From assembly GCA_012520725.1 (NCBI GenBank), contig JAAYNQ010000080.1:1-50617 (forward strand): a DNA stretch of 50,617 bases. The letters are read 5' to 3'. This stretch comes from Syntrophomonadaceae bacterium. Lineage in GTDB: Bacteria > Bacillota > Syntrophomonadia > Syntrophomonadales > Syntrophomonadaceae. The notes beneath the pieces are model-generated. The model was not told where the DNA came from. It searched no databases and worked only from the letters and a program-made list of their open reading frames with translations. Positions 1 to 50,617 of this stretch are shown here, in pieces (the stretch's first letter is position 1; each line of letters starts with the position of its first letter). Position numbers and translations under genes: made by a program.

Positions 1-1002
1 AATATGTATAAAGATGAAGTGGGTAACCTGTACAAGGCTAAATATAGCTTCGACGACCTTATTGGCAATAATGAAGCCTTCCGTCAGGCCAAGAAATTTG
101 CCTGTCAGGTAGCCCAGCATACTATTAGTACTGTACTTCTGTGCGGCGAGAGCGGTACCGGCAAAGAGCTCTTTGCCCAGGCAATTCATAATGAATCCAG
201 CCGCAGCCGTTTTCCTTTCCTGAGAATAAACTGTGCTGCCATCCCGGAAAACCTCTTGGAAGCAGAGTTGTTCGGCTACGAAGAGGGGGCTTTTACGGGG
301 GCCAAAAAGGGAGGCAAACCGGGCAAATTCGAATTAGCCAATGGGGGCACTATATTTTTGGATGAGATCGGCGAGATGACTTTGACTATGCAGAGCAAAC
401 TATTGGTGGTCCTGCAGGAACAGGAAATAGAGCGTCTGGGGGGGAGTCATCCGATAAAGGTTAATGTAAGGGTTATAGCAGCCAGTAACAAGAATCTGGA
501 GCATATGATTGAAAGCGGTATATTCAGAGAGGATTTGTATTACCGCTTGAATGTGGTGCGAATTGATTTGCCGCCCTTAAGAAAAAGAATCGATGATATC
601 CCCTTGCTGTGCCAGCATATAATTAAGCGCTTGAATTGCTGCCTCAATACCAGTATTAAAGAGATTTCCAGCCCGGCTCTGGAAATGCTGGGCAGTTATA
701 CCTGGCCCGGCAATATACGCGAGTTGGAGAATGTAATGGAAAGGGCTATTATCCTGGCCGATATGGAGAAAACCCAGGTTTTAGACCAGCGGCATTTTGT
801 GTTTATTAAAAAGCAACTGGATCTTTGCCGGGCGGCCCATGAACAGCAGGGCCTGAAGAGCGCAGTACGGGAATTTGAGCGGGATTTAATTGAAAAAGCC
901 CTGCAGGATTCAAATTATGATCGGGTAAGGGCTGCAGAGCTGCTAGGCATAGATCTTTCCACCCTTTATCGTAAATTGAAAAAGTATGGTTACCCAGCCT
1001 AA
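1..1002 (+). CDS. sigma-54-dependent transcriptional activator, 5'-truncated by window edge
   Basis: Bacterial enhancer-binding protein that remodels sigma-54 RNA polymerase by ATP hydrolysis. Only the output part is visible: AAA+ domain with Walker A GESGTGKE (about residues 48-55 counted from the ATG at 4), the sigma-54 contact loop GAFTGA (95-100), Walker B TIFLDE (116-121) and a Fis-type helix-turn-helix at about 300-330. The frame is open to base 1, and such proteins normally carry an N-terminal PAS or other sensory domain, so the gene very probably begins before the window. The stop is at 1000-1002. Next on the same strand, after a repeat-filled gap, is a lipoprotein gene; whether it is a target is unknown. 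Confidence 0.93.
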
Positions 1003-1054
1003 GTGTAAAAGTGTAAGCAAAGACTGTGTAAAAACTGAATATCTGTTGTAAGCT

Positions 1055-1200
1055 TGTAGGAGCGGCCTGTGGCCGCTCCCGCTGCCTCAGGCCTGCAAAA
1101 CAACGCAACATCCTGTAGGGGCGACCTGTGGTCGCCCGCCCGCCCTGCCCCTGAGAAGACCGTAGCAAACATGGCTGGCGGTCGAAGACCACCCTTACAA
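1055..1200. repeat. palindromic repeat cluster R1 (REPIN-like)
   Basis: Fills the gap between the first activator and the lipoprotein gene. It holds a hairpin at 1055-1080 (stem GAGCGGCC/GGCCGCTC), a second hairpin at 1114-1140 of the form GGGCGACC-TGTG-GTCGCCC, and an oppositely oriented hairpin GGCGGTC-GAA-GACC ending in CCCTTAC at about 1178-1198. The second and third together make an 86-bp unit bounded by GTAGGGG and (degenerate) CCCTTAC. The same unit recurs at 36347-36433 and elsewhere. Confidence 0.85.
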
Positions 1201-1338
1201 TCCTCGCCAGCAGCCGCTATAAATGGGTTTATTCTTTCACCTGCCTTATTTCCTACTAAGAGGAATATGATACAAGCCCTCTTACATAATCCTTATAGTA
1301 GAGTACTTCCGCCAGGGAAGCAGGTGGGGGAGGATGGC

Positions 1339-2361
1339 TTGTATAAGAAGCTGGGGATGGTTTGCCTTATCCTTATGATTAGCCTGATGGGGTCAATGGC
1401 TTGTGTGAATAATGAGCCGGAAGAAAAAAAGGGGACCGAGCGGGTAAAGGTATGTGAGCTTTTTCCTTCTGTATTGCATGCCCCGCAATATATCGCCATG
1501 AATCAAGGTATGTTTGCCAAAGAAGGTCTGGAAGTTGAATTGATTAGGGTGGATAGCAAGGAAGAATTTATGCGGCTTTTGCAGCAGGGGGAAGCCGATA
1601 TAGGCCTGGCTGGAGGGGAAATAAGCATAATGAGCTACCAGGCCGGGCAGGAAGACTATCTAATCAGTTTTTCACAATTAACCCAGCGGGAGGGTTCTTT
1701 TCTACTGGGAAAGCAGGAGCCGGAAGACAGGTTCCAATGGGAAAGTTTAAGGGGCAAGAAAATAATAGTTGAGGCTGGACAGGAGAGGCAGCAGATGCTC
1801 TTGGAGTACCTTTTGCTGCAGCAGGGCTTGAAACCCGAAATAGATGTAGAACTGCTAGTCGATCCGGATGCGGCTGAGCTATTTCTGGCCGGCCGGGGGG
1901 ATTATGTGGTCCTGGGAGAACCGAAGGTTACCTGGCTGCTGAAGGCTGGAGCGGGATACCCTCAGGCCTCCCTGGGATGCTTTTCTGACTATATAACGGA
2001 CACAGTTTTCATGTTGAAAAAAAGTGTATTAAACCAAAATCCCCAGGTGGTTCAGAATTTCAGCAATGCTATATACCAGGCCCAGTTGTGGATGGATAGT
2101 CACTCTCCGGATGAAACTGCTCAGCTCATTCATAGCTCTTTGCCCTGGATTGAGGTTCATGATCTGGCTGAAGCAGTGGGACGATATCAGGTCCAGAACA
2201 CCTGGCGGGTAACTACTGTAATGGATGAAGGCTCATTTGATTTGCTGCAGGAGATTATGATGGGCTCAGGAAGGCTGGAGTCCAAGATAGAGTCCTCTTT
2301 GCTTATCAATAATAATTTTGCCCGCAAAGCGGTCCTGGTCCCCCAGGATAACAGCTATTAG
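1339..2361 (+). CDS. NMT1/THI5-like substrate-binding lipoprotein
   Basis: Predicted extracytoplasmic substrate-binding protein of the SsuA/TauA/THI5-like type, 340 aa. The TTG start at 1339 is preceded by GGGGGAGG and gives an N-terminus of positive residues, a hydrophobic core and a loose lipobox GSMAC with lipidation Cys at residue 22; the frame is open further upstream, but that part is made of repeat DNA. The body (starting near VKVCELFPSVLHAPQYIAMN) has the family pattern of binding-pocket residues followed by MFAKEGL. No permease or ATPase is adjacent, so it is an orphan binding protein; the ligand is unknown. Its stop overlaps the stop of the convergent radical SAM gene by 4 bp. Confidence 0.82.
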   Translation: MYKKLGMVCLILMISLMGSMACVNNEPEEKKGTERVKVCELFPSVLHAPQYIAMNQGMFAKEGLEVELIRVDSKEEFMRLLQQGEADIGLAGGEISIMSYQAGQEDYLISFSQLTQREGSFLLGKQEPEDRFQWESLRGKKIIVEAGQERQQMLLEYLLLQQGLKPEIDVELLVDPDAAELFLAGRGDYVVLGEPKVTWLLKAGAGYPQASLGCFSDYITDTVFMLKKSVLNQNPQVVQNFSNAIYQAQLWMDSHSPDETAQLIHSSLPWIEVHDLAEAVGRYQVQNTWRVTTVMDEGSFDLLQEIMMGSGRLESKIESSLLINNNFARKAVLVPQDNSY

Positions 2362-3308
2362 CGCTTATACCGGTCAAAAAGCTTACGCATGTAGAATTTA
2401 TTATTCTCATAATCCAATTCTATCAATTTTCCTTCTGCTATCAATTTTTCGATAACACTCCAATCCTGGCCCGCCTTGGCCAGGAGTTCCTGTACCGCTT
2501 CTCTTTTCATGGGATGAACCGAGGTGGTGCCGAGCAGGTCTTTTTCCAGGTTGCCGGTATAGGCGAAGTCGCCATTTTCTCCTCCGATCAGGTATTCTAC
2601 CCGTGGCAGCTGGCGGCCATATATCTGATAGGCAGTATTGACCAGGACTTCGGACGGAGCTTTAACCCTTTTATCTGCTGGAGGACGAGTAGGGATTAAT
2701 ATATAGGCAATCCGGGGATTTACCCGGGCAATGAAGGCGGCATTAGCCTCTATGATATTTTCCTTGTCATTAATGCCCTCTACCAGCATGGTCTCGGTAC
2801 ATAAGCAGCCTTGATAGTGGGAAGCAAACTCCAGTATGCCTTCCAGAATTCGAGGCAGGGACAGTCCCCGGTGGGGATGATCGATGCGGCGCCAGGCCTC
2901 TTCTTCTACGCTGTCTATTTTCACTGATACCCAATCAGCCTGGTACAAGGCCTCTCTCACTTCTGCCTGCCAGATCAGGGAGGCATTGGTGATAATGGCT
3001 ATGGGTATACCCAGGGGCTTTAATAAATTTATCTCCTGGCCCAGGTTTATGTCCAGGGTGGGCTCTCCATCAGGGACAAAAGACAGATAGTCGATAGGCT
3101 CACCGGCGGCCCGGGCCTTTTCAACCTGTTCCTGTACTGCTTCCAGGATGGCCTGGGGTTCAAAAAAGGCCTGGCGTTCAATCTGTACCTGGCTGGAATA
3201 ACCCTGCTGGCAATAGGCACAGGAATAAGTACAAATTTTGGGCGGTATATGGTTGATTCCCAGGCTGCGTCCCAGCCGGCGGGAAGGTATAGGACCAAAT
3301 GTAAGCAT
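2358..3308 (-). CDS. radical SAM protein (COG0731-like Fe-S oxidoreductase)
   Basis: Radical S-adenosylmethionine enzyme of about 316 aa. The 4Fe-4S site is CX3CX2C (C26, C30, C33 in CTYSCAYC), following a GPIPSRRLGRSLG opening that is typical of the COG0731 group. The middle of the barrel includes SFVPDGEPTLD and the C-terminal 60 residues look like a small winged-helix or radical-SAM-associated tail (TSVHPMKREAVQELL). The start at 3308 is chosen because AAGGAGGAGAAAG directly precedes that ATG; an upstream ATG at 3332 lacks such a site. Substrate unknown; the related TYW1 family modifies tRNA, but that assignment is not supported here. Confidence 0.85.
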   Translation of the reverse strand: MLTFGPIPSRRLGRSLGINHIPPKICTYSCAYCQQGYSSQVQIERQAFFEPQAILEAVQEQVEKARAAGEPIDYLSFVPDGEPTLDINLGQEINLLKPLGIPIAIITNASLIWQAEVREALYQADWVSVKIDSVEEEAWRRIDHPHRGLSLPRILEGILEFASHYQGCLCTETMLVEGINDKENIIEANAAFIARVNPRIAYILIPTRPPADKRVKAPSEVLVNTAYQIYGRQLPRVEYLIGGENGDFAYTGNLEKDLLGTTSVHPMKREAVQELLAKAGQDWSVIEKLIAEGKLIELDYENNKFYMRKLFDRYKR

Positions 3309-3428
3309 CTTTCTCCTCCTTAACATTGACATTGGGGGCGGTTCCCCTGGTCCAAAAGCCTACTAACAATTAGGCAGGCAAAGCGTCTCCAATGTCAACT
3401 AAAGAACCAATATTGATTATAAACCGTT

Positions 3429-3458
3429 TTGGCCATCAAAGTCCAAGTCTGCTATGAT
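3429..3458 (+). promoter_or_regulatory. candidate sigma-A promoter of the lysE leader
   Basis: TTGGCC at 3429-3434 and TATGAT at 3453-3458 with an 18-bp spacer. It lies in the 346-bp gap between the radical SAM gene and the exporter gene and just before the hairpins at 3472-3513. Confidence 0.4.
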
Positions 3459-3471
3459 TTAATAAATGGCT

Positions 3472-3513
3472 ATCCCAGTTCCGGGATCGGGCTGTTGAGG
3501 CCAGCCCTTTTTT
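3472..3513 (+). terminator. intrinsic terminator or attenuator in the lysE leader
   Basis: A small hairpin ATCCC/GGGAT (3472-3476 with 3483-3487) is followed by GGGCTG/CAGCCC (3489-3494 with 3502-3507) and six T (3508-3513). No plus-strand gene ends upstream, so the terminator belongs either to a short leader or small RNA starting near 3465, or attenuates transcription into the exporter gene that starts at 3655. Confidence 0.6.
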
Positions 3514-3654
3514 CTTGAGATTGTCCAAGCAGCTGCTGCATCATCTCTTGCAGCCGCTTATTGGGCTTATACAGAAATATTAGCTGGCAGAAAGATCCCG
3601 TATATGATAAAAGTAATACATATCCTTTATCTTTTGCAATTCGAGGTGTGGTCC

Positions 3655-4368
3655 ATGACTATCAGTGCCCTTTTTATTACTGCTTTCCTGATTGGTTTGT
3701 CCGGAGCCATGATGCCCGGGCCCTTGCTGACTGTAACCATCGCTGAAAGCATAAAAAGGGGTTTTATAGCCGGGCCTTTGATTATGCTGGGACACGCAGT
3801 CCTGGAATTCAGTCTCATTATAGCTCTGGTAGCAGGGTTGTCGGCATTTCTGAGCAGTGCCATAGTCAGTAATAGCATTGCTCTCCTGGGTGGAGCCTTT
3901 CTGCTTTACCTGGGCTATTCCATGAGCCAGGATGCTCTTAAAGGTCATATTTCACTGGATGGTATTGATCAATCCAGGGCTACTGACGGGCTAGATGACA
4001 GGCAGCAACCGGCTTTAGCTACTTTGCCCCAACCCCCTGTTACAACCGGGAAAACTGGTATGCACCCGGTCCTGGCCGGAGCGGTAATCAGCTTGGCCAA
4101 CCCCTATTGGAGTATCTGGTGGGCGACCATAGGCCTCACCTATTTAAGCCTGTCTCTTGAAAGCGGGAACTTAGGCTTGCTTTCCTTTTTCTCCGGTCAT
4201 ATTATGGCTGACTTAAGCTGGTATACACTGGTGGCAGCCCTGGTGGCCGGGGGAAGGAAATTTATCAGTCCCCGGCTATATAAATATCTGATAATTGGCT
4301 GCGGTATATTTCTGCTGGCTTTGGGAGCCTATTTTATTTATTCTGGGGTCTCGGCCTATTTGGCATAG
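3655..4368 (+). CDS. LysE/RhtB-family amino acid exporter
   Basis: Inner-membrane exporter of the LysE superfamily, 237 aa, with about six hydrophobic helices. The family signature GLSGAMMPGPLLTVT is in the first helix region. A hydrophilic loop at about residues 100-135 (rich in D, Q and P) separates helices 3 and 4, followed by NPYWSIWWATIG, another conserved family segment. The ATG at 3655 is preceded by GAGGTG; an upstream in-frame ATG at 3604 has no ribosome site. Substrate (amino acid or similar metabolite) cannot be told. The 3' end overlaps the convergent hydrolase gene by 13 bp. Confidence 0.86.
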   Translation: MTISALFITAFLIGLSGAMMPGPLLTVTIAESIKRGFIAGPLIMLGHAVLEFSLIIALVAGLSAFLSSAIVSNSIALLGGAFLLYLGYSMSQDALKGHISLDGIDQSRATDGLDDRQQPALATLPQPPVTTGKTGMHPVLAGAVISLANPYWSIWWATIGLTYLSLSLESGNLGLLSFFSGHIMADLSWYTLVAALVAGGRKFISPRLYKYLIIGCGIFLLALGAYFIYSGVSAYLA

Positions 4369-5234
4369 TAACAATCCTCCGCTTTTTCCACCAGACCTAG
4401 TTTAATCAAGCGTTTTAGATGAGTATGCATAGCCATCTTTTCCCACATTTTAAACAGGCGGAAAAATTCCTTGATTTCCCCATGGTAGATCTGCAGTTCT
4501 GTTAATTGATCCAGGTTCATAGGTTGCTGCTTGAGGCTGCTCAAGACCTTTTCTTCCTTTCTGTAAATGATATTCACATAATCCTGCAGCCTTTTTTGAA
4601 TTTTATCTTTAATTATCCCCCGGTGAGAAGTAACTATAATGGAGGGATTTATCTCCTGACAGAGCTCTATGGAAGCTATAAAATCGTCTATATCACTACA
4701 CCAATGGCCATACCAGGGCCCGAAGCTACCCAGTTCAATGTCGGCAGTGAATAGTATATCGTCTTCAAATAGAAAACAGCAATGACCGGGAGTATGGCCT
4801 GGAGCATGAATGAGCTGAACCTTGGTTTTGCCGAAGTCCAATATTTGACCCCCTTGTAGTTCCTGGTGTACCGGGGAGGGTTTAGCTCCGGTCCATTCAT
4901 AGAATAAGCGACCAATACGTTCTGCCCCAAAATAGTGAAAACCATAGAATTCAAAAAAAACCTCTTCCGATCTGATGGCAGGTGCATCCAAGGAATGAGC
5001 CCAGATTTGGGCTGAATGGAATTTATGGTTGTTCATGATGTGGTCTTCATGAAAATGGGTATTAAGTATAATGTCCGGGGGATGATCCAAAAAGTATTTA
5101 ATGTTTTCCTCACCACAGGCTGTATCTATCAATACCCTTATTTCATCATCGATGAAAAGACTGTGGGCATAGGGAAAACGTCCCCGATCCGGGGCTTCGA
5201 TAAATTTAACCCGATTGCTGATTAGAGGAATCAT
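4356..5234 (-). CDS. metallo-beta-lactamase-fold hydrolase
   Basis: Metal-dependent hydrolase of 292 aa. The zinc-binding motif HFHEDH is at residues 60-65, with further ligands in HAPGHTPGH (about 150) and the aspartate of FTADIE (about 165). The C-terminal 80 residues resemble a winged-helix tail, as in glyoxalase-II-like and lactonase-like members. It starts 5 bp after the ABC ATPase stop, with GGAGGTG lying inside the end of that gene, so it is the last gene of the ABC operon. A link between the hydrolase and the imported substrate is likely but not proven. Confidence 0.85.
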   Translation of the reverse strand: MIPLISNRVKFIEAPDRGRFPYAHSLFIDDEIRVLIDTACGEENIKYFLDHPPDIILNTHFHEDHIMNNHKFHSAQIWAHSLDAPAIRSEEVFFEFYGFHYFGAERIGRLFYEWTGAKPSPVHQELQGGQILDFGKTKVQLIHAPGHTPGHCCFLFEDDILFTADIELGSFGPWYGHWCSDIDDFIASIELCQEINPSIIVTSHRGIIKDKIQKRLQDYVNIIYRKEEKVLSSLKQQPMNLDQLTELQIYHGEIKEFFRLFKMWEKMAMHTHLKRLIKLGLVEKAEDCYYAK

Positions 5235-5239
5235 AGTAT

Positions 5240-5941
5240 TTACACCTCCGCTTGAAAACTACATAAAAGCTTTATAAGGTCGGATTCCAATTGGAGTAAT
5301 CCAGGGGAAGAAAAGCTGCGTTCAGGTTCCAGGTTTACTTCTATTTCCTGCATAATACGAGCTGGACGTGGGGAAAGAATAATGATGCGCTCGGCCATAT
5401 AAAGAGCTTCTTTAAGATCATGGGTAACCGCAATAATGGTAAAAGGGTTTTCCAGCCAGAGCTGATTAATATCTTCCATTATACTGGTTTTTACGCTCAG
5501 GTCCAGGGAGGAAAAGGCTTCGTCCAGAATCAACAGATCAGGTTGGATTATCAAAGCCCGGGCCAGGTTAACCCTTTGCTTCATACCGGCACTCAATTGG
5601 GATGGGAAATAATCTTCAAAACCGGCCAGACGCAGTCGGGACAGAAGGGAGGCAAAGTCTCCCCGGGGATTGATGAATAACAGGTTTTCTTTGACGCTAC
5701 GCCAGGGTATTAATCTGGGTTCCTGGAAAACAAAGCCGATCTTTCTACAATAATTTTCTATATGTCCCTGGCTGGCTTCTTCCAGGCCGGCCAGAATCTT
5801 TAGAAAAGTGGTTTTGCCTGCTCCAGATGGGCCCAGGAAAACCAGGCGCTGGCCCCAATTCAGGCTCAAGTTCCAGTTGTCCAATACCGGAAGGGAATCA
5901 TAGTTTTTGCTCAAGCCTTTTACTACTAGGCAATGATCCAT
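5240..5941 (-). CDS. ABC transporter ATP-binding protein, NitT/TauT (SsuB-like) type
   Basis: Cytoplasmic ATPase of an importer, 233 aa. Walker A GPSGAGKTT at about 37-45, Q-loop VFQEPRLIPW typical of the nitrate/sulfonate/taurine branch, signature LSAGMKQRVNLARAL, Walker B LLILDEAFSSLD and H-loop VTHD. Its start overlaps the end of the permease gene by 16 bp, which indicates translational coupling in the order binding protein, permease, ATPase, hydrolase. Confidence 0.93.
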   Translation of the reverse strand: MDHCLVVKGLSKNYDSLPVLDNWNLSLNWGQRLVFLGPSGAGKTTFLKILAGLEEASQGHIENYCRKIGFVFQEPRLIPWRSVKENLLFINPRGDFASLLSRLRLAGFEDYFPSQLSAGMKQRVNLARALIIQPDLLILDEAFSSLDLSVKTSIMEDINQLWLENPFTIIAVTHDLKEALYMAERIIILSPRPARIMQEIEVNLEPERSFSSPGLLQLESDLIKLLCSFQAEV

Positions 5942-6669
5942 TGATGAGATAACCTCCCCAAGCCTTTTTTGATCAGACGTTCAGTAATAATGCCAAGAAG
6001 TACCGCTAAGAGGGTTAAAGCCCATAAGCCAGGGAAATCAATGTTCATGCGCATCCGTAATATTTCAACCCCCAGGCCCTTACCACCACTCAAGTATTCA
6101 GCTACCAATATTACTTTCCAGGCCTGACCGATGCTGACATCCAAAATAGCTGCAATAAAGGGCAAAAGGGAGCCCAGGTAAATGTCTCTGATCACTCGAC
6201 CAGCAGGCACCCGGTATAATCGAGCCATTTCCAAGAGGTTTTGGTCCAGGTTGCGGACCCCGGCTACGGTAGTCAAGATAGCCAAGGGTAGTAGAGACAG
6301 AAAGGCAATAAATACCGGACCTTTCCAGCCGATACCCCAGGCAAAAATCACCAGGGAAAGCCAGGAAATGACCGGCACTGCCTGAATGACCATAATAATA
6401 GGCCGGAACATGTTATACAATGTTTTGGATAAACCCAGACCCAAACCCAGGGGCAGGCCTATAAGCAAAACCAGCAAGAGAGCCAGGAAGACCTTCCAGG
6501 CTGTTTGCCAGGCGGCCAGGATTATTGGGCCTGATACCAGCAATTGTGCCAATAGACTCAGGGTCTCGGCCGGGGCTGGAACGATACTTTTATTGAGTAT
6601 TAAAGCCAGCAGTTGCCAGACTACTAATAATAAGAATATGCCGATTAGAGCATGGATTAAGGATTTCAT
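5926..6669 (-). CDS. ABC transporter permease, NitT/TauT (SsuC-like) type
   Basis: Inner-membrane permease of 247 aa with six or so hydrophobic helices and the BPD_transp_1 coupling segment near YRVPAGRVIRDIYLGSLLP (the EAA loop that docks on the ATPase). Starts at a TAATG junction with the stop of the binding-protein gene, so the two are translationally coupled. Confidence 0.92.
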   Translation of the reverse strand: MKSLIHALIGIFLLLVVWQLLALILNKSIVPAPAETLSLLAQLLVSGPIILAAWQTAWKVFLALLLVLLIGLPLGLGLGLSKTLYNMFRPIIMVIQAVPVISWLSLVIFAWGIGWKGPVFIAFLSLLPLAILTTVAGVRNLDQNLLEMARLYRVPAGRVIRDIYLGSLLPFIAAILDVSIGQAWKVILVAEYLSGGKGLGVEILRMRMNIDFPGLWALTLLAVLLGIITERLIKKGLGRLSHQWIIA

Positions 6670-7643
6670 TATTTTACAAAGAATCCTGTATCAGGGATCT
6701 TCTTTACTCCTTCCGGGTAGTTTTCCTGCATTATCTCCAGGAATTGTTTAACCTCTTTTTCACTTTCAGCGGCTGGTATATAGTCGAATTTTATCCGCTG
6801 CAGGGCCGACTGCATGACTGGGGCGGGCAAAGGCAAAATCTCAGAACTGGCCTGAACAGCCAAATCCGGATTCTCATTGGCCCAAGTGGTTGACTCCGCG
6901 AATAAATCCGCCACCTTTTGAGCTTCCTGGGGATACATTTCCAGGAAGTCCTTTTGTACAAATAGTCCGGCGATAGGGATGCCCAGCTGGCTACCGCTTA
7001 TTTGACACCAATAGTCTTGATAATCCAGAACCACTTTGCCTCCTGCAGAGGCCAAGGTCAAGCTGACAAAGGGCTCGGGCAAGGCGGCATAATCGATTTT
7101 ACCTTCTTTAAACAGGGCTACTATTTCCTGGGGTGGAGCATAGGCAAAATTTACTTCTTCATCAGGCTTTATGTTTTCCTGGCTCAAAGCGTAGCGAGTG
7201 ATGATGTCAACGGTTTGCCCCCGGGCAGTGGGGGTGTAGACGGTTTGGCCTTCTAATGATGACCATCCTTCGAAATCGGCCTTATCTGAAGCCAAGAGGT
7301 AAAATACCTTCCATTCGTGGACCCCCAGTAAAACAATATCGATACCGCTGGCATAGATGTTAGCCCCGTTAGTAATCGGCAGCACTGCGAATTGGGCTGC
7401 ACCTGAGGAGAGTAATCCTATAGCTTCATCAATGGTATTCCAATACTGTATGTCAAGATTTATATCTTCTCCAATAGTGCCACTGTGGATCCCGGCTACC
7501 GGTATAACTGTCGGACCCATAGGGTTTATCAGCTTAATTTCTTGCAAGACCGGCGGATTTGGCTCTTTATTACTTGAACATCCCGGCATGAATAGCAAAG
7601 AGCAGATCATAATAAATGATAATATAAATATACTCTTTTTCAC
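6669..7643 (-). CDS. ABC transporter substrate-binding lipoprotein, NitT/TauT type
   Basis: Extracytoplasmic binding protein of 324 aa. The GTG start at 7643 is preceded by GGAGAGG and gives a short basic N-terminus, hydrophobic stretch and loose lipobox FMPGC with a serine-rich linker. Upstream open frame consists of repeat DNA and is not coding. The mature part shows the SsuA/NMT1-like layout (GPTVIPVAGIHSG, then a window with AALPEPFVSL before the second lobe). First gene of the four-gene operon; ligand unknown (sulfonate, nitrate-like or pyrimidine precursors are typical of the family). Confidence 0.88.
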   Translation of the reverse strand: MKKSIFILSFIMICSLLFMPGCSSNKEPNPPVLQEIKLINPMGPTVIPVAGIHSGTIGEDINLDIQYWNTIDEAIGLLSSGAAQFAVLPITNGANIYASGIDIVLLGVHEWKVFYLLASDKADFEGWSSLEGQTVYTPTARGQTVDIITRYALSQENIKPDEEVNFAYAPPQEIVALFKEGKIDYAALPEPFVSLTLASAGGKVVLDYQDYWCQISGSQLGIPIAGLFVQKDFLEMYPQEAQKVADLFAESTTWANENPDLAVQASSEILPLPAPVMQSALQRIKFDYIPAAESEKEVKQFLEIMQENYPEGVKKIPDTGFFVK

Positions 7644-7664
7644 ATTACCTCTCCTTTCCAAATT

Positions 7665-7928
7665 GGTAGTGGCGACCTGCAAAATACCGATATAGGCCCG
7701 TAGGGGCGACCTGCGGTCGCCCGCCGGCGGGCATCCAATAAATGGCAATGCGGTCATCGGTACGACAAAATATCGTAAAAGGTCCGGGCGGGCAAAGACC
7801 GCCCCTACAATCCTCGTCGGCAGCCCTAAATATCCGTTGTAAGTCTGTAGGGGCGAGCTGCGCTCGTCCGCCCGTCGCAAGTCCATAAATCCCATCGCAA
7901 GCCCGTAGGGGCGACCTGTGGTCGCCAG
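7665..7928. repeat. palindromic repeat cluster R2, in the leader of the ABC operon
   Basis: Contains a unit of about 110 bp bounded by GTAGGGG (7700) and CCCCTAC (ending about 7808), plus a degenerate hairpin start at 7667, and two further forward hairpins at 7845-7872 (GAGC/GCTC stem version) and 7904-7928 (GACC/GGTC version). It ends only about 15 bp from the ribosome site of the binding-protein gene, so it would be part of the 5' untranslated region unless the promoter lies inside it. The remaining gap to the coat gene terminator (7929-8160) is AT-rich and shows no gene. Confidence 0.82.
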
Positions 7929-8158
7929 CAACAATCAATAACTAAAATATAACATAATTATGGTCCCTGAGAAAACTAATGGTAGAAGTGTAAAATAAGA
8001 TAAAAAAAGCATCCTTCGGAAAAAAATAATTATGGCCGGCCAAAAAGTAATTACAAGGCAAAAAATCGATTATCGGACCCGGTGTCGTTAAAACGGTGCT
8101 AATAAAAAGCAAGCTAATAGTAGAAGAACGAAATGAAAAAAGCGATGTGGATGGGCAT

Positions 8159-8187
8159 GAAAAAAGAGGTGTATTTTTACACCTCTT
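8159..8187 (-). terminator. rho-independent terminator of the coat protein operon
   Basis: Ten-base perfect stem AAGAGGTGTA/TACACCTCTT (8164-8173 with 8178-8187) with a 4-base loop; read on the minus strand it is followed by a run of T. It lies 20-45 bp after the stop of the 85-aa coat protein gene. Confidence 0.85.
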
Positions 8188-8205
8188 CTAAAAGTTATAA
8201 AACTC

Positions 8206-8463
8206 TTATCCACTGGTCAGCTGTTGTTTGACCTGGGATATTTCCTGCTGAGTGGCATCGCTGGCCGGTTTGTACCAGCCTTTCTGGTTAGCCAGCTGAA
8301 AAAGCTGGTATTGGAATTGTTCATCGCCATTACGGATCTGCTGCAAGGTCTGTCTTAATTGAGGATTGGCGGTCTCAGTAATAACTTTGGCATAATTGGA
8401 TATGCTGCTGTTGGTCTGGGATAAAATATCATTTACCATCTCTTTATCTTGAAGATGTCTCAA
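8206..8463 (-). CDS. spore coat protein, CotF-like
   Basis: Small 85-aa protein of the CotF-type spore coat family: a DKEMVNDILSQTNSSISNYA helix followed by conserved NPQLRQTLQQI and a C-terminal GWYKPA segment. Predicted all-helical, deposited in the coat of the forespore. It follows the 60-aa partner gene by 13 bp and shares its terminator. Expression late in sporulation is expected from the family. Confidence 0.82.
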   Translation of the reverse strand: MRHLQDKEMVNDILSQTNSSISNYAKVITETANPQLRQTLQQIRNGDEQFQYQLFQLANQKGWYKPASDATQQEISQVKQQLTSG

Positions 8464-8476
8464 TTTTTACGCCTCC

Positions 8477-8659
8477 TTATCCTAAGAATGTCATCAGTTT
8501 TTCACTGGTCTGCTGGCAGGCTTTGGCAGACTGCTGGAACATCTGCTTGCACTGGGGATCCTGAACTTCCGAAGCATAAAAGTCGAATTTTTTCTGCATG
8601 ATTTGATGGGATCCGATTAAATGCCTTAAATTTTGTAGTTCCATGTGATTCAAGGTCAT
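8477..8659 (-). CDS. small spore-coat-associated protein (CotF-related)
   Basis: Sixty-residue helical protein that resembles the N-terminal half of CotF-like proteins (LRHLIGSHQIMQKKFDFYA, then QDPQCKQMFQQSAKACQQ). The ATG at 8659 is chosen because AAAGGAGC precedes it; the frame is open for 40 more codons upstream, but without a ribosome site. Clostridial genomes commonly have such a short partner beside the longer coat F gene. Upstream (8660-8831) is AT-rich and holds the presumed promoter, then the direct-repeat array. Confidence 0.72.
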   Translation of the reverse strand: MTLNHMELQNLRHLIGSHQIMQKKFDFYASEVQDPQCKQMFQQSAKACQQTSEKLMTFLG

Positions 8660-8831
8660 TTCATGTGCTCCTTTCTTTAGGGAATTTTTATTGGATAACA
8701 ATAATAGCTTGCGTAGAATTTTTTCTAATATACTCTGGATATAGTGGGTCTTAGTGGCAGTTGAGCTGGATTTTGCCAAATTAAATGAACTTTTCTGATG
8801 ATTATTTAGAACGGAGCATGCACAGACACAT

Positions 8832-8990
8832 CTTCCTTATAATGAGCAAGAATCACGAAAAAGGAGGAAAAAACAATAACAAAGGAGGATTTGTACAGCT
8901 TCCCTTATTATGAGCAAGAATCGCCGTCAGGATGTAGAAATAGTCAAAGTGACTATGGGTACAGCTTCCTTTAATAATGAGCGGGAATCA
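8832..8990. repeat. three-copy direct repeat with 66-67 bp period
   Basis: The core CTTCCYTTAT-ATGAGCAAGAATC starts at 8832, 8899 and 8965 (periods 67 and 66 bp); copies 2 and 3 are also preceded by GTACAG. Core lengths are 24, 25 and 26 bases, so the copies differ by single-base indels. Between copies the sequence is not conserved. Overlapping tiny frames on the plus strand (8842-8913, 23 codons; 8910-9014, 34 codons) join at an ATGA, but the indels argue against coding. The array lies 170 bp upstream of the coat genes and downstream of the HlyD gene, both minus strand. Confidence 0.75.
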
Positions 8991-9054
8991 ATGAAGCAAT
9001 TCCTGGGACTTTAAGAACCCAGGAACCGGCCTGAAGCAATCTATTCTCGTGATT

Positions 9055-10218
9055 TTACTCCAGGGGTTTAACTTTAGTATTAGCCTTGAGCTGCAAATTG
9101 CCATCCTTTACTATTAGATCGCCTTCCCTCAAACCCTCTTTTATTTCTACTCTATCACCATCATTGAGGCCGGTTTCAACTTCCCTGAGTACTATGCGTT
9201 GTTCCTGGACAAGCATGACCTGGCCTTTGTCTTCACCCTGGGGGCGCAGGCTTTCAATGGGAATGGTTATCACATTATCCAGGTGTTTGGTTTCTATAGC
9301 CACCCTTACCTCGTAGCCGGGTTTAAGATTGGCCTTATCATTCAGACTAATAATGAGCGGTACCCGCCTTTGAATGACCCCCAGGGCCGACATCTTCTCT
9401 TCTGCCCGGGGATATATTTTAACCACCCTGCCAGTCAATACCTTGTTTTCCAAAACCGGGGCCGTTATTGAGACTTTTTGTCCCACCTGAACCTGGGCCA
9501 GGTCATCGCTTAAGATATCGGCCTTGATTTCCAAATCCTGCCCAGTAGCCAGGGTGGACAAAAGCAGGCCGGGAGACACCCATTGTCCTGTTTTTACTGG
9601 AAGCTCAAGTACAACTCCCTGAACCGGGCTGAAAACTTTTAGCTCTTTTTCCATCCGGAGCAGCTTCTCCCGGGAGTCATTTAGACCTTTAAGCTGGGAC
9701 TGCAAGGTATTAAGATGGGATTTCTGTTCCTCCCAGGCCTGCTTAGCGGTCTGCATGTTTAAAAGGGCTTGCTCGTATTCACTGACACTGATAGCCCCCT
9801 TATCAAATAATTCCTGGCTACGGGTCAGATTGGCGGCAGCATCCTGGTGCTGAAGTTCCATCCGTTTGACTGCAGCGGCGGCAGCGTTGGCTGAAGCCTG
9901 GGTCTGAGCCAGCAGGGATTGGTTTTCGCTTAACTGTAGTTGCAGAGTGGGATTGTCCAACTCCATGAGCAGGGTGTCCGCTTCAACCTCCTGACCTATC
10001 TCAACCTGAATATTTTTTACCTGGGCATTCTGGGTGGCGTATAAATCATAGTCCTGGGCTGCCTGTACCACTGCGGTGTCTTCTACCTTGATACTGATGG
10101 ATCCCCTTTGAACCTGAATGCTTGCTACTTCCATAGGGTAACTGCTCTGCCATAATAATCCTGCCAATACTGCTACCCCTATTAAGACTATGATGTACAG
10201 CAGCTTTTTGTTTTTCAT
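9055..10218 (-). CDS. HlyD/MacA-type periplasmic-adaptor-like membrane fusion protein
   Basis: 387-aa protein with one N-terminal membrane anchor (LLYIIVLIGVAVLAGLL), a biotinyl-lipoyl-like half motif, a coiled-coil hairpin at about 85-200 (SEYEQALLNMQTAKQAWEEQ) and beta-barrel and membrane-proximal domains ending in LREVETGLNDGDRVEI. It is the partner of the FtsX-type permease just upstream (17 bp gap). The ATG at 10218 follows AGGAGGGG. In monoderm bacteria such adaptors work with MacB-like transporters in export of peptides, lipids or antibiotics; the substrate is unknown. Confidence 0.88.
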   Translation of the reverse strand: MKNKKLLYIIVLIGVAVLAGLLWQSSYPMEVASIQVQRGSISIKVEDTAVVQAAQDYDLYATQNAQVKNIQVEIGQEVEADTLLMELDNPTLQLQLSENQSLLAQTQASANAAAAAVKRMELQHQDAAANLTRSQELFDKGAISVSEYEQALLNMQTAKQAWEEQKSHLNTLQSQLKGLNDSREKLLRMEKELKVFSPVQGVVLELPVKTGQWVSPGLLLSTLATGQDLEIKADILSDDLAQVQVGQKVSITAPVLENKVLTGRVVKIYPRAEEKMSALGVIQRRVPLIISLNDKANLKPGYEVRVAIETKHLDNVITIPIESLRPQGEDKGQVMLVQEQRIVLREVETGLNDGDRVEIKEGLREGDLIVKDGNLQLKANTKVKPLE

Positions 10219-10235
10219 AAATATATCCCCTCCTA

Positions 10236-12620
10236 TCAATCTATATTCTTGGATAGCTCTATAATATCCAGCTTTTTAATACCCCGGCTGGCTGCCCATT
10301 GCCCCAGGAGTACAAAAACCAGCCCTCCCAGGGCGGCCAGGGCATAGCTCAGAGGGTAAATTACTACCGGCATATACCACATATCGAACTGCATCGAGCT
10401 AAAATACAACTCGGCCAAAACCTTTCCTGCCGGCAGGCCCAGAACTAAGGCCGGAAGGGCCTGGGGGATGGTTTCCTTCCACATAATGCCTGCTACCTCC
10501 TGCCGGGTAAAGCCAAGGGTGAGCAGGGAAGCCAGTTCTCTTTTACGTTCATTAAAACCCATAATAGCCGAATTGTAAACAATGACAAAGCCCAGTATTA
10601 CCGAAAAGATTATCATGACCCCTACCATGTAAATCATGCTGTCCATCATGCTCAAAATATTATCCCGTTCTTTTTGCCGGCTTACTATGGAGTTTATCCC
10701 GGTCATATCAGACAATGCTTTTTCTATACCGGCCGCCCGGCCTGGATCTACCTTTATCAGAGCTCCAGTAATCAGCTGGGATTCATGTATAATCCGGTTG
10801 GCTTGAGCCAGGGAGACATAGGATTCGTTGCCAAAGAGCTGGTAGTTAATAGACACGATTTTAAGCTGGGCGTAGCGATTGGGACCCAGACCCAGGAGGG
10901 TTTCCAACTCCACTGTATCACCTACCTTAAGGCCCAGTCTTTCCGCGCTTCGACGGCTGATAAGCATTCCTTCCTGCGGAATCGGTATAAATGTGCCATC
11001 TTCCCGGGTGGGGTGCTTAAGGGTGCTGGAGGGGTGAATGCCCACCAGTACGTCTTCCTCACTCCGGCCTCCCTGATAGACCCGAATAGGCAAGGTAAAA
11101 TAGCCTTCAATAAGTTCCACTCCTTCCAGACGGGAGATGTTTAGCAGCTCTGATTCCTTAATAGGCTGATTAAAGCTGAGCATATAGTCATAATTGGACT
11201 CCCGGTTGAAGTGCTGATCCATCAAGTAGTCCACCGCATCATTGGTAAACATGGATAATATCAATAAAGCCACGGCTGAACTTATGCCCAGGATGCTGAC
11301 CAGCATGCGGAAGCGGTTGCGGCTGATGGTGCGGAAGGCCATTTTCCAGGAGGAGGAGAGTCTGCTCCAGAGCCAGTTGCATTTTTCTACCAGGGAGCGG
11401 ATGCTGGAGCTTGGGGGCTGGGGACGCATGGATTCGGCCGGACTGATCTTCAATATGGGCCGGGAAGCTGAGAATCCAGCCAGGGCTCCTAAGCCTAAGC
11501 TAAGTATAATGCTATATAGAATAACCTGGTAATTAACCCCTCCAATAGCTCGGGGCAGGTTAAAAAACATGGCGTATAAATCTGAGAAATAAGAGGCCAT
11601 TAATACTCCACTACCTATGCCCAGCAATGCTCCACCGGTACAGATCAAAATGGCATAAGAACTGAAATGGAAGATAATCTGTGCATTATCAAACCCCAGT
11701 GCTTTCATAATACCGATTTGACTGCGCTGGGTTTTTATCATGCGACGAAGGATAATGAATTGTATAGCGGCCGCTATGGATAAAAATATCAGAGGGAGAA
11801 AAAGAGATATGGCTTCCAGCCCTTCCAATTCGCCCTCCAAAGCGGCATGACTTAATTGATCCTGGCGAGGGAAGCTGGCCAGGTTGCCATAAGGAGTCAG
11901 AATCTCTTTAATGGATTGCACTGCCCTATCCTGATCCACACCGGGGGCAAACTGAACCAGGAGCTGATTAAACTGTCCCGGCAGGTTGAATAAATGCTGG
12001 GCTTGGTTTAAAGGCAGCATCATAATTCCAAAGGTCTCATGATCAGGGAGCAAATTGGCAGCATCTTTCATGATATAAGTAAATTCAGGTCCGGCAGCAG
12101 TTCCTACGATCTTGACTGGATATTTTCGGTTTTCTGCTATTATATCTACCGTATCGCCAAAAGTCAGGCCATTAGCTTCAAAATAGGCAGGATTGACCAT
12201 GGCTTCAATCCCGCCCCCGGCTGGATAGGGAGAAAAAAAGCGGCCTTGTATAAGCTCGATCCCATTAACCTGTTTATCCAGGGGCAGGTCATAGGAGGTT
12301 AAGCGCAAGGTGGCTCGCTCCTGATCCTTTTTCCATACCGGTACGTCCTTCTGAATGCGGCCGGAAGCCAGGCTTACCCCGGGCACTCTTTCCACCTGTT
12401 TGATTATTGATTCAGGGGCTCTGACCACGTAAAAGTAATAATCGGCAAAGTTATTTTCCTGGTAAAAATACTGTTGAGATTGGCTGAGATTGAAGAAAGC
12501 GGTAGTTATGCCAATATATAAGGAAATCCCAACCGCTATGATTACTGCCAGGCCTAGAAATTGGCTCCGGCTGCCTTTAATGATATGAAGTAATCTGCGG
12601 TTAAGCACTTTCATTACCAT
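10236..12620 (-). CDS. ABC transporter permease, FtsX/MacB type with duplicated core
   Basis: 794-aa permease with two FtsX domains: hydrophobic helices at about residues 15-40, 270-400 and again 430-460 and 660-790, with two large extracytoplasmic MacB-PCD-like domains between. Such duplicated proteins act as both permease halves of lipoprotein- or peptide-handling exporters. It overlaps the ATPase gene by 7 bp; the alternative ATG at 12614 is equally possible. Middle gene of the operon ATPase, permease, adaptor. Confidence 0.9.
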   Translation of the reverse strand: MVMKVLNRRLLHIIKGSRSQFLGLAVIIAVGISLYIGITTAFFNLSQSQQYFYQENNFADYYFYVVRAPESIIKQVERVPGVSLASGRIQKDVPVWKKDQERATLRLTSYDLPLDKQVNGIELIQGRFFSPYPAGGGIEAMVNPAYFEANGLTFGDTVDIIAENRKYPVKIVGTAAGPEFTYIMKDAANLLPDHETFGIMMLPLNQAQHLFNLPGQFNQLLVQFAPGVDQDRAVQSIKEILTPYGNLASFPRQDQLSHAALEGELEGLEAISLFLPLIFLSIAAAIQFIILRRMIKTQRSQIGIMKALGFDNAQIIFHFSSYAILICTGGALLGIGSGVLMASYFSDLYAMFFNLPRAIGGVNYQVILYSIILSLGLGALAGFSASRPILKISPAESMRPQPPSSSIRSLVEKCNWLWSRLSSSWKMAFRTISRNRFRMLVSILGISSAVALLILSMFTNDAVDYLMDQHFNRESNYDYMLSFNQPIKESELLNISRLEGVELIEGYFTLPIRVYQGGRSEEDVLVGIHPSSTLKHPTREDGTFIPIPQEGMLISRRSAERLGLKVGDTVELETLLGLGPNRYAQLKIVSINYQLFGNESYVSLAQANRIIHESQLITGALIKVDPGRAAGIEKALSDMTGINSIVSRQKERDNILSMMDSMIYMVGVMIIFSVILGFVIVYNSAIMGFNERKRELASLLTLGFTRQEVAGIMWKETIPQALPALVLGLPAGKVLAELYFSSMQFDMWYMPVVIYPLSYALAALGGLVFVLLGQWAASRGIKKLDIIELSKNID

Positions 12621-13330
12621 TCAATCCTTTCCGGGGGTAGGGGAGATTCATTTACAATGATTTCGGCAATCTCACCGCTGCGCATTCGGACCAATCGATC
12701 AGCCATGGCTCCAATGGCTGTGTTATGGGTCACTATTATGACGGTGCTGCCCATGGTATCCCGGGTCTGTTTCAAGAGCTGCAGAATGCTTATTCCGGTC
12801 TGAAAATCCAGGGCTCCGGTGGGCTCGTCACAGAGCAGGAGGGTAGGGTTCTTTACCATGGCCCGGGCGATGGAAACCCGCTGTTGTTCACCCCCGCTAA
12901 GTTGAGAGGGAAAATGGTCCCGGCGCTGTTCCAGGCCCACCTGAGATAAAACCTCCCGGGTTGGCAATGGATTCTTCACCAACTCGGCGGCTAAGGCTAC
13001 GTTTTCTTCGGCGGTAAGGTCTGATATAAGGTTGTAAAACTGGAAGACAAAGCCGATTTCGTGGCGACGAAACTGGGTTAATTGCTGGTCGCTGGCCTGG
13101 CTAAGATGGCGGTTTTTATAAACTATGTCTCCGTTGCTGGGCCTATCCATGCCCCCAATCAGATTTAAGAGAGTGCTTTTCCCAGACCCGCTGGGACCCA
13201 GGATAACCAGGATTTCTCCCCGGTATATATCCAGGCTGCTTTCTTTCAGGGCTTCCACTCTGATTTCACCCATAACGTAAGTTTTGCTAACCCCTTTTAA
13301 TTGCATTAATAAGTCTTGATTCACAGGCAA
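12614..13330 (-). CDS. ABC transporter ATP-binding protein, LolD/MacB type
   Basis: 238-aa ATPase with Walker [14 protein letters not shown]-loop FVFQFYNLI, signature [15 protein letters not shown], Walker [13 protein letters not shown] and H-loop VTHN; the GALDFQTG stretch is typical of the MacB/LolD/SalX group. First gene of the three-gene export operon. Upstream palindromes at 13396-13424 suggest repressor control. Confidence 0.93.
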
Positions 13331-13395
13331 CTTCCTCTAGGAATTATTTGGCTGGTGATTATTTGGAGTTTCAGCCGTTTCTCACCTATTTTGTG

Positions 13396-13424
13396 CTAAA
13401 TGATTTAGTATTACTATGGTAATA
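13396..13424. promoter_or_regulatory. two adjacent palindromes upstream of the ABC export operon
   Basis: CTAAATGATTTAG (13396-13408, perfect around the central G) abuts TATTAC-TATG-GTAATA (13409-13424, perfect 6-base arms). They lie 65-95 bp before the ATPase start. Dyads with TAC...GTA arms are typical operators for TetR- or MarR-type repressors; no such regulator gene is in the window. Further upstream, 13475-13500 holds another 9-base inverted repeat AAGGATTCA/TGAATCCTT. Confidence 0.5.
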
Positions 13425-13560
13425 GTGTTTCATTTTACTCTTTCCATAAAAGGATCTTTTGGCAATAAACTATTAAGGATTCATTGGCTGTTGAATCCTT
13501 TCGCCAAAACCGCTTCTTTTTCCTTTAAGGGATAATATTAAAGTATAATGAGGCAGGTGA

Positions 13561-13792
13561 ACGCAGCTCGCCCCTACAGACTTACAACGATGTTTTTGGG
13601 CCTGGCGAGGATTGTAGGGGCGGTCTTCGAGCGCCTGCCCGGGCTTGCGACGGATTTCGGGTAGTGGATAGACTGCCCGTGATGTTTATTACGGTATCCC
13701 AGTGGATGGAGGAGCGGGCGAGCGCAGCTAGCCCCTACAGACATCCGACGTAGGCTGTACGGAATGAGCGACCACAGCTCGCCCTACCAATT
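13561..13792. repeat. palindromic repeat cluster R3 (mostly reversed orientation)
   Basis: Between the ABC operon and the MFS gene. Contains reversed, partly decayed hairpins at about 13565-13583, 13712-13741 and 13764-13790 (GAGC/GCTC stem type ending in CCCTAC) and one forward copy at 13614-13645 of the GGGGCGGTC-TTC-GA type with an imperfect stem. Compared with the other clusters this one is more degenerate. Confidence 0.75.
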
Positions 13793-13799
13793 TGCTACG

Positions 13800-15020
13800 T
13801 TAACTATGGATGTCAGAGACCCGTCCGTCGGGCTTACCCTGTTCCTCCTGGGGTTCGGAGGGGGGAATAAAACGGGCTACCACCAGGCTTAGCAGTCCCA
13901 GTATGCCAGCAGCGATAAATACCGCTTGATAGCCCAGGCCGGCCCACAACAAGCCACCCAGGAAGGGGACGGTCATGGAAACCCCATGATCCAGGGTGAT
14001 GCCCATTGATATGCTGGGAGCCAGATCAGCGCTGGAATCCACAATCCGGTTTAAATAAGTAACCCGGGCCATGGTAATGGCAAACAATACCTGGTCGGCT
14101 ACAAAACAGGACATGATGATGATTAGAGCGATGGAGTCTGAAAAAATATCTTGGGCAAAGGCGTACAAAATGCACAAAGAAGTAACCAATATGGCATCAA
14201 TGGATAATACCTTTCGCTCTCCCCAGGCATCGATGGCCCGACCCAGGAGAGGACGAAAAACCAAACCGATCAGGGTGGCTATGATACCCAGTAAGGCAAA
14301 AGATTCGACTCCACAGTGAAAGATCTTAATCAGCACCCAGGGTGCAAAAGTTAAAAACACCTGTTTACGGGCTCCAAAAATCATATTGATCAGATAAAAA
14401 AGACCATATTTGCGTTTCAACAAGAGTTTGGGTTTGGCTTTGCTTACCCGCTCGGCTTTAATACCATATAATAACAGGGCTGCAATAAAGGTAAAGGTTC
14501 CGGCCAGGCCAAATATGACGGGAAAAGAAAAGTTGGCATAGGATACACCAAAGTATACCAGGGTCATGCCCAGCAACAACCCCAAGGCTTCCAGGGCCCC
14601 CAAGTCGCCCATTAACTTGCCTTCCCGGCCTTTATCAGCCAGGCGTAAAGCTATAGAAGATTTTACTACCATGTATACATGAGCCCCGGTACTCCACATC
14701 AGCATCCATAAGACCACCATGCTCATATTGGGGGCCAGGAAACCCTGTCCCCACAGAGATAAAGCCAGCAAGAGGGACATCAGGGCTGCGATGCGGGTAT
14801 CAGCCAGAAACATAAACAAGGAAAAAATAAAAGCACATAAAAACCCGGGCAGCTCCCGGGGAAATTCCAGAGCCCCCCGGGCTACTTCATCGATATTATG
14901 AACCTGGGACAGGTAATTGTTAAAAGAAGGGTCATAGAGTCCTGCGTACAGACCCCAAAGGCAGCTGGCAGCTGCAAAAAGCAATAGGGGAGTTATTAAT
15001 GTTTTGCGATTAGATTCCAT
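13800..15020 (-). CDS. MFS transporter
   Basis: 406-aa integral membrane protein with about twelve hydrophobic segments and the major facilitator fold; the loop after helix 2 is short and the characteristic segment FRPLLGRAIDAWGERKVL between helices 8 and 9 corresponds to the second-half motif A. N-terminus LFAAASCLWGLYAGLYDPSFNNYL. Start ATG is preceded by AAAAGGAG. Substrate cannot be told. Gene stands alone, downstream of the flavoprotein gene on the same strand with a 309-bp gap. Confidence 0.85.
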   Translation of the reverse strand: MESNRKTLITPLLLFAAASCLWGLYAGLYDPSFNNYLSQVHNIDEVARGALEFPRELPGFLCAFIFSLFMFLADTRIAALMSLLLALSLWGQGFLAPNMSMVVLWMLMWSTGAHVYMVVKSSIALRLADKGREGKLMGDLGALEALGLLLGMTLVYFGVSYANFSFPVIFGLAGTFTFIAALLLYGIKAERVSKAKPKLLLKRKYGLFYLINMIFGARKQVFLTFAPWVLIKIFHCGVESFALLGIIATLIGLVFRPLLGRAIDAWGERKVLSIDAILVTSLCILYAFAQDIFSDSIALIIIMSCFVADQVLFAITMARVTYLNRIVDSSADLAPSISMGITLDHGVSMTVPFLGGLLWAGLGYQAVFIAAGILGLLSLVVARFIPPSEPQEEQGKPDGRVSDIHS

Positions 15021-15148
15021 CCTCAGAACTCCTTTTAAGTATTACCTCAATAATTGTATACCTTGGAGTAAGAGCTGGAAAGCACAAGATATGGAAGTGA
15101 GGAAAGGAATTATCCTAAGCTTCTTCCTAAGGTAAACTTTTATATCAT

Positions 15149-15237
15149 GGGTTGCAGGGATAAATATCCGTCAACTGAATACCCAGGGCCAGCTGCCGGT
15201 TCCGAATTCCCAGAGGATGTCAGGAGTGCCGCAACCC
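15149..15237. other. intergenic element closed by a GGGTTGC/GCAACCC stem
   Basis: The 309-bp gap between the MFS and flavoprotein genes contains a perfect 7-base pair of arms GGGTTGC (15149-15155) and GCAACCC (15231-15237) enclosing inner hairpins (near GGATAAATATCC, and GGCCAGCTGCC) and a repeated GAAT-CCCAG word (15178 and 15205). It resembles a structured leader for the MFS gene on the minus strand, but I could not match it to a known riboswitch class. The rest of the gap shows no gene. Confidence 0.35.
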
Positions 15238-15329
15238 GTATAAAAAGCATGATTTATTTGCATGGGCGGGCATCTCCTGCTATTGGAGTCGTGGGGTGAA
15301 AACTCCCATTTTGTCTGCTTGCACTGGCA

Positions 15330-16661
15330 TCAGAAGCGGTTGATGGCAGTCAGGACCGGATCCCAAAGGGGGCTGAAAGGCGGTGAGTAAGCCAGGTCCA
15401 GGTTGTATAAGTCATCTATTTTGCATCTGCTGGCCAGGGCAGCAGCTATAGTATCTATGCGCTTGCCGGCACCGGAAAAGCCTACAATCTGTCCCCCCAA
15501 TAGCTGACGGCTGTCTGGTTCTACTGTTAATTTAACCCAAATTAATCCAGCATCAGGGTAGTAAGGAACCCGGGTGCGGGATTTAATAGTACGGCTTATA
15601 TGAGCTATACCCAGATTCTTGCATTCCTGTTCCGATAAGCCGGTACGGGAAACCTCCATATCTATAATTCTACTGATACCGGTACCTAGAATCCCTTTAA
15701 AAGTCGCGTTGCCGCCGGCGGCATTTTCTCCTGCCACCCGGCCTTGTTTGTTGGCAGTAGTACCCATGGGAAAATATACTTCCTGCTCCGATATCAAATG
15801 CCAGACTGTAGCACAGTCTCCAGCCGCATAAATACCAGGCTGGTTGGTTTCCATTCTCCCATTCACCCGTATCGCCCGGCCAGTCCCCAATTCTATTCCA
15901 GCCTGGGCCGCTATTTCGCTGTTTGGCAGTACTCCCATGGACAGGATAACTATGTCGGCTGGAAAGGTATGGGAACCTACTGTCACTTCATTAACCCTAT
16001 CACGGCCTTGAAAGCCGGTAAGGGTGGAGTTGGTTAATACTGAAATACCTTGCTTTTCCATATAGCTGTGAACTATCTCGGCCAGATCCGGGTCCATATT
16101 AGTTAAAATCTGGGGGGCTTTCTCGATTACTCGAAGCTGGCAGCCATAAGCCAGCAGGTTTTCCACCATTTCCAGACCGATATATCCGGCCCCTACCACT
16201 ACTGCATGCTTGGGCTGGTATTCCTTAAGATAGGCCTTGATAGCCTGACTATCCTGAATGTTACGCAAAGTGAAAATGCCTTTTAATTCAGCTCCAGCTA
16301 AAGAGGGTCGCACAGGTCTGGCCCCAGTGGCAATAATTAATCGATCATATTCTTCGGTCCAGGATCTTGAGCCGGAAAGATCTTCTAATAGGATTTGTTT
16401 TTGCCGGCTATCAATTTTTACTGCCCTGCTTCCGGTAATGACCTGTGTACCCTGCCGGGCAAAGTCCTCCACCGTTCTGGCTATCAATGAATCATGATTT
16501 TTAATAATGTCTCCTATATAGTAGGGCAAACCGCAGGAAGAATATGAAATATATGAATTATCAGTAAAAACTTTTATATCCAGCTGGGGGTTCACTCGAC
16601 GGGCCTTGGCTGCTGCACTCATTCCGGCTGCAACTCCACCAATAATTCTCAAGCGTTCCAA
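15330..16661 (-). CDS. CoA-disulfide-reductase-like FAD/NAD(P)-dependent oxidoreductase
   Basis: 443-aa flavoprotein of the pyridine-nucleotide-disulfide family. FAD-binding GGVAAGMSAA at 8-17, single redox Cys43 in SSCGLPYY (as in CoA-disulfide reductase and NADH oxidase/peroxidase), NAD(P)-binding VVVGAGYIGLEMVE at about 156-168, second FAD motif GIYAAGDCA and C-terminal dimerisation domain ending in AYSPPFSPLWDP. Cys43 with the SSCG context favours CoA-disulfide or persulfide reduction over H2O-forming NADH oxidase. TTG start behind GAGGAGG. Its promoter region carries a palindrome (16730-16743). Confidence 0.88.
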   Translation of the reverse strand: MERLRIIGGVAAGMSAAAKARRVNPQLDIKVFTDNSYISYSSCGLPYYIGDIIKNHDSLIARTVEDFARQGTQVITGSRAVKIDSRQKQILLEDLSGSRSWTEEYDRLIIATGARPVRPSLAGAELKGIFTLRNIQDSQAIKAYLKEYQPKHAVVVGAGYIGLEMVENLLAYGCQLRVIEKAPQILTNMDPDLAEIVHSYMEKQGISVLTNSTLTGFQGRDRVNEVTVGSHTFPADIVILSMGVLPNSEIAAQAGIELGTGRAIRVNGRMETNQPGIYAAGDCATVWHLISEQEVYFPMGTTANKQGRVAGENAAGGNATFKGILGTGISRIIDMEVSRTGLSEQECKNLGIAHISRTIKSRTRVPYYPDAGLIWVKLTVEPDSRQLLGGQIVGFSGAGKRIDTIAAALASRCKIDDLYNLDLAYSPPFSPLWDPVLTAINRF

Positions 16662-16725
16662 TCTTAGCCCTCCTCATAATTAGCTTAATTAGTAATCAAT
16701 GGTATTACTAGTAAATTTTCTGCAT

Positions 16726-16754
16726 AGGATAGGATATATCCTACCTGAATACAA
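16726..16754 (-). promoter_or_regulatory. candidate promoter with palindromic operator for the flavoprotein gene
   Basis: On the minus strand TTGTAT (16749-16754) and TATCCT (16726-16731) are 17 bp apart. A perfect 14-base palindrome TAGGATATATCCTA (16730-16743) lies across the spacer and -10 region, an ideal place for a repressor. Confidence 0.45.
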
Positions 16755-16824
16755 ATAAAGCAAATCACCTATGGATAGTATTTAAGTTAGGGTCTGTTAT
16801 TTATGTACTCAATTGCGCTAACGC

Positions 16825-16853
16825 TTGTTAATATTTTTGAAAAATAGTACAAT
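16825..16853 (+). promoter_or_regulatory. sigma-A-type promoter of the degV gene
   Basis: TTGTTA at 16825-16830 and TACAAT at 16848-16853 separated by exactly 17 bp, about 50 bp before the DegV start. Confidence 0.65.
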
Positions 16854-16904
16854 GCTCTATATTGTTGATCTTAGTTGGGGATTTCGGGCGAGGAGGGACT
16901 TCTA

Positions 16905-17753
16905 TTGGCTAAGATTAGATTGTACGCTGATAACTGTTGTGATCTGGAGCAGGATTATCTTCAAGAATTAGGCATAGACTCCATAGCGTTAAAAGTCAAT
17001 ATAAACGGTAAGAGTTATCGCGATCGGGTGGATCTATCTCCCAGTCAGTTCTATGAATTGATTAAGGAAGCAGGGGTAATGCCCACTACCTCACAGGTAA
17101 ATCCTGCTGAGTTTGAGGAGGAATTCAGAAAAATACTGGAAGAAGGCGATAATGAAATAATCTATGTAGCCTTTTCTTCAGGTCTGAGCGGAACCTACCA
17201 GTCGGCCTGTATTGCCCGGGATATGGTGGATCCGCAACGCATTACGGTCATTGATTCCCGAAGCGCATCCTTAGGATACGGATTAACTTTAATCAGGGCG
17301 GCCCGGGCTATAGCTCAGGGCTTGAGTAAGGAAGAGGTTATCCAGGAAATAATGGATAATATCCAGCGGATGGAGCATGTTTTTATCGTAGGGGACTTTG
17401 AAATGCTCAAAAGAGGAGGCAGGGTAAGTGCTGCCTCAGCCTTTATCGGTTCCCTCTTAAGTATAAAGGTTATAGCTGAAATCAAAGAAGGCAAGATCAA
17501 CCCGGTAGAGAAAGTTAAGGGGCTTAAAAAGGCCAAAAAGAGACTGCTGGAAATTATGGCTGAGCGGGGTGACAACCTGAGTGAACAACTTATCGGCATA
17601 GCCCATTCCAATGATTATGAGGGAGCCCTGAAGATCAAAGATATGATAGCCGAACAATTTGGCTGCCAGCACTTTATTATATCCGAAATTGGGGCTGTAA
17701 TAGGAGCTCATGTAGGAGCTGGTACCTATCCGGTTTTTTTCCTGCGCAAATAA
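16905..17753 (+). CDS. DegV family fatty-acid-binding protein
   Basis: 282-aa protein of the DegV fold, which binds a long-chain fatty acid and in Firmicutes can serve as the FakB subunit of fatty acid kinase. Conserved pattern: opening IRLYADNCCDL (family D-S/N-C-D-L), MPTTSQVNP, YVAFSSGLSGTYQSA, VIDSRSASLGYGL and C-terminal IGAHVGAGTYPVFF. The usual DS of the first motif is DN here. TTG start at 16905 with AGGAGG 8 bases upstream. Stands alone between the flavoprotein and a convergent glycosyltransferase. A role in fatty-acid handling would suit the fatty-acid-oxidising neighbourhood (inference). Confidence 0.88.
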   Translation: MAKIRLYADNCCDLEQDYLQELGIDSIALKVNINGKSYRDRVDLSPSQFYELIKEAGVMPTTSQVNPAEFEEEFRKILEEGDNEIIYVAFSSGLSGTYQSACIARDMVDPQRITVIDSRSASLGYGLTLIRAARAIAQGLSKEEVIQEIMDNIQRMEHVFIVGDFEMLKRGGRVSAASAFIGSLLSIKVIAEIKEGKINPVEKVKGLKKAKKRLLEIMAERGDNLSEQLIGIAHSNDYEGALKIKDMIAEQFGCQHFIISEIGAVIGAHVGAGTYPVFFLRK

Positions 17754-17819
17754 CCAAGCCTGGGGATGGTTCTATTCTATAAGGTGATACCAAGAATCCT
17801 CCCTACTGTTCTGCTACTG

Positions 17820-18848
17820 TCATGAGGTGGAGAAGCGTCTCTGGCTTAGTATTTCCTGGTAGAGTTGGATATACTCATCAATCATTCGCTCCCGGCTGAA
17901 TTTCTGTTCCACCCACTGGCGGCAATACTGTCTGCTAAGTCCTGGTATCAGGGGTATTAGCTGGCAGGCTTCTTCCACTGAGTTTACTAACCAACCGCTT
18001 TTGCCCTCATCTATCACTTCCGGCATGGAGCCCTTGTTAAAAGCGATAACCGGAGTTCCGCAAGCCATGGCTTCTATCACACTGAGACCAAAGGGTTCAT
18101 GGAAATGGATGGGGTGAAGGAGAGCCAGGGCACCGCCCATCAGCTGGTTGCGTTGGATGGGATCAGCTACTCCATAGTACACAATATTTTTTCCATCTAT
18201 ATATGGGGCTACTTGCTGGTTAAAATATTCCCGGTCCTGGATAATGCCAGCCATGATCAGTTTAATTCCCGACTTTAACGCGATTTCAATGGCTTCGGCA
18301 GTTCCCTTGTCCTGGTGGATACGGCCAAAGTACAAAAGGTATTCTCCGGCTTGGTCCACAAATTCAAATTGTTTCAAGTCAATACCGTGGTAAATGGTTT
18401 TGGCATATTTTAATTCTTCACTTCGGTCTGCATTGCTTATGGAAACATAGTAATTATTCTGGTTATATTCCCGATAAACCGGTATTATTTGGGGGGATGA
18501 AAAGCCATGGATAGTAGTTACCATAGGCGTTTTTACCAGGCGGCTGAATACCAGGGGCAGAAAATCATAGTTATTGTGAATAATATCATATTTATCCGCT
18601 TGTTCGAATAAATGGGCAATATGCAGTGCTTCCCATACTTTAGGATCCATATCCGGGTTTTCCTCGTAGGGAAGCGGGCAGACAGATTCCAGCCGGGCTC
18701 CGGTGATGGAGTCCCCGGTGGCGAAAAGAGTTACCTCCAATCCTTGCTGGACCAGACCTTCAGCCAGCAGGGATACTACCAATTCCCAGGGCCCGTAATT
18801 TCTGGGCGGGGTTCTCCAGGCGATGGGTGATAATAGTGCTATTTTCAT
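17820..18848 (-). CDS. glycosyltransferase family 4 protein (GT-B fold)
   Basis: 342-aa retaining glycosyltransferase. N-terminal acceptor domain begins MKIALLSPIAW with a PPRNYGPWE loop; the C-terminal nucleotide-sugar domain has the EX7E-type motif HEPFGLSVIEAMACGTPVIA and then GSMPEVIDEGKSGWLV. Related to starch-synthase-like and trehalose-type GT4 enzymes with short length. Sugar donor and acceptor are unknown. No operon partner; divergent from the CBS-PAS activator. Confidence 0.87.
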   Translation of the reverse strand: MKIALLSPIAWRTPPRNYGPWELVVSLLAEGLVQQGLEVTLFATGDSITGARLESVCPLPYEENPDMDPKVWEALHIAHLFEQADKYDIIHNNYDFLPLVFSRLVKTPMVTTIHGFSSPQIIPVYREYNQNNYYVSISNADRSEELKYAKTIYHGIDLKQFEFVDQAGEYLLYFGRIHQDKGTAEAIEIALKSGIKLIMAGIIQDREYFNQQVAPYIDGKNIVYYGVADPIQRNQLMGGALALLHPIHFHEPFGLSVIEAMACGTPVIAFNKGSMPEVIDEGKSGWLVNSVEEACQLIPLIPGLSRQYCRQWVEQKFSRERMIDEYIQLYQEILSQRRFSTS

Positions 18849-19045
18849 TGACTCTGCTCCTATTGCTTAATTTTCATTCTGTAGTATTAGCTTATTAGGC
18901 TATAATATTACATCCAAAAATCAGCCTCCTATTTAGAATCGTTGGTTAAAATATCATCTATCATCCTTCAGGGTAAAGTTGTATTTTGCAGGTTTACGCA
19001 GGGGAATCAAATATATGTTAAAATTAATCAAAAAGGGGTATCCAG

Positions 19046-21139
19046 ATGCGGATTAGAGTCAGTGAGTTGATGAATTCCAGCTTACTTTTCTTGCAGTGCG
19101 GACAAAGTATTGGCGAAGCTGCCCGTCTTTTTGTGGAAAACGAAAACATAGCGGCTCTACCGGTTGTTGATGATGAACATCAGCTGCTGGGGTTTTTAAG
19201 TAAAAAGCAATTGCTGGTTGCCCTGGCTGGGGGAATATCTTCCCAGGATGGAATAGGCAGCCTGCTAAACCGGGAATTCAAAAGCCTTTCTTCCCATGAT
19301 TATTTACCACTGATAATAGAAGAAAAATTCGAGTATATACCGGTTATTAACGGGGGAGAATTGGTGGGCATGCTCTACTATGAGGAAGTGTACCATGCTA
19401 TAGCCGAAAGACTGTACGCCCAACAGCTGGATATGGAAGCCAGTATCGATGCGGTATATAATCCGGTTATATCAATAGATAATGAGTATAGAATAGAGAT
19501 ATTCAACAAGGCAGCAGCCAAGTTAATGGGCATGTCAGCCCAGGAAGTTCGGGGATCGGATGCTCGGAAGATATTTCATGGTACCGGGCTCTTGGACTCA
19601 TTGCTCAGTGGTTCCCCTGCTCCTTTGCCTGCCAATAAATTGCTAATAGGGGGAAGAAGTTTCCTGCCTTATCGTACCGATGTCAGCAGGGATGGGCGAA
19701 CTATTGGAGCTATCCTGGTCTTGCGGGAGATCTCAGAATTTGAAGAACTGGTGAAGGAGTCCGAATATACCAAAAAGCTGAATCGGGAGCTGGATGCCAT
19801 AATAGAGTCCTCTTTTGATGGCTTATTTGTTACCGATGGACAAGCCAACATCCTGATGCTAAACCAGGGTTTTGAACGTATTACCGGGGTTATGGCAAAT
19901 GAGTGCATAGGACGTAATATGGCCGACCTGGTGAAGGAAGGTATATTTTCCCGTTCCGGTACTCTCTTAGCTCTGGAAAAAGGGGAGCCGGTTACCATAA
20001 GCATTGTTCCCCGCAGCGGTAAAGAAGTTCTGATAACCAGCAACCCCATCTTCGATGAACAGGGCAATATTATTATGGTAGTTACTAATGTCCGGGATAT
20101 TACAGAATTGAATGAATTGCAGCGACGTTTGCAGCAGGTTGAAGGCTTGCGGCAGCTGTACAAAAGTGAATTGCAGCAGCTTAAAATGCAGAATTCTCAG
20201 AAAATGGTGGTAAAATCAAACAAAATGAAGGAATTGCTGAATATGGTAACCCGGGTCGCGGGAGTAGACTCCACGGTGCTGATTCAGGGTGAATCCGGGG
20301 TAGGAAAAGAGCTGATAGCAGAAATAATTCATCAGAGCAGTAACCGCCGGGAAGGTCCTTTTATAAAGGTAAACTGTGGGGCCATACCAGAAAATCTGCT
20401 GGAATCAGAACTTTTTGGTTATGAAGAAGGAGCTTTTACCGGGGCTAGAAAAAGTGGGAAAATCGGCCTGTTTGAATTAGCAAATAATGGCATACTGTTC
20501 CTAGATGAGATAGGAGAACTGCCTTTAGGCTTGCAGGTGAAGCTTCTGCGGGTACTGCAGAACAAGGAGATAAGCAGGATAGGCGGAAGTAAATCATTTA
20601 AAGTGGATACCCGTATTGTGGCTGGAACCAACCAGGATTTGATGGGAATGATCGAACAACAGAAATTCCGCCTGGATCTCTATTATCGATTAAATGTTAT
20701 ACCTATAACGGTTCCCCCTTTAAGAGAGAGGATGGAGGATATACCGGTATTGGCCAATCACTTTTTGGAAATCTTCAACCAAAAGTACAGGATGAACAAA
20801 CGTTTTCAAAAAGATGTAATAGACTGCTTTATGGAATACCATTGGCCGGGAAATGTGAGGGAATTGGAAAACCTCACCGAGCGTTTAATGGTAACCAGCA
20901 ATGATCGCATTATCAAAACCACTGATCTGCCCGGGCATATTAACAAGCTCAGGCAGAAAAACGATAACGATAAGGCCTTATGCTCCTTGCGGCAGACGGT
21001 GGAAAATGCAGAACGGCAACTGCTGGAAAAGGCTTTTAAGCGCTATAAGACCACCTATCAGATTGCTCAAGCCCTGGGGATAAACCAGTCAACGGTGGTT
21101 AGAAAAGCGGCTAAATATGGAATAAAAACCCGGAATTAA
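19046..21139 (+). CDS. sigma-54-dependent activator with tandem CBS and two PAS domains
   Basis: 697-aa enhancer-binding protein. Order: CBS pair (about 1-125), PAS 1 (131-235), PAS 2 (246-365), short coiled coil (350-395), AAA+ domain with Walker A GESGVGKE (415-422) and GAFTGA (462-467), Walker B ILFLDE, and a C-terminal TyrR-like helix-turn-helix (about 660-692, TTYQIAQALGINQSTVVRKA). CBS pairs usually bind adenosine nucleotides or S-adenosylmethionine, so it may couple energy state to sigma-54 transcription (inference). Preceded by AAAGGGG. It converges on the acyl-CoA dehydrogenase gene and is the natural candidate activator for the thiolase operon. Confidence 0.92.
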   Translation: MRIRVSELMNSSLLFLQCGQSIGEAARLFVENENIAALPVVDDEHQLLGFLSKKQLLVALAGGISSQDGIGSLLNREFKSLSSHDYLPLIIEEKFEYIPVINGGELVGMLYYEEVYHAIAERLYAQQLDMEASIDAVYNPVISIDNEYRIEIFNKAAAKLMGMSAQEVRGSDARKIFHGTGLLDSLLSGSPAPLPANKLLIGGRSFLPYRTDVSRDGRTIGAILVLREISEFEELVKESEYTKKLNRELDAIIESSFDGLFVTDGQANILMLNQGFERITGVMANECIGRNMADLVKEGIFSRSGTLLALEKGEPVTISIVPRSGKEVLITSNPIFDEQGNIIMVVTNVRDITELNELQRRLQQVEGLRQLYKSELQQLKMQNSQKMVVKSNKMKELLNMVTRVAGVDSTVLIQGESGVGKELIAEIIHQSSNRREGPFIKVNCGAIPENLLESELFGYEEGAFTGARKSGKIGLFELANNGILFLDEIGELPLGLQVKLLRVLQNKEISRIGGSKSFKVDTRIVAGTNQDLMGMIEQQKFRLDLYYRLNVIPITVPPLRERMEDIPVLANHFLEIFNQKYRMNKRFQKDVIDCFMEYHWPGNVRELENLTERLMVTSNDRIIKTTDLPGHINKLRQKNDNDKALCSLRQTVENAERQLLEKAFKRYKTTYQIAQALGINQSTVVRKAAKYGIKTRN

Positions 21140-21146
21140 GAAAGAT

Positions 21147-21179
21147 TGACGGCAGGCAGGGGATGCCTGCCTGCCGTCA
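21147..21179. terminator. strong hairpin between convergent activator and acyl-CoA dehydrogenase genes
   Basis: Perfect 14-base stem TGACGGCAGGCAGG (21147-21160) with its complement at 21166-21179 and a 5-base loop, 8 bp after the activator stop. There is no T run on the plus strand and only ATCTTTCTT on the minus strand, so it may act in both directions or as an mRNA 3'-end stabiliser. Confidence 0.6.
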
Positions 21180-21281
21180 GGGGGAATAATATTCTTGTTC
21201 CCAGCCCGGGTCTGCTGCAAGAGTGGCATGACAGCATGACCCGAGTGGAAATTATGTTTCGCTTTAGGTGGTCAGCCGATT

Positions 21282-23114
21282 TTACATAAACTGTTCCTCA
21301 TCCATGTTAATGGCACTTCTGTCCCCAGCCTTCATGGCTTTATGATATCCTAAGACTTCAGGCACATGGTTCATAATATAGAACCTGGCGGTGTTGATTT
21401 TACCTTTGTAGAAGTTGGCATCGAAGTGGTCTTCGCCCAGTTCAGCCAGCTTCTTGGCTGCCAGTAAGGCCTGAGAGAGCATCAGCTTGCCACAGTAGAC
21501 TCTTGCTCCTGCATGCATAGTACGGGTGGCAAAGAGCTGTTTCATCTGCTTATCGCCGGCCGCCCAGGCAGCGTTCATCTCGACTATTTCTTTAAAAGCA
21601 GTCATACAATCTGCCATCATGTCAAATTCAGCAGCAAATTGCTCCGTCCTCTGACCGGAGATGAAGTCGTCGATTTCAGCTACCCACTTCCGGAAGGGTT
21701 CGCCGCCCTTCATGGTAAACTTGCGGCCGGTGTAGTCCTGGGCCTGGATGAAGTTGGTGCCTTCCCAAATTCCGTAGATGACCACATCCCGGTACAGCTC
21801 TGCTCCGGCATATTCTTCCATGTAGCCATAGCCACCGTGACATTGAATGGCTTCACCGGTGGTAATCCGGGCCATGTCAGAAGTATAAGCCTTACACAAG
21901 GGGTTATTGATCATGAACATATCATGGTAATAATCTCTTTCTTCCTGGGTAGGAGCATCTTTGGACAGGTCCACGTAGAGATAGGATTGATAAATCAGGG
22001 CCCGGGTGGCTTCCAGGATTGATTTCTGTAACAAGAGCATACGGCGAACGTCTTCGTGTTCAATAATTCTGACGCTGGGGCCTTTGGGGTTGGTGGAATG
22101 TTTGCTCTGTACCCGGACTTTGGTGTAATCCAATGCTGCATAGTAGGCTGAGCCAATACAACCCAGGGCAAATAAGCCGGTGTTGAGACGCTCTTCGTTC
22201 ATGAAGGTGAACATCTGGGACATACCTACACCGCGGCCGTCTACCACTTCAACTTCTCCCAGCATCCAGCCGTAGCAATTATCGTTTTCACCCATGGCCA
22301 GGGTCAAGGTGGAAGAACCATGAATACCCATCTTGTGCTCGATGCCCACAGAGGTTACGTCGTTCCATGCACCAAGGGAACCATCTTCATTAACCCAGAA
22401 CTTGGGTACGATGAAAAGAGAGATACCTGCAGTGCCTTCCTTGGCCCCCGGGGTCTTGGCCAGCATCAGGTGGACAATATTCTCCGCCAAATCATGGTCA
22501 CCGGAGGTGATAAAGCATTTAGTCCCTTTCATCTTATAGATGTGGGGCTTGTCGGTAGGGACAGCCCTGCTCTGAACGGCTCCCACTTCAGATCCTGCAC
22601 CCGGTTCAGTCAACCCCATGGTGCCCGCCCACTCACCGGTTAACATCTTGGGCAGGAACAGTTCCTTTTGTTTTTCGGTGCCATATTCCTGGAGTACGGT
22701 GGTAGCACCCTGGGTAAGACACCAGAACATGACAATGGACGGGGATGCAGCGGACTGCATTTCCAGAATCGGAGCGTACCAGGTTAAGGGGATCTTGCCT
22801 TCGCCCCGGAATCCGAACTGGGGCCCTAACTCGGCATCCATAACCGTTTTGTAGACATTTTTGAAAGATTCGGGAGTTACCACGGCATGTTCTTCACCGC
22901 CCACAAAGGTAGCGCCCGGGTCATCAGCATCTTTGTTGGCCGGGCACATAACGTCGCGGCAGATTCTGAAGTTAAGATCGAGGAAATTGTCCACATCATC
23001 CAGAGCATAATAGTCTTTATAAGCATCCAGGGATAATAGAGTGTCCATGTCCAGCCATTCTTTTATCTGGAACTTAATATCCCTCATCTGATACAGCCAA
23101 TTATAATGTGCCAT
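21282..23114 (-). CDS. acyl-CoA dehydrogenase, long form
   Basis: FAD-dependent dehydrogenase, 610 aa, catalysing the first step of beta-oxidation (acyl-CoA to enoyl-CoA), electrons passing to an electron-transfer flavoprotein. The FAD/substrate segment MGLTEPGAGSEVG, the HKMGIHGSSTLTL stretch and the catalytic base region IWEGTNFIQ are visible, along with a C-terminal extension of about 130 residues (helical, acetyl-CoA-dehydrogenase-like C-terminal domain). Length exceeds the 380-aa short-chain enzyme. It follows the thiolase gene on the same strand with a 136-bp gap that carries two copies of ATCCGTATGGT. In syntrophs such enzymes oxidise butyryl-CoA or longer acyl-CoA; chain length not determinable. 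Confidence 0.94.
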   Translation of the reverse strand: MAHYNWLYQMRDIKFQIKEWLDMDTLLSLDAYKDYYALDDVDNFLDLNFRICRDVMCPANKDADDPGATFVGGEEHAVVTPESFKNVYKTVMDAELGPQFGFRGEGKIPLTWYAPILEMQSAASPSIVMFWCLTQGATTVLQEYGTEKQKELFLPKMLTGEWAGTMGLTEPGAGSEVGAVQSRAVPTDKPHIYKMKGTKCFITSGDHDLAENIVHLMLAKTPGAKEGTAGISLFIVPKFWVNEDGSLGAWNDVTSVGIEHKMGIHGSSTLTLAMGENDNCYGWMLGEVEVVDGRGVGMSQMFTFMNEERLNTGLFALGCIGSAYYAALDYTKVRVQSKHSTNPKGPSVRIIEHEDVRRMLLLQKSILEATRALIYQSYLYVDLSKDAPTQEERDYYHDMFMINNPLCKAYTSDMARITTGEAIQCHGGYGYMEEYAGAELYRDVVIYGIWEGTNFIQAQDYTGRKFTMKGGEPFRKWVAEIDDFISGQRTEQFAAEFDMMADCMTAFKEIVEMNAAWAAGDKQMKQLFATRTMHAGARVYCGKLMLSQALLAAKKLAELGEDHFDANFYKGKINTARFYIMNHVPEVLGYHKAMKAGDRSAINMDEEQFM

Positions 23115-23250
23115 TATTAGACTCCTCCTTTATTCTATTCTGACCAGGGACGGGATGGACCCAGCTATGGGGCCGGGCCATCAATCCGTATGGTCATCTG
23201 ATATTTGACCCGATCCGTATGGTAAGGTTTTGACTTTAGGTCTTTCTGTC

Positions 23251-24441
23251 TTAGAGCATTTCAAATATGGTGGTAGTTCCCATACCTCCACCTATACACA
23301 GGGTGGCTAGACCAGTCTTTAGATTGCGTTTCTGCATTTCATAAAGCAGGGAAACAATTATTCTAGCCCCTGAAGCACCGATGGGATGACCCAAAGCAAT
23401 AGCTCCGCCATTGACATTTACTTTTTCCATCTTGTCAGCCCAACCGCAGTCTTTTGCTACCGCCAGTGACTGAGCGGCAAAGGCTTCGTTAGCCTCTATA
23501 AGATCAATGTCATCTATAGTCAGCCCTGCTTTGGCCAGTGCTTTCTTGGTGGCGGGAACCGGACCAACTCCCATAATGGAAGGATCTACACCGCCAGATG
23601 CATAGGCTAATACTTTGGCTACGGGTTTAATGCCCAGTTCATCTGCTTTTTCTTTGGACATGACTATCATGGCTGCTGCACCGTCATTTATACCGGAAGC
23701 ACTTCCTGCAGTTACGGTTCCGTCTTTCTTGAAGGCCGGGGCCAGTTTGGCCATCTGTTCGCGAGTGGTCATCCGGGGATGTTCATCGGTATCGAATATC
23801 TTTTCGCCTTTTTTGGATTTGATGACTACAGGGACGATCTCATCTTTAAACCTGCCTGATGCAATAGCCTCAGCGGCTCTTACCTGACTGGTGTATCCAA
23901 AATCGTCCTGTTCTTCACGGGTTAAGCCCCACTGTTGGACTACATTTTCAGCGGTTACCCCCATATGATAACCGTTGAAGATTTCCCATAGGCCATCGTA
24001 AACCATACCGTCTATAAAATCGCCTTTGTACATGTTCATTCTGTAACCCCAGCGGGCATTAGGCAGGTAATAGGGATGAGCACTCATGTTTTCCATGCCG
24101 CCGGCCAATACTATATCCGCATCCCCCGCTTTAATGACCTGAGCTGCCAGGTGAAGGGCCTTCATGCCTGAGCCGCAGACTTTATTGATGGTAAATGCAG
24201 GCGTTTCAACAGGTAGTCCAGCCGCTATCATGGACTGCCGGGCCGGGTTTTGCCCCTGTCCTCCCTGCAGGACACAACCGAAGATTACCTCGTCAACCTG
24301 TTCAGGTTTAAGTCCGGCTCTTTTTATTGATTCCTCCATCACAATTCTACCCAGTTCTACACATTTAATGTCTTTCAATGCACCTCCAAAGGTACCTATA
24401 GGTGTACGGCAAAGACCGGTAACAACAATTTCTCTTGACAC
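23251..24441 (-). CDS. thl: acetyl-CoA acetyltransferase (thiolase)
   Basis: 396-aa thiolase that cleaves acetoacetyl-CoA into two acetyl-CoA at the end of butyrate oxidation. Nucleophile Cys89 in [10 protein letters not shown], base [17 protein letters not shown], and second cysteine CIGGGMG near the C-terminus, all intact. GTG start with GAGGTGG 7 bases upstream. It lies upstream of acyl-CoA dehydrogenase on the minus strand, probably in one transcript. A perfect sigma-54 promoter match is about 300 bp upstream. Confidence 0.95.
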
Positions 24442-24734
24442 TATTTGTCCACCTCTCCTTCACAAAAATATTGATACATAATCCCAAACCCCAAGTTTAA
24501 CTGAAGAATAATCGGATGTGCCAATACAATCAGAAAAACATTATCCCCCCTTCAATGCGTATTAAACAAATATGAAAAACTAACTACTTCCAGAGAAGTA
24601 GAAGGTATGACCATTAGTATGAGTTAACTGCGGTTTAGCTGTGGTGAAGGCCATGTCAGCGATTCCCCTAATATGGCTTTGGCGATATGGTATTAATATA
24701 TTAGAAGTAGTTATCTCTATCTCTAAAAAGAAAT

Positions 24735-24752
24735 ATGCAATATATATGCCAA
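24735..24752 (-). promoter_or_regulatory. sigma-54 (-24/-12) promoter of the thiolase/acyl-CoA dehydrogenase operon
   Basis: On the minus strand TTGGCATATATATTGCAT fits the consensus YTGGYRYRNNNNTTGCW exactly, with GG and GC spaced correctly. It lies 294 bp before the thiolase GTG. The gap (24442-25178) has no convincing gene; a hairpin CTACTTC/GAAGTAG (24584-24601) sits in the predicted leader. Confidence 0.7.
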
Positions 24753-24842
24753 TCATGGCAGTGATTGCAGCTGTAAAAATGGGGTTTAGAGCAGCTTGCT
24801 GCTGGAGGCTAAAAAGAATAATGCTAATTTGCATTGAAATAA

Positions 24843-24937
24843 AATGCATAGTTGCATTAGCTGAAGAATTGTAGCTGTTTTGAAGATAATAGATTTAGTT
24901 ATAGAAAAACGAGTAAGTGTAAATGCAAAGTTGCATC
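24843..24937. promoter_or_regulatory. two inverted repeats (candidate activator sites) upstream of the thiolase promoter
   Basis: AATGCA-TAGT-TGCATT (24843-24858) and AATGCA-AAGT-TGCATC (24922-24937) are nearly identical dyads whose centres are 79 bp apart. A third half site TTGCATT is at 24829-24835. They lie about 100 and 190 bp upstream of the sigma-54 promoter at 24735-24752, the usual range for enhancer sites. Confidence 0.55.
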
Positions 24938-25178
24938 AACATCTTCATATTGTATACTACCTCTTATTATAAATGATATTTGCTGGTAATAGTACAGAAA
25001 ATTACCAAAAAGTTCTGCTTTAAGAAGAAGCAGGCAGGGGGGCTTTTATTTATCCCTGATTTGAGGTACTCTGGTATTACTGACTCCGATTTGCATTATC
25101 TGGCGATAATCTTACTAAATAGTTCTTTAGCCGGACCGGAAAGCAGGAGTTATTAATATCTGTTAAGGAGCTAATAAT

Positions 25179-25841
25179 TTGTTTCCACTGCGCGATATTA
25201 ATCCGAGTGAATCTTTTCCCAAAGTAACGCTCATTTTAATACTTGTCAACCTGGGTGTATTTATTCTGGAGATAATGGCTGGACCAGAGCTGCTGAATCA
25301 ATTGGTTTACATATTCGGACTGGTACCTGCTTATATAAATGATCCCGCTTCTTTGATTTCTTACTATCCCTTTTTGACTTCCACTTTCTTGCATGGAGGC
25401 TGGATGCATCTCATTGGTAATATGTGGATTCTATGGCTTTTTGGTGACAACATAGAAGATCATATGGGTTCCGGTCGATTTCTTTTATTTTATCTGATTT
25501 GCGGCCTCTTGGCTGGCATGACTCACTATTATATCAATCCGCATTCCACTATTCCGGTGGTAGGAGCTTCCGGGGCGGTAGCCGGAGTGATGGGAGCTTA
25601 CTTTTGGATGTTCAGGCATGCTCGGATATTGACCTTTGTCCCTCCTTTTTTCCTCTTTACCTTGCCCGCCTGGATCTATCTGGGTTTTTGGGCTTTGAGC
25701 CAATTGTATTGCGGAACGGCAGATATGATTTCGGCCAATTCCTGTGGTTCCATAGCTTTTTGGGCTCACCTTGGAGGCTTTGGGGCCGGCATGTTCTTGC
25801 ATCGGATCTTTCTGATCCGGGAACCCCGGTCCATTCCATAG
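25179..25841 (+). CDS. rhomboid-family intramembrane serine protease
   Basis: 220-aa membrane protease with about six helices. Catalytic serine in GASGA (S131) and catalytic histidine in AHLGGFGAG (about residue 196); the oxyanion-type region HGGWMHLIGNMW (N81) is intact. TTG start with AAGGAG 8 bases upstream. Downstream of the divergent thiolase leader, convergent with the coiled-coil gene. Cleaves transmembrane substrates; target unknown. Confidence 0.92.
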   Translation: MFPLRDINPSESFPKVTLILILVNLGVFILEIMAGPELLNQLVYIFGLVPAYINDPASLISYYPFLTSTFLHGGWMHLIGNMWILWLFGDNIEDHMGSGRFLLFYLICGLLAGMTHYYINPHSTIPVVGASGAVAGVMGAYFWMFRHARILTFVPPFFLFTLPAWIYLGFWALSQLYCGTADMISANSCGSIAFWAHLGGFGAGMFLHRIFLIREPRSIP

Positions 25842-25936
25842 TAAAGCATGGCCAGTCATACAGTAATTTAACTTTAAGGGGAGGAGCAGGCATGCTTTTT
25901 CCATGCCCGCTCAAAGGGTGAAAGCCAAGCTATCCT

Positions 25937-27127
25937 TTATATGGACTCAGCCGAACGGTCATTGATTTTCTTCAGTAAACGTTCGATCTGGTCTTGGGCC
26001 AGCCGACTCCTATCATCACTGTTTTGCAGAAAATAAATGGTATTTTCTATTCTCTCCTGGCTGGCTTTGATTTCATCCCAATGACGTTCCTCTTCAAAGA
26101 GGTTCATACAATCCTGCAGGTCATTAGCCCGGCCGGTTTCCAGGTAATGCTTAAATGCACTTAGGGTATTAATATCTTGATAATCAGCATGGACCATGGA
26201 TTTGCTGATGATATTGTTGTATATCCGTAAGTTCTTTTGGGCGTTTTTCAATTTCGATTCGGTAATCTCTATGTCCACATAGCATCGTTCCAAATAGTCG
26301 GAGCTGTAGTCCTGCCACTGTTCCAACACTTCTTTATAGCGATCACAGGCTTTTTCATATTCACGGTATTGCATCAGATATATTTTCATCTGCTGATTGA
26401 AGCTGTTGTGTTCCTCTTCCTGACTCTTTCTTTTCCGACGCGATTTCAGAGAAGCAAAAGGGATTAAATTACTGCCGGAAGAGGGCGGCGGGGTATCTGC
26501 TTTCTTAGGTTTGGAAGGTAAAATGTCCGGCTCCTGTGGCCACAAATTTTCGATATTGACTATCGCATAGCGCAGTTCCAGCAATTTATTTAGATAATTT
26601 ATGTGTTTATTGACCTTTTCCGTATCCCGCAGGGCGATTATACACATGTTTATATCCTTGATCAATTCTTCTTTGTTTTTATGGTTTTTCTTGGAGCTTT
26701 TACGTCCTTTGTGATAATCCAACATTTCTTTACTGATGGGTTCAAGGAATTCCAGGGCCATAATGGATGCGAAGTCCCCGGCCTTTATCTGCTGTATTTC
26801 CGGTGGATTATTTTTAGTAAAATAGAAACGAGTATTGCTGAAAGGATAATAGTATGGACCCACGGTGTTTATATATTCGTTGCCCAGCAGGGTATCCAGG
26901 TCCTGGTTCAGGCCCAGCTCTTCATCCAGTAGTTCCACCCACTGGCAGGAAGGAGCCAGGGCATCCTCTTCGGATTGGACTTCAGCTTTCAGCTGTTGAT
27001 AAGTCTGCAAGCTTATGCTAAGGTGCGAATTATAATAATAAAACAATACTTCTTCCGGAGTATATTGGAGTAAAAGGCTCAGGTCCGGATAATGCGCCTG
27101 GTCCTTATTCAAAAATGTAAAAAACAT
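25937..27127 (-). CDS. unrecognised protein with coiled-coil segments
   Basis: 396-aa protein I do not recognise. No signal peptide or membrane span. N-terminal part (1-130) has a YPDLSLLLQYTPEEVLFYYY opening; the middle is Lys-rich (KGRKSSKKNHKNKEE) and a proline-rich linker (SKPKKADTPPPSSGS, about 210-225) separates two halves. The C-terminal half from about 240 is strongly helical and heptad-like (EYEKACDRYKEVLEQWQ, ITESKLKNAQKNL, ERIENTIYFLQ). The ATG at 27127 is preceded by AAGGAGG at 6 bases. It could be a structural or sporulation-linked protein, but there is no direct support. Confidence 0.7.
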   Translation of the reverse strand: MFFTFLNKDQAHYPDLSLLLQYTPEEVLFYYYNSHLSISLQTYQQLKAEVQSEEDALAPSCQWVELLDEELGLNQDLDTLLGNEYINTVGPYYYPFSNTRFYFTKNNPPEIQQIKAGDFASIMALEFLEPISKEMLDYHKGRKSSKKNHKNKEELIKDINMCIIALRDTEKVNKHINYLNKLLELRYAIVNIENLWPQEPDILPSKPKKADTPPPSSGSNLIPFASLKSRRKRKSQEEEHNSFNQQMKIYLMQYREYEKACDRYKEVLEQWQDYSSDYLERCYVDIEITESKLKNAQKNLRIYNNIISKSMVHADYQDINTLSAFKHYLETGRANDLQDCMNLFEEERHWDEIKASQERIENTIYFLQNSDDRSRLAQDQIERLLKKINDRSAESI

Positions 27128-27296
27128 AAACAACCTCCTTAAACAAGATTAAAGTCAGCATTAACTAATTTCTATATATTACCAGCAATTCCTGCTTTTG
27201 GGCAAAATAATTTTTCAGCTTTTGCCGACCTTAAAATTAGCCGGCTATTGCATTATAATAGTAAATAGTCCAACAATAGCTTCAGGAGGTAGGGTA

Positions 27297-27596
27297 ATGG
27301 AAATTAAGTTACCATGGTTTGTAGAGGAATTGCGGGAAAAGGATCCCGATTTTTTTCCAGTGGTCAAGTCAGTGGTGGAATCGGCTTTAAAGACCCGGGC
27401 TTTGGATCTGAAAACTACCTATCTGGTGGTACTGGCTCTGGATGCCGCCAAGAATGCGGAACAGGGAGTAAAGGTGCTGGCAGAGCAAGCCCGGGCGGCT
27501 GGAGCCTCAGAAGAGGAAATAAAGGAAGTACTGCGCTTAGCCTATTATGTTAGCGGAATGGATGTTATTAAAACTTCCTTAAAGGCTTTTGAGTAA
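27297..27596 (+). CDS. carboxymuconolactone-decarboxylase-family (AhpD-like) small protein
   Basis: 99-aa all-helical protein of the CMD/AhpD superfamily: opening LPWFVEELREKDPDFFPVV, then LDLKTTYLVVLALDAAKNAEQGVKVLAEQARAAGASEEEIKEVL. The CxxC redox pair and histidine of AhpD are missing (AAKN in place), so hydroperoxide-reductase-linked activity is unlikely. ATG at 27297 with AGGAGG; upstream frame is not coding. A TATAAT at 27254-27259 probably forms the -10. Followed 36 bp later by the HAD gene. Confidence 0.82.
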   Translation: MEIKLPWFVEELREKDPDFFPVVKSVVESALKTRALDLKTTYLVVLALDAAKNAEQGVKVLAEQARAAGASEEEIKEVLRLAYYVSGMDVIKTSLKAFE

Positions 27597-27632
27597 AGAC
27601 AGTAAAGATAATAAAGATAAAGGGGTATGCAG

Positions 27633-28340
27633 ATGTTTGAAGCTTTCTTATTTGACCTGGATGGCACTCTGCTCAATCTAGATATGGACTATTTTTTGCC
27701 TCACTATTTTGCCCGGATGCATGCTATGGCTTATAATATGGAGTATAAAAATGCTGACTTTCTGGTGCCGCAGATATGGTCTTCCACTGAAGAGATGATA
27801 TCCAATACCGATCCAAACAAAACCAATGAGGAAGTCTTTTTTGAGAGCTTTTTTCAAAATTGGCCTTATACGGTGGAAGAATTCAAGCCCTTTTTTGATA
27901 TTTTTTATCAAGAGGAATTTCCGCGCTTAAGAAAATATGGTAAACCTTTTCCCGGGGTGCCGCAGATGATGGAAAAACTGTCGGCGCGGGGGGTTAAAAT
28001 CGTCATCGCTACTAATCCGGTATTTCCGCTTACTGCTATTGAACAGCGATTGGAATGGGCAGGGGTGGGGCACCTCGATTATGACTTGATAACGACCTAT
28101 GAAAATATGCACTTTTGCAAACCTCAGCCGGCTTATTATGAAGAGATATGTGATTACATAGGGGTTAAACCCAATAAGTGCCTGATGGTAGGAAATGATA
28201 CCGGAGAGGATCTAATAGCGGGACAGCTAGGGATCAAAACATTTCTGCTTACCAACATGCTCATCGATAAGGGTGCTCCCTTTAAGCCCGATTGGCGGGG
28301 AGAATTAGAGCAATTGTTTAACTTCCTCGAAAAAATCTAG
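27633..28340 (+). CDS. HAD-superfamily hydrolase
   Basis: 235-aa phosphatase-like hydrolase. Motif I FDLDGTLL (nucleophile Asp and acid Asp), motif II ATNP, motif III Lys in KPQPAYY and motif IV GNDTGEDL are all present, with a large helical cap between motifs I and II. Ribosome site AAAGGGG suits the second ATG (27633) rather than 27627. Substrate unknown; in this position after the AhpD-like gene it may be cotranscribed. Confidence 0.87.
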   Translation: MFEAFLFDLDGTLLNLDMDYFLPHYFARMHAMAYNMEYKNADFLVPQIWSSTEEMISNTDPNKTNEEVFFESFFQNWPYTVEEFKPFFDIFYQEEFPRLRKYGKPFPGVPQMMEKLSARGVKIVIATNPVFPLTAIEQRLEWAGVGHLDYDLITTYENMHFCKPQPAYYEEICDYIGVKPNKCLMVGNDTGEDLIAGQLGIKTFLLTNMLIDKGAPFKPDWRGELEQLFNFLEKI

Positions 28341-28400
28341 AATAAAGCACCATACCTCCGGGGGAAATTACTATTAGAAATTTTACTCGGTGGGGTGGTT

Positions 28401-28592
28401 ATGAAAAATAAGAGCAAAAAGAAAAAGCCCTTGACAGAAAAAGACCTGATGAAGATGGAAATTGCCCGGGAGTTGGGGATCTGGGAACAGATTGAGCAGC
28501 ACGGGTGGGAATCTCTCAGCAATGCAGCCTGTGGGCGCATTGGGGGTATAATGAGCAAGCGGCTGAAGGAAAAGAAACAAGCGGAACAATAA
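28401..28592 (+). CDS. alpha/beta-type small acid-soluble spore protein (SASP)
   Basis: 63-aa lysine-rich DNA-binding spore protein. Conserved DLMKMEIARELGIWEQIEQ matches the GPR protease cleavage region (EIA), and GWESLSNAACGRIGGIM matches the second DNA-binding half (GRIGG). Length is typical. It coats and protects spore DNA from UV. ATG start behind GGTGGGG. Followed by a strong terminator. Confidence 0.85.
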   Translation: MKNKSKKKKPLTEKDLMKMEIARELGIWEQIEQHGWESLSNAACGRIGGIMSKRLKEKKQAEQ

Positions 28593-28603
28593 ACGCTATT
28601 GGT

Positions 28604-28638
28604 ACCCCGGTTATGCTTGAGCATGACCGGGGTTGTTC
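28604..28638 (+). terminator. rho-independent terminator after the SASP gene
   Basis: ACCCCGGT/ACCGGGGT outer stem with an inner ATGCT/AGCAT stem, then TTGTTCT. It lies 12 bp after the SASP stop. Confidence 0.8.
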
Positions 28639-28690
28639 TATGTTTGCCCACTACTGTCGAGATATCGTAGCAAGCACGGATTCGGCGGTA

Positions 28691-28926
28691 TGTAGGGGCG
28701 ACCTGCGGTCGCCCGCGGGTCAATTGTATGTATTAACATAAAACGAAATAACCGGTAGCAAAATACCGCCCTTGCGGTCGCCCACCCTGGGATCGGCGAT
28801 AAATACCGAATGTCTGTGCGTTATACCGCGGGCGGTCGAAGACCACCCCTGCAATCCTCCATGGGATGCAAAACACCGTTGTAAGCCGGGCCCCAAACCC
28901 ATCGTAAGCCTGTAGGGGCGACCTGC
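28691..28926. repeat. palindromic repeat cluster R4
   Basis: Occupies the 430-bp gap between SASP and the deacylase gene. Forward hairpin TGTAGGGGCGACC...GGTCGCCC at 28691-28715, a degenerate copy near 28766-28785, the reversed hairpin GGCGGTC-GAA-GACC ending in CCCCTGC at about 28829-28852, and a truncated forward copy at 28911-28926. It contains TCGGCGATAAATACCG (28795-28810), which is also present in cluster R6. Confidence 0.82.
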
Positions 28927-29023
28927 GGCATGAAGCTGCTTCAACTTCTTTGAGAATTAAGGCTCTGATTGGTTTATAATTATACTGTAGTAAAAAATGT
29001 ATCTTTGGTGGGGGAAAACAAAA

Positions 29024-29494
29024 ATGAAAGAAATTGAAAGAGTAAGGTCGTTTCTACAGGCTAAGAATCCGGCCATCCGAATTATTGAATTTGAACAGGA
29101 TACCAGCACTTCCTTTCTAGCCGCCCAGGCCTTAGGAACGGAAGTGGGGCAGATCGCCAAATCCATGCTTTTTAAGAGTAAAAAGGATGATTATATAATG
29201 GTGGTATCAACCGGTGATGTGAAAATTGATGCCAAAGCGGTAAAGGATCTGGTAGGGTCCAGGGTGCGCATGGCTAATGAAGTGGAAGTCTTGGACGTTA
29301 CTGGCTTCCCAGTGGGCGGTGTATGCCCTTTTGCTTTAAAAACTCCTGTGCCGGTATATCTGGACGAAAGCCTGAAAAGGTACCCGGTGGTATATGCGGC
29401 AGCGGGTACGGCCAATACTGCGGTTCCGGTTACTTACCAGGAACTGTTGGAGATTACCGGAGGCCAAGCCTGCCGGGTATCAATTGGGGACTAG
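29024..29494 (+). CDS. YbaK/ProX-type aminoacyl-tRNA deacylase
   Basis: 156-aa editing-domain protein that hydrolyses mis-charged tRNA (Cys-tRNA-Pro in YbaK; Ala-tRNA-Pro in ProX). Conserved ALGTEVGQIAKSMLFK contains the catalytic-lysine-like stretch, followed by VVSTGDVKIDAKAVK and PVGGVCPFAL. The ATG at 29024 lies about 12 bases after GGTGGGGG; upstream frame is short. Directly precedes dnaE (15 bp gap). Confidence 0.88.
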   Translation: MKEIERVRSFLQAKNPAIRIIEFEQDTSTSFLAAQALGTEVGQIAKSMLFKSKKDDYIMVVSTGDVKIDAKAVKDLVGSRVRMANEVEVLDVTGFPVGGVCPFALKTPVPVYLDESLKRYPVVYAAAGTANTAVPVTYQELLEITGGQACRVSIGD

Positions 29495-29509
29495 ACGAGG
29501 AGATTGCTT

Positions 29510-32500
29510 ATGAATCCTGGTTTTGTACACTTACATAATCATAGTGAGTTCAGCCTCTTGGATGGGGCCTGCCGCATAAAGGATATGGTGGCACGAACGG
29601 CCCAATTGGGGATGTCGGCCTGTGCCATCACCGACCATGGTGTATTGTATGGGGTAATAGATTTTTACCGGGAGGCTAAAAAACAAGGCATAAAACCCAT
29701 TATTGGCTGTGAGGTATATGTGGCTCCCCGCAGCCGGCTGGACAAGGAAGCCAGGATCGATGACAATATGTATCACCTGGTTTTGTTGTGCCAAAATGAG
29801 CTGGGTTACAGGAACCTCTTGCAGCTGGTAAACAGGTCATTCCTGGAAGGCTTTTATTATAAACCGAGAGTGGACAGGGAACTCCTGTCCTTATATAGTG
29901 AGGGGCTCATTGCCTTATCGGGATGTATTGCGGGAGAGATACCACAGGCTGTTTTAGCCGGGGACTACAATAAAGCCCGGGATTTGGCTTTGGAGTATGA
30001 GCAGATTTTCGGCCGGGACAATTTCTATCTGGAATTACAGAAACATGGGATACCGGAAGAAGAGCGGGTTTGTGCGGCTTTGATACAGATCAGCGATGAG
30101 ACTGGGATTCCTTTGGTGGCCAGCAATGATGTCCATTATATAAACCAAAATGATGCAGCTTATCACGATGTACTTCTATGTATACAAACCGGTAGCGTGA
30201 TCAGCGAGCAGGAGCGGATGCGATTTCCTCCTGGTGCTGCCTTCTACCTGAAGAGTCCGGAAGAAATGCACTCCCTGTTTTCCGGGCGACCGGAGGCTAT
30301 CGGCAATACGCTGCTGATAGCGGACAGATGTGAGCTGGAATTTGAATTTGGATCTTTTCATTTACCCCATTTTGAGCTGGAGAAAGACATTACTCCGGAG
30401 GAGTATCTCAGCCAACTGGTATGGGAAAAAACCAGGCAGGTTTTTCCCCAGCCTGATTCCATCATAGATGAAAGAATTGCTTTCGAACTGCAGGTAATCA
30501 ATCAAATGGGTTTTGCCGCCTATTTTTTGATTGTGCAGGATTTGATCAATTGGGCTCGCCACAATAAGATCGCGGTGGGACCTGGGCGGGGTTCTGCAGC
30601 CGGCAGCCTGGTTTCCTATGTACTGGGAATAACCACTATAAATCCTCTTGAGTATGGCTTGTTCTTCGAACGCTTTCTCAATCCGGAAAGAGTGAGTATG
30701 CCGGATATAGATATCGATTTTTGTTTTGATAAAAGAGAGCGGGTAATTGAATATATTATTCATAAGTATGGTGCGGACCGGGTGGCCCAGATAATCACTT
30801 TCGGAACCATGGCGGCCAGAGCTGCCATTAGAGATGTCGGGCGAGCCCTGGATATTCCTTATGGGGAAGTGGATAAAATAGCTAAAATGGTTCCCACCGA
30901 ACTAGGGGTTACCCTGGATCGGGCCTTGAGCATAGCTCCCGACTTGATGGAGCTGTACAGCCAGGATTATACAGCTCGACAAATAATCGATACTGCCCGG
31001 GCTTTGGAAGGAATGCCCAGGCATGCTTCGGTACATGCAGCAGGAGTAGTAATCGGTAAAGAAAGCCTGAGTTACCTGCTGCCTTTGCAGAGAACCGGCG
31101 ACGGCCATATAATAACCCAGTTTACCAAGGAAACAGTAGAAGATATAGGCTTATTAAAAATGGATATTCTGGGTCTGCGCACCCTGACCGTTATCAACCG
31201 GGCGGTTGAAATCATTGAAAAGATCCGGGGAGAAATTATTGATATAGATAATATTGATTTGGGTGATGAGAAGGTGTATGAACTGCTTTCCCAGGGAGAT
31301 ACTATCGGGGTGTTTCAGCTGGAGAGCCAGGGATTGCGGCGCATACTAAAGGAAATGCTTCCCGGTCGTTTTGAGGATTTGATCGCCATCATTGCCTTGT
31401 ATCGCCCCGGACCTCTGGGCAGTGGTATGGTGGAAGATTTTATCAACTGTAAGCATGGGCGCCAGGAAATAGAATATATTCATCCTATGCTGCAGGATAT
31501 ATTGCAGGAAACTTATGGGGTAGTGCTGTACCAGGAGCAGGTAATGCAGATAGCCAGTATTTGTGCCAACTTCACCATGGGTGAGGCGGATATACTGCGC
31601 CGGGCTATGGGGAAGAAAAAGCCGGAGGAGATCATGGCTTTAAGGCAAAAGTTTGTTCTGGGAGCAGCCCAAAATAATATAGATGAGGCTACTGCCACCC
31701 GGCTCTTTGATATTATGGAGAGTTTCGCCGGTTATGGCTTCAATAAGAGCCATTCTGCTGCTTATGCCTTGATCACTTACCAGACTGCCTGGTTAAAAAC
31801 CCACTATCCGGTAGAATATATGTGTGCTTTTTTAAGCAGTGTAATAGATAACCAGGAGAAAGTGGTGTTCTATTTAAGAGAGTGCCAGGGGATGGGAATA
31901 AAAGTACTGCCGCCGGATATCAATGAGAGTTTCGAAAATTTCACCGTCAGCGGAAATTCTATTCGCTTCGGCCTGGGAGCTATAAAAAATGTAGGCTTAG
32001 GAGCGGTAAAGAGCATTGTTAGTACTAGAAAAGAAGGAAACTTTACTTCCTTGTTTAATTTTTGCCAGCGGGTGGATATGGGACAGGTTAACAAGAGGAT
32101 GCTGGAAAATTTGATCCTGGCCGGCTGTTTTGATTCTATAGGCATAAGCCGCAAGGAGGCTTTGTCAATTATGGAAGAATGCGTTGAATTATCGGCCCAG
32201 ATAAAACAATGCCAATCCAGCAGCCAATTGTCATTGTTTGGAGAAGTAATGGATATGGTGGAAGAGCCCCGGCTCAGCTTTAAGGGTGAGTTTCCCTTGT
32301 CAGAGAAGCTTAAAAGGGAAAAGGAGGTTTTAGGCTTTTTTGTATCAGCCAATCCTATGGAGGAATACCAGGAAATACTGCCCCTGTTGAGCGGGCAGAG
32401 AATTAGTGATTTAGACCGGGCCGATGATGAGACTTATGTCAGACTAAGTGGTATGGTGGTGGATTATCAAAGGCGAGTGAGCAGGAGGGGTGATGCTTAT

Positions 32501-32902
32501 GCCCGCTTCTATCTGGATGATGGTAGTGGAAGAATAGAGGTGATAGTCTTTCCCCGGGCCTTTAAAAGGAATCTGCAATATTTGCAGGACAATGAAGCGG
32601 TTTTAATCGAAGGCTTTTATGATATGAGAGATGAGCAACCAAAAATTTCCCTGCAGCAGGCCCGACCCATACCTGAAGTAATCAAAGAACTTCATATCAG
32701 AATTCCGGAACAGGTCCAGAATGAGTTCCGTCCCCAACTCTTACAGCTTCTACAGCAGTATCCGGGTTCAGTGGAGGTTTTTTTACACCTTCCCGACCGG
32801 CGTATGGTACTATTGCAGGAAAAATATTATGTTAAGGCCCATCTTCAGCTGAAGTCAAGGATTACTGAGCTTTGTGGGGCCAAAAATGTGTGGTTTACGT
32901 AA
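29510..32902 (+). CDS. dnaE: DNA polymerase III alpha subunit
   Basis: 1130-aa replicative-type polymerase. N-terminal PHP domain (FVHLHNHSEFSLLDGA, ITDHG), C-family palm with PDIDIDF catalytic aspartates and VGPGRGSAAGS, then helix-hairpin-helix and OB-fold tail. Of the DnaE1-like form; it lacks the exonuclease domain that marks PolC. In Firmicutes DnaE shares work with PolC. ATG at 29510 with GAGGAG 7 bases upstream. First of a run dnaE, mtrB, pfkA, pyk. Confidence 0.96.
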   Translation: MNPGFVHLHNHSEFSLLDGACRIKDMVARTAQLGMSACAITDHGVLYGVIDFYREAKKQGIKPIIGCEVYVAPRSRLDKEARIDDNMYHLVLLCQNELGYRNLLQLVNRSFLEGFYYKPRVDRELLSLYSEGLIALSGCIAGEIPQAVLAGDYNKARDLALEYEQIFGRDNFYLELQKHGIPEEERVCAALIQISDETGIPLVASNDVHYINQNDAAYHDVLLCIQTGSVISEQERMRFPPGAAFYLKSPEEMHSLFSGRPEAIGNTLLIADRCELEFEFGSFHLPHFELEKDITPEEYLSQLVWEKTRQVFPQPDSIIDERIAFELQVINQMGFAAYFLIVQDLINWARHNKIAVGPGRGSAAGSLVSYVLGITTINPLEYGLFFERFLNPERVSMPDIDIDFCFDKRERVIEYIIHKYGADRVAQIITFGTMAARAAIRDVGRALDIPYGEVDKIAKMVPTELGVTLDRALSIAPDLMELYSQDYTARQIIDTARALEGMPRHASVHAAGVVIGKESLSYLLPLQRTGDGHIITQFTKETVEDIGLLKMDILGLRTLTVINRAVEIIEKIRGEIIDIDNIDLGDEKVYELLSQGDTIGVFQLESQGLRRILKEMLPGRFEDLIAIIALYRPGPLGSGMVEDFINCKHGRQEIEYIHPMLQDILQETYGVVLYQEQVMQIASICANFTMGEADILRRAMGKKKPEEIMALRQKFVLGAAQNNIDEATATRLFDIMESFAGYGFNKSHSAAYALITYQTAWLKTHYPVEYMCAFLSSVIDNQEKVVFYLRECQGMGIKVLPPDINESFENFTVSGNSIRFGLGAIKNVGLGAVKSIVSTRKEGNFTSLFNFCQRVDMGQVNKRMLENLILAGCFDSIGISRKEALSIMEECVELSAQIKQCQSSSQLSLFGEVMDMVEEPRLSFKGEFPLSEKLKREKEVLGFFVSANPMEEYQEILPLLSGQRISDLDRADDETYVRLSGMVVDYQRRVSRRGDAYARFYLDDGSGRIEVIVFPRAFKRNLQYLQDNEAVLIEGFYDMRDEQPKISLQQARPIPEVIKELHIRIPEQVQNEFRPQLLQLLQQYPGSVEVFLHLPDRRMVLLQEKYYVKAHLQLKSRITELCGAKNVWFT

Positions 32903-32983
32903 GAGGTCCTCATCCAATCTTCAATCTATTCTGGACCCGGCAGGAATAAGCCAAGAGCTAGATACAGACAGGAGGATTAATGC

Positions 32984-33232
32984 ATGAATGGTGATGGTTT
33001 CGGACAAGACTATATTGTGGTCAGAGCGCTGGAAAATGGAGTAACTATAATAGGTTTGACCAGAGGAAGAGATACTAAACTTCATCATACGGAAAAACTG
33101 GATAAAGGGGAGATAATGTTTCTTCAATTCACCGAACATACTTCTGCTATTAAAATAAGGGGATATGCAGAAATATTGCACCGATATGGAAGCAGTACCA
33201 GCGGAACTGACAGTAGCAAAAATAAAGCCTGA
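32984..33232 (+). CDS. mtrB: tryptophan RNA-binding attenuation protein (TRAP)
   Basis: 82-aa protein, closely similar to Mtr[21 protein letters not shown], then [18 protein letters not shown] and [11 protein letters not shown]. The RNA-binding basic residues and tryptophan-pocket threonines of the Bacillus protein (K37, K56, R58 type positions; TEHTSA) are retained. It forms an 11-membered ring that, with tryptophan bound, attenuates trp transcripts carrying repeated GAG/UAG triplets. Start ATG with AGGAGG. In Bacillus it sits beside folE; here it lies between dnaE and pfkA with no trp genes in the window. Confidence 0.95.
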
Positions 33233-33312
33233 GTTGCCTGGAAAAAATCTAGCTGCTGGCAGAGGTGGCGATTTACCACCATCCAGGCGGCCAGGATTGA
33301 GGAGGTAAGGCT

Positions 33313-34269
33313 TTGCAGAAAATTGCAGTGTTAACCAGTGGTGGAGACGCGTCGGGAATGAATGCAGCCATACGAGCAGTGGTCAGGTCGGCTATATACC
33401 TGAAAATGCAGGTGTATGGTGTTTATCAGGGGTTCGAAGGCTTAATAGCCGGGAATCTGAAGGAAATGACCCTGGGCTCAGTGGCCGATATAATACATCG
33501 AGGCGGCACCATACTGCAAACCTCCCGCTCTAATTTGTTTATGGAAGAAAAGGGCATAGAAAAGGCTAAGAAGAACCTGGATGAGTTGGGAATTGAAAAC
33601 CTGGTGGTCATTGGTGGTAATGGGAGTCTGAAGGGGGGATATGAGATTTCCCGCTTGGGGATCAATGTCATCGGAATTCCGGCCACTATTGACAATGATA
33701 TAGTATATACCAGGTCCATAGGTTATGATACGGCGGTAAATACGGTATTAAACGCTATTAATCATATTCGGGATACCGCTACCAGTCATGGCCGGGTATT
33801 TATAATCGAGGTTATGGGACGAGATTGTGGAGAAATAGCCCTGGCGGCAGGGGTTGCCGGGGGAGCCGAGTCAATACTGATTCCGGAAATAAAAACCGAT
33901 TTGGAACAGATCATTGCCAAAATTAAAGCCGGCATGAATAGGGGTAAACTCCATAGTATTATTATTGTGGCTGAGGGGGTTTATCCGGTGATGGATCTGA
34001 AAAACTATATCCTGGAAAGAACCGGGCAGGATACCCGAATTACCATTCTGGGTCATATCCAACGAGGGGGAACGCCTACGGCGGCAGATCGAATCCTGGC
34101 CTCCCAGATGGGAAAAATGGCGGTAGATTGTATAGCCAATGGACAGAAGAACCTGATGATTGCAGGCTGGGATGAGCGGCTTCAGACTATACCCCTGGGA
34201 GAAGTTGTTAATGGAAGCAAAACTCCGGAGTTGGGAATGTTTGAACTGGCCCGAGTTTTATCCATATAA
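33313..34269 (+). CDS. pfkA: 6-phosphofructokinase
   Basis: 318-aa glycolytic kinase (fructose 6-phosphate to fructose 1,6-bisphosphate). Opening TSGGDASGMNAAIRAVV, substrate site PATIDNDI (D127) with RDTATSHGRVFIIEVMGR, and C-terminal GHIQRGGTPTAADR. The metal/ATP site reads GGNGS instead of GGDGS, so position 103 is Asn; Gly104 (ATP-type) is kept. Position 124 is Ala where most have Gly. TTG start with GAGGAGG. Followed 35 bp later by pyk. Confidence 0.93.
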   Translation: MQKIAVLTSGGDASGMNAAIRAVVRSAIYLKMQVYGVYQGFEGLIAGNLKEMTLGSVADIIHRGGTILQTSRSNLFMEEKGIEKAKKNLDELGIENLVVIGGNGSLKGGYEISRLGINVIGIPATIDNDIVYTRSIGYDTAVNTVLNAINHIRDTATSHGRVFIIEVMGRDCGEIALAAGVAGGAESILIPEIKTDLEQIIAKIKAGMNRGKLHSIIIVAEGVYPVMDLKNYILERTGQDTRITILGHIQRGGTPTAADRILASQMGKMAVDCIANGQKNLMIAGWDERLQTIPLGEVVNGSKTPELGMFELARVLSI

Positions 34270-34304
34270 AAAAGCATTATTTCATGGTCAGGAGGTGAGG
34301 CGGT

Positions 34305-36053
34305 TTGAGAAAAACCAAAATCATATGTACTATAGGACCGGCTAGTGAAGAAGTAACTGTGCTGACCCGCTTAATAGAGAAGGGCATGAATGTGGCTCGC
34401 ATCAATTTTTCTCATGGCCGGCATGAGGAACATCAAAAAAGGATTGATAATATAAGGGAAGCAGCGTCCATTACCGGTACTCCCCTAGCAATTATGCTGG
34501 ATACCAGGGGACCGGAGATCAGAACCGGAACTCTGGCTCAGGGTAAGATCATGCTGCAGGGGGGACAGGAATTTATATTAACTAACCGGGAGGTACCCGG
34601 AGACGAAAAGGCGGTGCAGATTAGCTATGCTGCTCTGCCCCAGGAAGTAAAACCGGGAGATTCCATACTCCTGGCCGATGGCTTAATAAATCTTCAGGTT
34701 AAAGAGTGCAATGAGACTGATATTCTCTGTCAGGTGATTAATGGTGGAGAATTGGGAGAAAGAAAAGGGGTAAATGTTCCCGGGGTGAGGATACAATTGC
34801 CTTTTTTAAGTGAGAAGGACCGGCTGGATATCGCTTTTGGTATTGAGCAAGAGGTAGATATTATAGCGGCCTCTTTTGTGCGTAAGGCTGAAGATATACT
34901 GGAAATTAGACGAATACTGGAGGAGAATAATGCCGACCCCTTTATCATAGCCAAAATAGAGAGCCAGGAAGGGGTAGACAACCTGGAAGATATAATCAAG
35001 GTGGCAGACGGGGTGATGGTGGCCAGGGGCGACCTGGGGGTGGAAATACCTGCGGAGGAAGTCCCCCTGGTGCAAAAGTCAATAATCGAGAAATGTGCCC
35101 AAGCCGGCAAAGTAGTTATTATTGCCACCCAGATGCTGGATTCCATGATAGTGAATCCACGTCCCACCCGGGCCGAGGTTTCCGATGTGGCCAATGCCAT
35201 ATTTGATGGAGCCGATGCCATTATGCTGTCTGGAGAAACCGCCGCTGGCAAATACCCGGTGGAAGTGGTGGAAACAATGGCCCGGATCGCCAAAAGGGCG
35301 GAAGATGCCCTGCCCTACCAGGAACTGCTGAGAAGAAAGCGCTTGCAGGGGAGTCTGACGGTTACCGACGCTATCAGTTATGCTACCTGTGCCACGGCTA
35401 TGAATTTAGGAGCATCTGCCATTTTAACCGCTACCCGCTCCGGCTATACAGCTCGAATGGTAGCCAAATACCGGCCCCAAGCTAAAATTGTAGCCGCTAC
35501 TCCCGATGAAAGGGTATTAAAGCAGATGGCTCTGGTGTGGGGAGTGCACCCGGTACTGATTAAGGATATTGAAGGGACCGATGCTTTGTTGGATGAGTCC
35601 ATTAATGTAGCCCTGGAAAACGGCTGCATCAAAAAGGGAGACCTGATTGTACTGACGGCCGGAGTTCCTACCGGGCTAAGCGGTGAAACCAACCTGTTGA
35701 AGGTTCATATTGTAGGGGATATACTGGTGCAGGGGATGGGCATCGGTAGTACGGCACCCAGTGGAAGAGCCAAAATAGTTCTGTCCCTGGCCGACCTGGA
35801 CAAGATCGAAGAGGGGGATATAGTGGTTACTACCAATGCCGATAGCTATCTGGCACCTTTGTTGGGACGGATTAAAGCCCTGGTAGCAGAAGAAGGAGGG
35901 CTTACCTCCAATGCGGCCATAATGGGGTTAAATGCCAATATCCCGGTGATTGTGGGAGCCAGGGATGCCAGTACCATAATCAAGGATGGCATGCTGCTTA
36001 CTGTTGATACCCCGCGGGGCAAAGTATATAAAGGCCTAACCAAGGTGCTTTAA
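34305..36053 (+). CDS. pyk: pyruvate kinase with C-terminal PEP-utiliser-like domain
   Basis: 582-aa pyruvate kinase converting phosphoenolpyruvate to pyruvate with ATP formation. TKIICTIGPAS opening, catalytic Lys in IIAKIESQEGVDN, VARGDLGVEIP and the MLSGETAAGKYP segment. An extra C-terminal domain (about 475-582) resembles the mobile PEP-utilising domain, as in Bacillus/Geobacillus enzymes; its normal GGLTSH motif reads GGLTSN (Asn536), so the phospho-accepting-type His is absent. TTG start behind AGGAGGTGAGG. Confidence 0.95.
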   Translation: MRKTKIICTIGPASEEVTVLTRLIEKGMNVARINFSHGRHEEHQKRIDNIREAASITGTPLAIMLDTRGPEIRTGTLAQGKIMLQGGQEFILTNREVPGDEKAVQISYAALPQEVKPGDSILLADGLINLQVKECNETDILCQVINGGELGERKGVNVPGVRIQLPFLSEKDRLDIAFGIEQEVDIIAASFVRKAEDILEIRRILEENNADPFIIAKIESQEGVDNLEDIIKVADGVMVARGDLGVEIPAEEVPLVQKSIIEKCAQAGKVVIIATQMLDSMIVNPRPTRAEVSDVANAIFDGADAIMLSGETAAGKYPVEVVETMARIAKRAEDALPYQELLRRKRLQGSLTVTDAISYATCATAMNLGASAILTATRSGYTARMVAKYRPQAKIVAATPDERVLKQMALVWGVHPVLIKDIEGTDALLDESINVALENGCIKKGDLIVLTAGVPTGLSGETNLLKVHIVGDILVQGMGIGSTAPSGRAKIVLSLADLDKIEEGDIVVTTNADSYLAPLLGRIKALVAEEGGLTSNAAIMGLNANIPVIVGARDASTIIKDGMLLTVDTPRGKVYKGLTKVL

Positions 36054-36130
36054 AGGCCTAGTCGTATTATTAAGCAGGCGGTCAAAGACTGCTCCTAATT
36101 CCGCCAGGAAACCAAGGAGCCATGTTTCGA

Positions 36131-36158
36131 GCCCGCAGGGGCGACCTGTGGTCGCCCC
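36131..36158. repeat. single palindromic repeat copy R5a after pyk
   Basis: Hairpin GGGGCGACC-TGTG with complement GTCGCCCC just after pyk. Next to it, 36075-36105 carries a decayed reversed copy (GGCGGTCAAAGACTGC). The rest of 36159-36346 shows no gene; it is AT-rich with no hairpins of note. Confidence 0.75.
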
Positions 36159-36346
36159 AGACTGTCCCAAAACTCTTAAAAAGTAGCAGCTCTACCTCCA
36201 AAGTGGATGATGATGTGCTATTTCAGGGCCAAAAAGCAAGCTCCAGCTCTAAAATCGACAAATAATCGATATGAAGTGGGGCGATTACAAACCTAATCCA
36301 TAGTTTTCGGACTGTCTCGCCCGCCATCGAGTGACCATCGTGAATC

Positions 36347-36433
36347 CGTAGGGGCGATCTGCGGTCGCCCGCCGGGTCGTTACCCGAAATATCGTAGCAA
36401 GCACGGCTGGCGGTCAAAGACCGCCCCCTACAA
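36347..36433. repeat. palindromic repeat unit R5b (86 bp)
   Basis: Unit bounded by GTAGGGG and CCCCCTAC: forward hairpin GGGGCGATC-TGCG-GTCGCCC (36349-36370), spacer with CGTAGCAAGCACGGC, and reversed hairpin GGCGGTC-AAA-GACCGCC (36410-36427). Almost identical in design and length to the unit at 1114-1199, including the CGTAGCAA word in the spacer. Confidence 0.85.
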
Positions 36434-36512
36434 TTGCTTATAGGTGTTTGTTGGCAATGATGGGATTGGAAATGCGGATTGACAATGTTTGAATATTGGG
36501 TTGTGCTACACC

Positions 36513-36545
36513 AAAAAGAAGGAGGCAATTTTTTTGCCTCCTTCT
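36513..36545 (-). terminator. rho-independent terminator of the hbd-crt operon
   Basis: Perfect 12-base stem AGAAGGAGGCAA/TTGCCTCCTTCT (36517-36528 with 36534-36545), followed on the minus strand by a T run. It lies about 120 bp after the crotonase stop. Confidence 0.85.
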
Positions 36546-36666
36546 AAAACTTTAAATGCTCTTGATAAGCTTCTTGAGCTTGTAACAGGGTAGCATGAGT
36601 TTTGAGTGGTATCAGGCTGGCTGTTACCTGCCTAAAAGCTTTACCGGCATTGTTTACAAAAATATT

Positions 36667-37452
36667 TTATTTGTTCTTCCAAGTGGGTTTCCGTTTTTCA
36701 ATGAAAGCCCCCATGCCTTCGCTTTTATCTTCCGTGGCACAGCTGTTGCCGAACATATCCGCCTCAATAGCCATAGCGCTATCCAGGTCACACTGCATAC
36801 CAACGCTGATAGCATGTTTGGCATAGGCTACTGCCAGAGGAGCCTGCTTGATGATCCTTTTGGCCAATTTCTTGGCTTCTTCCATTAATTGATCGGCAGG
36901 GTACACATGGTTTACCAATCCGATCCGATAAGCTTCATCAGCTTTAATGGTATTGGCAGTATAAGTGAGTTCTTTGGCCCGGCCTTCACCAACTAGACGC
37001 GGAAGTCTCTGGGTGCCGCCGAATCCAGGTATAATACCCAGGCCTACTTCGGGTTGCCCAAATACAGCGGTTTCTGAAGCCAGGCGGATATCGCAGGCCA
37101 TAGCCAGTTCACATCCCCCTCCCAGGGCAAAGCCATTTACGGCAGCGATTACCGGTTTCTCCATGCGTTCCAGCTTGCGGAAGACATATTCTCCATAGGC
37201 GGAAAACTTGCGGCAGCCGGGTTGATCCATATTATACATCCAGACTATATCAGCGCCGGCTACAAAGGATTTTTCTCCAGCCCCAGTGATAATTACTACT
37301 CTAACTTCATCATCGGCATCCAGAGCATCAATAGCCTGTTCCATTTCTTTTAGAACATCGGCATTGATAGCATTCAATGCTTTGGGGCGGTTAATATACA
37401 TCAGGGCTATGCCTTCTTCTTTTTCAATAATCAGGTTTTCGTAGGTCAACAC
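36667..37452 (-). CDS. crt: enoyl-CoA hydratase (crotonase)
   Basis: 261-aa crotonase that hydrates crotonyl-CoA to 3-hydroxybutyryl-CoA in beta-oxidation. Oxyanion-hole segments SFVAGADI and NGFALGGGCELAMACD, and catalytic glutamates in ALGGGCELA and PEVGLGIIPGFGGTQRLPR are all present. Second gene of the operon, 50 bp after hbd. Confidence 0.95.
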   Translation of the reverse strand: MLTYENLIIEKEEGIALMYINRPKALNAINADVLKEMEQAIDALDADDEVRVVIITGAGEKSFVAGADIVWMYNMDQPGCRKFSAYGEYVFRKLERMEKPVIAAVNGFALGGGCELAMACDIRLASETAVFGQPEVGLGIIPGFGGTQRLPRLVGEGRAKELTYTANTIKADEAYRIGLVNHVYPADQLMEEAKKLAKRIIKQAPLAVAYAKHAISVGMQCDLDSAMAIEADMFGNSCATEDKSEGMGAFIEKRKPTWKNK

Positions 37453-37502
37453 TTTTCCCCCTCTCTAGCTTGTCCTGTAATAGATCGGCTTATAGTTGGG
37501 GT

Positions 37503-38357
37503 CTACTTATTGTAATCGTAGAATCCCTTTCCGGTCTTCATTCCCAGCCATCCTGCCCTTACCAGTTGCTTTAATGGGGGAGCCGGACGATACTTGGGAT
37601 CGCCGGTTTCTTCATAAAGGGTCTTACAAACGGCCAGAGCGATATCCACTCCTACCAAATCACAAAGAGTCAAGGGACCCATAGGCCAACCAGCTCCAAG
37701 TTTCATAGCGGTATCGATATCTTCGGTGCTAGCCAGTCCTTCGTATTGAATAAATGCTGCTTCGTTCATTCCGGGCAGGAGAATGCGGTTGACAACAAAA
37801 CCTGGACCTTCTTTTACTTTAATGGGAGTCTTCTTAATTTCTTTGGCAAATTCCATAACGGCATTCAGTGTATCCTCAGAAGTTTGTACCGCCGGAATAA
37901 CCTCAATAAGTTTCATGATATTAGCAGGGTTAAAGAAATGTACGCCTATTACCTTGTCAGGACGATTGGTGATAGCGGCGATTTCAGTAATGGATAGAGA
38001 TGAAGTGTTAGTAGCCAGTATTACATCTGGAGCCATCAAGGCATCCAATTTGGTGTAGACCTCTTTTTTGAGGTTCATGTTTTCAGGAACCACTTCAATG
38101 ATTAATTCAGAATCTTTCAGATCATCGAAGTTTACTGTACCTTTAATTTTCCCTAAAACAGCCTCGGCAGTTCCAGGAGCAGCTTTACCTTTTTCTTCGG
38201 ACCTTTTTATCTGTTTTTCAATGCTGCCTAAGGCTTTATCTATAAATTTCTGGTCTATATCATAGAGTATTACCTCTTTACCTGCTGCTGCAGTGGCCCA
38301 GGCAATACCCAAACCCATAGTTCCAGCACCTAATAAACCTACTTTATTAAATCCCAT
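37503..38357 (-). CDS. hbd: 3-hydroxybutyryl-CoA dehydrogenase
   Basis: 284-aa NAD(P)-dependent dehydrogenase oxidising 3-hydroxybutyryl-CoA to acetoacetyl-CoA. Rossmann motif [12 protein letters not shown], catalytic His in [17 protein letters not shown] and conserved Glu/Asn ([14 protein letters not shown]). ATG at 38357 with GAGGGGG 9 bases upstream; the upstream in-frame start at 38375 lacks a site. First gene of the hbd-crt operon. A perfect sigma-54 promoter match is about 160 bp upstream. Confidence 0.95.
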
Positions 38358-38516
38358 TAATAAATACCCCCTCAAGTATTTTTCTATTATGTTTTAAAAA
38401 AATGCATACTAAAAAAACAGCAATATTCCAAGCATACCCCCTTTCACAAAAATATAACCCCTTTTAATTGAATACCCCTATTGATTAATAATTGAAAATC
38501 CACTCCCCTACTTATT

Positions 38517-38534
38517 ATGCAATAAATGTACCAG
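38517..38534 (-). promoter_or_regulatory. sigma-54 (-24/-12) promoter of the hbd-crt operon
   Basis: On the minus strand CTGGTACATTTATTGCAT matches YTGGYRYRNNNNTTGCW exactly. It lies 160 bp before the hbd ATG and 136 bp downstream of the large palindrome. The -12 element TTGCAT is identical to that of the thiolase promoter. Confidence 0.72.
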
Positions 38535-38609
38535 CCACAGGCAAAATGCTTGTATATTCCGTCATCACGCGGTTTGACGCTTAGCCTGTATATTCCTTGG
38601 GATCTTGGA

Positions 38610-38710
38610 AAATGTCCCCAATTAATACAGTGTGGAGGCCCAAGCCCCAAATTTATCATGCATAGAGATAAATGTCCTAAATTGGGACATTGTCCCAATT
38701 TAGGACATTT
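38610..38710. promoter_or_regulatory. 41-bp palindrome and half site, candidate activator sites for hbd-crt
   Basis: Bases 38670-38689 and 38691-38710 are a perfect 20-base inverted repeat with one central base, built from two dyads TGTCC-N7-GGACA (38673-38689 and 38691-38707). A further AAATGTCCCCAATT half site is at 38610-38623. All lie 75-190 bp upstream of the sigma-54 promoter and overlap the end of the activator gene by two bases. It could also be a hairpin for the activator mRNA, but there is no T run. Confidence 0.6.
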
Positions 38711-40364
38711 ATAAATCGATATTGTATTTAAGCATCTTCCGGTATAAGGCCGAGCGGTGTATCTTTAAAGATTTGGCTGCCTTGCTTTTGTTGCCAGAGG
38801 CTTTCTCCAAAGCACGGATAATAGCTTCTTTTTCCCTTTCCTGCAGGTGTTTTTCCAGTGAGTTGGGAGGGGTGGCTTCCCAGCCTTCCCGGGCCGAAAG
38901 CCATATGGTCTGAGGTATGTGTTCGCGGGTGATGGTATCGTGTTCGCAAAAATTAATGGCTCTCTCCAGGGTGTTTTCCAGTTCTCGTACATTACCCGGC
39001 CAATGGTAATTTTGAAAACAGGACAGTACCTCGGGTCGGATCAAGTTTACCTTGGTTCCCAGCTGTTCGTTTAAACGACGTAAGAGGACCTGGCAGAGTA
39101 CAGGTATATCTTCTTTTCGTTCCCGTAAAGGGGGCAGGTTCAGTATCACTACATTTAATCGATAATAAAGGTCCTCTCGGAACTTGTGTTCTTTTACCAG
39201 TGTATACAAATTTTTATTGGTGGCGGCGATCACTCTGACGTTTATACGGGTTGAGTTAATTCCTCCTACCCGCTCCAATTCCCTTTCCTGCAAAACTCTT
39301 AATAACTTAGCCTGCATGGCCATGGACATATCAGCTACTTCGTCCAGGAATATGGTCCCATTATTAGCCAACTCGAATTTACCCGGTTTACCTTCTTTCC
39401 TGGCTCCGGTGAAGGCCCCTTCCGCATAACCGAATAATTCTGATTCCAACAGGGTTTCCGGCACCGCTGCACAATTTACTTTAACAAAAGGACCCTGGCG
39501 CCTTGAACTGAGATTGTGGATGGCATGAGCGAATACTTCCTTGCCGGTTCCGCTCTCCCCGGCAATTAAGACCGTGGAAGTAGTGCGGGCGGCTTTCATG
39601 GCCAATTTCTTTTGCTTGACTAATTCTTTGTTGTTACCGGCTATATCCTCCAGAGAATACCTGGCACTGCCATGTTCCGCTTCTCTGGCAACTTCATGGG
39701 GAGCCGGATAGCTGGGAGAAAAAGTGCTTTTGACTATAACGCCAATGGTCCGGTTGCTTCTAGTTATAGGCAAATACACCAGGTTCAAAATCCTGCCGCT
39801 ACTGGCGATAGTACGTCCAAACAAAGGCCGGCCTTCTTCAATGGAATGACGTAAGGTGGAAGGAGGAATAAGGGCAGCCAGATTTTCCTTGACATCCTCT
39901 TTGGACCGGCATTTGAAGTATTTATAGCAAACCTCGTTAGCCCAAAGAAAACGGCCATGTTCATCAAATACTGCTATTCCTTCATAGGGATTCTGCAGCA
40001 GGGAATTGAGCTGATCATCTTCAAAACTGTCAATTACGCGAAAGATAGCATAACAGACAAAAGCATTAGGGCTGACTTCTAATAGTCCCTTACGGATGAT
40101 CACTTCATTTCCCTTTATGAACGCCTTTTCTTGCACATATAGTTCTCGCTGGCTGATCATGCTGTGAAACTGCAGACCTGGTTTCAAAAGATCCACATGT
40201 TTGCCTATAATAGAGGAGGCATCGATGTTAAAAATCTTTTCAGCACTTTCATTCATAAAAATAATGTTTTGGAAGGTATCAGTAATCAGGATACCCTCAT
40301 TAACATTATGCAATATTGGGTTCATTATTAAGTCATAGCCATGGAAATCTTGATGATGGGACAT
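38709..40364 (-). CDS. sigma-54-dependent PAS-domain activator
   Basis: 551-aa enhancer-binding protein. Two PAS domains (about 12-110 and 122-225), AAA+ domain with Walker A GESGTGKE (269-276), GAFTGA (316-321), Walker B TIFLDE (337-342) and C-terminal Fis-like helix-turn-helix ([19 protein letters not shown], about 525-545). Tandem with the hbd-crt operon on the same strand, 350 bp upstream, and its stop codon touches the enhancer-like palindrome, so it is the natural activator of that operon (inference). Related to the partial activator at the left edge of the window. Confidence 0.93.
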
Positions 40365-40545
40365 TATACACCCTCCAGTAATTAAAATTTTATCACATAA
40401 GCTGCATTATGTTGATAGATTTCTTGTCAACAGCCAGGCAGATGTACGGGGAAAATCAGGGAAAAGAAAAAAATGCTTTTATAGGTTTTGGACTTGGATG
40501 TTTAATGTTGATTGGGCTACTAAGAGCGAAGCAATTTTATATTAT

Positions 40546-40579
40546 GATTCATTTATGCTAAAATCTTAGGAAATGAATC
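40546..40579 (+). promoter_or_regulatory. candidate autoregulatory operator at the HTH-TOBE promoter
   Basis: GATTCATTT (40546-40554) and AAATGAATC (40571-40579) form a 9-base perfect inverted repeat that flanks TGCTAAAAT (40557-40565), a likely extended -10. It ends 22 bp before the gene start. Confidence 0.5.
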
Positions 40580-40601
40580 GAAGCAAAAGAAGGTGAGACG
40601 A

Positions 40602-41126
40602 ATGAACGATGATATTTTATATAAGCCGGAAGAAATTGCCCAAAAGCTCAAGATAACCAAAGGTACGGTATATGAAATGATTAAGCGAGGGGATCTGGAG
40701 GCGCATCGAATCGGAAAACACCTTCGTATTTCCGGTCCTCAATTGGAGCTTTACCTGTTAAAATCCAAAGGTGCGGAAAACCGCTATGAGGCAAGCATAA
40801 CGCATGAAGATGGTGAAAAGGTGGCCAATATTGGAGCCGGGGTCAATATATATGTAAATACCCAATTGGAGGGATCGGCAAAAGTATCCATACGACCGGA
40901 AGATATAATATTGAGCAAGGGGACCTTCACCAGCAGTGCCAGAAACATGCATCAAGGTCGGGTAACCGACATTATCCGTGACAGCAGCAGTGCCAAGGTG
41001 GTCCTGGACATAGGTGTCCCTATTATCGCACTTATTACGGAAAAATCATTGAATGAAATGGAAATCAAAATAGGGGATGAACTCTATGCAGTTTTCAAAA
41101 CCGTAGCAGTAAGAGTTTTTAAATGA
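40602..41126 (+). CDS. HTH (excisionase-type) plus TOBE-domain regulator
   Basis: 174-aa DNA-binding protein. N-terminal excisionase/MerR-like helix-turn-helix (LYKPEEIAQKLKITKGTVYEMIKRGDLEAHRIGKHLRIS), linker, then a TOBE/Mop-like domain (about 95-174: SARNMHQGRVTDIIRDSSSAKVVLDIG) that in ModE and Mop proteins binds molybdate or tungstate. ATG at 40602 follows AAGGTGA. Stands alone with its own terminator. A role in molybdate/tungstate response is plausible (formate dehydrogenases need it) but not shown. Confidence 0.8.
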   Translation: MNDDILYKPEEIAQKLKITKGTVYEMIKRGDLEAHRIGKHLRISGPQLELYLLKSKGAENRYEASITHEDGEKVANIGAGVNIYVNTQLEGSAKVSIRPEDIILSKGTFTSSARNMHQGRVTDIIRDSSSAKVVLDIGVPIIALITEKSLNEMEIKIGDELYAVFKTVAVRVFK

Positions 41127-41135
41127 TAGCTGTTG

Positions 41136-41164
41136 AAGCCCGGGGCCAAGCCTGGGGCTTTTTA
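41136..41164 (+). terminator. rho-independent terminator after the HTH-TOBE gene
   Basis: AAGCCC/GGGCTT stem with inner GGC/GCC, followed by TTTTT, starting about 10 bp after the stop. Confidence 0.75.
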
Positions 41165-41268
41165 TATGTAATAACCCTTGTGTTTTGCCCATATGTTATA
41201 CTCTATTGTGGAATCCGGGCAGGATTAAGGGGCCAGAGCAGAGAGATTTAGAAAAAGGCCAGTATTTA

Positions 41269-41643
41269 TTAAAGCTGAGCCGGAATAATAAAAGGGAATA
41301 AGGCCAGAAATAGAGCCAATAAAATAAATATAGCCATAATTACCCGGCGGGTAAAGGAATCTTTTATCAGGTTTTTATACATAATCCTAATCTGCTTCCA
41401 GTGCAGTACAATATGCAAACACAAAAGAAATAGTATGGAATAAGCTAAATAAAGGTGTATGTCACTCCATTGTTGCCGATTCCAGCCCAGCAGGGTTGAA
41501 TGAACCTTATAGCCATAGCTGGCTCTACTGGCGCTACCGCTCAACAGAACATATTTTCTAACATATCCGGTGCCCAGCAATGCCATCATATTAAGGAACA
41601 GCAGAGCATCGATAAGAAAATTGATTTGGGATTTGCTCTTCAT
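41269..41643 (-). CDS. DUF4405-like small membrane protein
   Basis: 124-aa integral membrane protein with about three helices (INFLIDALLFLNMMALLG, IHLYLAYSILFLLCLHIVL, VIMAIFILLALFLALF). Histidines in KVHSTLLGW, WSDIHLYLAY and LCLHIVLHW are placed as in DUF4405 proteins, which resemble cytochrome b heme-binding helices. A heme-binding electron-transfer role is possible but not shown. No neighbours of related function. Confidence 0.72.
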   Translation of the reverse strand: MKSKSQINFLIDALLFLNMMALLGTGYVRKYVLLSGSASRASYGYKVHSTLLGWNRQQWSDIHLYLAYSILFLLCLHIVLHWKQIRIMYKNLIKDSFTRRVIMAIFILLALFLALFPFIIPAQL

Positions 41644-41886
41644 AGGCTTACCTTCTTTCAGAAACTGTATATCATCAATTATATATAATCATAGTTAAAA
41701 GTATATGTTTAAATGGATAAAGAGAATGTATTGATCTTTTCACCTATTCGTGTGAGGGGTTAAAGTTGGATTAGTGGATTGCATGAGCAATATGGATACA
41801 GATTTCACCAGTTTTGTATTCGCCCCAAATATAATAAATAACCCTCAGAAAGCAAATCAGGGGCTTTATAGCCCCAATTTTTCTGA

Positions 41887-41971
41887 TGGTGCCAGAGGTG
41901 GGACTCGAACCCACACGCCTCGCGGCACACGATTTTGAGTCGCGCTCGTCTGCCAATTCCGACACTCTGGC
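41887..41971 (-). tRNA. tRNA-Leu (anticodon CAA)
   Basis: 85 nt including encoded CCA. Acceptor arms GCCAGAG (41965-41971 complement) and CTCTGGC, discriminator A, T-arm GTTCGAGTC, loop CTCAAAA with anticodon CAA (complement of 41935-41937), and the long variable arm of class II. Decodes UUG. No other tRNA adjoins it. Confidence 0.95.
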
Positions 41972-42091
41972 TGGATTTATTTTTTAACGCAAACTTTATT
42001 ATAGTTATCCCGCCCCGGCTTGTCAAGAGCAGCTTTTAAGGCCCAAGTATATTTGAGGTGCAGGTCTTGTGTATTCTGATGCAGGAATTGT

Positions 42092-42097
42092 TATAAT
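42092..42097 (+). promoter_or_regulatory. -10 element upstream of polA
   Basis: TATAAT at 42092-42097 with a candidate TTGTGT at 42067-42072 (19-bp spacer, slightly long). The polA start is about 50 bp on. Confidence 0.35.
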
Positions 42098-42144
42098 TGA
42101 ATATAAGTCAGTTGAGTATCTTAAATGAAAAAGAGGATATGAGT

Positions 42145-44769
42145 ATGAAAGAAAAAATCATGCTGGTAGATGGCAATAGCCTGCTTTATCGGGCCTTTTA
42201 TGCATTGCCTCTGCTGCAGAGCAGCCGGGGGGTTTATACCAATGGGGTTTACGGCTTTTTTACCATGTTTAACCGGATCCTGGCGGAGGAGAATCCATCT
42301 CATGTAGTGGTGGCTTTTGATAAGAGCCGGGATACTTTCAGGCAGGAATTGTATAAGGAATATAAGGCCAAGCGTTTAGCTCCACCCGATGAGTTGAAAG
42401 GGCAGTTTGGACTGCTGCGAGAGGTGTTAAAGGCTCGAAATATTTGCTATTTGGAATTGGATGGTTATGAGGCCGACGATATAATCGGGACCCTTTGCCG
42501 GCAGGCCGGGGAAAAGAAGCTGGAGACGGTAATAGTGACTGGTGATAGCGATACCCTGCAGTTGGTAAGGGATGGGGTTAGTGTAATCATGACCCGCAAA
42601 GGGATCAGCGATACCCAAAAGTATGACCCGGCTAAAGTTAAAGAGAAATGGGAAGTAGAACCGGAGCAGATGAAAGACCTTAAGGGTCTGATGGGTGATG
42701 CTTCGGATAATATACCGGGAGTGCCGGGGGTGGGAGCCAAAACCGCCATCAAGCTGATTAAGGAATTCGGAGGATTGGAAGAGCTCTATGAAGGGCTGGA
42801 TAGGGTCAAGGGCAAGAAATTGGTGGAAAAGCTGACCGAGTACCGGGAGCAGGCTTTTTTGAGCCGCCAATTGGGTACTATTGTTACTGATTTAGACCTG
42901 GGCTCCGATATGGAGGTTTACAGAATTAAAGAGGCGGATTATGAAGGCTTAAAGAAGATATACAAGGAGTTGGAATTTAACGCATTCCTTAAGGAATTGG
43001 AAGATAAGCTCTCAGAGCCATCAGCAGCCCTTCCGGTGGAAGACCTGGAGCTGCTGGAAATAAAAGAAGCAGGTGTGGCAAGAAGCTTGCTTAAGGAAGG
43101 TGAAGAGGAAGGCGTTGGACTGCTTCTGGAGAGTGACAGCCAGCATCCTATGTGGGCCAGCTTGCAAGGACTGTACCTGGCCATCCGAGGGCAGGTTTAT
43201 TATCTCAACCTGCAGGGACAAGGCCAGGCGGGATTGGAGTGGCTTAAGCCGCTACTGGAAAGCAGCAGTATTAAAAAGTATATGCACAATGCCAAATTCG
43301 CCCAGGTACTATTGTTAAGACAGGGGGTTAAGCTTCAAGGGGTAGTGGGAGATACTATGCTTATGGCCTATGCTATTGATCCTGCCTTTGATGGCAGTGA
43401 ATTATCCCTTACCATGTATCGCTATATGAACTTGAATGTGGATCGCAAGAATTATACCTTTCTGGTCAGTCGCTTGAAAGAATTATTTGAGCACTTGGAG
43501 CAAAAGGCCGAAGCAGAGCTGAAATCCTTATATTATGAGCTGGAACTACCCCTGTCCAAGGTCCTGGGGGATATGGAATATGCAGGGATCAGGGTGGATA
43601 GGGATATACTACTGGATATTTCTCAGGAATTGTCAGAAAGGATAGCTAAGGATGAGGAGAAGATTTATGCACTGGCAGGCAGCCAGTTTAATATCAACTC
43701 ACCCAAACAATTGGGTAAAGTCCTGTTTGAAGATCTGCAATTGAGGGTAATTAAAAAGACCAAAACTGGATATGCTACTGGGGCAGAAGTCCTGGAAGAA
43801 CTTTATGAAGAGCATGAGATTATACCGTTGATACTGGAATACCGGCAGTTAAGCAAATTGAAATCCACCTATGCCGATGCTTTACAGGCCTGCATCCATC
43901 CCGACAGCGGTAGGGTACATACCATATTCAAGCAGGCCCAAACGGTTACCGGACGCCTTTCCAGCATAGAACCCAATCTGCAGAATATTCCCATCCGGAT
44001 GGAAGAGGGTCGCAGGATAAGGCGGGCTTTTACGGCCGGGGATGAAAAACACCTGATTGTTTCGGCCGATTATTCTCAGATTGATCTGCGTTCTTTAGCT
44101 CATATTAGTGGAGATAAAAACCTTATCAATACCTTTATTCAGGGCATTGATATTCACAGCCGTACCGCTGCTGAGATTTTCCATGTACCACTGGAAGAGG
44201 TAAGTCCGGAATTACGTTACCGGGCCAAGGCAGTAAACTTTGGCATAATCTACGGTATCAGTGATTTTGGCCTGGCGCGGGATACTGGGGTAAGCCGCAA
44301 AGAAGCCCGAAAGTATATAGATAATTACCTGGACAGCTATCCGGGAGTAAAAAGATATATGGAAGAAATTGTTCACTTTGGGCAGGAGCATGGTTATGTT
44401 GAGACTATACTTAAGCGGCGCCGTTACTTGCCGGATCTTAATGCCAGCAATAAAATACGGCAGTCTTTAGCCCGCCGTATGGCTTTAAATACTCCTATAC
44501 AGGGAACATCAGCGGATATCATCAAGTTAGCCATGATCGAGGTGGACCGGGAAATTGAGTCCCGGGGTCTGAAAAGCCGTTTGCTCTTGCAGGTTCATGA
44601 TGATTTAATCCTGGAGGTACCCAGGCCCGAACTGGAAGAAGTGGCCTGGCTACTGCGGAATTGCATGGAGAATGCTTATCAGCTTAAGGTTCCCCTGGTG
44701 GTTTCGCTTAAGGTGGGAAGCAACTGGTATGAGATGCAGGAATTGCGTTGGCCTGGTTCTGACAATTAG
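42145..44769 (+). CDS. polA: DNA polymerase I
   Basis: 874-aa repair polymerase. 5'-3' exonuclease domain at the N-terminus (MLVDGNSLLYRAF; GYEADDIIGTL; VTGDSDTLQL; DLKGLMGDASDNIPG), a degenerate 3'-5' exonuclease region and A-family polymerase with motif A VSADYSQIDLRSLAHISGD, motif B RRAKAVNFG-type (RYRAKAVNFGIIYG) and motif C LLQVHDDLILEVP. The proofreading DxE is missing (LLESDSQ), and the D424-equivalent is Ala (NAKFA), as in Bacillus. Start ATG at 42145 is better spaced from AAAGAGG than the one at 42139. Heads polA-mutM-ytaF-coaE. Confidence 0.96.
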   Translation: MKEKIMLVDGNSLLYRAFYALPLLQSSRGVYTNGVYGFFTMFNRILAEENPSHVVVAFDKSRDTFRQELYKEYKAKRLAPPDELKGQFGLLREVLKARNICYLELDGYEADDIIGTLCRQAGEKKLETVIVTGDSDTLQLVRDGVSVIMTRKGISDTQKYDPAKVKEKWEVEPEQMKDLKGLMGDASDNIPGVPGVGAKTAIKLIKEFGGLEELYEGLDRVKGKKLVEKLTEYREQAFLSRQLGTIVTDLDLGSDMEVYRIKEADYEGLKKIYKELEFNAFLKELEDKLSEPSAALPVEDLELLEIKEAGVARSLLKEGEEEGVGLLLESDSQHPMWASLQGLYLAIRGQVYYLNLQGQGQAGLEWLKPLLESSSIKKYMHNAKFAQVLLLRQGVKLQGVVGDTMLMAYAIDPAFDGSELSLTMYRYMNLNVDRKNYTFLVSRLKELFEHLEQKAEAELKSLYYELELPLSKVLGDMEYAGIRVDRDILLDISQELSERIAKDEEKIYALAGSQFNINSPKQLGKVLFEDLQLRVIKKTKTGYATGAEVLEELYEEHEIIPLILEYRQLSKLKSTYADALQACIHPDSGRVHTIFKQAQTVTGRLSSIEPNLQNIPIRMEEGRRIRRAFTAGDEKHLIVSADYSQIDLRSLAHISGDKNLINTFIQGIDIHSRTAAEIFHVPLEEVSPELRYRAKAVNFGIIYGISDFGLARDTGVSRKEARKYIDNYLDSYPGVKRYMEEIVHFGQEHGYVETILKRRRYLPDLNASNKIRQSLARRMALNTPIQGTSADIIKLAMIEVDREIESRGLKSRLLLQVHDDLILEVPRPELEEVAWLLRNCMENAYQLKVPLVVSLKVGSNWYEMQELRWPGSDN

Positions 44770-44932
44770 TTTTTGATTCACCTGCAAAAAGTTAGGCCTA
44801 ATATCCCTCACAGGTTTTCGCCTGACCAGCATCAAAGCAACTGGGCTAGGGTTGGCTGGGGACCAGCAGTTAATTTGGGGATACTCAATGAGCTGGATAC
44901 CGCAATAGTTTTTAGTGGCAAAGGAGGCCATT

Positions 44933-45742
44933 ATGCCTGAATTACCGGAAGTAGAAACCATAAAAAGGTCCCTGGCCGTTAACCAGGGAGCTAGTGTTCT
45001 AAGGGTTGAAGTTATTAGAGGGGATATGATAAAGAAGAGGGATTTTGAGCCTCAAGCAGTATACGGGACCCCTATCCAAAAGGTGGGGCGCCGGGGTAAA
45101 TACCTGATTTTATCTATGGGCGGGGGCCATCATCATATAGTGATTCACCTGGGCATGAGCGGGCGTTTTTATATGTTGGAGCAGGAAGTGGAAATACCGG
45201 AAAAGCATGTTCATTTAGTATTTTATCTGAATAATGGTAAAAAGCTCATATTTCAGGATCCTCGGCGTTTTGGCGGGATATGGTTGCTGAACAATCTGGA
45301 AACTGTTACCGCCAGGCTGGGGAAGGAACCACTGCAGCGGGATTTCAATGCCGCTTACCTGCAGTCCATTATTAAAGGCCGGCGAACAGCCATTAAAAAT
45401 CTGATCCTGGATCAAAGTCTGATAGCCGGCATAGGCAATATCTATGCAGATGAGGCTTTGTTTCTAGCCCGTATCAGGCCGGATCGAGCAGCAGCTTCCT
45501 TAAACCCTGAAGAAAGCCTGCGATTGAGCCGGGCTATAAAGCGAGTACTCAAGCAGGGTATTGAAAAAAGGGGAACCACTTTTAGGGATTACCGGGACGG
45601 AAACAATGCCCGGGGTGGCTTTCAGGAAGATCTGCAAGCTTACGGAAGAGAAGGGAATCCTTGTTTAATATGTGGGAGCCTTATGGTCAGGGCAAGGATT
45701 GGAGGGCGCAGCAGTCACTATTGCCAGTCATGCCAGAAGTAG
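44933..45742 (+). CDS. mutM: formamidopyrimidine-DNA glycosylase
   Basis: 269-aa bifunctional glycosylase/AP lyase that removes 8-oxoguanine. Proline-2 nucleophile and Glu-3 in MPELPEVETI, helix-two-turn-helix in IAGIGNIYADEALFLA and C-terminal zinc finger (CLICGS, then HYCQSC). ATG at 44933 is preceded by AAAGGAGG and is needed for the Pro-2 nucleophile. Follows polA as in Bacillus. Confidence 0.97.
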   Translation: MPELPEVETIKRSLAVNQGASVLRVEVIRGDMIKKRDFEPQAVYGTPIQKVGRRGKYLILSMGGGHHHIVIHLGMSGRFYMLEQEVEIPEKHVHLVFYLNNGKKLIFQDPRRFGGIWLLNNLETVTARLGKEPLQRDFNAAYLQSIIKGRRTAIKNLILDQSLIAGIGNIYADEALFLARIRPDRAAASLNPEESLRLSRAIKRVLKQGIEKRGTTFRDYRDGNNARGGFQEDLQAYGREGNPCLICGSLMVRARIGGRSSHYCQSCQK

Positions 45743-45817
45743 GGGCTTAGGTAACACTTTAATACTTTTATCCATATAGTAGATATATATTATGCTATAG
45801 GGATAGAGGTGGCTCCC

Positions 45818-46453
45818 TTGGAGTTAATCAGCTCAATTCTATTTGGTCTGGCGGTCAGTGCTGATGGGTTCGCGGCCGGTATGGCTTATGGAGTTAAGAA
45901 GATAAAGATTCCCATTTTTTCTTTATTGGTTATTGCCCTGGCTTCAGCTCTGGCAGTAAGCATTTCCATGTTCTGCGGAAGGGGGCTGGCGATGGGTTTA
46001 AGCCCGGAACTGGCTTCCCGCCTGGGGGCTTTAACTATCCTGGTCTTAGGATCCTATTTTGTTTTGCAGGCTTTGGGAGAGAAAATCAGCACTATAGATA
46101 CAGAAGCTGAACAGCCTATCATCAGCGTTTCCATAAAACCCCTGGGGATTATTGTTCAAATACTGAAGGAACCAGCCCGGGCTGATTTTGACTGCTCAGG
46201 AATCATCAGTGCCCGGGAGGCATTTTTTTTGGGCCTTGCTCTGGCCTTGGATGCTATGGGAGCAGGTGTTGGGGTAGCCATGGCCGGTTTGAATATTTTT
46301 TATACTGTCCTGGCGGTGGGTGTGTTAAAATTTATATTGGTGAATTTAGGATTACTTGTTGGGGCTTTTTTTAATCAAGCCTGGATAAAAAGCTTGTCAG
46401 CAGTAATATCTGGTTTGATATTAATCATAATAGGTATAAGTGAGTTTATCTAA
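45818..46453 (+). CDS. ytaF: sporulation membrane protein YtaF
   Basis: 211-aa membrane protein of the MntP/YtaF type with about six hydrophobic helices. ISSILFGLAVSADGFAAGMAYGVKK and ALALDAMGAGVGVAMAGL are conserved acidic-residue helices. In Bacillus the gene lies at the same place in polA-mutM-ytaF-coaE and is linked to sporulation. TTG at 45818 chosen (GAGGTGG upstream); GTG at 45809 is an alternative. Confidence 0.88.
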   Translation: MELISSILFGLAVSADGFAAGMAYGVKKIKIPIFSLLVIALASALAVSISMFCGRGLAMGLSPELASRLGALTILVLGSYFVLQALGEKISTIDTEAEQPIISVSIKPLGIIVQILKEPARADFDCSGIISAREAFFLGLALALDAMGAGVGVAMAGLNIFYTVLAVGVLKFILVNLGLLVGAFFNQAWIKSLSAVISGLILIIIGISEFI

Positions 46454-46467
46454 AAGTTGGTGATAAG

Positions 46468-47073
46468 TTGAAGATTATAGGCCTTACCGGAGGCATAGCC
46501 AGCGGCAAAAGCACGGCAGCCCGTACCCTGCGGGAATTAGGAGCCATAGTTATTGACGCTGATGAAGTGTCTAGATTTGCAGTAGAACCAGGCCAGCCGG
46601 CCTGGCGTGAAATAGTAGAATTCTTTGGCCGGGATATTTTAAACCCGAATAATACTATTAACCGGGAAAAATTGGGACTACAGGTTTTTAGCCAGCCCGA
46701 ATACTTGAAAAAGCTGAACCAGATCACTCACCCCCATATAATGGAAGAAATAAGAAGGAGAATGAAAGCAGCAGCCCAGGAACAACCTAAGGGTATCTTG
46801 ATATTGGAAGTACCCCTTTTATATGAAACCAGGATGGAACGCCTCTGTGATTTGGTATGGGTGGTCTGGGTAGACTCAGAAACCCAGATAAAGCGTTTGA
46901 TGGCAAGAGACGGCATCAGTCGGACAGATGCCCTGAAAAGGATCGAATCCCAGATGCCCTTGGACGAAAAAGCCCGGAGAGCCGATCTGCTCATTAATAA
47001 TAACGGTAGCCCTGATGAAATGAGGCAGTTTATTATAGATCATTATCATCAAATAGCCCGGGAGTATGAATAG
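46468..47073 (+). CDS. coaE: dephospho-CoA kinase
   Basis: 201-aa P-loop kinase for the last step of CoA synthesis (phosphorylates dephospho-CoA). P-loop LTGGIASGKSTAA, DADEVSR, TEQ-type stretch QITHPHIMEEI, EVPLLYE and RIESQMPLDEKARRADLLINN. TTG start with AAGTTGGTGAT upstream. Close behind ytaF (14 bp). Confidence 0.94.
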   Translation: MKIIGLTGGIASGKSTAARTLRELGAIVIDADEVSRFAVEPGQPAWREIVEFFGRDILNPNNTINREKLGLQVFSQPEYLKKLNQITHPHIMEEIRRRMKAAAQEQPKGILILEVPLLYETRMERLCDLVWVVWVDSETQIKRLMARDGISRTDALKRIESQMPLDEKARRADLLINNNGSPDEMRQFIIDHYHQIAREYE

Positions 47074-47170
47074 GGCCGACGATTAATAGCAATCCCGTTC
47101 ATTTAAGCAAAGGAGCAGGAGAAGAAAGGATACATTCCTATCAAAAAAACCATAGTCAGGAGAATAATGC

Positions 47171-47752
47171 TTGAAAAGAAAAGCAAGAAAGAGATTTTCT
47201 GTGGTATTATGGCTGTTTATACTGTCTTTTTTAGCCGTAGTTATTACCTTTCCCAAGTGGATAGTCTTATTTTATCCTCAACCCCATCGGGATATTGTTT
47301 TTAGTTCTGCCTATGAATACGGGGTAGATCCCTACCTGGTTTTTGCCATTATCAGAGCTGAGAGCAAATTTGAATCCTCAGCCGAGTCACCGGTAGGGGC
47401 TAAAGGTTTAATGCAGATTATGCCTGATACTGCTCGTTGGATTGCCTCCCAGCATGGTTGGGAGGACTTTGATACGGCCCAGTTGCATCAACCCGAGGTT
47501 AATATACGTCTTGGTTGTTGGTATTTGGCTAAGCTTAACCAGAAGTTTGAAAATAAGCTGCCACTGGTCATAGCAGCCTATAACGCTGGAGAGGGTACGG
47601 TAGGAAAGTGGCTTGAAAGCGGTAAATGGGACGGAAACACCAAAACTTCGGATGATATACCCTTTCCCGAAACCCGTAGCTATGTTAAAAATGTCATGCA
47701 GAATTATGAAGCTTATCTAGCCATTTATGCCCGGCATTACCAGAAAGAGTAA
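47171..47752 (+). CDS. lytic transglycosylase (SLT domain)
   Basis: 193-aa muramidase-like enzyme with an N-terminal signal anchor (LWLFILSFLAVVITF). SLT family catalytic Glu in IIRAESKFESSAESPVGAKGLMQIMPDTARW and later AAYNAGEGTVGKWLESG. Cuts peptidoglycan glycan strands; likely anchored outside the membrane. TTG start with CAGGAG 8 bases upstream. Downstream of coaE, as in many Firmicutes. Confidence 0.93.
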   Translation: MKRKARKRFSVVLWLFILSFLAVVITFPKWIVLFYPQPHRDIVFSSAYEYGVDPYLVFAIIRAESKFESSAESPVGAKGLMQIMPDTARWIASQHGWEDFDTAQLHQPEVNIRLGCWYLAKLNQKFENKLPLVIAAYNAGEGTVGKWLESGKWDGNTKTSDDIPFPETRSYVKNVMQNYEAYLAIYARHYQKE

Positions 47753-47775
47753 ATCAGGCCGGTAAAAAGAAAAGT

Positions 47776-47831
47776 AAAAAAGCAGGGGCTGTGGTCCATA
47801 CTCAGGCTTAGGATCCAGCCTCTGCTTTTTT
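47776..47831 (+). terminator. rho-independent terminator after the lytic transglycosylase
   Basis: GCAGGGGCTG paired with CAGCCTCTGC, flanked by A and T runs (AAAAA before, TTTTTT after), with GGTCC/GGATCC in the loop. It ends the polA-to-transglycosylase run. Confidence 0.78.
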
Positions 47832-47921
47832 GCCTTAAACGGCAAATAAAGCTAAAAAAGGAATAAACAGGGTGCTTGTCTAATATAATTTTCCAGGACT
47901 ATTATGGAGAGGAGAATCGAT

Positions 47922-49535
47922 TTGAATACCAATCAAAGAAGAGCTGTAGTGGTTCTGGCAGTGCTGGGATTCCTATTAGTCACTGGCATCATCTACCTTG
48001 ACAAGAGAGCTGCTTACACCGCCAACCTGGATCAGCGTACTTTTAATTTAGCCCTGGTAGGTACTATAGATTCCCTGGCACCGGCCTTGTTGGATAGCCA
48101 TCCGGAAAAAGTTCTGGCTGCAGCCATGTATGAAGGACTGGTTTATTACGATGAGGAGAGTAAGAGTATAAAACCCTTGCTGGCCAGTGACTGGAGGTAC
48201 TCTTCGGATGGCAAGAGTCTTACCCTTAACCTGAAGCGCAAAATAAGCTTTCACAATGGTAAAAGAATTGAGGCGCAAGATGTAAAAAAGGCGTGGGAAA
48301 ACAGCTTTTCCACTACCAAAGAATGGGCTAATATCAGTCTGTTTTTATCCATACAAGGAAGCCAGGAGCGCTTGGATGGAAAAAGTGCAGAAATCAACGG
48401 TATTCAGGTTATTGATGCTGGAACCATAAGAATCCAGTTTAATCAGCCCAATGCTGCCTTTATATTCATGCTTACCAATCCTGTTTTCTGGGTATACGAT
48501 ACTGAAGACCAGGTAGAGCCCGCTCCGGGCAGCGGACCCTATAAGATTAAGGAAATAAAGGATAACAAGGAATACATCTTGGAGAGAAATGAAAAATATC
48601 ATAGAGGCATGCCGGCCTTGGGAGGTATTAAAGCTCGGGTTTATGCTAACGGCTCTGAAGCTTTGGCCGCTTATCAGGCTGGAGGTATAGATTATCTGGA
48701 TTCTCTACCCCTGAATCACTTGCAGTCCTTAAAGGATAATCCCCAATACAAAAAACTGTTAATTACCAAACCTTTATATAATGTTTATCTTCTGGGCTTC
48801 AATGTGAACCGGGAGCCCTTTGTCGGCAACTACCTTCTACGCCGGGCTTTAAATTATGCGGTGGATAGAGATTTGATTATCGATGAAGTAATGGGAGGCT
48901 CCTACCGGGCTGCTAATAGCATTATTCCTCTAGGTATGTCGGGTTACCAGCGGGATATGAGAGGATACAGCTACGATCCCGAGAAGGCCCAGGAATTGCT
49001 GGAAGAAGCCGGTTTTCCCCTGGGTGAAGGGCTGCCTCCCCTCACCCTCACCTATAACCAGGACGATGGCCATCAGATGGTAGTGGAGTCAATCGCAGCC
49101 CAATTGGCAGAGTTGGGGGTGAAGGTGCAACTACAACCGGTGGACTGGAAGTATTACAAGAAACAGCTGGAGGAAATGAGCTTAAGTTTCTTCCGGATGG
49201 AATGGACAGCTGATTATCCTGATCCAGACAGCTTTTTGTATAGCATGTTCCATAGCAGCAAAGTAGGAATGGGCAATTATTTTAATTACCATAACTCCCA
49301 GGTAGACAAAGTCCTGGAGGCTTCCCGGGAAGAGGTAAAAAGTCAGCAAGAAAGGATAAAATTACTTAACCGGGCTGAACAGATCATTATAGATGATGCT
49401 CCGGCTCTGTTTTTATTCCAAAGCAGTGCAGCCGCTTTGGCTGGGCCCAATGTAGAAAAATTGCAATTAAATGGGATGCAGATGATAGATTGGTACGGGG
49501 TGAAATTGATGGACCCAAGCGTGGAAAAGGTATAA
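47922..49535 (+). CDS. peptide ABC transporter substrate-binding protein (OppA/DppA family)
   Basis: 537-aa extracytoplasmic binding protein with an uncleaved-looking N-terminal membrane segment (VVVLAVLGFLLVTGIIYL) and no lipobox Cys, so it is probably membrane-anchored. SBP_bac_5 pattern: GTIDSLAPALLDSHPEKVLAAAMYEGLV, LKRKISFHNGKRIEAQDVKKAW, and C-terminal DYPDPDSFLYSMFHSS. Substrate likely peptides. TTG at 47922 with AGAGGAG is preferred to the ATG at 47904. No permease follows; the gap after it is repeats. Confidence 0.85.
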   Translation: MNTNQRRAVVVLAVLGFLLVTGIIYLDKRAAYTANLDQRTFNLALVGTIDSLAPALLDSHPEKVLAAAMYEGLVYYDEESKSIKPLLASDWRYSSDGKSLTLNLKRKISFHNGKRIEAQDVKKAWENSFSTTKEWANISLFLSIQGSQERLDGKSAEINGIQVIDAGTIRIQFNQPNAAFIFMLTNPVFWVYDTEDQVEPAPGSGPYKIKEIKDNKEYILERNEKYHRGMPALGGIKARVYANGSEALAAYQAGGIDYLDSLPLNHLQSLKDNPQYKKLLITKPLYNVYLLGFNVNREPFVGNYLLRRALNYAVDRDLIIDEVMGGSYRAANSIIPLGMSGYQRDMRGYSYDPEKAQELLEEAGFPLGEGLPPLTLTYNQDDGHQMVVESIAAQLAELGVKVQLQPVDWKYYKKQLEEMSLSFFRMEWTADYPDPDSFLYSMFHSSKVGMGNYFNYHNSQVDKVLEASREEVKSQQERIKLLNRAEQIIIDDAPALFLFQSSAAALAGPNVEKLQLNGMQMIDWYGVKLMDPSVEKV

Positions 49536-49544
49536 GGACCATCC

Positions 49545-49738
49545 TTGTAGGGGCGAGCTGTGCTCGCCCGCCGGGTCGGCGATAAATACCGTATAATCAG
49601 GCATTATGCCGTCGGAGGTTTGTAGGGGCGAGCTGTGCTCGCCCTCCGGTTGTTTACCGAAATAACATGCACGGGTGGATAAGCAATACGCATATTGGAC
49701 TTAAGGCCCGGGCGGGCGGTCGAAGACCGCCCCTACAG
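49545..49738. repeat. palindromic repeat cluster R6
   Basis: Forward hairpins of the GAGC/GCTC stem type at 49545-49572 and 49621-49646, and reversed hairpin GGCGGTC-GAA-GACCGCC with CCCCTAC at 49714-49737; the second and third make a unit of about 117 bp. Shares TCGGCGATAAATACCG with cluster R4. It fills most of the 391-bp gap after the binding-protein gene. Confidence 0.85.
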
Positions 49739-49822
49739 AACGAACCCCTGTATTTCACTTATAAAAAATCTTTATTCTAAAATATATGCTTTGGAAAGTG
49801 CATATAATTCAACAGGGATTTT

Positions 49823-49914
49823 GTGAGTGTAAAGAATGTGTTAAAACTTTCGCGAAAATCACCGGTCCTTTATTGTTTGGCAGTTTCGTAAGTACAAAGG
49901 ATGTGTTATAAAAC
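49823..49914 (+). repeat. two-copy direct repeat before the unknown gene
   Basis: GTGAGTGTAAAGAATGTGTT plus AAAAC (49823-49847) and GTAAGTACAAAGGATGTG plus TTATAAAAC (49888-49914) are imperfect direct repeats 65 bp apart, with the second ending 12 bp before the gene start. Likely tandem promoter or regulator sites. Confidence 0.45.
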
Positions 49915-49926
49915 AGGGGGGAGAAA

Positions 49927-50277
49927 ATGGATAAAAAGGATTATTCCCAACTTAAGGTATTAGCCAGTCAACTGGAGGGGCAGGTATGTAAGGAACTACG
50001 GCCGGTAAAGAAATACTACCAATTGATGGTTTTTTCCGGAGTATTTAGTGCTGAAGCCAGGATAAACCGGTACCCGGTACCTGATCCCAAAACCGCCCTG
50101 ATAATTATTGATATTATCCTATCCGAATTTAAGCAGTTGGGCCATGATGACTGTCTCTTTTCTCTGCAGTATAAAGATGACCTGGATGAAGAGTGGAAAG
50201 ACTGGAAGGGCAAGCGGGGCCACAGTATATGTGAATATGAAATAAATGAGAATTTTATTATGATACCCCCGGTATAA
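49927..50277 (+). CDS. unrecognised small protein
   Basis: 116-aa soluble protein I do not recognise. Sequence has a KDYSQLKVLASQLEGQV opening, LIIIDIILSEFKQLGHDDCLF helix/strand stretch and an acidic segment DDLDEEWKDWKGKRG. Two cysteines (C21, C77). ATG behind AGGGGGGAG. It lies between repeat cluster R6 with the direct repeats and cluster R7. No function can be proposed. Confidence 0.7.
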   Translation: MDKKDYSQLKVLASQLEGQVCKELRPVKKYYQLMVFSGVFSAEARINRYPVPDPKTALIIIDIILSEFKQLGHDDCLFSLQYKDDLDEEWKDWKGKRGHSICEYEINENFIMIPPV

Positions 50278-50299
50278 AGGGTTACTTTGTGTAGGGGCG

Positions 50300-50617
50300 A
50301 CCGGCGGGCGGTCGAAGACCGCCCCTACAGAGGTGGCCCGGGGTCCATGATCAACGTAGCAAGTTGGTAGGGGCGACCTGCGGTCGCCAGCAGTGATTGC
50401 CTATTTTGGGGGATAAACCCTTATCGTGTAAAACCCAGAATCAGCAAAAAAAGCCAGTGAGAAAACTAATGGCTATACCGGCGGGCGGTCCAAGACCGCT
50501 CCTACAGAGGTGGCCCGGGGTCCATGATCAACGTAGCAAGTTGGTAGGGGCGACCTGCGGTCGCCAGCAGTGATTGCCTATTTTGGGGGATAAACCCTTA
50601 TCGTGTAAAACCCAGAA
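50300..50617. repeat. tandem 177-bp-period duplication carrying palindromic repeats R7
   Basis: Bases 50300-50440 (141 bp) recur at 50477-50617 with only two mismatches seen (near 50313-50323); the period is 177 bp. Each copy holds a reversed hairpin GGCGGTC-GAA-GACCGCC and a forward hairpin TAGGGGCGACC...GGTCGCC. The 36-bp spacer carries TGAGAAAACTAATGG, also found beside cluster R2 (7968-7982). The second copy runs to the last base of the window, so more copies may follow. Confidence 0.9.

Follow-up and report, generated by a model that had tools for sequence, protein, structure and literature searches.

The window analysed here, a stretch of 50,617 nucleotides, is the whole of one contig (C193) of a draft genome of 2.64 Mb in 212 contigs (G000); the host of its repeats is a Syntrophomonas-like member of the Bacillota. 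Seven clusters of a dispersed repeat are found in it (near positions 1055, 7665, 13561, 28691, 36131/36347, 49545 and 50300), and these are all the clusters named in the original prediction. Within the window, to which the scoring of gene context was confined, all of them are intergenic. The earlier wording 'in most intergenic gaps' was nevertheless too strong, as about seven of the roughly twenty gaps longer than 100 bp, about a third when judged by eye on the ORF list, carry repeats. The flagged gap, which lies downstream of a pyruvate kinase gene that is convergent with an enoyl-CoA hydratase gene, holds one single REP and one head-to-head REPIN (two inverted REP palindromes). The elements of the window are as follows.

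36348–36431, forward strand: flagged head-to-head REPIN, 84 bp from GTAG to CTAC, recognised by sequence, with the length and spacer words of other 84-bp units; its left REP reads GTAGGGGCGATCTGCGGTCGCCC and its right REP, in reverse complement, GTAGGGGGCGGTCTTTGACCGCC, which contains an additional G; CGTAGCAA is found in the spacer
36135–36157, forward strand: worn REP GCAGGGGCGACCTGTGGTCGCCC, standing alone in the gap of the 36348–36431 REPIN
1056–1078, forward strand: single REP GTAGGAGCGGCCTGTGGCCGCTC, a compensated stem variant
1115–1198, forward strand: head-to-head REPIN, 84 bp, right REP worn
7666–7927: cluster of a worn REP at 7666, a REPIN at 7700–7808 (109 bp) and single REPs at 7847–7869 and 7905–7927
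13555–13738: cluster of an inverted REP at 13555–13577 and a REPIN at 13614–13738 (125 bp)
28692–28930: cluster of a REP at 28692–28714, a worn inverted REP near 28830–28856 and a truncated REP from 28912
49547–49736: cluster of a REP at 49547–49569 and a REPIN at 49622–49736 (115 bp)
50291–50617: contig-end cluster of a collapsed REPIN at 50291–50328, REPs at 50367 and 50544, and an inverted REP ending at 50505
47826–47827: site without an element in the window; a head-to-head REPIN of the same family lies at the colinear place in the sister species G003

Both units originally delimited as 36347–36433 and 1114–1199 are real, with slightly shorter bounds that give each the same length of 84 bp; the partner REP of the second is worn. 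The words that they were said to share, CGTAGCAA and GGCTGGCGGTC, were confirmed as part of the spacer that recurs in 84-bp units. At the contig end, the REPs at 50367 and 50544 lie within a 177-bp tandem duplication, and the collapsed REPIN is 38 bp long, its two ends being GTAG and CTAC, and resembles a double-foot REP produced by central deletion.

With up to one mismatch allowed, 27 copies of GTAGGGGCG are counted in the window, 17 of them exact; dinucleotide shuffles give an expectation of 9.8 (maximum of 17 in 100). Five one-mismatch matches (12637, 16188, 38503, 45739 and 47393) stand isolated outside the clusters and are probably due to chance. The genome-wide count, which had been proposed as a check, is far above chance: 215 exact copies of GTAGGGGCG in the 2.64-Mb genome against 18 of its reversed control, as expected of GTAG-class REPs, which are high-copy, dispersed and mainly located outside genes. 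Likewise, GTAGGGGCGAYC occurs 76 times (control, 1) and the full hairpin pattern GTAGGGGCGNNCNNNGNNCGCCC 132 times (control, 0), and any match to the latter is restricted to 12 of the 398 sampled genomes of the phylum. These genome-wide statistics come from pattern searches and from fetched stretches that were selected by pattern.

Anatomy and arrangement of the hairpins

The basic unit consists of GTAG and, immediately after it, a stem of 8 bp closed by a loop of 3 bases (45+36+13+10 of 118 hairpins), and seven or eight of the eight stem positions pair at 136 of the 176 GTAGGGG sites. An unpaired GTAG foot, a stem of 6–13 bp and a short loop are the features by which GTAG-class REPs are defined. 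The main stems are GGGCGACC/GGTCGCCC (42), GGGCGGTC/GACCGCCC (34) and GGGCGAGC/GCTCGCCC (10), accompanied by GGGCTAGC forms; they are built on a GGG/CCC foot, above which the variants covary (GACC/GGTC, GGTC/GACC, GAGC/GCTC), pair 7 being C-G, G-C or T-A. When every GTAGGGG site was taken in, hairpin-forming or not, complementarity at the five variable stem pairs reached 72% of cells, compared with 52.5% after shuffling, and 0 of 2000 shuffles attained the observed value.

Neighbouring REPs are arranged head-to-head (39 pairs), inversely (28) or in tandem (27). Head-to-head units cluster at lengths of 82–85 and 115–125 bp, 84 bp being the commonest in the stretches examined, and most of them join a GACC-type and a GGTC-type REP through a recurring spacer. 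The predicted REPIN design is thus borne out by 39 inverted REP pairs, with similar spacers at different places.

Occupied and empty sites in a sister species

G003 is a member of the same genus; its genome aligns colinearly with the window, at about 78–87% identity in the main blocks, and the empty-site comparison proposed earlier reveals presence/absence differences at orthologous places. The 1.1-kb cluster is absent from G003, where the gap measures 31 bp (252 bp in the window), as is the 7.7-kb cluster (136 versus 501 bp), and the 13.6-kb cluster is represented by one worn REP only. In the other direction, G003 possesses a head-to-head REPIN at the place matching 47826/47827, where the window is empty. 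The gap of the flagged REPIN contains in G003 a REP set that is arranged differently. Filled and empty sites, as expected of mobile REPINs, are therefore found in both directions, with junctions that are not base-exact; at a divergence of about 16%, too high for exact junctions, insertion and deletion are indistinguishable site by site. None of the corresponding gaps fetched from the outgroups G001, G002 and G004 contains such a hairpin, and GTAGGGGCGAYC occurs 0, 0 and 2 times in their whole genomes, respectively.

Candidate transposases and probable mobility of the repeats

A RAYT-type transposase with flanking copies of the repeat, the search for which had also been suggested, was found outside the genome of the window. 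In G334, a single-contig genome from another Bacillota family, the search turned up a single RAYT, of 160 aa, whose gene is embedded in a cluster of the hairpins described here, between GTAGGGGCGGTCATCGACCGCCC and GTAGGGGAGACCATTGGTCTCCC. This RAYT belongs to a divergent subgroup with the motifs RKxxRLxxYDYS, MPNHIH, WQ and YIxxNP, and scores 21.7 bits against the Pfam Y1_Tnp profile, below the cut-off of 23, so that family searches can miss this YDYS subgroup; 'REPs without a transposase' may therefore sometimes reflect a problem of detection. Since the G334 protein was chosen as query for its adjoining repeats, the independent test consists of the other 19 subgroup loci of the phylum only, 12 of which have perfect GTAG hairpins within 700 bp, as opposed to 0 of 25 long RAYT loci. 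The best solved structure for the subgroup profile is E. coli TnpA-REP (4er8, E = 1.2e-10), and residues N83 H84 H86, W124 Q125 and Y145 I146 N149 are invariant in the A2 subgroup set. The NH[IFV]H, WQ and YIxNNP motifs, the stem foot of three G-C pairs and REPs within the reading frame (G193, G247 and G003) place it with subclass 2.4, an assignment made by motifs and REP type and not by phylogeny with the published subclasses.

Intact subgroup RAYTs were found in G334 and G193. The G193 protein is 59% identical, and its gene contains one-mismatch GTAGGGGCGACC hairpins in both orientations, which encode VGATFGRP and GRPKVAPT. The REPs of G193 and G247 (loci L298 and L299) occupy matching places in the RAYT reading frame (GRPKVAPT and GRQNAAPT), so that part of the enzyme is encoded by its own substrate. 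The full hairpin pattern is present in 8–37 copies in G180 and G348 (family f80) and in G334 and G241 (family f92), and in few other sampled genomes; no subgroup RAYT was detected in G180, G348 or G241. Its occurrence in two distant Bacillota families suggests that REP plus RAYT spread horizontally.

Closer to the window, contig C43 of G003 carries a RAYT copy 72% identical to that of G334 over 105 residues, with window-type REPs in and beside it. This copy keeps the HUH motif and breaks off directly behind an internal GTAGGGGCGGTCTTTGACCGCC; it has thus lost the WQ and tyrosine motifs, the catalytic tyrosine included. In G000, a draft assembly that breaks at repeats, the subgroup profile search detected no subgroup RAYT, the best match (E = 0.05) being to a fragment on contig C80. 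Of 75 repeat copies, 20 are no more than 250 bp from a contig end, where 3 would be expected (copies in one array not being independent); REP-flanked genes are thus prone to drop out of the draft assembly, which makes the absence of the RAYT from G000 uncertain. The truncated copy in G003, together with none detected in G000, suggests an orphaned repeat population. One tentative scenario, which we hold to be possible but rather doubtful, is that the RAYT inactivated itself when all of its gene past the GTAG foot of the internal REP was lost, and that the repeats persisted, with tandem arrays that may still grow by recombination alone. With a broken copy in one species and none detected in its sister, the pair lends itself to studying whether REPINs persist after the death of their transposase.

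A short RAYT group (DHFH; G005, G001, Omnitrophota and others) was considered as the cognate enzyme and rejected: GTAG hairpins flank these genes, with stems that differ from those described here, making the group an analogue. One such gene of the same bacterial family (158 aa; L093, G005 contig C5, 46–1800) lies within at least 13 tandem units of 77–79 bp (GTAGCGGAAGCTTTAGCTTCCG...GGGAGGCTAAAGCCTCCCCTAC); this array is a further GTAG REPIN system, whose stem is different. In Omnitrophota MAGs (L195–L201), fully palindromic GTAG...CTAC hairpins (e.g. GTAGGTCACCCTTAAGGGTGACCTAC) are present on both sides of short RAYTs.

The repeats are very probably GTAG-class REPs, many of them paired head-to-head as REPINs, that are non-autonomous and mobilised by a subclass-2.4-like RAYT. 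This reading draws on the structure and copy number of the repeats, their covarying stems, dimer and tandem arrangements, presence/absence differences and linkage to the RAYT subgroup in other Bacillota. The substrate of the RAYT, a Y1 HUH transposase, would be the single-stranded hairpin formed by the GTAG guide and the 8-bp stem; the cognate enzyme would be of the subclass-2.4-like kind (RKxxRLxxYDYS, MPNHIH, WQ, YIxxNP). We infer that ancestors of both G000 and G003 had such an enzyme, which cut and rejoined these REPINs in single-stranded form. In this family, the folded single-stranded REP is presumably processed by the cognate RAYT, and strand-specific cleavage and transfer of such a substrate by TnpA-REP has been published for other RAYTs (PMC8266576).

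Three other origins for the repeats were weighed. The inverted terminal words and the short, dispersed units could be those of MITEs, with GTAGGGG...CCCCTAC serving as terminal inverted repeats for a DDE transposase that acts on double strands and duplicates its target site. However, REPs often occur singly or as inverse pairs, either end of a unit closes into a hairpin of its own on a constant GTAG foot, sequence outside the units recurs (cgttgtaagcct, aatcctcg), no flank duplication was noticed in the listed units, and the gene linked to the repeats encodes a Y1 HUH protein, all of which renders a MITE origin most improbable. It is also very unlikely that the hairpins are structural or regulatory elements kept by the host (terminators, mRNA ends or structured RNA) rather than mobile DNA. 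Their intergenic position and the covariation of their stems, as in RNA hairpins, would fit such a role, but a T-run (TTTT) follows only 3 of 159 hairpins, on which ground intrinsic terminators were rejected, and an Rfam scan of the window returned a tRNA alone, with no match for the hairpins. Tandem arrays, inverted pairs whose spacers recur, sites occupied in only one of the two sister species and linkage to RAYTs are likewise at odds with it; REPs might still have taken on a secondary host role after insertion.

The remaining candidate is the long RAYT fragment of contig C80, which lies outside the YDYS subgroup. In its favour, G000 yielded no other RAYT-like gene; the fragment lies at a contig edge. 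However, the repeat next to C80 is another one, AAAAGAACCGTCCCC, present twice, and many of its relatives likewise have a different repeat at their flanks; the long RAYT loci lack nearby GTAG hairpins, as given above; and G001 and G002 possess 9 and 7 Y1 genes and no GTAGGGGCGAYC. We consider it exceedingly doubtful that C80 mobilised the repeats, and retain the subclass-2.4-like RAYT as their likely mobiliser. As for the fragment itself, it adjoins two copies of AAAAGAACCGTCCCCTCGTCACGC (L009; C80, 1–420), and the word GGGGACGGT flanks many long RAYTs of its group. Such C80-like long RAYTs are possibly of the TIRYT type.

Comparison with known REP systems

GTAG REPs have stems of 6–13 bp and short loops, and form head-to-head dimers with conserved spacers as well as clusters (Di Nocera 2013, PMC3733652; Bertels and Rainey 2011, PMC3116915). 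The repeats of the window resemble the GTAG REPs and REPINs of Pseudomonas, E. coli and Nostoc (PMC3116915, PMC3733652) in their GTAG foot, 8-bp stem and 3-base loop, in their head-to-head dimers with recurring spacers, clusters, tandem arrays and compensated stem variants, and in flanking RAYT genes, here in relatives. They differ in their stems, GGGCGACC and GGGCGGTC, in a cognate RAYT undetected in the carrier genome, and in their host: the design best known from Proteobacteria is indeed found, yet in Bacillota, a phylum that does not appear among the GTAG-repeat hosts of the 2013 survey (PMC3733652). Among the matches listed for GTAGGGGCG in a literature search, only unrelated papers appeared.

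The C80 fragment and many of its relatives look like subclass 2.1 RAYTs, or TIRYTs, with GGGGWSAS inverted repeats (PMC3733652, PMC6006769); this kind carries the GGGGACGGT repeat, not GTAG hairpins, and is not the proposed mobiliser. The candidate enzyme instead shares NH[IFV]H, WQ and YIxxNP with TnpA-Y1 subclass 2.4 (group 4 RAYTs of Bertels; Quentin et al. 2018, PMC6006769), described mainly from Cyanobacteria, Bacteroidetes and 'various phyla' (PMC6006769). The truncation of the G003 copy at its own internal REP sets it apart from the described members. The repeats, in turn, match the canonical long and double-foot REPs of this subclass (PMC6006769) in the three G-C pairs of their stem foot, in the collapsed double-foot element at 50291–50328 and in a patchy distribution across phyla. 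A GTAG REPIN family and its likely enzyme subgroup are hereby placed in anaerobic Bacillota.
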